From positions 1-30,337 of IMG/VR virus record IMGVR_UViG_3300033553_000287: DNA of 30,337 bases, one strand, 5' to 3'. Below are positions 1-30,337 of this stretch, piece by piece (the stretch's first letter is position 1; the number at the start of each line of letters is the position of its first letter). The stretch is from a virus. The notes beneath the pieces were generated by a model. It did not search any database. It worked only from the letters and a program-made list of their open reading frames with translations, and was not told the DNA's origin. The position numbers were made by a program, and so were the translations under genes.

Positions 1-1647
1 GACCGGTCCCTGGCACTGTTTATGGTGTGCCGGGAAATGACGGTAGCCCTGGTATCGAAAGAATCCATCCTCACCTGCCTGACCGACAAGAATCACTACC
101 TGGCGGCTGCAGCACTGGACCGACGACCGGACCCCAATTCAGCACGGCAGTGGGTGTGGAAGTACACGTTGGCCAAGGTGATTGCCAAGTGGCAGGAAGA
201 ACAGGACCTTTTCGATGAATTCGATGATATGGATACCGATGGACCGACAGTGGAATCAACATCCAGTGCCACGGTTAAACCGGAACCTTCACCGAAAGAG
301 AAAAAGAAAACCATTCAGGACCTCCCGTTTGAGAAAGGTAACCACGAAAAGAATTCAATACTGTTCATGAAGCATGTCAGCCCGGTGGTCAGAGCCAATA
401 AGCAGTATTTCAAGTTCAACGGGAAATATTGGCAGGTGTACGGGGATGACCAGGTAGAACGTGACATTCAGAAGGCGTTAAAGGGTCGAGACTTCCCAAT
501 GGCCACCATCAACAACACCATCACGACGGTAAGGCGGTTCGCCACCCGAGACAGCTTCACGCCAGCCCGGACGATCATCAACTTTCGCAATGGTTGTATT
601 GATGTGGACGGATGGAAGATGGGACTGGTGGACCCCACTCTGATGGCGCACAACCGGGAACACCAGGCTCTCGGTATGTTGGATTTCGACTTCGACCCAG
701 AGGCCAGGTACCCCATGTTCCTGGAATTCCTGAATCAGATATTTGAGGGCGACCAGGAGAAAATCCGGTTGTTGAAACAACAGTTGGGTTACGCGATGGT
801 GTGGGATTACGACTTCCAGAAGATATTCCTCCACGTCGGTAAGTCCCGGTCAGGTAAAGGCACCATCATGAACAACATCCTCCCGGCACTGGTGGGTCGT
901 GAGTCGTTCGCGGCTACGTCGTTAAGTAGCATGGCCGGTGATCATGGCCTGGCCACACTCCAACATGCGAAGGTCGCTGTGATCGGGGATGCCCACCACG
1001 GGATGCGTGACCGGATCGGACGGTCGAAGGAAAACCTGCTGAATATATCCGGTAATGACTTCGTGAACATCAACCCGAAGAACAAGGATGAAATTACATG
1101 CAAGTTAGGTGCCAGACTGTTTATGGTCGCCAACGATGCACCACGGTTTGCTGACGGGGCAGACGCACTGGCTAACCGTTACGTCGTGCTGACATATGGT
1201 AGGTCCTTCGCTGGCAAGGAAGACCCGGGCCTGGCCACCAGACTGATGACTGAGATAGCGGGTATCTTTAACCTGGCACTCGAGGGGTTGTGTGACCTGG
1301 GTGTCACGGGCAAGTTCATCGAACCGAAGTCCAGTCAGGGCCATCGTGAAGAATCCATGATGACTCAGAACCCTGTCGGTTACTTCCGTAAATACTTCAT
1401 GACCCAGACAGGTGACGAGGAAGACCGGGTGTCGATCCGTGACACCTATGATGCCTTCGTTACCTACTGCCATGAACTCGATCTGAAGCCAATAGATAAG
1501 AAGTGGTTCGGTCGTCGCCTGCAGGACACCTCAGACACCTTGAGCGTCGGTCGAATGCTCAGTTCGGAAGGCCGGCATAAAGCCTATTTGGGGGTCAAGA
1601 TCGAGTGGGAGAAGTTGCGAGACTGGACGGATGATGACGATTTGTGA
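1..1647 (+). CDS. D5/P4-type phage primase-helicase, 5'-truncated by window edge
   Basis: SF3 (AAA+) replicative helicase of the phage/plasmid primase family, expected to unwind DNA at the phage origin. The frame is open from nt 1, upstream of the first ATG at nt 22, so the start and any N-terminal primase domain probably lie outside the window. At nt 838-864 the residues GKSRSGKGT form a Walker A loop. [10 protein letters not shown] (about nt 973-1002) is Walker B-like. [20 protein letters not shown] (about nt 1120-1180) resembles the SF3 motif C/sensor region of D5 and P4 alpha proteins. The stretch before the ATPase is acidic and linker-like ([10 protein letters not shown]). The gene ends 21 nt before a rho-independent terminator, so it is probably the last gene of the replication operon. 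Family assignment is firm; the presence of a primase domain is inferred. Confidence 0.87.
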
Positions 1648-1668
1648 CCTGAGAATGTTCTACCATTG

Positions 1669-1692
1669 ACCGCTTTCGAGCGGTTTCTTTTT
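1669..1692 (+). terminator. Rho-independent terminator after the primase-helicase gene
   Basis: A 6-bp perfect stem (ACCGCT, 1669-1674, with AGCGGT, 1679-1684) is closed by a TTCG tetraloop and followed directly by TTCTTTTT. UUCG is an unusually stable RNA loop. It separates the replication gene from the packaging and structural genes. Confidence 0.85.
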
Positions 1693-1754
1693 GTCTGAAA
1701 TCTGTCCTCAAAAGCTGGCACCACATTGTTCCTTTAAAGGGGACAAGAAGATCA

Positions 1755-1816
1755 ATTAAACCGTTTATTGACAATAACCACTACAGTTAAAAAGACAATT
1801 CAACAAACGGTTTAAT
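1755..1816. repeat. 12-bp inverted repeat, operator- or origin-like
   Basis: ATTAAACCGTTT (1755-1766) is repeated as its exact reverse complement, AAACGGTTTAAT (1805-1816), with 38 bp between. Each arm is itself nearly palindromic around the central C/G, as repressor half-sites often are. A perfect -35-like TTGACA (1768-1773) directly abuts the left arm, but I see no good -10 at the right distance. The function is unknown: paired operators or a terminase/replication protein site are possible. Confidence 0.55.
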
Positions 1817-2024
1817 ATGTTCCCATAGATGTGGGGATTTGGACCCACAGAAAATTTCTACAGTGACGCCGTAACTAATTGATTCATATAGAATATAGTC
1901 TCTTTTGTCCCTTTGTCCTTTTATTATCTATATCTATAGTAATATTAATATATAAAAGAGAGGATTTCCCGAAGATTCCCCGGTGTTCCGTGTGGCTGAA
2001 TCTACAGCAAGAAGGTGCATTTAT

Positions 2025-2048
2025 CGGGACATGAGGACATGGGGACAA
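2025..2048 (+). repeat. Three tandem 8-bp GGGGACAT-like repeats (iteron-like)
   Basis: CGGGACAT, GAGGACAT and GGGGACAA run head to tail at 2025-2048. The same core occurs at 1739-1746 (GGGGACAA), next to the palindrome CCTTTAAAGG (1731-1740). It occurs on the other strand at 1905-1911 (TTGTCCC) and 1913-1918 (TTGTCC). The position just upstream of the terminase small subunit gene is that of the lambda cosB/R sites bound by gpNu1, so a packaging-initiation site is the leading guess. This is inference from position and repetition only. Confidence 0.45.
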
Positions 2049-2130
2049 CCCACTATAATTCAACAGTTGGTTGATAACCCACAGGTGGTGAAAATCGCGA
2101 GTGGTTTAATTCACGAAATACAACTGATCG

Positions 2131-2158
2131 TTGATCACGCATTGTTTAGGTGTATGAT
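2131..2158 (+). promoter_or_regulatory. Sigma70-like promoter for the terminase/head operon
   Basis: TTGATC (2131-2136) and TATGAT (2153-2158) are spaced by 16 bp and lie about 40 bp before the chosen terminase small subunit start. Each hexamer differs from consensus by one or two bases. This is the best promoter match upstream of the structural genes. Confidence 0.6.
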
Positions 2159-2198
2159 ACGTAAATCACTTCTCAGTCAACCCAACAACCGGATTCAC

Positions 2199-2780
2199 AT
2201 GGCAAGCAAAGCGTCGGACTTCCAGCAACTCATTCGTGGTGCGAGCATCAACCAGCTTGGTCAGTTGTTCGACCTGGATCGACGCACCGTGGCTGACCGG
2301 CTGAAGGACGTGCAACCGTGTGGTACCCGTAGCACCTTCCCGATCTACAAGATATCGGAAGTGGCCGAACTGCTGGTCGTCGGATACATGGGTGCTGGTA
2401 AGCTGAGTGAAGCCCAAAAACTCAAACGTGCCGGGTCCGAAAAAGACTACTGGGACTCCCAGTTGAAGCGTCAGAAGTACATGGAAAACATGGGTGACCT
2501 CTGGCGAACCGAGAAGGTGATCGAGGTCTTTGCTGACGTATTCAAGCTGTTCCGGGAGACCGTGGTGGTCTTCGCTGACGAAATGGAACATGAGTCCGGA
2601 CTGAGCAATGCACAGATCGAGAAGGTCAAGGGTTTCTGTGATGGTCTGCTGATCGAAGTCCAGTCCAAGCTGGTCGGTTTGGAAATTCCCGAGGAAGGCG
2701 ACCACGACACGGTTGATTTGGGGGACGATCCCACGACGACCAACGAGGACGACGACCTGGTTGCACTGGGATTGGTGTGA
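2199..2780 (+). CDS. Terminase small subunit (Nu1-like)
   Basis: DNA-recognition subunit of the packaging terminase, expected to bind the phage packaging site and recruit the large subunit. The 193-residue product starts MASKASDFQQLIRG. It carries an N-terminal helix-turn-helix-like segment (INQLGQLFDLDRRTVADRLK, about residues 18-37), typical of Nu1/DUF1441 small subunits, then a charged helical centre and an acidic C-terminus (DDPTTTNEDDD). I chose ATG 2199 over upstream in-frame starts because the homology-like sequence begins there and the promoter (2131-2158) precedes it. Its Shine-Dalgarno sequence is weak. The terminase large subunit starts one base after the stop. The assignment rests on the HTH and on synteny. 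Confidence 0.82.
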   Translation: MASKASDFQQLIRGASINQLGQLFDLDRRTVADRLKDVQPCGTRSTFPIYKISEVAELLVVGYMGAGKLSEAQKLKRAGSEKDYWDSQLKRQKYMENMGDLWRTEKVIEVFADVFKLFRETVVVFADEMEHESGLSNAQIEKVKGFCDGLLIEVQSKLVGLEIPEEGDHDTVDLGDDPTTTNEDDDLVALGLV

Positions 2781-2781
2781 C

Positions 2782-4893
2782 GTGAGTCACTTCACGGAGG
2801 GCTCCACCCGGGAGACCAAGTTTTACAAAACCTTGAAGTCGATCATCGTTGACCTGTCAGAAGTGCTGTTGCCTCCGGAGCGAATCAAAGTTTCCGATGC
2901 TGCTGAGAAATACTTCCGGATTCACAACCCACCGGCCTACACTGGACCCTACCTGAACTCGAAGGTGCCGTACCTGCAGGAGCCCATGGATACCTTGGAA
3001 TCACGGGACTTCACGGCTGTCTGCATCGTTGCGCCGGCACAGTCAGGTAAGACCAACATGTCCCTGGCCTGGTTGTCGTACAACGTGGTTTGCGACCCAT
3101 CGGACTTCATGATCGTTGAGAAATCGCAAACCGAGTCGAAGAACTTTTCGATGATGAAAGTGGACCGGATGATCCGGCACTCACCCCAGATCAATTCCCG
3201 GCTGATCCAGCGTCGTACCGCATCCAACATCCACGACAAGAAATTCAAGTCGGGCACGTTCCTGACGATGACCTGGCCCACGGTCAACAGCTTGTCGGGT
3301 AAGACCGTTCGCCGGGTATCCCTGTCGGATTACGACCGGATGGATCAGGACATCGGGGGTGAGGGTTCCCCGTTCGACATGGCCCGTCGCCGGACCAACA
3401 CGTACAAGCGACTGGGGATGACCTACGTCGAGTCCAGCCCATCCTACGACTCACTGAACCCCCGGTGGCGACCGGTCACACCACACGAAGGTCCCCCGAC
3501 GAACGGTATCGTGGGTATCTTCAACCGGGGTGATCGACGCCTCCGGTACTGGCAGTGCCCGCATTGCGACGAATGGTTTGAACCGACGTTCAAGACACTC
3601 AGGTGGCCTGCCAGCGATGACGTGATGGAGTCTGCCGAGAATGTTTACATGGCCTGTCCACATTGCTTCGATGAAAACGGAGCCATGATCACCCAGGACA
3701 TGCGGGCAGAGTTGGACGCCAACGGTGTGTGGCTCAGGGATGGAGAACTGATCGACAAGCACGGTAACCGGTCGGGTAAATTCCGGCGATCCGACATTGC
3801 CTCGTTCTGGCTCAAGGGTCCGGCCGCGGCATTCGCTCAGTGGAAAACACTGGTGATCAACTACCTGCTGGCTATGCAGGATTATGAGTCTACTGGGAAC
3901 GATCGACCTTTAAAAACAACGGTTAACACCGATCAGGGTGAAGTTTACGTACCCCCGCACATTGCCGAGGCCAGGGCACCGGAAGACCTGATGGCTCGAG
4001 CGAAGGACATCGGGGAGAAAGTGGTTCCGACGAATGTACGGTTTCTGGTCGCCACCATCGACGTGCAGGGCAACCGGTTCGAAGTTCAGGTGCACGGGGT
4101 TGTGCCAGCAACCAACGGTTTTGATCTTGTGATAATCGACCGTTTTGATATCCGGAAGTCAGAAAGATACGACCAGGACGGTGAGCGATTCTGGGTCAAT
4201 CCGGGTGCTTACCCCGAGGACTGGGACATGATCACGGAAAAAGTCCTTGACAAGACTTATCTCACTGATGAATCTGATGTTCGACAGATGGCCATTCGCA
4301 CGGTATTATGTGACTCAGGTGGTCGGGCTGGCGTTACAACCAACGCTTATGATTACTACCGAAGGTTGAAGCAGGAAGGTTACGGTGGTCGGTTCTGGTT
4401 GGTGAAAGGTGACGGTATGAAGACCTCACCACGGGTCAGAAAGACCTATCCCGACTCAGGACGAAAGGATCGGAAGGCCGGGGGTCGAGGTGAGATACCG
4501 GTTTTGATGTTGAACACCGATCTCCTGAAAGACTGGCTCGACAAGGCACTGGGAAGGGAAGAACCAGGCGGTAATCACATAGCGTTCCCTGACTGGCTCG
4601 GGTTGGATTTTTTCAAAGAGCTCTGTGTCGAGGTGAAGAACCCACAGAACGGAAAGTGGGAAAACCCGAAGAAGCTCAGGAACGAGAGTACCGACTTGAT
4701 CACATACTGCTACGCCGGATTGATCTTCCTCCGGGTAGAGAAAATGAATTTGGCAGAGCCACCAACATGGGCTGCAGAGTGGGACAACAACCCACTGGTA
4801 ACCGATCTGGACAGTAGGAACCCGGTGAAGCCACAGCAGAGTGAAGATGGTGGACTGGACGAACTGAAGAAATTGGCAAGTCAACTGGGGTGA
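2782..4893 (+). CDS. Terminase large subunit (lambda gpA family)
   Basis: ATPase-nuclease motor that cuts concatemeric DNA and pumps it through the portal. From GTG 2782 the protein is 703 residues, close to lambda gpA (641). Walker A is APAQSGKT (residues 84-91) and the Walker B-like segment is LSDYD (about 181-185). Two CPHC-type pairs (C259/C262 and C292/C295) form a zinc-ribbon-like element seen in gpA-type proteins. The C-terminal nuclease half contains ATIDVQGNRFEVQV and TVLCDSGG. GTG 2782 is preferred because it lies one base after the small subunit stop and begins the conserved N-terminus (SHFTEGSTRETKF). An upstream in-frame ATG lies inside the small subunit gene. Family assignment is secure. 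Confidence 0.95.
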   Translation: MSHFTEGSTRETKFYKTLKSIIVDLSEVLLPPERIKVSDAAEKYFRIHNPPAYTGPYLNSKVPYLQEPMDTLESRDFTAVCIVAPAQSGKTNMSLAWLSYNVVCDPSDFMIVEKSQTESKNFSMMKVDRMIRHSPQINSRLIQRRTASNIHDKKFKSGTFLTMTWPTVNSLSGKTVRRVSLSDYDRMDQDIGGEGSPFDMARRRTNTYKRLGMTYVESSPSYDSLNPRWRPVTPHEGPPTNGIVGIFNRGDRRLRYWQCPHCDEWFEPTFKTLRWPASDDVMESAENVYMACPHCFDENGAMITQDMRAELDANGVWLRDGELIDKHGNRSGKFRRSDIASFWLKGPAAAFAQWKTLVINYLLAMQDYESTGNDRPLKTTVNTDQGEVYVPPHIAEARAPEDLMARAKDIGEKVVPTNVRFLVATIDVQGNRFEVQVHGVVPATNGFDLVIIDRFDIRKSERYDQDGERFWVNPGAYPEDWDMITEKVLDKTYLTDESDVRQMAIRTVLCDSGGRAGVTTNAYDYYRRLKQEGYGGRFWLVKGDGMKTSPRVRKTYPDSGRKDRKAGGRGEIPVLMLNTDLLKDWLDKALGREEPGGNHIAFPDWLGLDFFKELCVEVKNPQNGKWENPKKLRNESTDLITYCYAGLIFLRVEKMNLAEPPTWAAEWDNNPLVTDLDSRNPVKPQQSEDGGLDELKKLASQLG

Positions 4894-4895
4894 GC

Positions 4896-5153
4896 ATGGA
4901 CAATCAGCATCGTAAAATCAGCGGATACCGGGAACTTGATCAGGCAGAAATCGACCTGGTGAACGAGGTGGAGCAGATGGCTGAAGAAGTCGGTTCCCTG
5001 GTTGAGCGACTTGAGCGAACCACGATTATTCGTGATTCAGTAAACACGAACGAACCTATGTTCGATCAACGGTGGGTCGATATTGGCAAGACTGACCTTC
5101 AAACAGGTTTCATGGCCCTTGTCCGATCAATTGCAAAACCGGAGTCGTTTTGA
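4896..5153 (+). CDS. Acb2/Tad1-hairpin (DUF7681-like) protein, candidate anti-CBASS cyclic-nucleotide sponge
   Basis: This small 85-residue helical protein matches the Acb2 pattern: YRELDQAEIDLVNEV, then a second helix (VGSLVERL), then RWVDIGKTDLQTGFMALVRS and a terminal PESF. Acb2 of Pseudomonas phage PaMx33 binds cyclic di- and trinucleotides and blocks CBASS immunity. ATG 4896 is chosen because GGGG at 4887-4890 is well spaced; an in-frame GTG at 4890 is too close. With this start the tyrosine is residue 11, as in Acb2 Y11, but the residue equivalent to the ligand-contacting K26, as I recall it, is glutamate (E26). The gene sits between terminase and gpW and overlaps the latter by one base. 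Family membership is likely; sponge activity is uncertain because of E26. Confidence 0.75.
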   Translation: MDNQHRKISGYRELDQAEIDLVNEVEQMAEEVGSLVERLERTTIIRDSVNTNEPMFDQRWVDIGKTDLQTGFMALVRSIAKPESF

Positions 5154-5356
5154 TGACTCTCTCTGAGAGATTGCAGGAAGCCGAAACTGAATATCACGCT
5201 CTGATGACCGGGACGAAAGCCCGGGTTGTGGTTGATCAGAATGGTGAAAGGGTTGAATTTACAGCGGCCAATGCTTCCCGGCTTGCTCAGTACATCGACG
5301 CACTGAAACAGCAGATCGGTGGTAGTAATCGTGGACCCATGCGGGTGTATTTCTGA
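5153..5356 (+). CDS. gpW-like head-tail connector
   Basis: This 67-residue protein matches lambda gpW (68 residues), which joins the filled head below the portal and allows gpFII to bind. The sequence has the gpW layout: an N-terminal helix (LSERLQEAETEYHALMTG), a beta hairpin (ARVVVDQNGERVEFT), a second helix (ANASRLAQYIDALKQQI) and a short basic tail (GPMRVYF). ATG 5153 overlaps the preceding TGA. The stop overlaps the portal ATG at 5356, so these genes are translationally coupled. The order terminase-W-portal-protease is that of lambda, apart from the Acb2-like gene inserted before it. Confidence 0.9.
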   Translation: MTLSERLQEAETEYHALMTGTKARVVVDQNGERVEFTAANASRLAQYIDALKQQIGGSNRGPMRVYF

Positions 5357-7008
5357 TGCCAGACCATCAGTGGGATTTGTTGAACGACACGACGCAATCG
5401 GCTAACTCTTACGAGGGTGCCAGTCACGTCAACCGAGAGCTCGCCATGTGGCACCCGGCTCTCCGATCCGCTGACGCTGAAATCCTGCCAGACAAAGATT
5501 CTCTGGACGCACGGTCTCTCGACCTGCAGCGGAACGATGGTTATATCCACGGTGCAGTCCAGAACCACAAAGATTCCATCGTTGGTGGCTTCTACCGACT
5601 CAACGCCAAACCGAACTTCAAGCATCTGGGTCTGAATGAAAAGTGGGCCGAGAAGTTTCAGGAAGCTGTTGAAGCCCGGTTCAGTCTTGCTGCCGAGTCA
5701 CCGGAATGCTGGTTCGACGCTTCCCGTCAGATGACATTCTCCGAAATGATCAGGCTTGCCATCGGCACATCCATGATGGCAGGTGAATCTCTCGGTACCG
5801 CTGAGTGGATCAAGAGCGGACGCCGGCCGTTCAAGACTGCGATCCAGATGGTTGACCCCATTCGACTGAGCAACCCTTACGGTGAGATCAACGATCTGAA
5901 CTGGCGCAAAGGTATCCGGTTCGACCCGCGTGGCCGGCCTATTGAGTATGCAATCCGGTACACCATGCCTGGCGACTTCTGGGAATTTAACAACCAGTAC
6001 CGCTGGAAGCAGATACCAGCACGGAAACCATGGGGTCGCAAGCAGGTCCTTCACTACTTTGAATCGTATCGTGTTGGCCAGAGCCGCGGTGTGAGTGACA
6101 TGGTGTCGATCCTCAAGCAGTCGAAGATGGTCGGCAAGTACCAGGACACCGTGCTTCAGAACGCTGTGTTGAATGCGACCTATGCAGCCGCCATTGAGTC
6201 CGACATGCCACCGGCTGATGCGTTTGAGTCAATCGGCGGGGGTGATGAGGGGCAAACCAAGTGGGCCGCAAACTACCTGAAGTCCGTAGCTGCTTACACC
6301 GGTTCCAGTAAGAACATGCACATCGACGGTATTCGTATCCCACACATGTATCCGGGTACGAAGTTGAAGTTGCAGAACGCCGGACAACCAGGGGGTGTGG
6401 GGACCGGGTTCGAGGAAAGCCTGTTACGCCATCTGGCGGCTGGTTTGGGGATGTCCTACGAAGAATTCTCGCACGACTTCACCAAAACCAATTATTCCAG
6501 TGCCCGGGCTGCAATGGGTGAAACCTATAAGCGTCTGCAGGGTCGCAAGAAAGCCGTTGCTGATAAGTTTGCCACGGACGTTTACCGGCTCTGGTTTGAA
6601 GAACAACTGAACTCTGGTGGGTTTGACGACATCCTGCCGGCCAATGCCCCCAACTTCTATGAAGGGCTCAATGCCGATGCGTATTGTGCCTGCTCCTGGA
6701 TCGGCGCTCCACGCGGCCAGATTGATGAACTGAAAGAGACGCAGGCGGCCATCAAACGTATCGAGGCAGGTTTGAGCACCTACGAAAAAGAGTGTGCCCG
6801 CTTTGGTGAGGACTTCCGTGAAGTCTTCCGCCAGAAGATGCGAGAGCAACACATGATTGATGACATGGGTTTGCGTCTGTCCTCGGGTGAGGACGGGTCG
6901 GGAACAATGGACGCTGGCGGTAACGCTTCCAACGAAAGCCCGAAGCGGGCAACCGCCAATGACGAACCCAAACCAGACGATAACTCGGAGGATGAAGACG
7001 ATGCCTAA
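5356..7008 (+). CDS. Portal protein (lambda gpB family)
   Basis: The dodecameric portal forms the head vertex through which DNA enters and leaves, and it nucleates capsid assembly. The 550-residue length is close to lambda gpB (533). Lambda-portal features include DLQRNDGYIHGAVQNHKDSI near the N-terminus, MVDPIRLSNPYGEIND, the SRGVSDMVSILKQ helix and YEEFSHDFTKTNYSSARAAM, which is strongly conserved across gpB-type portals. The C-terminus is acidic and low-complexity (DDNSEDEDDA). The start overlaps the gpW stop and the end overlaps the protease start by 8 nt (ATGCCTAA). Confidence 0.95.
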   Translation: MPDHQWDLLNDTTQSANSYEGASHVNRELAMWHPALRSADAEILPDKDSLDARSLDLQRNDGYIHGAVQNHKDSIVGGFYRLNAKPNFKHLGLNEKWAEKFQEAVEARFSLAAESPECWFDASRQMTFSEMIRLAIGTSMMAGESLGTAEWIKSGRRPFKTAIQMVDPIRLSNPYGEINDLNWRKGIRFDPRGRPIEYAIRYTMPGDFWEFNNQYRWKQIPARKPWGRKQVLHYFESYRVGQSRGVSDMVSILKQSKMVGKYQDTVLQNAVLNATYAAAIESDMPPADAFESIGGGDEGQTKWAANYLKSVAAYTGSSKNMHIDGIRIPHMYPGTKLKLQNAGQPGGVGTGFEESLLRHLAAGLGMSYEEFSHDFTKTNYSSARAAMGETYKRLQGRKKAVADKFATDVYRLWFEEQLNSGGFDDILPANAPNFYEGLNADAYCACSWIGAPRGQIDELKETQAAIKRIEAGLSTYEKECARFGEDFREVFRQKMREQHMIDDMGLRLSSGEDGSGTMDAGGNASNESPKRATANDEPKPDDNSEDEDDA

Positions 7009-8317
7009 ACCGATTGATTTGCGGTCGAGGCTGCTGAACCACCCTCTCATGATGTCACAGGAATGTGCTGAAGGGTTTGCTGCCCTGGCACCTGAGTCGT
7101 TCATGATCGAAGACCGATCCACCGAGGTGGGGGAGTTGATGTACGACTTTGCCTTCGGTGAGGGTCCACAGCGAAAGCCGTATCGGATGGTTGGTGATTC
7201 CGCGGTAATCCCGATCACCGGGACACTGTTGCATCGGTTTGGTGGTTCGTACTCAGGGGCAACCGGGTACGACTACATCAAGGCTGTTTTCGACATTGCC
7301 CTGGAAGACGAGGATGTGAAAGGCATCATCTTCGATGTCCACTCCGGTGGTGGTCAGGTTGATGGTGCTTTTGAACTGTCGGACCATATTTTCGCCAACC
7401 GGGATGTGAAGCCTTCCATTTCCGTGGTCAATGCACACGCTTATTCAGCCGCCTATCTGCTGGCCAGTGCAGCCGGCAAGATGGTGGTACCGAAGACCGG
7501 AGGTGCCGGGTCCATCGGTGTCGTAGTGATGCACATGGACGTATCCAAGGCACTGGACAACATGGGTGTGAAGATCAGCTTCATTCATGCAGGCAAGCAC
7601 AAGGTTGATGGGAACCCGTATCAGACATTACCCGAAGGGGTGCGGGAACGAATTCAAGCCCGGATTGACGAGTCATACAGTATGTTTACGGACGCTGTAG
7701 CGCGTTACCGGGGTTTGAGTACCGAGGCTGTGAAGGCGACAGAGGCACAGACATTCAGTGCCAAAGAAGCTGTCAGTCTCGGATTGGTGGATGCAGTTGT
7801 TTCTCCCTCAGAGGCAATAACCGCGTTCGTAGCCGAGTTGAACGGCGAATCACAGGAGAAGGATGCTATGGCAACTTCAAATAATGCCGCCACTGTAGCC
7901 GGTCAGCAGGCCGCGGACACAGGCGGTGAAGGTAAGACTTTTACCCAGGCTGATCTGGACGCTGCCCGGAGTGAAGGTATGACTGCCGGTACCAAGGCAG
8001 AACATGACCGGATTTCCGCAGTGGTGAACGGTGAACACTTCAAAGGACGTGAAGGTCTGGCGAAGAAAATGCTGGCAAACCAATCTCTTTCTGCCGACGA
8101 AATCAACGAAATGTTGTCGGAAGCACAAGCGGTTGTTCCTGAACAGACGAAGGCCAAGGGTGGTAATGCGTTTGAAGAAGCAATGGGTCAAACGCTGAAC
8201 CCGGAAGTCGGTGCTGAAAATCAGGAAGAACCTGGTGCTGAAGCAGGAGAAGACATTGGTGCCCGGATACTTGGGAACTATGCCAAGGCTTCTGGCCTGA
8301 AGTTCGAAACTAAGTAA
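7001..8317 (+). CDS. Capsid assembly protease with C-terminal scaffold (lambda gpC-like, S49 family)
   Basis: ClpP-fold serine peptidase that processes head proteins during prohead maturation. The length, 438 residues, is almost that of lambda gpC (439). FDVHSGGGQVDG (about 111-122) forms the oxyanion/strand region, and AHAYSAAYLLASAA carries the likely nucleophile Ser149. AGKHKVDGNPY supplies the candidate general-base lysine (Lys199 or Lys201). The SppA-like domain ends near residue 285. A helical scaffold-like tail follows (FTQADLDAARSEGM onward). ATG 7001 lies 9 nt after GGAGG (6987-6991); ATG 6992 abuts that site and is less likely. It overlaps the portal gene by 8 nt. Confidence 0.93.
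   Translation: MPKPIDLRSRLLNHPLMMSQECAEGFAALAPESFMIEDRSTEVGELMYDFAFGEGPQRKPYRMVGDSAVIPITGTLLHRFGGSYSGATGYDYIKAVFDIALEDEDVKGIIFDVHSGGGQVDGAFELSDHIFANRDVKPSISVVNAHAYSAAYLLASAAGKMVVPKTGGAGSIGVVVMHMDVSKALDNMGVKISFIHAGKHKVDGNPYQTLPEGVRERIQARIDESYSMFTDAVARYRGLSTEAVKATEAQTFSAKEAVSLGLVDAVVSPSEAITAFVAELNGESQEKDAMATSNNAATVAGQQAADTGGEGKTFTQADLDAARSEGMTAGTKAEHDRISAVVNGEHFKGREGLAKKMLANQSLSADEINEMLSEAQAVVPEQTKAKGGNAFEEAMGQTLNPEVGAENQEEPGAEAGEDIGARILGNYAKASGLKFETK
7868..8317 (+). CDS. Scaffold protein from an in-frame internal start (Nu3-like)
   Basis: In lambda, the scaffold Nu3 is translated from an internal start in frame inside gene C. The same layout is visible here. Met290 of the protease (ATG 7868) is preceded by GGAG at 7855-7858, 9 nt upstream, and begins MATSNNAATVAGQQ, exactly where the peptidase domain ends. 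The product would be 149 residues, rich in Ala, Glu, Gln and Lys with predicted helices, typical of scaffolds. Its stop is shared with the protease. The internal ribosome site is seen in the sequence; its use is inferred. Confidence 0.7.
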   Translation: MATSNNAATVAGQQAADTGGEGKTFTQADLDAARSEGMTAGTKAEHDRISAVVNGEHFKGREGLAKKMLANQSLSADEINEMLSEAQAVVPEQTKAKGGNAFEEAMGQTLNPEVGAENQEEPGAEAGEDIGARILGNYAKASGLKFETK

Positions 8318-8356
8318 TTGGTGTCGGGCTCTCATTAACTGAAGGGGAGAACACGT

Positions 8357-8731
8357 ATGAGCACTCTTGCTAGTACAGAAACAAATTCCTATGCGCCACC
8401 GGAGCTCTTTGCCGGCGATGCACAGGTCATCACCAACGCTCACCTGTTTAAAACAGGTCTGACGCTACCGATCAACTCGATTGTTGCGTTCGACACATCC
8501 AACGAACTGGTTGAATGGGCACCGGCTGCTGCTGATAGCACTGCTGATGCAGTTGGTATCACTACCGAAGCGGTCAACACCACAGGTGGTGCTGCTATCA
8601 ACCCGATCTACGAAGGTGGTTACTTTAACACCGCGGCGCTCAATTGGCCGGGAGCCACCACCGATGCTCAGAAAAAGCGAGCATTTGTTGGTACCAACAT
8701 TCACCACCGGTCGCTCGCTTACTCCGGTTAA
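8357..8731 (+). CDS. Head decoration protein (lambda gpD-like)
   Basis: Small trimeric protein that stabilises the expanded capsid. The 124-residue product (lambda gpD is 110) shows the family pattern: YAPPELFAGDAQVITN at the N-terminus, then SIVAFD and AVGITTEAVNTTGGA, and a C-terminal GYFNTAALNWP segment. A strong Shine-Dalgarno sequence (AAGGGGAG, 8342-8349) precedes ATG 8357, fitting a protein needed in hundreds of copies. It lies between protease/scaffold and major capsid, as D does in lambda. Confidence 0.9.
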   Translation: MSTLASTETNSYAPPELFAGDAQVITNAHLFKTGLTLPINSIVAFDTSNELVEWAPAAADSTADAVGITTEAVNTTGGAAINPIYEGGYFNTAALNWPGATTDAQKKRAFVGTNIHHRSLAYSG

Positions 8732-8778
8732 TCCGGTTGTAAATTGAGTAACTGAGCCACCGAGTTAGGAGAATTATC

Positions 8779-9828
8779 ATGGCTTACACGCCTTATACCA
8801 CCCACGATATGCTGTCGGTGATCCGTCACCTTCCGAAGCCTTCCGGCTTCTGGTTGAATCTGGCTTTCAAGAGTCAGGTGAATTTCCAGACCCAGTTCAT
8901 CGACTTCGACAAGATCGACCGTGGTCGTCGCCTGGCACCGTTCGTTGCACCGACTGTCGCCGGCAAGCCGATGATGTCAGAAGGCTACAACACTCGCCGG
9001 TTCTCACCAGCGTATGTGAAGCCGCTGATGCCTCTCGATCCGGAGCGTCTGATCAAGCGTATGGCAGGTGAACCGTACACCGGTAACATGAGCCTGCAGA
9101 GTCGTCGTGACGCCATCGTGGCCGACATGCTCAGTGAGCAACGCGACATGATCGCCCGTCGTTGGGAATTGATGGCTGCTAAAGCGGTCATGGATGGCCA
9201 GGTAACTGTCGAGGGTGAGGACTACCCGACTCAGACCATCGCCTTTGGTCGTGACGTTAACAACACCGTCGTGTTGTCCGGTACTGACCTTTGGACTGAC
9301 ACAGCAAACTCAAAGCCTTTGAAGGACCTTGAGAACTGGTCACTGTCTGCAGCCCGCAATGGTGGTTACCCGATCACTGATTGGGTCATGGGTCTGGATG
9401 CGTGGGAAGCCTTCTGGGAACACCCACAAGTTCAGAAGCAGTTGAATACCGACATCAAAAACAGCAGCCAGATCATGCTGGACCTCGGTATTAACCAGGC
9501 TGACGAGAATGGTGCTATCATCCAACTGAAAGGTACGCTGGGTGCGGGTATCCGCGTTTGGGTTTACTCAGATATCTACGAAGATGAGTCTGGGCAAAAC
9601 GTGGAAATCATGGACTCCAACGCTGTGGTTGGTATCAACCCAACGGGTGTTGAAGGTGTTCGTTGTTTCGGGGCGATCATGGATGCTCAGGCTGGCTACC
9701 AGTCACTTGACATTTTCCCGAAGAACTACGCCGAGAACAACCCTAGTGTTGAGTACGTGCTGTCTCAGTCTGCACCGCTCATGGTGCCACGTCGTCCGAA
9801 CGCCACGTTCAAAGCGACCGTTCGATAA
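8779..9828 (+). CDS. Major capsid protein (lambda gpE family, HK97 fold)
   Basis: Forms the icosahedral head shell. The product is 349 residues, close to lambda gpE (341). Recognisable gpE-type elements are the N-terminal YTTHDMLSVIRHLPKPSGFW, FVAPTVAGKPMMSEGYNTRR, the long helix DMLSEQRDMIARRWELMAAK, and the C-terminal SAPLMVPRRPNATFKATVR. AGGAGA at 8767-8772 is an excellent ribosome site. A strong hairpin follows the gene (9842-9871), which could limit read-through from this highly expressed segment. Confidence 0.95.
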   Translation: MAYTPYTTHDMLSVIRHLPKPSGFWLNLAFKSQVNFQTQFIDFDKIDRGRRLAPFVAPTVAGKPMMSEGYNTRRFSPAYVKPLMPLDPERLIKRMAGEPYTGNMSLQSRRDAIVADMLSEQRDMIARRWELMAAKAVMDGQVTVEGEDYPTQTIAFGRDVNNTVVLSGTDLWTDTANSKPLKDLENWSLSAARNGGYPITDWVMGLDAWEAFWEHPQVQKQLNTDIKNSSQIMLDLGINQADENGAIIQLKGTLGAGIRVWVYSDIYEDESGQNVEIMDSNAVVGINPTGVEGVRCFGAIMDAQAGYQSLDIFPKNYAENNPSVEYVLSQSAPLMVPRRPNATFKATVR

Positions 9829-9841
9829 CGTGAAAAAGTAA

Positions 9842-9890
9842 TAATCAGGGGTACGATTGTGCCCCTGATTACAACTAACAGTTGTTTATT
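9842..9890 (+). terminator. Double hairpin after the major capsid gene (terminator or attenuator)
   Basis: TAATCAGGGG (9842-9851) pairs with CCCCTGATTA (9862-9871). The stem extends inward by three more pairs to a GATT loop at 9855-9858. A second hairpin, ACAACT-AAC-AGTTGT (9871-9885), follows at once and ends in TTTATT. The first lacks a U-run and the second has a weak one, so partial termination or 3'-end protection is more likely than a full stop. Confidence 0.65.
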
Positions 9891-9906
9891 GTGAAGGGTG
9901 ATCGAC

Positions 9907-10236
9907 ATGAAGATGGAAGCAATCAATCGGGTCCAGGGTGTGAAAGTTCTGGTCGGTAAAGGCAAAGGCACCAAAAACGCTTTTGCTGGCGATATTTTCG
10001 AGTGCAACGAATCGGAAGCAGAACGTCTGATGAGTATGGATGCAGCAAAAGAATATTCCGTCAAAGACCGGCTCGCCGGACTGGATGACGATGATGAGAA
10101 AGCGGCTCCAAAGAAAGCGGCTCCAAAAAAGCCAGCAGGTAAGAAGCCGGCGACGAAGACAAGTGAACCAGGTAAGGGTTCAGAAAAAGCTGCAGACGGT
10201 TCAGACACCGCTTCAGACGAAGACCTTGGTCTCTAA
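9907..10236 (+). CDS. Small head-tail region protein (gpFI position, DUF7210-like)
   Basis: This 109-residue protein occupies the place of lambda gpFI, between major capsid and the FII-like gene. Its N-terminal half (VKVLVGKGKGTKNAFAGDIF followed by SEAERLMSMDAAKEY) resembles small phage proteins of the DUF7210 type. The C-terminal half is low-complexity: acidic DDDDE, a tandem 15-bp duplication encoding KAAPK twice (10099-10128), then lysine, proline and threonine. ATG 9907 follows GAAGGG (9893-9898); an in-frame GTG at 9898 overlaps that site and is less likely. Its function is not known. The charged tail might contact DNA or portal. Confidence 0.65.
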   Translation: MKMEAINRVQGVKVLVGKGKGTKNAFAGDIFECNESEAERLMSMDAAKEYSVKDRLAGLDDDDEKAAPKKAAPKKPAGKKPATKTSEPGKGSEKAADGSDTASDEDLGL

Positions 10237-10559
10237 TGAATTGGGCCAGGACTAAACAAAAAGCCAGGGATGTCGTCCACAAGACGCTCTCTGTCCCTGG
10301 ATTTTATTCTGACGCGAATGTGACCAACCAGGAAATCACGGTTCGGTTGCAACGCAAGTCAGCGTACATCGGTGATGACTACGACGAGTTTTCACCTGGT
10401 CTGTTCTCGACTATCAATCGTGTGATTGTTGATAGTCGAGAAGTGACCCCGAACAGAGGTGGCACGATCCTGATTCCGGATTTTGAGGATATCACCATCA
10501 CCATCGAGAACTTCTTAGAGCAGGGTGAGTACAAGCTGCTGTGCGAGGTGCGTCTATGA
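10236..10559 (+). CDS. Head-tail joining protein (gpFII-like)
   Basis: This 107-residue protein sits where lambda gpFII (117 residues) lies, just after the FI-position gene and before the Z-like gene. gpFII binds the gpW-capped portal and provides the tail attachment surface. The sequence has a short N-terminal helix (ARTKQKARDVVHKTL) and then mostly beta strands (EITVRLQRKSAYIGD, TINRVIVDSREV, GGTILIPDFEDITITIEN), ending in YKLLCEVRL. That beta-rich outline agrees with FII-type connectors. The start overlaps the preceding stop (TAATG). The assignment is from position and size, with only weak sequence resemblance. Confidence 0.6.
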   Translation: MNWARTKQKARDVVHKTLSVPGFYSDANVTNQEITVRLQRKSAYIGDDYDEFSPGLFSTINRVIVDSREVTPNRGGTILIPDFEDITITIENFLEQGEYKLLCEVRL

Positions 10560-11194
10560 GCCTTAACCTGACGTTCGCAATCACGGGCGATGACACGTTC
10601 ATCAGGCGGTTGGAGCAACAACCGAAGGTGGCACAGAAGGCTGCAAGACTGGCGATCAATGACACCCTTCGTCGTGGTCGCAGAATGGCGAAGAAGGAAA
10701 TTCTGTCGCAGGTCAACCTGCCTCCCGGGTATGTAGATAATACCCGACTGACTGAGAACCTGGCGAAAGGGGACACGTTAAGAGGGTCGATCATTGCCCG
10801 TCGCCGTGCCACGTCGCTCACTCGCTTTGGTGTTACTCAGTTGTATCAGCGGAATGCGACGAAGCCGGGGAGAAAGAAGGCAGGTGTTACGGTTCGTGTG
10901 AAAAGAGCACGGAAGACGATACCTAATGCTTTTCTGTTGAACCTGAAGAACGGCAACCGGGGTCTGGCGATCCGGGTACCCGAGGGTAAGAAACCCCGAC
11001 GACGCTTTGGTGGCAAACCGTTGTATAAGAGCAACAACACGAACGTCTGGTTGCTCTATGGGCCATCACTGAATCAGATCATGACCGCCAGCAACAAGGG
11101 TCCAAGTATCGTGGAGTCGTTGCAGGGGGAATTGAGCACTTACCTGAACCGTGAGTTCGTCCGGCAGTATGCGAGGCTTTCAAATGGCAGATAG
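10556..11194 (+). CDS. Minor tail protein Z-like (tail completion)
   Basis: The 212-residue basic protein resembles prophage minor tail protein Z (lambda gpZ, 192 residues), needed for correct tail-end completion. Features are AARLAINDTLRRGRRMAKKE near the N-terminus, VNLPPGYVD, RGSIIARRRATSLTRFG and the C-terminal helix ELSTYLNREFVRQYARL. ATG 10556 overlaps the preceding stop (ATGA) and lies 5 nt after GAGGTG (10545-10550). It is followed by a U-position gene, preserving the Z-U-V order of lambda. Confidence in the family is fairly high. Confidence 0.78.
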   Translation: MSLNLTFAITGDDTFIRRLEQQPKVAQKAARLAINDTLRRGRRMAKKEILSQVNLPPGYVDNTRLTENLAKGDTLRGSIIARRRATSLTRFGVTQLYQRNATKPGRKKAGVTVRVKRARKTIPNAFLLNLKNGNRGLAIRVPEGKKPRRRFGGKPLYKSNNTNVWLLYGPSLNQIMTASNKGPSIVESLQGELSTYLNREFVRQYARLSNGR

Positions 11195-11660
11195 TAAGAG
11201 GCTCCAAATTCTGAAAGCCCTGACTGCTCACTTGGAGGCAACCCCGGGTTTTGTACTCACCGACAAGGTGTGGCGTGGTCGGAACCGGCCGGCAGACGAG
11301 AGTGAAGCACCTTTCATCTGTATGTTCGAAATGCCGCCAAAGTTTCAGGAGCAGGCAGACCGTCAAGTGGCGTCCATGCCGTGGTACATCGGTGTTCAAG
11401 GGTACGTGAAACCGACGTATCCGCACCCGACAGATGCAGCACATAACCTGATGGCCGCTGTTAAACAGCAATTGGGGAAGGTGTTGAACGACGGTGGGTC
11501 AGGCGCGGTACCTGATGAGTTCATGTTTCAGGGGCTCATCGAAGACATGCAGGTCGATGGTGGTATGTGCTTTGAACCTGAAGAAACAACCAACTGTTGT
11601 TTTTTCGCCATGCAGTTGACCATAACCGTCGCTGAAAACTTAGGAGACCCATATGCGTAA
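11184..11660 (+). CDS. Tail terminator protein (gpU-like)
   Basis: This 158-residue protein lies between the Z-like and tail-tube genes, the place of lambda gpU, whose hexamer caps the finished tail. The N-terminus (LQILKALTAHLEATPGFVLTDKV) is a typical tail-terminator helix. It is followed by beta strands (APFICMFEM, PWYIGVQGYVK) and a C-terminal strand (CFFAMQLTITVAENL). ATG 11184 is preceded by GAGG at 11173-11176, spaced 7 nt, and overlaps the Z-like gene. An upstream in-frame GTG (11151) would add 11 residues inside Z without a ribosome site. The call rests on synteny and fold-like pattern. Confidence 0.68.
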   Translation: MADSKRLQILKALTAHLEATPGFVLTDKVWRGRNRPADESEAPFICMFEMPPKFQEQADRQVASMPWYIGVQGYVKPTYPHPTDAAHNLMAAVKQQLGKVLNDGGSGAVPDEFMFQGLIEDMQVDGGMCFEPEETTNCCFFAMQLTITVAENLGDPYA

Positions 11661-11835
11661 GCAAAGAAATCAGTCCGTTGAGGGAGAAGCCTTGAGCGGG
11701 GAACTGATCACTGGACCCCAGGAGTACGTCCTGAAGAAAGCCATCACTTACAAGGGTGTGCCGAAACAGGTAGGGGACTCAGTGAAATTGAACGACCGGC
11801 AGGCCACCTGGCTGAAAGGGTCGGAACATATCTAA
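11653..11835 (+). CDS. Small conserved phage protein of unknown function (DUF7210-like)
   Basis: A 60-residue protein starting at ATG 11653, 6 nt after AGGAG (11642-11646), and overlapping the tail-terminator gene by 8 nt. The core reads YVLKKAITYKGVPKQVGDSV followed by KLNDRQATWL, a small beta-sheet outline also seen in the protein at 9907-10236. Both may belong to the same DUF7210-type group. It directly precedes the tail-tube gene, and no function is known. The clean ribosome site and compact overlap support that it is real. Confidence 0.6.
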   Translation: MRKQRNQSVEGEALSGELITGPQEYVLKKAITYKGVPKQVGDSVKLNDRQATWLKGSEHI

Positions 11836-11853
11836 ATTTTGGAGACCATAGCT

Positions 11854-12636
11854 ATGGCTGATACAAAGAATTATGTGCTCGGTCGCGGAAAACTTTACTT
11901 CGATCCTTTTACCACAGGCACAAAGGCACGGACAGGTGAGCGTTACTTCGGTAACACCACCGAGTTCAACATCAATATTGAATCTGAATCGCTCGATCAC
12001 TTTGACAGTGACCAGGGTGTGCGAACCAAGGATGACTCTGTAATCCTTGAACTGAGCCGCACCGGTGCTTTGACCACGGATAACATTTCCGACGAAAACG
12101 CGGGTCTGTTCCTCCTGGGTGATGTATCCGATGTAGCACAAACAGCAGACCCAGTAGTGGGCGAAGACCTCGGTGTTGTTCTACCAGAGCGCTTCTATCA
12201 GATCGGTGCGAGCACAACTAACCCGATGGGTGCGCGTGGCATCACGGCTGTCACCGTGTCCGACGATGCTGCTACCCCGGTAACAGCGGTCGAAGGTACC
12301 GACTACAACATTGATCTGGACCTGGCACGGATCGAGATTCTGACAGGTGGTCTGTTCGATGGTGTCAAAGCAGCCACGGTGGATTACACCCCGGTTGCCA
12401 ATACCCGCAAGCGTGTCACCACCACGGCAGAAGCCAACGTGGAAGGCGCACTCAGGTTTGTAGCGTTCAACGCTAAGGGTAAACAGAAAGACGTTTACAT
12501 CCCTTACGTGACACTGCAGCCGACCGGCGACTGGGCACTGAAAGGTGACGATTGGCAGAATCTGGCGTTCGCTGTTGAAGTAGGTGAACTACCAGGTTAT
12601 GCCGCGATGTACGTTGACGGGCGACCTGTGGTCTAA
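11854..12636 (+). CDS. Major tail (tube) protein
   Basis: Expected to form the stacked hexameric rings of the flexible tail tube. The 260-residue product begins MADTKNYVLGRGKLYFDPF. It contains FNINIESESLDHFDSDQGVR and repeated beta-strand segments typical of gpV-like tube proteins, then ATVDYTPVANTRKRVTTTAE and a C-terminal AFAVEVGELPGYAAMYVDG. GGAG (11841-11844) lies 9 nt before ATG 11854; an in-frame TTG at 11839 is not needed. The gene lies between the terminator (U-like) and chaperone (G-like) genes, and a hairpin follows (12640-12654). Confidence 0.85.
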   Translation: MADTKNYVLGRGKLYFDPFTTGTKARTGERYFGNTTEFNINIESESLDHFDSDQGVRTKDDSVILELSRTGALTTDNISDENAGLFLLGDVSDVAQTADPVVGEDLGVVLPERFYQIGASTTNPMGARGITAVTVSDDAATPVTAVEGTDYNIDLDLARIEILTGGLFDGVKAATVDYTPVANTRKRVTTTAEANVEGALRFVAFNAKGKQKDVYIPYVTLQPTGDWALKGDDWQNLAFAVEVGELPGYAAMYVDGRPVV

Positions 12637-12639
12637 TAA

Positions 12640-12654
12640 ACAACTAACAGTTGT
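12640..12654 (+). repeat. Intergenic hairpin repeat ACAACTAACAGTTGT, second copy
   Basis: This 15-bp sequence (6-bp perfect stem, AAC loop) is identical to 9871-9885. Both copies lie directly behind the most abundant virion proteins, the major capsid and the tail tube. A shared 3'-end processing or attenuation signal is a reasonable inference. Confidence 0.6.
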
Positions 12655-12686
12655 AAATTCACTTTGAAAGGTAGGGCGATCAACCC

Positions 12687-13139
12687 ATGAGCGAACTTTA
12701 CGGAACAACGAAAGTGACATGGGGTAAGGATGCCAGCCGGGAATTGAGTGTTCGAGGACTGAGCACTCAAGACCTGACTCTGGTTATCAAGACCCACAAG
12801 GATTCATTGACCAAGTTGTTCGAAGCAGCAGAAGGACGACTTGAGAACAACGAAGATTTAACCGGGTTCGGCATGGAGCTTATGGACGAGTTCCCTGATT
12901 TGGTGGCTTTGCTGATCGCCCTGGCTGCTGATATGCCGGACAAAAGCGGGGAGGTGCTACGTCTCCCCGCTCCTATCCAGTTGCGGTTAATGCAGGCGGT
13001 CTACGAACTCACCATCGAAGACACAGGTGGTATTGAGGATTTTTTGCAAAACGTGTTCGCACTGTTGAAGAAAGTGAGGGGGATGACGCACTCGCTGAAT
13101 TCTCTGCAGCCAACTCAGGTGGCGAACACTGGTACCTAA
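12687..13139 (+). CDS. Tail assembly chaperone, short form (gpG-like)
   Basis: A 150-residue protein between tail tube and tape measure, the position of lambda gene G. gpG-type chaperones coat the tape measure during tail assembly and are absent from the virion. The N-terminus (ELYGTTKVTWGKDASRELSV) is a beta sheet. The rest is helical (LTLVIKTHKDSLTKLFEAAE, FPDLVALLIALAADM, IQLRLMQAVYELTIED). The slippery site U UUU UUG at 13040-13046 lies near codons 119-120, and a longer form can be made from it. Residues after about 120 in this frame would then be the low-constraint end. Confidence 0.8.
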   Translation: MSELYGTTKVTWGKDASRELSVRGLSTQDLTLVIKTHKDSLTKLFEAAEGRLENNEDLTGFGMELMDEFPDLVALLIALAADMPDKSGEVLRLPAPIQLRLMQAVYELTIEDTGGIEDFLQNVFALLKKVRGMTHSLNSLQPTQVANTGT

Positions 13140-13363
13140 TCCTCAGACGGTGCGTCAGTTTTCTCAAGGGTAATGGGCATCCTGACGCACACAACTATCC
13201 GGTCGGGACACTAATGATAGAGGTCCGGTTGGCTGAAGAACACATCAACCGGTTACTGGTTTCACAGGCTGTCACGACGCAATCGGCTATCGGCTCTGTC
13301 TTGTCGAAAGAGGGGCATAAAGCCTTCAAGAAACTTATCGAGGGGCTGAGTGATGGCAACTAA
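12687..13363 (+). CDS. Tail assembly chaperone, -1 frameshift form (gpGT-like)
   Basis: Ribosomes slipping -1 on T TTT TTG (13040-13046) would read codons 12687-13046 and then 13046-13363. This gives about 225 residues: 120 from G plus 105 from a T-like extension. The -1 frame opens just after a TGA at 13034-13036 and stays open to TAA 13361-13363. The extension reads AKRVRTVEESEGDDALAEFS, then HWYLILRRCVSFLKGNGH and a helical end (KEGHKAFKKLIEGLSDGN). It overlaps the tape measure start by 11 nt, as lambda T overlaps H. The heptamer is in the correct phase (X XXY YYZ). No other gene explains 13140-13352. Confidence 0.78.
13040..13046 (+). promoter_or_regulatory. Slippery heptamer for -1 programmed frameshift
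   Basis: T TTT TTG lies in the chaperone reading frame as GA(T TTT TTG). Both tRNAs can re-pair after a one-base backward slip. It sits 4 nt after the last stop in the -1 frame and 91 nt before the zero-frame stop, inside the only window that lets a G-T fusion form. Confidence 0.75.
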
Positions 13364-16300
13364 CAAAAAAGGGGATGTCGAGCTCGTCGTCTCGGCAAAA
13401 AACGAAGCCACCAAAACAATCAATGAGTTGGTGGAATCCCTCGAAAGACTCGGCAAGGAAGCCGGGACTTCCGGCATTGGTGGCCTTTTCAAGAAACTCT
13501 CCCAATCCAGTTCAGCCCTGGCCCGTGATCAGGATGAACTGACTGCAGCACTCAAGCGTTCAAAGCAGGCTCAGGACCAACTCGGTAAAGCCAACACTGC
13601 CCGTGAAAAAGACCTTCAGAGCCAGCGGGAAGCCATCGACAAAACCGAGAAGTCACTGGCTCAACTGAATGCTGAGTATGCTGAAACCGCGTCCGCAGCC
13701 AGTCGAACCCGCAAACCCTCTGAGGCACTGGTCAAGACTTACGAGAAGCAACAGGCTCGGCAGGACGAACTTGCGGTTTCCATTAAAGAGACCACCCAGA
13801 GGGTCCGTGAGGCTCAGGCCGAGTTTGATAAGAACAAAGGTGTCGATGACAACGCTACCCGGAAGATCGAACAGCAGCGTAAGAAAGTTGTTGATCTGGG
13901 TGTGGCATGGCGTGAGACCACACAGGCTGTCGCTCAGGCACAACGGGTACTGAGTCAGAGGGCTCAGGTGCGGGACAGCGGTGACGATGGTCAGAAGCAG
14001 GCTCAGGCCCGACTGGACGCATCCCGCAAAGAACTGGCTATCGCTCGTCAGCTTGAGAGCGAGAAACGTAAAATCGTCAGGGAGTCGAAGGAAGCCACTG
14101 ACGAGGAAGTTCAGGCGAAGGATCAGGCCATTGCAGCAACCAAGCGGTTAAAGGCTGCTGTGGCTGAACAGGTGGTGGCGGAACGTCAGGCCCGGGCAGA
14201 GCGTGACGCTGGTATTAAGTCCTACCGTACCCAGGCTCAGGAAGTAGACAAGCTGACCACCAGTGCTGATAAGCAGAAAACCGCTTACCTGGAACTCAAA
14301 GGTTCGCTGGCCGGCTTCGAGAATGAGCAGAAGAACAGCAGCACTGAACGTCAGCGCCAAAACATCGAGAAGCTGAACGTCTCCCTTGAAAAGTTACAGG
14401 GTCAATACGAGGCGGCTGCAGCCCGGGCGGCTGCAACTCAGGGTAGGTTGGCCAAGGCCAGTGGTCCGGCACCAGAGGCGGTACGTCGGTTCGATCTGCT
14501 GAAGCAGAAGATCAACGAGACTGAAGCAGAGATCAAGGAACAAACTGCTGCACTGGAAAAACTGCAACAGGAGTACAACCAGGCTGGTGCTTCGGCTGAA
14601 CAGTTGGCCCAGAAAGAACGGCAACTGGAAGACATAACCGAACAACTCACGGAAGACCAACGCAGGCTCAGTGAGCAGACGGACAAGACTGCTAAGGCTA
14701 CCGACCGGGCAGGGAAAGAAGCGACTCAGGCCAGTCGCCGGTTCAAAGCATGGGGTGATGACAGCCGGCAAACACTAGGGTTCCTGCAACGTATCCGTGG
14801 TGAGTTACTGGCCATCGCTGCAGCGTACACCGGTGTATTCGCCATTGGTGGCGCGATCCGAGGTATTTTCGATGCCTCGGTCATCACTGAAAAGGCAACA
14901 GCCCGGTTAACAGCCCGGTTGGGTAATGACCTGAAACAGCAGGGTGAGGAATTCAAGTTCGTCCGGGAGTTGGCTGATCGTTTGGGTATCAGCTACGGGG
15001 ATTTGCTGGATCAGTACACCCGATTCCTATCGGCTGTTCCGGACGGAACCCTGGCACTCGAAGAAATCAAATTCAGTTTTACCGCTGTTGCCGAGGCATC
15101 CAGGGTGGCTGGTCTTTCATTGGCTGACATTCAGGGTGTGTTTGTCGCACTGTCTCAGTTGGCTGGTAAAGGTATCAACCTGGAAGACTTGCGTCAGCAG
15201 TTACAGGAAAGAATACCAGGAGCTACTGAGGCGCTGAGAGTCGGTATCAGCGAACTGGAAGGTGAGTTCGTCAGCCTGGAAGAAGTATTGGAGCGCATCA
15301 ACAAGGCTGAACTGAGTGGTGCTGCAATCGTGCCTCTGGCTCTGGGTTTGAGTCGGCAATTCGGAGAAGGTCTACCACAGGCAGTTGATAGTGCACAGGC
15401 CGCTCTGGGTCGATTCCAGACAGAGATATTCAACACCAAGGTGGCCATTGCTGAAGCAGGGTTCATCGACGTTCTGGTGAATGGTCTGAAAACGGTCACT
15501 CAGGAGTTGAAGAAACCTGAAGTCAGGCAGGGTATTCAACAGTTAGCCAATGGGCTGGTTGCAGCGGTTGAATTCGGCATTCTTCTGGTCAAGAACCTCG
15601 ACACCATTCTGGCATTGCTCAAAGCGGTGATCGCCCTGAAACTGGCCGGGTATTTTGCCTCGATCGCTACGCAACTTGTCGCTATGAACGCGGCATTTGC
15701 TACGTCGGTTTCCACAATAAGGGCTGCAACGGGCGCATTGGCAACCATGAGGGCTGTGTTAATCAGCCTGTTGAGAACGTTACTTCTTTTGCCTGCAGCC
15801 TTCTACGCTGGCTTCGCCATTGGTGACCAACTCCAAAAAGAGTTTGCTTCCGTCAGAAAGTTCGGCCTGGTATTTGTCTCCCTGTTTGAAGAACTCAGGA
15901 TCAACGTCAGTGAGAAAGTGGACCTGATGACCACTTACTTCAGCGTTGGCTGGCTGGAAGTCATTAAGGATGTAGCCAAGTTTCTGACTGACCTGATCCC
16001 TGCAGCCCTGGAACTGGTGTTGAACAAGTTCGCCGGACTCTACGATAACTTCAGCAAAAGCATGGCTGACAGCATTCGTGGTGTAGCTGCCTCCATCGGT
16101 CAGTCCAACGATGTCGTCATTGATACCGTGTTCGGGGACTCAGGTGATCGACCGGATTTAGATGAAGCACAAAAGCAGATTCGAGCAAATGCAGAAGAAG
16201 CCCGTAAGCAACTGCGAGAGACCATCACGCAGATGTTTGTGGATATTGACGAAGCAGGTAAAAAGCCCGTTCTCGATCCGGACAAAGCTGCTGATGACGC

Positions 16301-17882
16301 CAACAAGTATGGTGAGGACTACATCAAGACACTGGGTGATCTGGATTTCACCCGGGTTGGCTCGAACGCCGGCCGGTCACTGGGTGAATCGTTGCTGACA
16401 CAGTTCAGGAACATCCAGCGGACCCTTGAAGAAGAATCAGCCGACACCCTGGAAGAACGGTTGGCGTTGATCAGGACTGAGTTCACCGAGTTCCTGACCT
16501 CTATTTCTGAGTTCCAAGCCAATGGTGACCAGCAAATTTTAGGGTTGAGAGAGACTGCCGAGGCACAGATAGCTGCAGTCCGGAGTCGGTCAGGCTTGGC
16601 TGAGTTGAAGCGTCAGGAACAGATTGCAGCAATTCGCCAGCGGACAGAGAGCCAGGTCGAGAAGATTCGAGGCGAACAGGCTGCTTTGGGTGGTGCTGCT
16701 GATCAGGTCAGACAGTTGATCGCACTTCGTCAGGAGAAAGAGAGGCAGGCCACCGCTGACAAGGCTATTGAAGAAGCACAGAAGCGTATCAATGATCTGA
16801 CTCGGCAACGTAAGGTCGAGCAGGACAAGGTAACTGAACTTGCCGAACTCAACCTGATCACGACTGAGGAACAAGGTCGCCGGCTGGATGAGATTAACGA
16901 CCGGTCCATTGCGAAAATTCAGCAGGCCATCGGTGAAGCGAAGGTACTGGCTGAAGAAACAGGCAATGTGAGTCTGGCAAACTTCGCTGATAGCTTCGGT
17001 AACTTTGAGGAAGTGGAGCGTCGAAGGGCTGCAGTCGATGAGATCAGCCGGATCGAGCAGCAGATTACTGACGAGCTCTCCTTGCGTCAGACCAGACTGG
17101 CCACGTTGAACACCCTTCGGGAGACCGGAGCAATCGACGCTGCGACAGCAGAAGAACAGTCGAAGGTGATCCTGACACAGAGCAACGACATCCTCGGTGA
17201 AATGATTGATAAAGCCCTGGTGTTGGCACAAGCACTTGGTGACGAGGCACTGGTTGCCAAACTGCAGAATATCAAGGCTGGACTGGTCGAAGTGAATGAC
17301 CAGGTGTTCAACGGTGCCGACCTGAGTCAGAGTTTCGCCAGTGGATTTGCAGGGGCATTTGATTCATTTATCCAAGGTACCAAGTCAGCAGGTGACGCAT
17401 TCCGATCATTTGTCGCTGACTTCCTTCGTCAAATTGCCACAGCAATTGTTCAGGCACTCGTATTAAGAGCAATCACTGGGGCACTGACGGGCGGTTCAGG
17501 GGGAGCAGGAGGGGCTGTAGCTGCTGGCTTGAACGCTACGCTCAACCACAGCGGGGGTGTGGTTGGAAGGGACGGTACCCGCAGGATGGTGAGTCCAATG
17601 GCCTTCCTCGGGGCGGTTAAATATCACTCAGGTGGCGTTGCGGGATTGAAACCGAACGAGGTTCCGACGATACTTGAGAAAGGTGAAGAAGTGTTGACCA
17701 CAGATAACCCGCGTCATCGAAACAACCAAGGGTCGGAAGGTCAACCAGGAGGTGTTAAGATTATCAACGCGATTGATTCGTCATCGGTGGTTACGGAAGG
17801 TCTGAATACATCACAGGGACAGAAGGCAATCGTCAACATGATCCGGGCCAACAAGGCTCAAATTAAATCGGTGCTTGCATAA
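13353..17882 (+). CDS. Tape measure protein (gpH-like)
   Basis: Sets tail length and probably takes part in DNA ejection through the cell envelope. The product is 1509 residues. The first ~470 are Gln/Ala/Glu/Lys-rich coiled coil. A tape-measure N-domain follows at about 531-630 (FVRELADRLGISYGDLLDQY onward). Several hydrophobic segments lie at about 740-830 (KAVIALKLAGYFASIATQLV; LISLLRTLLLLPAAFYAGF), then more coiled coil. The C-terminal lambda-type domain has a Gly-rich linker, HSGGVVGRDGTRRMVSP and LKPNEVPTILEKGEEVL. ATG 13353 follows GAGGGG and overlaps the frameshifted chaperone. At roughly 0.15 nm per residue the tail would be near 225 nm. Confidence 0.95.
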   Translation: MATNKKGDVELVVSAKNEATKTINELVESLERLGKEAGTSGIGGLFKKLSQSSSALARDQDELTAALKRSKQAQDQLGKANTAREKDLQSQREAIDKTEKSLAQLNAEYAETASAASRTRKPSEALVKTYEKQQARQDELAVSIKETTQRVREAQAEFDKNKGVDDNATRKIEQQRKKVVDLGVAWRETTQAVAQAQRVLSQRAQVRDSGDDGQKQAQARLDASRKELAIARQLESEKRKIVRESKEATDEEVQAKDQAIAATKRLKAAVAEQVVAERQARAERDAGIKSYRTQAQEVDKLTTSADKQKTAYLELKGSLAGFENEQKNSSTERQRQNIEKLNVSLEKLQGQYEAAAARAAATQGRLAKASGPAPEAVRRFDLLKQKINETEAEIKEQTAALEKLQQEYNQAGASAEQLAQKERQLEDITEQLTEDQRRLSEQTDKTAKATDRAGKEATQASRRFKAWGDDSRQTLGFLQRIRGELLAIAAAYTGVFAIGGAIRGIFDASVITEKATARLTARLGNDLKQQGEEFKFVRELADRLGISYGDLLDQYTRFLSAVPDGTLALEEIKFSFTAVAEASRVAGLSLADIQGVFVALSQLAGKGINLEDLRQQLQERIPGATEALRVGISELEGEFVSLEEVLERINKAELSGAAIVPLALGLSRQFGEGLPQAVDSAQAALGRFQTEIFNTKVAIAEAGFIDVLVNGLKTVTQELKKPEVRQGIQQLANGLVAAVEFGILLVKNLDTILALLKAVIALKLAGYFASIATQLVAMNAAFATSVSTIRAATGALATMRAVLISLLRTLLLLPAAFYAGFAIGDQLQKEFASVRKFGLVFVSLFEELRINVSEKVDLMTTYFSVGWLEVIKDVAKFLTDLIPAALELVLNKFAGLYDNFSKSMADSIRGVAASIGQSNDVVIDTVFGDSGDRPDLDEAQKQIRANAEEARKQLRETITQMFVDIDEAGKKPVLDPDKAADDANKYGEDYIKTLGDLDFTRVGSNAGRSLGESLLTQFRNIQRTLEEESADTLEERLALIRTEFTEFLTSISEFQANGDQQILGLRETAEAQIAAVRSRSGLAELKRQEQIAAIRQRTESQVEKIRGEQAALGGAADQVRQLIALRQEKERQATADKAIEEAQKRINDLTRQRKVEQDKVTELAELNLITTEEQGRRLDEINDRSIAKIQQAIGEAKVLAEETGNVSLANFADSFGNFEEVERRRAAVDEISRIEQQITDELSLRQTRLATLNTLRETGAIDAATAEEQSKVILTQSNDILGEMIDKALVLAQALGDEALVAKLQNIKAGLVEVNDQVFNGADLSQSFASGFAGAFDSFIQGTKSAGDAFRSFVADFLRQIATAIVQALVLRAITGALTGGSGGAGGAVAAGLNATLNHSGGVVGRDGTRRMVSPMAFLGAVKYHSGGVAGLKPNEVPTILEKGEEVLTTDNPRHRNNQGSEGQPGGVKIINAIDSSSVVTEGLNTSQGQKAIVNMIRANKAQIKSVLA

Positions 17883-18844
17883 TGGCTTGGGAAACAGGTA
17901 CAGCAGCAGATCACGTCGATCTGTTCAACAAGATTCGGGACTTCCTGACGACTAACACTGAGTTGGTCAACGCCGGGGAGAATTGGACCCAGGAACTCGG
18001 TAACACTGGGGTACTGGTTCATGGTGACCAGATTACTCTCCGGGGACCGGGCACCACTGGTGCGGACAATATCTATTTTGGCATGGAGACGTTGGAAGAC
18101 GTAAATGCCGACAGTTACAACCTCCGGTTCTGGGGGCATGCTGCATTTTCTGACACCCTTCTACCCCGTGAACAAGCGTTGATGTCACCCGATGCTTACG
18201 TGTTGTGCTGGAACCAGCCGATGACATACTGGATTGTGGGTAATGGTCGTCGCTGGATGCTGGCGGTCAAGGTCTCCACGGTGTACTCAACCGCTTACTG
18301 TGGGTTCTTTCTGCCTTACGCCGCACCCAGTGAGTACCCCTACCCGATGACCGTGGCCGGCATGGCATTGTCGAACCAACGTTGGAGTTCTCAAGACCAA
18401 CGCAGTCGGTTTTTTGCAAGCCCGGGTTACAACACATTCTGGACGTATTTTCCGGATAATGTGTGGCGGCGAATAGCGAACTATCTGAATAGTTCGGTGG
18501 ATTACCTACCCTCAACTGGTGACTATTATTCATACGGATACATTTACCCTACGAGGGAATACGACGATGGCTCTAAACTGGCTTCACCAGACTCGGAATC
18601 TATTGCTTCAAATGCGAACACTTGTTTCGACGGCAGTTACTTTTTAAGGGACCTCACCATTGTCTCATCTGCCTATGAAGGACCTTACCATGCATTCATG
18701 GGCATATTGGACGGTGCTTATTGGCTGTCCGGTAGAGGTAATTCGTCTGAGAATATTGTGAATAAAAGCGGTGTTGATCACTTGGTGGTGCAAAATCTGT
18801 TTCGCACTGGTTTCCGGGATTACATGGCAATGAGGTTATCATAA
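17882..18844 (+). CDS. Virion structural protein in tail-tip region, function unknown
   Basis: This 320-residue protein starts on the A of the tape measure stop (TAATG). Its opening (MAWETGTAADHVDLFNKIRDFL) is the pattern of tail-associated structural proteins that many siphophages encode directly after the tape measure gene. The rest is rich in Tyr, Trp, Ser and Gly (RWMLAVKVSTVYSTAYCGFF, GDYYSYGYIYPTREYDDG), consistent with an extracellular beta-rich protein. There is no signal peptide or membrane segment. It is coupled to the next gene, with which it shares N-terminal layout and length. It probably takes part in the tail tip or a side fibre. Confidence 0.6.
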   Translation: MAWETGTAADHVDLFNKIRDFLTTNTELVNAGENWTQELGNTGVLVHGDQITLRGPGTTGADNIYFGMETLEDVNADSYNLRFWGHAAFSDTLLPREQALMSPDAYVLCWNQPMTYWIVGNGRRWMLAVKVSTVYSTAYCGFFLPYAAPSEYPYPMTVAGMALSNQRWSSQDQRSRFFASPGYNTFWTYFPDNVWRRIANYLNSSVDYLPSTGDYYSYGYIYPTREYDDGSKLASPDSESIASNANTCFDGSYFLRDLTIVSSAYEGPYHAFMGILDGAYWLSGRGNSSENIVNKSGVDHLVVQNLFRTGFRDYMAMRLS

Positions 18845-19800
18845 TGGCTTATCAGAACATCCCTGTTTCAGACGGTTACCAGGTTGTCCAGCAAATTGCT
18901 AACTTTGCGTCAACACTGGGGTGGACAATCCATCGCAATGAAGATAACCCTTTCGATGTCAACTACAGGATTTTAACACTGTCGTCGGGTGGTGTTTATA
19001 TTACGTTGAACGGTTCCGGTACAGTCATTTATCTGAACGGTCATCGCGGAATTGATGTAGCCGCTGACTGGGATGCCCAGCCCGACCAGTTCTTGTATTA
19101 CGACAACGACGGTGATCGCAATAACGATTACGACGAACGGATGTTGAGAACCCGGGTTACAATGCGAGTAAATCCCATCCTGTCAGTTCACCTGTTTGGT
19201 TCAATGTCACCACAACCCTATATCTATGCTGCCATTGAAATGGAACCAGGGTTCTACCGGCACCTGGTGATTGGTCACTTTGAGAAATTCGGAAGTAGCT
19301 TAGGTGGTACGTTCTGGGACGTATCGGCGGTTTATGCTAGCAATTATGCCTCGTTCCCTTATCGCCACCGTGCGCCTTTTCTCTATAACGCAAACGTGCA
19401 TTATTATAACACTCAAGGTGGCTTTGATTGTCAGGACGACACTGGTGTAGCTGCTTTTTGCAAACTGGGTGGCAAGGGTCCCCATTTTGCAGGTGGCTGT
19501 TGGGGTTCCGAGGTAAATTCATTCTTCGTTGGAAGTCCCATTCAGTTCAATGCCCGAACTCCTTTGATGACCCCTTTGGTCTGGGTTTCAAACAATGGCT
19601 ATCGACCCTTCGGGACACCACCGGGTTTCCGGTATGTGAACATGACCTACTTTGAAGCAGGGGATGAGTTCACCATCGGCACCGAGACCTGGAAGGTGTT
19701 TCCGTGGGCTCGCAGGAAACAGGGTGCGAGTGACTATGGTTTAAGCTCTCCTGCTGACGAAGCCACCGGCATGTACGGTATTGCCTACCTGAAGGATTAA
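18844..19800 (+). CDS. Second tail-tip structural protein, possible paralogue of the preceding gene
   Basis: A 318-residue product that overlaps the preceding stop by one base. It begins MAYQNIPVSDGYQVVQQIAN, then FASTLGWTIHR, the same pattern as its upstream neighbour: a short leader, a helix, then a Trp motif. Aromatic-rich middle segments (VYASNYASFPYRHRAPFLYN) and similar length suggest an old duplication, though identity is low by eye. The C-terminus has a compact FTIGTETWKVFPWARRK element. No enzymatic motif is seen. A minor structural role near the tail tip is inferred from position before the distal-tail gene. Confidence 0.55.
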   Translation: MAYQNIPVSDGYQVVQQIANFASTLGWTIHRNEDNPFDVNYRILTLSSGGVYITLNGSGTVIYLNGHRGIDVAADWDAQPDQFLYYDNDGDRNNDYDERMLRTRVTMRVNPILSVHLFGSMSPQPYIYAAIEMEPGFYRHLVIGHFEKFGSSLGGTFWDVSAVYASNYASFPYRHRAPFLYNANVHYYNTQGGFDCQDDTGVAAFCKLGGKGPHFAGGCWGSEVNSFFVGSPIQFNARTPLMTPLVWVSNNGYRPFGTPPGFRYVNMTYFEAGDEFTIGTETWKVFPWARRKQGASDYGLSSPADEATGMYGIAYLKD

Positions 19801-19803
19801 GAC

Positions 19804-21486
19804 ATGGCATACGGTGAACCGGAGATCATTACAGCATTAAGTCCGGTTACGACCGGGAACGGGACCCCGAGTGCGAATTACCCAGGTGACACCACCCCCG
19901 GTGTACTGACCGTTGATGACTACGGACAGGGTCCGAACGCCTTTACTGATCTGGATGTTTCATCGTTCAGTTTCGCCGGTCACCGTGGGCGAGAGTTCTT
20001 CGATGATCTGTATTACAGGATTCACTTCACGCCTGGTCAGATCGAATTAGGTAACGTCTTGTCCGTCCAGACTGAGGAAATCAAGGTCTGGAATGCCTAT
20101 CTGTCTGACAAGGTGATGTCGGATTATCTGGAACCGTCGTCACAAGGCATCAGTGTCCAGGAGCCGGTCAACGCACCTTACACAATGGTCGCACTGGAAG
20201 AACTGTCGTACATTGTCACTGTCTCCACGGACGGACCACCTCAGTTCTCCACCCAGATTATGTGGACCATCGACGGTGTTGAATATTCGATACCGGTTTC
20301 AGGGCAACGAGTGGTGGTCTGGCCGTTTGGTCCGAACTGGGATCAGCCGCTCAATGAGTCGCTGGAATGGAAAACCGATGTCACCACGGCATTCGATGGT
20401 AGTGAAGACCGACGACCGATTCGATCTAAACCACGCCGGCGGACCAACTACCGGGTGACACTGCATGGCAACGAGCTCAACCAGTTCCAGAACCTTCTGT
20501 TCGGCTGGCAGGATCGCCAGTACGCGGTGCCGGTCTGGCAGGACAAGTCGGTGCTTGCGGACCCGGTAACCCAGGGTTCCACCGTTATCCCCGTCGATAC
20601 AACCACCCGTAGTTTCTTCAAGGGTGGGTTGGCGATCCTGATGACCGACACTTACACCTTCGAGGTGTTTGAGATCGATCGGGTGGAAGCCGGGCAGTTG
20701 GTGTCGAAGAAGGCCCTAGAAGCAACCTGGCCGCGACTGTCTAAACTGTACCCTGTGAATCTGGGAACACTGCCCGTCAATATTCCGACCCAACGCATAA
20801 CCAGCAAGGTCATGGCATGTTCTATTGAATTCCTGGCAGACCCGGTGAAGACGGACCCGTTCATTCCCGGCGAACCAGCCGCGGAAACGCTGGATGGTTA
20901 CGAGATTATCTATCGTAAGCCGAACTGGTCAACACCAATGCCTTACGAAAGTGAAGCAGATTTTGAAATGCTGGATTACGCAACCGGTGGTGTGCAGCAA
21001 ATTCAGAAGGCGTCGTTCTCACGGCAGGTTCGCCGGGTTAGCTGGATGCTGAAGAACCGGTCAGACATTCGTGACTTCCGGGCGTTACTGGGTCGCCGGA
21101 AAGGTCAGTTGATTTCAGCCTACGTGCCGACCTGGTTCCATGATTTCGAGATCACTGAGACGGCAGGTTCCGGGTCGTCCGGTGTTCAGGTGAAACGGTC
21201 TCAGTACGACGCACTGGTGGGTGTCCAGGACACGCAGAACGTGGTTCTCATTCGCCTCCGGGACGGCACCCGTATACTTCGGAAGATCGTAGGTACCAGT
21301 AAACCGGACGCTCAGACTGAACAGTTGAATTTCGATTCACCTTTGCCTGTCGAGGTCGGGCCAGCCAACACGTTGATGATCTCCCTAGTACACCTTTGCC
21401 GTTTGCGTCAGGATGGGGTTACAATCAACTATCAGTCGAATTCCCTAGCAACAGTTGAAATGACCATGATGACGGTGAGAGCGTGA
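19804..21486 (+). CDS. Minor tail protein, putative distal-tail component (lambda M-like position)
   Basis: A 560-residue beta-rich protein lying between the two structural proteins and the BR0599-type protein. It has an N-terminal domain (FSFAGHRGREFFDDLYYRIH), a central GNELNQFQNLLFGWQDRQYA, and then VPVWQDKSVL, a segment typical of distal-tail and minor tail proteins in this module. The C-terminal half contains SWMLKNRSDIRDFRALLGRR and LISAYVPTWFHDFEI, a DUF2460-like arrangement. The stop overlaps the next gene's GTG start. It probably forms the ring joining tube and hub. Exact equivalence to lambda gpM is uncertain. Confidence 0.65.
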   Translation: MAYGEPEIITALSPVTTGNGTPSANYPGDTTPGVLTVDDYGQGPNAFTDLDVSSFSFAGHRGREFFDDLYYRIHFTPGQIELGNVLSVQTEEIKVWNAYLSDKVMSDYLEPSSQGISVQEPVNAPYTMVALEELSYIVTVSTDGPPQFSTQIMWTIDGVEYSIPVSGQRVVVWPFGPNWDQPLNESLEWKTDVTTAFDGSEDRRPIRSKPRRRTNYRVTLHGNELNQFQNLLFGWQDRQYAVPVWQDKSVLADPVTQGSTVIPVDTTTRSFFKGGLAILMTDTYTFEVFEIDRVEAGQLVSKKALEATWPRLSKLYPVNLGTLPVNIPTQRITSKVMACSIEFLADPVKTDPFIPGEPAAETLDGYEIIYRKPNWSTPMPYESEADFEMLDYATGGVQQIQKASFSRQVRRVSWMLKNRSDIRDFRALLGRRKGQLISAYVPTWFHDFEITETAGSGSSGVQVKRSQYDALVGVQDTQNVVLIRLRDGTRILRKIVGTSKPDAQTEQLNFDSPLPVEVGPANTLMISLVHLCRLRQDGVTINYQSNSLATVEMTMMTVRA

Positions 21487-22271
21487 GTGATATTGAAGTC
21501 TACACGATAACCTACGACTTCAACCGGTGGCGGTACACCTCCGGTGACGAAGACGTGTACGTGGAACCGGTCACCTACCGGGCCGTGCCAATCAGCCGGT
21601 CTGATATTGAACTGAGTACGGATGAGACGACGGCCAGTTTCACGGCGAATTTCCCGTTGGATTCCGAGTTTCTGGACCTGTTCCGGGTCGCACCGCCTTC
21701 CGGCCTGGTTACTCTGTTGTGCGAGAAATTTGACGAGGCTACCGGTACAACCGATGGAATCGTGTTCAAGGGTCGAATCGTCAACGTGGGGTGGGAAACC
21801 ACTGCTGCCGTTGTCACCTGTGAAAGCAGCAGTCAGGCGATCCGGAGAATGGGGTTGCGCCGGCACTATCAGTACGGTTGCCCTCACATGTTGTTCGGTG
21901 GTGAATGCCGTGTAGACCGTGAGCAGTTCGTCACGATAGGACTGGCTACCAATCTGACCACTATCAGCTTTGATCTGATCGAGGGTATTGGTAAACCGGA
22001 CGGATACTACGCAGGCGGGTACATCGAATACACCCATTCTGAATTGCAAACAACAGAACGGATTGCGATTTCCGACTCCATCGGGGCGACAGGGGCAATC
22101 ACCCTGTTCTCATTTCCGATTGGTCTGACAACGGGTGAGGAAGTAAGGGTGTATGCCGGCTGTGACCGGACCCTTCAGACCTGTGCTGAAAAATTCAACA
22201 ACGCCGACAACTACGGTGGTATGCCTTTCATTCCCACGAAAGACCCGTTCGGTGGTGACCCTTTATTTTGA
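21483..22271 (+). CDS. BR0599/DUF2163-family minor tail protein, possible Fe-S hub protein
   Basis: A 262-residue tail-tip protein whose end (VYAGCDRTLQTCAEKFNNAD, then NYGGMPFIP) is the hallmark of the phage BR0599 C-terminal domain. The N-terminal ~150 residues resemble DUF2163. Four cysteines (C133 in YGCPH, C142 in GECRV, C227 and C234 in AGCDRTLQTC) are placed to hold a metal centre. Lambda gpL and gene transfer agent hub proteins of this type carry an iron-sulfur cluster, so a 4Fe-4S site is plausible. GTG 21483 overlaps the preceding stop and has GGTGAG upstream. It probably bridges the distal ring to the J-like hub. Confidence 0.85.
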   Translation: MSDIEVYTITYDFNRWRYTSGDEDVYVEPVTYRAVPISRSDIELSTDETTASFTANFPLDSEFLDLFRVAPPSGLVTLLCEKFDEATGTTDGIVFKGRIVNVGWETTAAVVTCESSSQAIRRMGLRRHYQYGCPHMLFGGECRVDREQFVTIGLATNLTTISFDLIEGIGKPDGYYAGGYIEYTHSELQTTERIAISDSIGATGAITLFSFPIGLTTGEEVRVYAGCDRTLQTCAEKFNNADNYGGMPFIPTKDPFGGDPLF

Positions 22272-22279
22272 GGTGACGT

Positions 22280-22510
22280 ATGTGGGTAGCGATTGCTGTC
22301 TCGATAGCACTGCAGGTTGTTGCGTACATCCTGACGCCGAAGCCGGAAGGTCCGAAGGACGCGGTTGCCGGTAAACTGGATGTTCCGCACCCGCCGATGG
22401 GTGAAACAATACCCGTGGTGTTTGGCCGGGTATGGGTTAAGGATGCCGGTGTCATCTATTACGGCAACCCCAGTCAGAAACCAATCAAGTCCGGGGGCGG
22501 CAAGAAATGA
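22280..22510 (+). CDS. Small tail-tip assembly protein with N-terminal hydrophobic helix
   Basis: A 76-residue protein with a hydrophobic N-terminus (WVAIAVSIALQVVAYILTP), then a conserved-looking HPPMGETIPVVFGRVWVKDA segment and GVIYYGN. Proteins of this size and pattern occur between the BR0599 and J-like genes of many siphophages and Mu-like phages; their role in tail-tip assembly is not established. The hydrophobic stretch recalls the N-terminal helix of lambda gpI-type assembly proteins. The stop overlaps the next ATG at 22507. The gene is likely real because of tight packing. Confidence 0.68.
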   Translation: MWVAIAVSIALQVVAYILTPKPEGPKDAVAGKLDVPHPPMGETIPVVFGRVWVKDAGVIYYGNPSQKPIKSGGGKK

Positions 22511-22695
22511 TCGTCACTCACCGGGACCTCAGAGCCCTCCGGTATTGTAACAATGGCACCCGGGAGTTCTTTAGGCGTCACAACCTGGACTGGTCTGAGT
22601 TCGTTAAAAACGGCTTGCCAGAAGAACAGTTCACAGCAACGAACGATGCAATGGCGATTCGCCTGGTCGAATTCGCACGGGAGCGTAGAGCATGA
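22507..22695 (+). CDS. Small conserved tail-module protein
   Basis: A 62-residue protein (MIVTHRDLRALRYCNNGTRE, then FFRRHNLDWSEFVKNGLPEE) of a type widely encoded just before J-like tail tip genes, sometimes annotated only as a virion protein. The sequence is helical, charged and has no membrane segment. It overlaps its neighbours by 4 nt on each side (ATGA), consistent with translation coupled to the hub gene. The family resemblance is clear to me from the LRALRYC, FF.RH.LDW and NDAMA.RLVE pattern; the biochemical role is unknown. Confidence 0.72.
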   Translation: MIVTHRDLRALRYCNNGTREFFRRHNLDWSEFVKNGLPEEQFTATNDAMAIRLVEFARERRA

Positions 22696-25094
22696 GTGGT
22701 GGTAAAGGCGGTGGTGAGGTAACGGTCGGTTACCACTATTACATGAACATGCACTTTGCTATCGCACACGGTGGTGTGGATGAACTCCTGGAAATCCGGA
22801 TTGGAGACCGTGCAGCATGGCGGGGGCAGATTTCCGGCGCTGGTTCTGCACTGGTCAATCAGGTCAATCTGTTTGGTGGTGAGGAACGTGAAGGGGGTGT
22901 TCTCGGTAATGTCGATTTCATGCCTGGTGAGCCGGCCCAACCCATGAACCCGTCCGTAAAGAATGCTGTTACCCGGGCAACCGGTTCCACCAACGTACCC
23001 GCCTATCGTGGCCTGAGCACTCTGTTCTTCAAGGGTTTTGATAACCTCGACATGACGGGTACGCCGTGGTCGGAGGTGAACAAAGGTGAACTTGACAACA
23101 GTCCAGAACTTCCCGCTTTCACAAGTTTTTCGGATCTCCTGGATAAGATTAGAGCAATGAGTGCTTGGAGGTCCCTGGCACGGTCCTCGTTCCTGTGGTC
23201 GGCAATGAATCCTTATTTCAAACCACCCACCTTTCTCATCCGTCGGGTCTGGAAGGGCTGGTATCCGGAAAAGGCTCAGATCGGTGAGGACGTAAACCCC
23301 GTTCACATCATCTATGAGTGCCTGATCAACAAGTCGTGGGGGTTGGGTTACCCTGTTCAGGACATTGACGATGCCAGCTTCCGTGCGGCCGCTGATGTTC
23401 TTTTCAATGAGGGTTTCGGGCTTTCAATGAAGTGGACCAACTCGACACGGGTCCAGGACTTCGTTCAAATGGTGAACGAACATATCAACGCCAACCTAAT
23501 CGAGGACCGGGATACAGGTCAGTGGCGGATAATCATGGTCCGCGATAACTACAACGCGGCGAATCTGTTTGAGCTCAACGAGAGCAATTGTGTTCTTGAC
23601 GAGTTCCAGAGGAAGACCACCGGTGAGACGATCAACGAGGTGGTTGTTGCCTACACCCGGGCGGAAGACGGGGAGACCGACACCGTTACTGTTCAGGACC
23701 TTGCTAACTTCAGTAACACCGGGCAGATCAACTCCCAGAAGAAAGAGTACCCGGGCATCCGTAGTCCTGAAATGGCATTCAGAATTGCACTCAGGGACCT
23801 CAATACCCTGTCGAAGCCGGTGGCGAAGTGTACCATCCGCTGTAACCGGGCGATCATGGGTCATTACCCCGGCGATGTGGTAAAGATCAACTGGCCGCGC
23901 CTCGGACTGAACGGTGTTGTCCTCCGGATCGGCAGGATGAACCTGGGTAACCTGACCAAAGGTGAAATTCAGGTCGAGGCCATCGAGGATGTGTTCGGTC
24001 TGCCCCAGAGCAGCTACGTCCGACAGGAACCGATAGGGTGGGTAGACCCGGCGAAGAATCCCGAACCTGTGACCGAACAGAAGCTCTACGAACTGAGTTA
24101 CCAGGAGCTTTACACGTCAACCAGTTCAGCAGATCGCCTGGACTGGCCGGACGACGTTGGGTTCGTGGCCGTGTCGGCACTGGCTCCGAATTCAGATGCT
24201 TCGACACTGACACTGCATGACAATGTGACCGAGGAATCAGTAGGTCACGGGGAGTTCACCCCGGCATTGCAGTTGACCCAGGCCACCGGTTATCTCGACT
24301 CTGTTCTCCATGTGGACTTTTCGACCTTCGATGTGCTGTTGCTGGCAGAAGGCGGGTTGGCCTGGTTGGGTAATGAACTGATCGAGGTTACGGACTTCGA
24401 CACCGTTGAGGAAACCATCACAGTCAACCGGGCACTCATTGACACGGTGCCTGCAAAACACCCCATTGGTGAAACGTTGTGGTTCTACCTGGGGAATGAC
24501 AACACCCTCGATGACACTTTGCGGGTGGATGGTGAGGTAGTTGATTACCGGCTCCTGACTGAGACATCCAAGGGGAAACTGGAAACATCACAGGCACCGG
24601 TGGTCAGTTACACCCTGCAGAACCGCCAGTTGAGACCTTACCGACTGGGTAACCTTTATGTGAACGGGCAGTCGTTCCCGTCAATTCTACCGGCTGATCA
24701 GAACATGATGTGGTCCTGGTCTCACCGGGATCGTACTCAGGAAGTGACTGAGCAACCAACCTTATTTTCGGCGGGTAACATCGGCCCGGAAGCAGGGGTG
24801 ACTTACACTCTGGAAGTGATCAATGAAGACGGTGTGACTCAGTTAGCGGAACCCGGTCTGGCCACTACTCAGTATGAGTACACAACTGAGGCGGCTGACC
24901 TTGGGAAATATGAACTGTCACCGAGTGGAATTTTCACAACAACAGATGCAGGGGTTGTACCGGCTCTGCGACGAAACACCGAACTTCGGTTCAAACTGAA
25001 ATCAGTCCGTGATGGACTGGATTCGTTCCAGGAACACGATGTGACTGTCGAACGGGCCGGATATGGGTACAATTATGGGTTGGTGGCACCATGA
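22692..25094 (+). CDS. Tail tip/host specificity protein (J-like hub)
   Basis: The 800-residue central hub protein forms the tail tip and contacts the host receptor or starts the channel. The start (MSGGKGGGEVTVGYHYYMNM) is characteristic of this phage J-like family (Phage-tail_3). Residues ~75-180 carry VPAYRGLSTLFFKG and MNPYFKPPTFLIRRVWKG, typical of the hub fold. ECLINKSWGLGYP and the long phage-tail_3-like region follow (VNEHINANLIEDRDTGQWRI). The C-terminal ~300 residues are beta-rich, probably fibronectin-like (YTLEVINEDGVTQLAEPGLA). The stop overlaps the homing endonuclease start, suggesting that gene entered cleanly at the gene border. Confidence 0.9.
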   Translation: MSGGKGGGEVTVGYHYYMNMHFAIAHGGVDELLEIRIGDRAAWRGQISGAGSALVNQVNLFGGEEREGGVLGNVDFMPGEPAQPMNPSVKNAVTRATGSTNVPAYRGLSTLFFKGFDNLDMTGTPWSEVNKGELDNSPELPAFTSFSDLLDKIRAMSAWRSLARSSFLWSAMNPYFKPPTFLIRRVWKGWYPEKAQIGEDVNPVHIIYECLINKSWGLGYPVQDIDDASFRAAADVLFNEGFGLSMKWTNSTRVQDFVQMVNEHINANLIEDRDTGQWRIIMVRDNYNAANLFELNESNCVLDEFQRKTTGETINEVVVAYTRAEDGETDTVTVQDLANFSNTGQINSQKKEYPGIRSPEMAFRIALRDLNTLSKPVAKCTIRCNRAIMGHYPGDVVKINWPRLGLNGVVLRIGRMNLGNLTKGEIQVEAIEDVFGLPQSSYVRQEPIGWVDPAKNPEPVTEQKLYELSYQELYTSTSSADRLDWPDDVGFVAVSALAPNSDASTLTLHDNVTEESVGHGEFTPALQLTQATGYLDSVLHVDFSTFDVLLLAEGGLAWLGNELIEVTDFDTVEETITVNRALIDTVPAKHPIGETLWFYLGNDNTLDDTLRVDGEVVDYRLLTETSKGKLETSQAPVVSYTLQNRQLRPYRLGNLYVNGQSFPSILPADQNMMWSWSHRDRTQEVTEQPTLFSAGNIGPEAGVTYTLEVINEDGVTQLAEPGLATTQYEYTTEAADLGKYELSPSGIFTTTDAGVVPALRRNTELRFKLKSVRDGLDSFQEHDVTVERAGYGYNYGLVAP

Positions 25095-25726
25095 ATCCAG
25101 GGGATAAGTTCCACAGGTTGACCATACTCAAGGTTAAAACCGACACTTTTAATGCAAAGAGGCAGTTTTACCCTAACTGTCTAGTTCAGTGTGACTGTGA
25201 TGTAACGAAAGAAGTAAACCGGGGTAATGTGAGTCGAGGGTTGACTAAAAGTTGTGGTTGCCTATTCAAGGAAGTGATGAGTGATGCCAATGGTACACAC
25301 CGGATGTCAAACTGCCCTGAATATGGTGTCTGGCTCTCAATGAAGTCGCGTTGTAAACACAAGTCGCAAGTCTCATTCAGGAACTATGGTGGCAGGGGAA
25401 TCAAGGTCTGTGATCGCTGGCAATCCTTTGAGAAATTCTACAGTGATATGGGTGAACGTCCATCACCTGATCATCAGATTGAGAGATTGGACAACGATGG
25501 TGATTATGAACCTGGGAACTGCACCTGGGTGTTGAGAAAGGCTCAATGTAGGAATAGAAGGTCAAACAGGAAGATAATGTTCCGAGGCGAAACTAAGACA
25601 CTTGTTGAGTGGTGTGAGATCATGGAAATTGACTACAACATGGTTGAGCAACGACTCAGGGTTTTACATTGGTCACCTGAACGGGCTTTAACAGAACCAA
25701 GTAACTATTATGGAGGGGTGGTCTGA
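25091..25726 (+). CDS. Free-standing HNH-type homing endonuclease
   Basis: A 211-residue site-specific nuclease of the phage group with three parts. The N-terminal zinc-binding unit has QCDC (C34, C36) and SCGC (C55, C57). The catalytic core runs MKSRCKHKS, FRNYGGRGIKVCDRW (about 97-110), then DHQIERLDNDGDYEPGNCTW (about 127-146), with H128 and the Asn/Asp residues as likely metal ligands. The C-terminal NUMOD-like helix-turn-helix has GETKTLVEWCEIMEIDYN and HWSPERALTEP. Base use is visibly more A/T-rich than in flanking tail genes (many AAG, AAA, AGG codons), a sign of transfer. It sits between the hub and DGR fibre genes, overlapping both by a few bases. No intron is associated. Confidence 0.8.
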   Translation: MNPGDKFHRLTILKVKTDTFNAKRQFYPNCLVQCDCDVTKEVNRGNVSRGLTKSCGCLFKEVMSDANGTHRMSNCPEYGVWLSMKSRCKHKSQVSFRNYGGRGIKVCDRWQSFEKFYSDMGERPSPDHQIERLDNDGDYEPGNCTWVLRKAQCRNRRSNRKIMFRGETKTLVEWCEIMEIDYNMVEQRLRVLHWSPERALTEPSNYYGGVV

Positions 25727-27954
25727 TGCCAGCCAAGCAAGAACCGAACATTGGAATTAACTACGGTTGGGCAGGCGGGGAGTCTGGGATCAACCTGCAG
25801 TTGGATGAGAACTGGCGAGCTATCGGGGCTCTGTTACAACTTTCTGTTATCTCGAAAACCACTGATGTTCCGACTACCCCTGTTGACGGGGACCGGTACA
25901 TTATCCCCTCGGGAGCTACTGGTGCCTGGTCCAGCCACGATGGAAAGGTGGCCCGGTACAATGAAGCAACATGGGAGATTTACACTCCACTGAAAGGCTG
26001 GCTGGCTTACATTGACGATGAGGCAGTTGACGGTCAGTACCAATTCTTCGACGGTACTAACTGGGTTCCGGCTCCGATTGATGATGCCGGTCAGGTAGCC
26101 TACAGCAACCTGTTGTCCGGACTCACTGCCATTGACGTTCAATCCGCCATTGACGAGTTGGCAGACCGACCCCTTGGTGGTGGTGTTCAATCCGTAGACG
26201 GGAAGACCGGAGAAGTCGATCTCTCCGGTTCCTACGAAGCCAAGCGTAAGAACAATCTGAGTGCCACCACGGACCCTGCAGTGACCGATGACAGCAGCCT
26301 GGGGTACGAACCCCTCTCCCGGTGGATCAACACCAGTACGGGTGAAATCTGGCTGTGTGTTGATGCAGCAGCGGGTGCGGCTAACTGGCAGAAGGCGTCC
26401 CTGACACTCGATGAGTTGGGCAGTGCTGCTGTTGTCGATGTGGGTGTTACGGCATCCCAGGTGCCCCAGAACAGTGATCTGGGTTCTGCTGCTTATACCC
26501 CGTCAACCGATTACGAAGTATCCGGGGCCGTCGCCACCCACGAAGGTAAAACCGACCCTCACAACCAGTACGTTCAGAAGGTGACAGGTAAAGGTTTGTC
26601 CACCGAGGACTACACCACGGCTGAACAAACTAAGCTGGCGGGTATCGAGTCCGGGGCCGAAGTCAATGCGGTAGACACGGTGCAGGGTGAGACCGGTGAT
26701 GTGGACCTGTCCAATTACTTTGAGCCCCGACGCTCTGCCAACGTGGTCTGGGACTCAACATCAGACACTTACAGCCGGGACGGACTGACCACCGGGGTCA
26801 CACCAATCCACGAACGGATGCGCCGTTGCCTGCTCAATGACGACGGCACGGTGAACTATCACCTTGACCCGAACGACTCGACACTCAAAGCCGATGGGAC
26901 TGCTGCCGTACTGGATGGTACCGATGGTCAGGTGATGGTCGAGATTCCCAAATGTTATGTCCGTGTGACCAAGCTGTTCAACGGTGACATTAAACGTGAG
27001 ATCAGTGAGTACCCTAGATCGGGTTTTGTACTGCACCCTGAGTTCGCAGTGGGCGGCACCCTACAACACGATCCTGCGTTGGACATGTGGTATTACACCA
27101 ACCCGACCGGTGAAAAGTCAGCCACTTACGTTGGCGCGTATCAAGCATCCGTGTATGACACCAGTGGTGCTGCGTACATCGACGGTCTGAACCTCGACAA
27201 TAACGACAGCCGGGTAGACTACACCGCTGACATCCTGGGTTCTGTATCTGGTAAGTACCCGATGGTCGGTGTCACACGGGCACAGATGTGGCAGTTGGCC
27301 GGTAACCGGGGTGCAGATTGGAGTCAGTGGACGTTCTGGCAATGGTCGCTGGTGAAACTGCTGTTCTTCGTTGAGTACGGTGGGTTCGATGGTCAGTCAC
27401 TCTTAGCTGCCGGTAATGACAATGTCAGCACAGGGTATCAGGCTTCGTCATCCAACCAGACGGATTCGCCTCACTCGATTGCCGGTAAGTCCAATGTTAT
27501 TGGTAACGGTTCAGGTGGTGTAGCCAGTTCTGTACGCGATACGGCCTGGATGAGCTACCGGGGCATTGAAAATTTCTGGGGTAACACGTGGCAGTTCTGC
27601 GACGGTTTTAACGTCAACGACTGGGTTTGGTATGTCAGTAATGACCCTGCCACCTTTGGTGATGACACGACCACCGGGTACAACCAACTCGGTGTAGCTG
27701 CACCATCGTCAAATGGGTACATCCGGAATGTGCAGCACAACACCCTCGGTGATGTCGTAGCCGACTCAACGGGCAATTCTTCAACCGCGTTTGCTGATTA
27801 TTACTATCAGAATCCAGGGTGGAGAATGCCCCTTGTGGGCGGCCACGCGACCAATGGCTCTCTTGTCGGCCCGTCGTGTGTCTCTGTGTATTATGATTCC
27901 GGGAATCGCAATCGTCTTATTTCCGGGCGGCTTGCTTTCTCCAAACCCCAATGA
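25726..27954 (+). CDS. Tail fibre/adhesin with DUF2793 N-terminus and DGR-variable C-type lectin end
   Basis: A 742-residue receptor-binding protein. Residues 1-115 are a DUF2793 domain (ENWRAIGALLQLSVISKTTD; WEIYTPLKGWLAYIDDEA), used by fibres to attach to the tail tip. The middle resembles repetitive fibre sequence (ALTAIDVQSAIDELAD-type; LSTEDYTTAEQTKLAGIESG). From about residue 500 a formylglycine-enzyme/C-type lectin-like fold is suggested (YRGIENFWGNTWQFCDGFNV, then YYYQNPGWRMPL). The final 37 residues (702-738) are encoded by the variable repeat. Eleven residues differ from the template through adenine changes: 703, 706-708, 713, 720, 722, 723, 731, 735 and 738. The stop codon lies in the loop of a hairpin. 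The gene overlaps the endonuclease gene by one base. Confidence 0.88.
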   Translation: MPAKQEPNIGINYGWAGGESGINLQLDENWRAIGALLQLSVISKTTDVPTTPVDGDRYIIPSGATGAWSSHDGKVARYNEATWEIYTPLKGWLAYIDDEAVDGQYQFFDGTNWVPAPIDDAGQVAYSNLLSGLTAIDVQSAIDELADRPLGGGVQSVDGKTGEVDLSGSYEAKRKNNLSATTDPAVTDDSSLGYEPLSRWINTSTGEIWLCVDAAAGAANWQKASLTLDELGSAAVVDVGVTASQVPQNSDLGSAAYTPSTDYEVSGAVATHEGKTDPHNQYVQKVTGKGLSTEDYTTAEQTKLAGIESGAEVNAVDTVQGETGDVDLSNYFEPRRSANVVWDSTSDTYSRDGLTTGVTPIHERMRRCLLNDDGTVNYHLDPNDSTLKADGTAAVLDGTDGQVMVEIPKCYVRVTKLFNGDIKREISEYPRSGFVLHPEFAVGGTLQHDPALDMWYYTNPTGEKSATYVGAYQASVYDTSGAAYIDGLNLDNNDSRVDYTADILGSVSGKYPMVGVTRAQMWQLAGNRGADWSQWTFWQWSLVKLLFFVEYGGFDGQSLLAAGNDNVSTGYQASSSNQTDSPHSIAGKSNVIGNGSGGVASSVRDTAWMSYRGIENFWGNTWQFCDGFNVNDWVWYVSNDPATFGDDTTTGYNQLGVAAPSSNGYIRNVQHNTLGDVVADSTGNSSTAFADYYYQNPGWRMPLVGGHATNGSLVGPSCVSVYYDSGNRNRLISGRLAFSKPQ
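27830..27939 (+). repeat. DGR variable repeat (VR)
   Basis: 110 bp at the 3' end of the fibre gene align without gaps to 28027-28136 (offset 197). Hand counting gives 18 mismatches. Seventeen are at template adenines, changed to C, G or T, out of 28 adenines. One is at a non-adenine (template G28093, here A27896). Most changed codons are AAT or AAC in the template, as in known DGRs. Confidence 0.93.
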
Positions 27955-27961
27955 GGGGTTT
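27943..27961. promoter_or_regulatory. Hairpin/cruciform just downstream of the variable repeat
   Basis: AAACCCC (27943-27949) and GGGGTTT (27955-27961) form a perfect 7-bp stem around AATGA, which contains the fibre stop codon. DGRs such as that of phage BPP-1 need a GC-rich hairpin or cruciform directly after the variable repeat for efficient retrohoming. This hairpin starts 3 nt after VR. It could also serve as an mRNA 3' hairpin, but no U-run follows. Confidence 0.7.
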
Positions 27962-27966
27962 ACAAC

Positions 27967-27972
27967 TATAAT
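27967..27972 (+). promoter_or_regulatory. Consensus -10 hexamer before the template repeat
   Basis: A perfect TATAAT lies between the hairpin and TR, about 55 bp upstream of TR, and could start a template RNA. No convincing -35 box is seen 16-18 bp upstream (the site falls on the hairpin), so the promoter is tentative. Confidence 0.35.
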
Positions 27973-28402
27973 TAGAGTAGTAAACTAACAGTGGGTATCG
28001 GGGTGGCAACACCAAGGATCAGGTGGCCCATGTAGGCAGCAACACGACCAATGGCTCTAATGTCGGCCCGTCGTGTGTCAATGTGAATAATGGTTCCGGG
28101 AATCGCAATCGTAATATTTCCGGGCAGCTAGCTATAGAGACTAGGAACGGCACCCGAGTCCGGCCGAAAGGCGAAGACGCATCCCATTGGAGCCTAGTAG
28201 GTCACAACATGTGTCTCGAAACGCTCGGGTGCTGTATAGCAACCACAAAGGCACGACGGTATCAAACTCAGGCAGTCAATCGTGGACCGGTTCGATGTGG
28301 CAGTAGAACAAGCGATAGTGCCGAGTATCATTTCATACTGGGGTTGGATCAAACCGTTGAATAACCTTGGTTTGTGGCAAAAAGCGAAAGAGGTATTAAG
28401 AC
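27973..28402 (+). ncRNA. DGR template RNA region (TR with structured flanks)
   Basis: This 430-bp stretch without a convincing gene holds the template repeat and flanks with RNA-like structure. GGTG-GCAA-CACC (28002-28013) is a hairpin with a GNRA loop. GCACCCGAG (28150-28158) pairs with CTCGGGTGC (28224-28232) as a 9-bp stem enclosing 65 nt. Inside it, GCC-GAAA-GGC (28163-28172) is a second GNRA hairpin. In known DGRs the RNA 3' of TR is structured and primes mutagenic cDNA synthesis. The outer limits are not defined by the sequence. Confidence 0.6.
28027..28136 (+). repeat. DGR template repeat (TR)
   Basis: Non-coding 110-bp partner of the variable repeat, with 28 adenines of which 17 differ in VR. 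In VR-equivalent phase it carries AAT or AAC codons at seven of the variable positions (28041, 28059, 28080, 28086, 28089 and 28113 among them). AAY is the codon type that DGRs favour because adenine mutagenesis cannot create stops from it. An open frame across it (28023-28364) is a by-product of VR ancestry. Confidence 0.93.
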
Positions 28403-28434
28403 ATGAAAACGTCAAAAACGCACTCACCTGTTGA
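28240..28434 (+). pseudogene. C-terminal relic of a DGR reverse transcriptase
   Basis: After a TAG at 28237 the frame is open for 64 codons and ends at TGA 28432-28434. It reads GIKLRQSIVDRF, then VPSIISYWGWIKPLNNLG, then LWQKAKEVL. DGR reverse transcriptases end in a similar way: a basic helix after the FLGY motif, then an S-[YW]-x-G-W-x-K-like segment and a short helix. Phage BPP-1 Brt ends LASWSGHAQWADTHNLF in the same place. The segment lies just downstream of TR, where the RT belongs. No polymerase motifs (such as YxDD) occur in any frame between TR and here, so the bulk of the gene is missing. The 3' end overlaps the next gene by 32 nt. The match is by eye from memory; chance is possible. 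Confidence 0.5.
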
Positions 28435-28993
28435 ACTTCCCACTTATCAACTAATGGGTAGAAAACTGAAAATCAACTTCGACCATCAGACTAAGCAAGT
28501 CGAATCGACCGGTGGTGTCGAAACCCAACATGTTTACACCACCGCTCAAGTGGATAGGTTGGCGGATCGCAACACCATTATTGAAGAAATAATGAAAACG
28601 AACTACCCGACTTTTGGCAGTGAGATAGCTTCCTTGCAAGGTGATCCTGAAAAAGAAGCGCAACACTCAATGTTAAAGAAACTCGCGAAAGACCTTGCTT
28701 CTTACTGGGTCAATACTGCCGCCGTTGATCCGAATTATTACCCGGTAAAGATGACACCGGATAGAGTAACCATGAGGCAGGCCAGACTTGCCCTGGCTAC
28801 AAACGCTTTACTGCAAAACGTAGAGGGTGCGATAGCCGGTATGGCCGAGCCGGACAAAACCAATGCCACGATTGAGTGGGAATATTCTCAGTATGTGGAT
28901 AGAAATAAAGAGTTTGTGGCCACCCTGGGTTCGGCTCTTGGATTGAGTGATGTTCAACTAGATGATCTGTTCATACAGGCGGCAGCGTTATGA
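28403..28993 (+). CDS. Fibre-associated phage protein (XkdW-like C-terminal pattern)
   Basis: A 196-residue soluble protein behind the DGR cassette. The N-terminal half is polar and unrecognised. The C-terminal half follows a pattern common in proteins encoded next to tail fibres: MRQARLALATNALLQNVEGA, then ATIEWEYSQYVDRNKEFVAT and ALGLSDVQLDDLFIQAAAL. The role is unknown; proteins of this sort are often suggested to be fibre accessory or assembly factors. AAAGAGG (28387-28393) precedes ATG 28403. The start lies inside the reverse transcriptase relic frame, so this junction may mark the deletion or an old overlap. The next gene starts on its stop (ATGA). Confidence 0.65.
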   Translation: MKTSKTHSPVELPTYQLMGRKLKINFDHQTKQVESTGGVETQHVYTTAQVDRLADRNTIIEEIMKTNYPTFGSEIASLQGDPEKEAQHSMLKKLAKDLASYWVNTAAVDPNYYPVKMTPDRVTMRQARLALATNALLQNVEGAIAGMAEPDKTNATIEWEYSQYVDRNKEFVATLGSALGLSDVQLDDLFIQAAAL

Positions 28994-29415
28994 AGGTCCA
29001 CTTCTGTCGATCTAACACCCTGGGTGGATGGCTCATTCGCCTGTTCACCTTCTCCAACTGGAACCATGTTGCAATCGAAGTCGGCGGTAACGTGTATGAG
29101 TCGCTGGCTACCAAAGGTGTGATCAAGACCCCGGCTCACCGGTGCGGCACCTGGGGTGAAATGAAGATGGTGGAAGTTGACGTACCGAATCGGACCAAGG
29201 CCATTGTGTTCCTGGACCAGCAGGTGGGTAAGAAGTACGACTGGTTGGCGTTGATTGCTTTACCGTTCAGGACCACCTGGCAGAGCCCGCATAAATGGTT
29301 TTGTTCGGAGCTAGGTGCCAAGGCGTTGAGTTGTGGCGGTAAACCGTTCCGGTTCCCGTTCTATAGGGTGACACCGGCTCACCTGTATTTCGGGTTGAGT
29401 GATTTAGCGCAATAA
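28990..29415 (+). CDS. NlpC/P60-like permuted papain-fold protein (YiiX/YebB type)
   Basis: A 141-residue putative thiol peptidase or amidase. The order of motifs is that of circularly permuted NlpC/P60 proteins. A histidine strand comes first (WNHVAIEVGGNVYES, H about 27), then QQVGKKYDWLALI, and the likely nucleophile cysteine in KWFCSELGAKAL late in the protein (about residue 99). Such proteins act on peptidoglycan stem peptides or lipids. In phages they occur near tail tip or lysis genes. There is no signal peptide or membrane helix. It overlaps the preceding stop by 4 nt. Whether it helps entry, lysis or neither is not shown by the sequence. Confidence 0.7.
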   Translation: MKVHFCRSNTLGGWLIRLFTFSNWNHVAIEVGGNVYESLATKGVIKTPAHRCGTWGEMKMVEVDVPNRTKAIVFLDQQVGKKYDWLALIALPFRTTWQSPHKWFCSELGAKALSCGGKPFRFPFYRVTPAHLYFGLSDLAQ

Positions 29416-29416
29416 A

Positions 29417-29448
29417 CAACCAAAAGTGGTAAAACCGCACTATGGTTG
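29417..29448 (+). terminator. Imperfect long hairpin after the papain-fold gene
   Basis: CAACCA (29417-29422) pairs with TGGTTG (29443-29448), and inside it AGTGG pairs imperfectly with CCGCACT (one bulge) around TAAAA. There is no U-run, so it may be a weak terminator or a structure controlling the next gene. Confidence 0.35.
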
Positions 29449-29493
29449 ATAGTATTACGAAAACGCAATTCGTTTCAGTTGGGAGGTTGTGCC

Positions 29494-29946
29494 GTGGAGT
29501 TGTCGCCATTGCTGATGGCCGGTGGTTTCTTGCTTTCATTAGCAGGGTTCGCATGGGGCATCATCGTTGTATTGGACCGTAAATCGGGAGAACGCCACGA
29601 CCGAATGGAGACCCGCCATAGAGAGGAAATGAACGCGATTAAGCAAGAGCACGATTCGATCCGCCAGGATATTACAGACAAGCATTACCAACTGAACCTC
29701 GAACTGAACCTCGAACTGAAGACCATCCACGGTCGGGTCGATAAGGTGAAGGACCTGTACGTGAAGCAGGACGTTCACGACCGGGACATCATGAACCTCC
29801 GGGACTCCCTTTCTCAGTTCAGAACTGAAATCAAGCAAGACCTGGCAACAGGCATAGACGCATTCAACAACGGTCTCAATGCGATGAGACGTGAGTTCAC
29901 CGACTTCCTTATCAAGTTGTCCGACAGAAACGGTGATTCAAAATAA
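29494..29946 (+). CDS. Membrane-anchored coiled-coil protein, candidate lysis-module protein
   Basis: A 150-residue protein with one N-terminal membrane segment (LLMAGGFLLSLAGFAWGIIV, about 6-25) followed by a long charged coiled coil (RHREEMNAIKQEHDSIRQDI; DLYVKQDVHDRDIMNLRDSL). This outline fits inner-membrane spanin-like or holin-associated proteins, but no diagnostic motif is present. GTG 29494 is chosen because GGGAGG (29481-29486) lies 7 nt upstream and the membrane segment follows at once; the frame extends upstream to 29446 without a ribosome site. A 12-bp tandem repeat (29691-29714) encodes LNLE twice, inside the coiled coil. It precedes the DUF5675 gene by 12 nt. Confidence 0.65.
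   Translation: MELSPLLMAGGFLLSLAGFAWGIIVVLDRKSGERHDRMETRHREEMNAIKQEHDSIRQDITDKHYQLNLELNLELKTIHGRVDKVKDLYVKQDVHDRDIMNLRDSLSQFRTEIKQDLATGIDAFNNGLNAMRREFTDFLIKLSDRNGDSK
29691..29714 (+). repeat. 12-bp tandem duplication in coiled-coil gene
   Basis: ACTGAACCTCGA is present twice head to tail (29691-29702, 29703-29714) and begins a third time (ACTGAAG). It keeps the reading frame, adding four residues (LNLE). Replication slippage is the simplest cause. Confidence 0.8.
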
Positions 29947-29958
29947 CCGGAGTTCACT

Positions 29959-30337
29959 ATGGCTATTCTCCGACTCACCAGGTTCAACGACGGACCTGAG
30001 TTACCCTCCAAGGTTGCCGGCATGTTCGGCAGGCTCATTCTTCCTTCATATCGAGAGATTTTCACGGTGGAGCCACCCTGGGTGGGCAACAAACCGTTCG
30101 AGTCCTGCATTCCCGATGGTATTTACAAACTGAAGAAGCGGTTTTCTGGTGTCGTGGACAGGACAACCAACGGTAAGTACACCGAAGGGTGGGAGGTCAC
30201 CGGGGTACCCAACCGGACGTTTATCATGCTCCACCCTGGCAACTGGCCGCATAACTTCGAGGGGTGCATCGGTCCCGGTCTTACCTACGATCTGATCCCC
30301 GACGCTCAGGGGACTTACCGCCTGGGTGTTGGTCGGA
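29959..30337 (+). CDS. DUF5675-family protein, 3'-truncated by window end
   Basis: The frame from ATG 29959 stays open to the last base (126 complete codons). Pattern elements of DUF5675 are FTVEPPW, the ESCIPDGIYKLKK turn, VPNRTFIMLHPGNWPHNFEG and CIGPGLTYD. The H-x-GN...GC-I core looks like a small catalytic or metal site, but the family has no proven activity. DUF5675 genes are found in phage late regions near lysis genes, often as the candidate wall-active protein. GGAG (29949-29952) lies 6 nt before the start. The C-terminus is missing. Confidence 0.75.
   Translation, partial: MAILRLTRFNDGPELPSKVAGMFGRLILPSYREIFTVEPPWVGNKPFESCIPDGIYKLKKRFSGVVDRTTNGKYTEGWEVTGVPNRTFIMLHPGNWPHNFEGCIGPGLTYDLIPDAQGTYRLGVGR

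Follow-up and report, generated by a model that had tools for sequence, protein, structure and literature searches.

A rare K26E substitution in an Acb2-family cargo gene at the terminase-gpW junction of a Casjensviridae-like phage

A small gene squeezed between the terminase and gpW genes of a phage raises the question of whether it belongs to the packaging machinery or has merely settled there, and what its product does. We addressed this for a 30,337-base virus fragment, referred to here as the window. Its genes run in the order primase, TerS, TerL, acb2, gpW, portal, protease, decoration protein, MCP and then tail genes (Table 1), which includes the TerS-TerL-gpW-portal-protease order of the Casjensviridae late operon. 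The true start of TerL probably lies about 23 codons inside its open reading frame. Among named phages, Marinobacter phage PS6, a member of the Casjensviridae, comes closest (TerL 75% identity), and we regard the window phage as Casjensviridae-like, resembling PS6. Further downstream, an HNH endonuclease gene (phrog_374, E 3e-58) is located between two tail genes at 25091-25726, and positions 28990-29415 match phrog_1128 (enoyl-CoA hydratase/carnithine racemase-like; moron, host takeover category) with an E value of 5e-26.

Table 1. Coordinates of acb2, its neighbours and the E26 codon; positions refer to the window unless another contig is named.
Feature	Position	Strand	Evidence or remark
Terminator-like hairpin with T tract, just 3' of the primase gene	1668..1693	+	
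TerS (terminase small subunit; DUF1441), first of the packaging genes	1983..2780	+	
TerL (terminase large subunit), directly upstream of acb2	2713..4893	+	phrog_15, E 6e-211
acb2, 85-aa Acb2-family protein, intact, E26 replacing a near-invariant K	4896..5153	+	translation, Pfam, phmmer, fold prediction
acb2 codon 26, GAG, Glu	4971..4973	+	K in 128/131 distinct homologues and in T4 Vs.4 (K23)
gpW / head-tail adaptor Ad1	5153..5356	+	phrog_75, E 1e-25
Portal protein	5356..7008	+	ATG overlaps gpW stop (TGATG)
Acb2 proteins with E26, unrelated	L141:3001-3234 and L200:4778-4999		

The 85 codons of acb2 read through without interruption. A reading of the same DNA made from the sequence only had proposed an Acb2-like anti-CBASS candidate between the terminase and gpW genes, to be checked by HMM comparison. 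The Pfam family PF24729 (Acb2_Tad1_hairpin) matches residues 10-81 of the protein with an E value of 2.5e-16 and a score of 60 bits (curated cut-off, 27 bits). A phmmer search of the single sequence against solved structures returned Acb2 of phage PaP2 as a full-length match (8h2j, E 5.6e-18, about 40% identity) together with a second structure of the same protein (8ixz, E 2.8e-17), and a family profile search recovered 8h2j (E 1.3e-33) as well as T4 Vs.4 (7uq2, E 5.4e-8). Judged by sequence, the homology to Acb2 is not in doubt. Matches to DUF2277 and GET3 fell under their cut-offs and were dismissed as chance. Purifying selection on the gene is strong, with pN of 0.16-0.24 against pS of 0.74-0.91 between the window and its relatives, a pattern resembling that of the flanking genes, although dS is saturated and the ratios are rough only. 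The open reading frame and the selection signal are far beyond chance, and the intact frame together with pN well below pS rules out a pseudogene.

The single-chain AlphaFold (AF2) model of the protein (pLDDT 90.4) consists of two long antiparallel helices, residues 16-41 and 58-80, which is the fold of the Acb2 protomer; the short N-terminal helix of Acb2 is not called, residues 1-15 being non-helical. In Foldseek the best nine chains were all Acb2 or Vs.4, with probabilities of 0.98-1.00, whereas the next match had 0.15. VIA-align ranked 7uq2, 8h2j and 8h2x first to third with Z of 7.8-8.1, and a Z of 8, here at an rmsd of 3.9 A, is moderate for a helical hairpin. The closest fold matches are thus 8H2J, 8H2X and T4 Vs.4. 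Tad1 carries an N-terminal beta-sheet domain (PMC12043709). This domain is absent from the 85-residue window protein, in which the helices begin at residue 16 and the family match covers residues 10-81, which rules out Tad1; the protein is the hairpin alone, and therefore Acb2-like rather than Tad1-like. Family membership is accordingly borne out by HMM, sequence and predicted fold alike, and the position between terminase and gpW by TerL upstream, gpW downstream and synteny in relatives.

The occupied TerL-acb2-gpW slot is common to four relatives, namely PS6 and the IMG/VR contigs L007-L009. A further close relative, contig L180 (IMGVR_UViG_3300018411_001020; TerL 80%, gpW 74-76% and portal 78% identity), lacks acb2, and its gpW starts 36 bases after the TerL stop. 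In six other Casjensviridae (S-ESS1, AH2, UF_RH7, DSS3-P1, FSL SP-030 and Suzuki) TerL likewise adjoins gpW with no acb2 between them. Because TerL is followed directly by gpW in L180 and these six phages, acb2 is cargo that was added in a single branch, where it sits behind a leader and ahead of gpW. Aligning the 36-base leader before gpW in L180 with the 35-base one before acb2 in PS6 gave a score of 13, where the best of 2000 shuffles reached 9. L180 either never had acb2 or lost it, and the data are compatible with both. In the PS6-L180 pair of occupied and empty sites, acb2 thus behaves as cargo consisting of exactly one gene, cleanly placed where two packaging genes meet. GC content around acb2 is 0.49-0.51, slightly under that of the flanks, and is of no use as evidence for recent transfer.

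The flanking genes differ in their nearest relatives. The window gpW is closer to those of L180 (74-76%) and PS6 (70%) than to those of L007/L009 (63%), while L007/L009 carry the TerL most similar to that of the window (81%). Recombination may have occurred close to the junction of acb2 and gpW, although gpW is a short gene. The TerL gene of L180 (L180:1847-2905) contains an in-frame insertion of about 1,060 bases, a 356-residue open stretch between TerL residues ~90-114, which by eye looks like an intein and is absent from the window TerL.

The acb2 ATG follows the TerL stop by 2 nt, and its own stop overlaps the gpW ATG (TGATG at 5151-5155), an arrangement that suggests translational coupling of acb2 and gpW. 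Because of this operon position and the stop-start overlaps, acb2 is likely expressed with the late (head) genes. The hairpin downstream of the primase gene, whose stem-loop spans 1668-1685, may divide early and late units, and terminator-like sites in the region were no commoner than in shuffles. In Vibrio 1.087.A, 1.246.O and H188 an acb2 gene precedes a tail sheath gene or a tail gene. A Thiohalocapsa phage carries one flanked by portal and scaffold, and in the Pseudomonas Beetrevirus SS2019XII it follows the capsid gene. Contigs L014, L028, L052 and L090 have theirs in lambda-type head operons, with portal on one side and protease on the other. In other phages acb2 genes lie beside DNA polymerase, topoisomerase or lysis genes. 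In a PHROG tally of acb2 neighbours, covering 56 genes upstream and 62 downstream, the named families seen most often were terminase, portal and head genes, although most neighbours scattered over many families and no overall rate is claimed. Expression together with structural genes, as anticipated by the sequence-only reading, is therefore likely from the operon architecture, but it is no novelty: placement among head-tail genes recurs in several unrelated phages, which rules out a unique late placement. The further suggestion that the protein is packaged in the virion found no support. In a review, Acb2 is described as acting during prophage induction and not during lysogeny (PMC12043709). 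Thiohalocapsa phage LS06-2018-MD04 also carries a gene annotated as nucleoside 2-deoxyribosyltransferase near acb2 (L004:3335-3661), and its portal gene has a DarB-like antirestriction gene upstream; together these may form a counter-defence cluster.

Taken together, the gene is probably a true acb2 encoding a signal sponge, which entered the TerL-gpW junction of a PS6-like lineage as cargo and, through the stop-start overlaps, is probably translated with the packaging and head genes. Acb2 assembles as a hexamer that has three sites for dinucleotides and two for trinucleotides. To our knowledge, all Acb2 proteins that have been studied sequester cyclic oligonucleotides, and by analogy this would most likely be the mechanism of the window protein. 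The small helical hairpin should form a hexamer like other Acb2 proteins; the predicted hexamer would hold cyclic oligonucleotide alarm signals, and CBASS effectors as well as other effectors triggered by cyclic trinucleotides would be kept off until lysis. The analysis shows family membership, an intact frame under selection, the predicted fold, the overlapping gene order, occupied and empty sites and the K26E substitution; from there we infer the hexamer, ligand binding, late expression and the anti-CBASS effect. The dinucleotide and trinucleotide sites of Acb2 are separate, and homologues differ in ligand spectrum (PMC12043709).

At one position the window protein departs from nearly all of its relatives. 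Among the 131 distinct homologues sampled, 128 have K at position 26, one has R and two have E, the latter being the window protein and that of L141; in T4 Vs.4 the residue is K23 by profile alignment, with a numbering offset of one. An exhaustive IMG/VR pattern scan for GAR at codon 26 returned two contigs, L141 and L200, whereas the corresponding scan for AAR returned at least 120. The Acb2 proteins of L141 and L200 are 60% and 38% identical to the window protein and differ in sequence context, which is why E26 most likely arose at least three times. In each of the three E26 proteins Y11, R59, T66 and R77 are unchanged, and the other near-invariant positions of the window protein are kept as well, except for a conservative change of M22 to V. 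Y11 and T66 align with Y8 and T68 of T4, two residues of importance in the binding of cyclic nucleotides (PMC12657218, PMC12657230). The sequence-only reading would have been refuted by a predicted fold without the ligand-binding interface; what we found is the fold together with Y11, T66, R59 and R77, but with E in place of the near-invariant lysine, and the reading therefore survives this check only in part.

K26 of PaP2 Acb2 is presumably a contact to the phosphate of the cyclic dinucleotide. A review describes a salt bridge to the cGAMP phosphates in Acb2 and does not name the residue (PMC10419184). Lysine 26 is conserved yet is not known to be family-defining, since E also occurs in two other clear homologues. 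Ligand binding may nevertheless be altered or lost in the window protein because its near-invariant K26 is replaced by E, and we have lowered our confidence in dinucleotide binding because lysine 26 is absent; in particular, 3',3'-cGAMP should not be taken for granted as a ligand. Since E26 reverses the charge at the presumed dinucleotide-phosphate contact, trinucleotide binding is more likely to have been retained than dinucleotide binding.

How E26 and the gene as a whole should be read is a matter of several alternatives. An error of one base in assembly or sequencing, from AAG to GAG, is an improbable source of E26. The window's contig is the sole source of its allele, the exact DNA pattern around codon 26 of the window occurred in no other contig, and a single A-to-G step would suffice; but E26 is also present in two further contigs, unrelated to the window, where the codon contexts differ (GAA and GAG). 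It is very improbable that the protein now works mainly as an accessory to particle structure or DNA packaging, or is carried in the virion, instead of acting as a sponge. The tight stop-start overlap with TerL and gpW would suit such a role, but acb2 is missing from this site in L180 and in each of the six other Casjensviridae examined, other phages carry family members beside DNA polymerase, topoisomerase or lysis genes, and the sequence contains no change besides E26 that points to a new role. There is a serious chance, though we stop short of favouring it, that E26 is tolerated or locally compensated and the ligand range is unchanged. The purifying selection on acb2 and the retention of the remaining near-invariant positions, M22 apart, are consistent with this, whereas the lysine is kept even in T4 Vs.4, which is about 20% identical to the model, so that the side chain seems to matter.

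Possible, but somewhat doubtful, is a specialised sponge in which K26E lowers dinucleotide binding and leaves the separate trinucleotide sites intact, so that cA3/cAAG-type CBASS would still be blocked, dinucleotide decoys spared and Panoptes blunted. This presupposes the contact between K26 and the dinucleotide phosphate, and Y11, the other dinucleotide residue, is kept in the window protein. In its support, E26 has at least three origins in distant backgrounds and is otherwise very rare, Y11, R59, T66 and R77 are kept in the window, L141 and L200, and both the separation of the two kinds of site and the differing spectra of homologues have been described (PMC12043709). Furthermore, T4 escapes Panoptes through loss of acb2, including by the dinucleotide-stacking mutation F82C (PMC12657218). 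Because Panoptes senses the loss of dinucleotide decoys and T4 escapes it by losing acb2, we hypothesise that a K26E variant would be favoured in hosts with both trinucleotide CBASS and Panoptes. The stronger claim, that K26E proteins form a class of Acb2 variants that traded dinucleotide binding for trinucleotide-only sequestration and thereby block cA3-type defence without tripping Panoptes-like decoy immunity, is unlikely on present evidence. The recurrence of K26E nevertheless provides a natural experiment on whether phages adjust the specificity of their sponges to evade decoy-type immunity. The novelty of this locus is that one rare, recurrent substitution, unremarked in the sequence-only reading; the family was already known, and apart from K26E the gene adds another phage lineage to a well-described group.

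Among known systems, the Acb2 proteins of Pseudomonas phages PaP2 and PaMx33 (8H2J, 8H2X) are full-length homologues with about 40% identity and the same predicted helical hairpin. They share with the window protein the MDNQH-K-GYR start, the RW..IGKTD.QTG.MA..R.IA.P end and Y11, whereas the window protein has an inter-helix loop shorter by 8 residues and E26 instead of K26. In PaMx33, acb2 follows the genes for DNA polymerase and primase and borders a structural gene of opposite orientation, in contrast to its place in the packaging operon of the window. T4 Vs.4 (Acb2, 7UQ2) belongs to the same family and fold, with Y8 and T68 matching Y11 and T66, but its identity is only about 20%, it has K23 where the window has E26, and its gene occupies another genomic locus. 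Tad1, an anti-Thoeris protein, has the C-terminal hairpin domain family PF24729 in common with the window protein. A further close counterpart is Acb2 of Marinobacter phage PS6 (ATN93253.1), which is 67% identical and occupies the same TerL-acb2-gpW-portal slot with the same TGATG overlap with gpW; it keeps K26, however, and its gene is separated from the TerL stop by a 35-nt leader.

Follow-up and report, generated by a model that had tools for sequence, protein, structure and literature searches.

In the diversity-generating retroelement (DGR) of Bordetella phage BPP-1, the reverse transcriptase (RT) gene comes next after the template repeat (TR). Change in this system is adenine-specific and falls at the 3' end of a fibre gene, the TR lying just downstream (PMC3240598), as is the case in the locus described here. 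DGRs in which the RT has been inactivated while the variable repeat (VR) and the TR are intact have already been described: adenine-only VR/TR differences stand beside an RT gene broken by a nonsense mutation, an insertion element or a frameshift, and the combination is interpreted as very recent inactivation (PMC3521204). Adenine-type changes without an RT gene are also reported from cellular genomes, namely in DGR fragments of Nanoarchaeota (PMC4372165) and in targets of Treponema denticola, where the TR is absent too (PMC4891356). Both fossils and remote service are discussed for such RT-less sites in these two papers.

The window analysed here is an entire linear IMG/VR record of 30,337 bases, itself a fragment of a phage genome. 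It fits the kind of DGR relic in which the RT has been inactivated, i.e. an adenine-only repeat pair next to a disrupted RT gene. It differs from the cases in PMC3521204 in that the start codon and most of the RT gene are deleted, and in that the carrier is a phage, one that can be compared with an intact relative similar to it in gene order. We consider it likely that a tail-fibre DGR once worked in this phage lineage and that its RT was recently lost by deletion. The features on which this reading is built are as follows.

25726..27954, + strand: tail-fibre gene, the DGR target, 742 aa, with a DUF2793 N-terminal part and a C-terminal part that also occurs in DGR phages with other backbones
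27830..27939, + strand: VR, at the fibre tip, with 17/28 template adenines and 1/82 other bases changed
27943..27961, + strand: inverted repeat just 3' of the VR, 7-bp stem and 5-nt loop, a doubtful target signal
28027..28136, + strand: TR, placed by repeat search and by alignment with the VR and with relatives
28137..28241, + strand: spacer from the TR up to the lost start codon of the RT; still aligns with intact relatives
28242..28248, + strand: apparent deletion junction, about 7 bases against 797 bp in L128 (RT codons 1-266)
28249..28431, + strand: putative RT remnant, in the frame of the last ~57 residues of sister RTs
28403..28993, + strand: 196-aa gene (phrog_6034), which comes after the RT in L001

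The VR is the 3' end of the fibre ORF and the TR lies beyond its stop codon. On re-alignment the two correspond over 110 positions without a gap, at an offset of 197, and both the coordinates and the counts given by a first-pass annotation of the window were recovered exactly: 17 of the 18 mismatches are at template adenines, leaving a single one among the remaining 82 bases (Fisher one-sided, 8.9e-12). That single mismatch, at position 27896, is a G in the template and an A in the VR. An independent repeat search returned the same pair as the longest direct repeat in 26000-30337 (110 nt, 85% identity), and no second adenine-biased repeat pair was found in the window on either strand at offsets of 90 to 5000 bases. 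The sequence pattern of the TR matched only in the records of two related contigs, L001 and L002, and Rfam gave no match at gathering scores. Over the first 35 codons, the readings of VR and TR give different residues at 11 places, as the annotation had stated; its remark that most of them derive from AAY codons is only just right, template AAY codons accounting for 6 of the 11. A DGR has left its footprint in this tail-fibre gene, and on these counts the earlier reading of adenine-specific mutagenic retrohoming stands. An adenine-biased repeat pair does not by itself demonstrate a working DGR.

RVT_1 has no match anywhere in the 30,337-base record, and an intact RT gene near the TR with the GxxxSQ motif is absent; what is present is a C-terminal remnant. 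A profile built from the RTs of L001, L005 and L019 matches the window only at 28252-28401, corresponding to profile positions 268-317 of 319 (E 8.3e-15), and alignment of the remnant with the L001 RT scores 126, the best among 1000 shuffles reaching 52. The remnant's frame ends at a stop codon at 28432-28434 and overlaps the next gene. It was placed by local protein and DNA alignments; a MAFFT alignment of the window with L001 misplaced it. Used alone as a query, the remnant returned no RT family in Pfam, PHROGs or NCBIfam, so it is recognisable only by comparison with the intact sister RTs. Its matches in the PDB, to pentatricopeptide proteins and others due to chance, were discarded. Alignment thus indicates that the RT gene of the window is deleted, with a stretch matching the last ~57 residues remaining. 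The window differs from BPP-1 in this deletion and also in that avd is not recognised: ORF 28403-28993, the ORF scanned, gave no avd match in Pfam, PHROGs or NCBIfam at E up to 1. Avd or a similar accessory protein is not present in all DGRs.

Intact cassettes define what is missing. Those of L128, L001/L002, L005/L006 and L019 resemble the window in fibre end, VR, TR and post-RT gene but differ from it in carrying complete RTs, some 317 to 323 aa long; where the distance was measured (L001, L005 and L019), 100 to 120 bases separate the TR from the start of the RT. In L001, a contig of 73.9 kb, a 319-aa RT begins 115 bases past the TR, and a gene homologous to window ORF 28403-28993 comes after it; L005 has a similar layout, and homologues of part of that ORF's product come after the RT in L005, L019 and L128. 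The RTs of L001 and L005 match RVT_1 above its cut-off. The RT profile of L001, L005 and L019 has as its best PDB match 8ub7 (E 7.4e-36), which we take to be the BPP-1 RT, followed by a group II intron RT (9e-14). The GxxxSQ-type motif reads IGNYISQ in L001 and L005, and IGNYVSQ in L128.

L128 is a contig of 4,734 bases found with the RT remnant as query. In it, the end of the fibre gene with the VR is followed by the TR and by an intact RT of 323 aa. Beyond the RT come, in this order, homologues of window ORF 28403, at half its length, and of ORFs 29446 and 29959; ORF 28990 is unmatched in L128. Window 27701-28241 aligns to L128 12-548 at 74.5%, and it is with base 548 that the start codon of the L128 RT begins. 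From there ~797 bases (RT codons 1-266) are missing from the window, ~7 bases of its own stand in their place, and similarity resumes at ~28249 in the RT frame. The right edge of the junction was set by protein alignment; at the DNA level the two align from 28262 onwards, with no change of register. Compared with several intact relatives, the window as assembled shows a deletion of the RT. TR RNA would formerly have been reverse-transcribed with errors at adenines, and the resulting cDNA would have taken the place of the VR in the fibre gene, at the tip. The RT would then have lost its start codon and roughly its first 266 codons, polymerase motifs included, to a deletion that left the VR, TR, spacer and neighbouring gene behind. 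Because the RT gene has been cut out, the fibre tip is probably frozen now, unless an RT arrives from elsewhere, lent by another element. We infer that the DGR of the window is at present inactive, and the earlier suggestion that the phage probably diversifies its receptor binding loses its footing as far as the phage's own machinery is concerned.

How recently was the RT lost? At the 9 non-adenine sites where the TRs of the window and L128 differ, the window VR carries the window base at 8 and the L128 base at none, while the L128 VR carries L128's own base at all 9. Against the L001 TR, the window VR has its own base at 17/17 divergent non-adenine sites and that of L001 at 0. The window VR thus follows its own TR, which shows, on the evidence of these sites, that TR-to-VR copying ran in the window lineage after it had separated from that of L128. 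A likeness of VR and TR could also come from ordinary recombination between them, but this would erase the adenine differences. Since homing ran in the window lineage after this split, we infer that the loss of the RT is relatively recent. The VR/TR difference accumulated since the last copying is 1/82 (one-sided 95% bound 5.7%), and the TRs differ at 9/78 non-adenine sites between window and L128 and at 17/77 between window and L001. The intact L128 itself shows 2/81 differences at other bases, next to 17/28 at adenines, between its own VR and TR (offset 196), so the 1/82 of the window is no sign of long decay.

The remnant adds to this picture. Compared with L128 over 46 codons, it has a pS of 0.79 and a pN of 0.20, and this excess of synonymous difference, at synonymous sites near saturation, hints that most of the divergence may have arisen while the RT worked. 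The remnant is identical to L128 at 31/46 residues and a nearby fibre stretch at 38/46. Singleton residues among the four sequences number 7 in the remnant, 0 in L001, 1 in L005 and 8 in L019, the counts of L001 and L005 being lowered by their closeness to each other. The lower identity of the remnant and its 7 singletons count against a very recent loss; the lower identity allows for some decay or for older divergence.

We also surveyed the wider fibre family. An adenine-biased pair is present in 14/26 loci (L014-L017, L019-L021, L023, L026-L028, L030, L033 and L035) and absent in 12/26 (L018, L022, L024, L025, L029, L031, L032, L034 and L036-L039), several of which end before the VR; L025, L031, L032 and L038 match to near the C-terminus, with neither pair nor RT within the locus. 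L001 and L002, identical over 12,348 bases, were counted once, as were L005 and L006, which differ at 2/8,957 bases; L033 lies within the record of L007. This gives 14 distinct records with a pair (12 among the surveyed loci, plus the window and L128), a count that leaves out L048-L127 and L129-L132. The RT is just downstream in 12 of them, the exceptions being the window and L020. RVT_1 is present in 11/24 related viral records searched, many of the other 13 being short fragments. L042-L047, six tail-gene relatives checked for RT and gene order outside the repeat scan, carry no RT of the L128/L001 kind, L045 ending inside the fibre. In L020 the VR lies at 6011-6081 and the TR at 6174-6244, with differences at 17/20 adenines and 0/51 other bases; its 34,022-base record has no RVT_1 match, and the similarity of its TR to the VR fades towards the 3' end. 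L026 (3166-3283) has its pair near an RT and shows 4/88 non-adenine differences, the most among the 14 records; it is perhaps a slowing DGR.

The best surviving alternative to recent loss is that the DGR is non-autonomous, served in trans by an RT from the missing part of the genome, a co-infecting phage, a prophage or the host. TR and spacer have been kept and the VR/TR pair shows only 1/82 non-adenine differences, although recent loss would account for the same facts and nothing in the data calls for service in trans. The record is a fragment, so an RT could lie elsewhere in the same genome, but the closest complete relative identified, Marinobacter phage PS6, has no RVT_1 match in its full record. 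The BPP-1 RT, Avd and TR placed on a donor plasmid are reported to change a separate recipient (PMC3240598), and remote service of RT-less fragments has been suggested (PMC4372165); the 80 RT relatives kept from a scan of bacterial genomes, made with two short N-terminal patterns only, are however at most 48% identical over the matched stretch. The existence of a second RT-less pair, in L020, also speaks for service in trans, but the fading of its TR looks like decay. We judge service in trans unlikely. The broader proposal that RT-less cassettes such as those of the window and L020 are a recurrent working state in this fibre family, with the RT borrowed from co-infecting or resident elements, seems to us rather improbable.

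It is also conceivable, and a shade more doubtful, that the deletion is an assembly artefact or a minority variant in a population with an intact RT. The window is a metagenomic contig, and assemblies tend to break at repeats near VR and TR; the junction, however, lies ~105 bases past the TR, outside the repeats, and has ~7 bases of its own, and its flanks keep their order with L128. The exact junction occurs in 0 other viral contigs, which says little, as the search excluded records very near the window. Finally, a plain duplication of the fibre 3' end without any retroelement, which the closeness and shared direction of the two copies might suggest, has next to no probability and is rejected on the base counts (17/28 vs 1/82), an RT remnant adjoining the pair and relatives holding intact DGRs at the same place.

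If recent loss of the RT is the right reading, an RT-deleted DGR beside an intact relative of similar gene order amounts to a natural knockout. With it one could study for how long a hypermutating fibre remains fixed, whether losing diversification can be of advantage, and whether an RT acting in trans can serve cassettes that lack their own. No phage in which the RT is deleted, and which has an intact relative with much the same gene order, was met in the literature searches and in the passages covered (PMC3521204, PMC4372165, PMC4891356, PMC8144416, PMC5299996, PMC12629997, PMC12875486 and PMC3240598), which is not proof of absence.

The target protein has a DUF2793 match at its N-terminus, and residues 359-741 match phrog_5302, a tail protein. 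A structure model of the last 406 residues, computed from 15 sequences, has a mean pLDDT of 65, with the VR mostly below 50; at E <=0.001 it matches nothing in the PDB but three chains of 5vf4 (TaqVP), the best at E 3.5e-6 with a TM-score of 0.35. A profile search gave 5vf4 again, weakly (E 0.015). 5vf4 is a DGR variable protein of Thermus aquaticus, and the C-type lectin fold is given as the common scaffold of DGR targets in the paper on it (PMC6328139). With modest confidence, the model suggests that the C-terminal part of the fibre resembles a DGR variable protein of C-type lectin fold. The annotation's proposal of a C-type lectin-like tip gains support to the same modest degree, the TM-score of the 5vf4 match being at most 0.35. 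The tip presumably binds a receptor. About 400 C-terminal fibre residues, 83% identical between the window and both L001 and L005, sit on differing N-terminal parts (ORFs 25726-27954 in the window, 5715-9353 in L001 and 1955-3712 in L005), an arrangement indicating modular exchange of DGR-linked tips between phages. No fibre relatives were found in bacterial genomes at the sensitivity of the scan used.

The inverted repeat after the VR has 4 G-C pairs in its stem, a loop of AATGA and a z of -1.20. The hairpin sought was of the phage type, with a GC-rich stem of 7-10 bp and a GRNA loop; the window repeat is without the 4-nt GRNA loop described in PMC3240598. As many as 19/200 shuffles fold equally well and a perfect stem of at least 6 bp follows the VR in 5/13 records only, so that such a stem is not general among the relatives; as a target signal, the repeat is doubtful.

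As for the carrier, 25 of the 28 window ORFs tested match PS6 (MF959998, Casjensviridae) in collinear order, 42,227 of its 58,226 bases having been compared. The two genomes are collinear from primase to tail and again at 29446 and 29959, with 45-82% amino-acid identity outside the fibre; within the same compared bases, the PS6 fibre is similar to that of the window over the first ~128 N-terminal residues only (36%), and the HNH ORF described below, 28403 and 28990 have no match. Going by PS6, the host of the window phage would be Marinobacter. In the 17.5 kb of L001 compared, no genes resemble those of the window apart from the fibre end and 28403, so the cassette has moved between phage backbones. 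A search of named phages gave no close relative of the RT (140 records, all <60% identity).

Between the tail gene and the fibre gene, the window carries an HNH endonuclease-like ORF (25091-25726; phrog_374, E 3.2e-58), probably a homing endonuclease. In L045, a PS6-like contig, ~670 bases (7922-8595) interrupt the homologue of window ORF 22692-25094 near its end. L045 and L128, also PS6-like, have the same sample number in their names (3300028374). L045 ends inside a DGR-type fibre, and L128 opens within a fibre end that comes with VR, TR and RT; both may derive from a single phage whose sequence was split close to the variable region.
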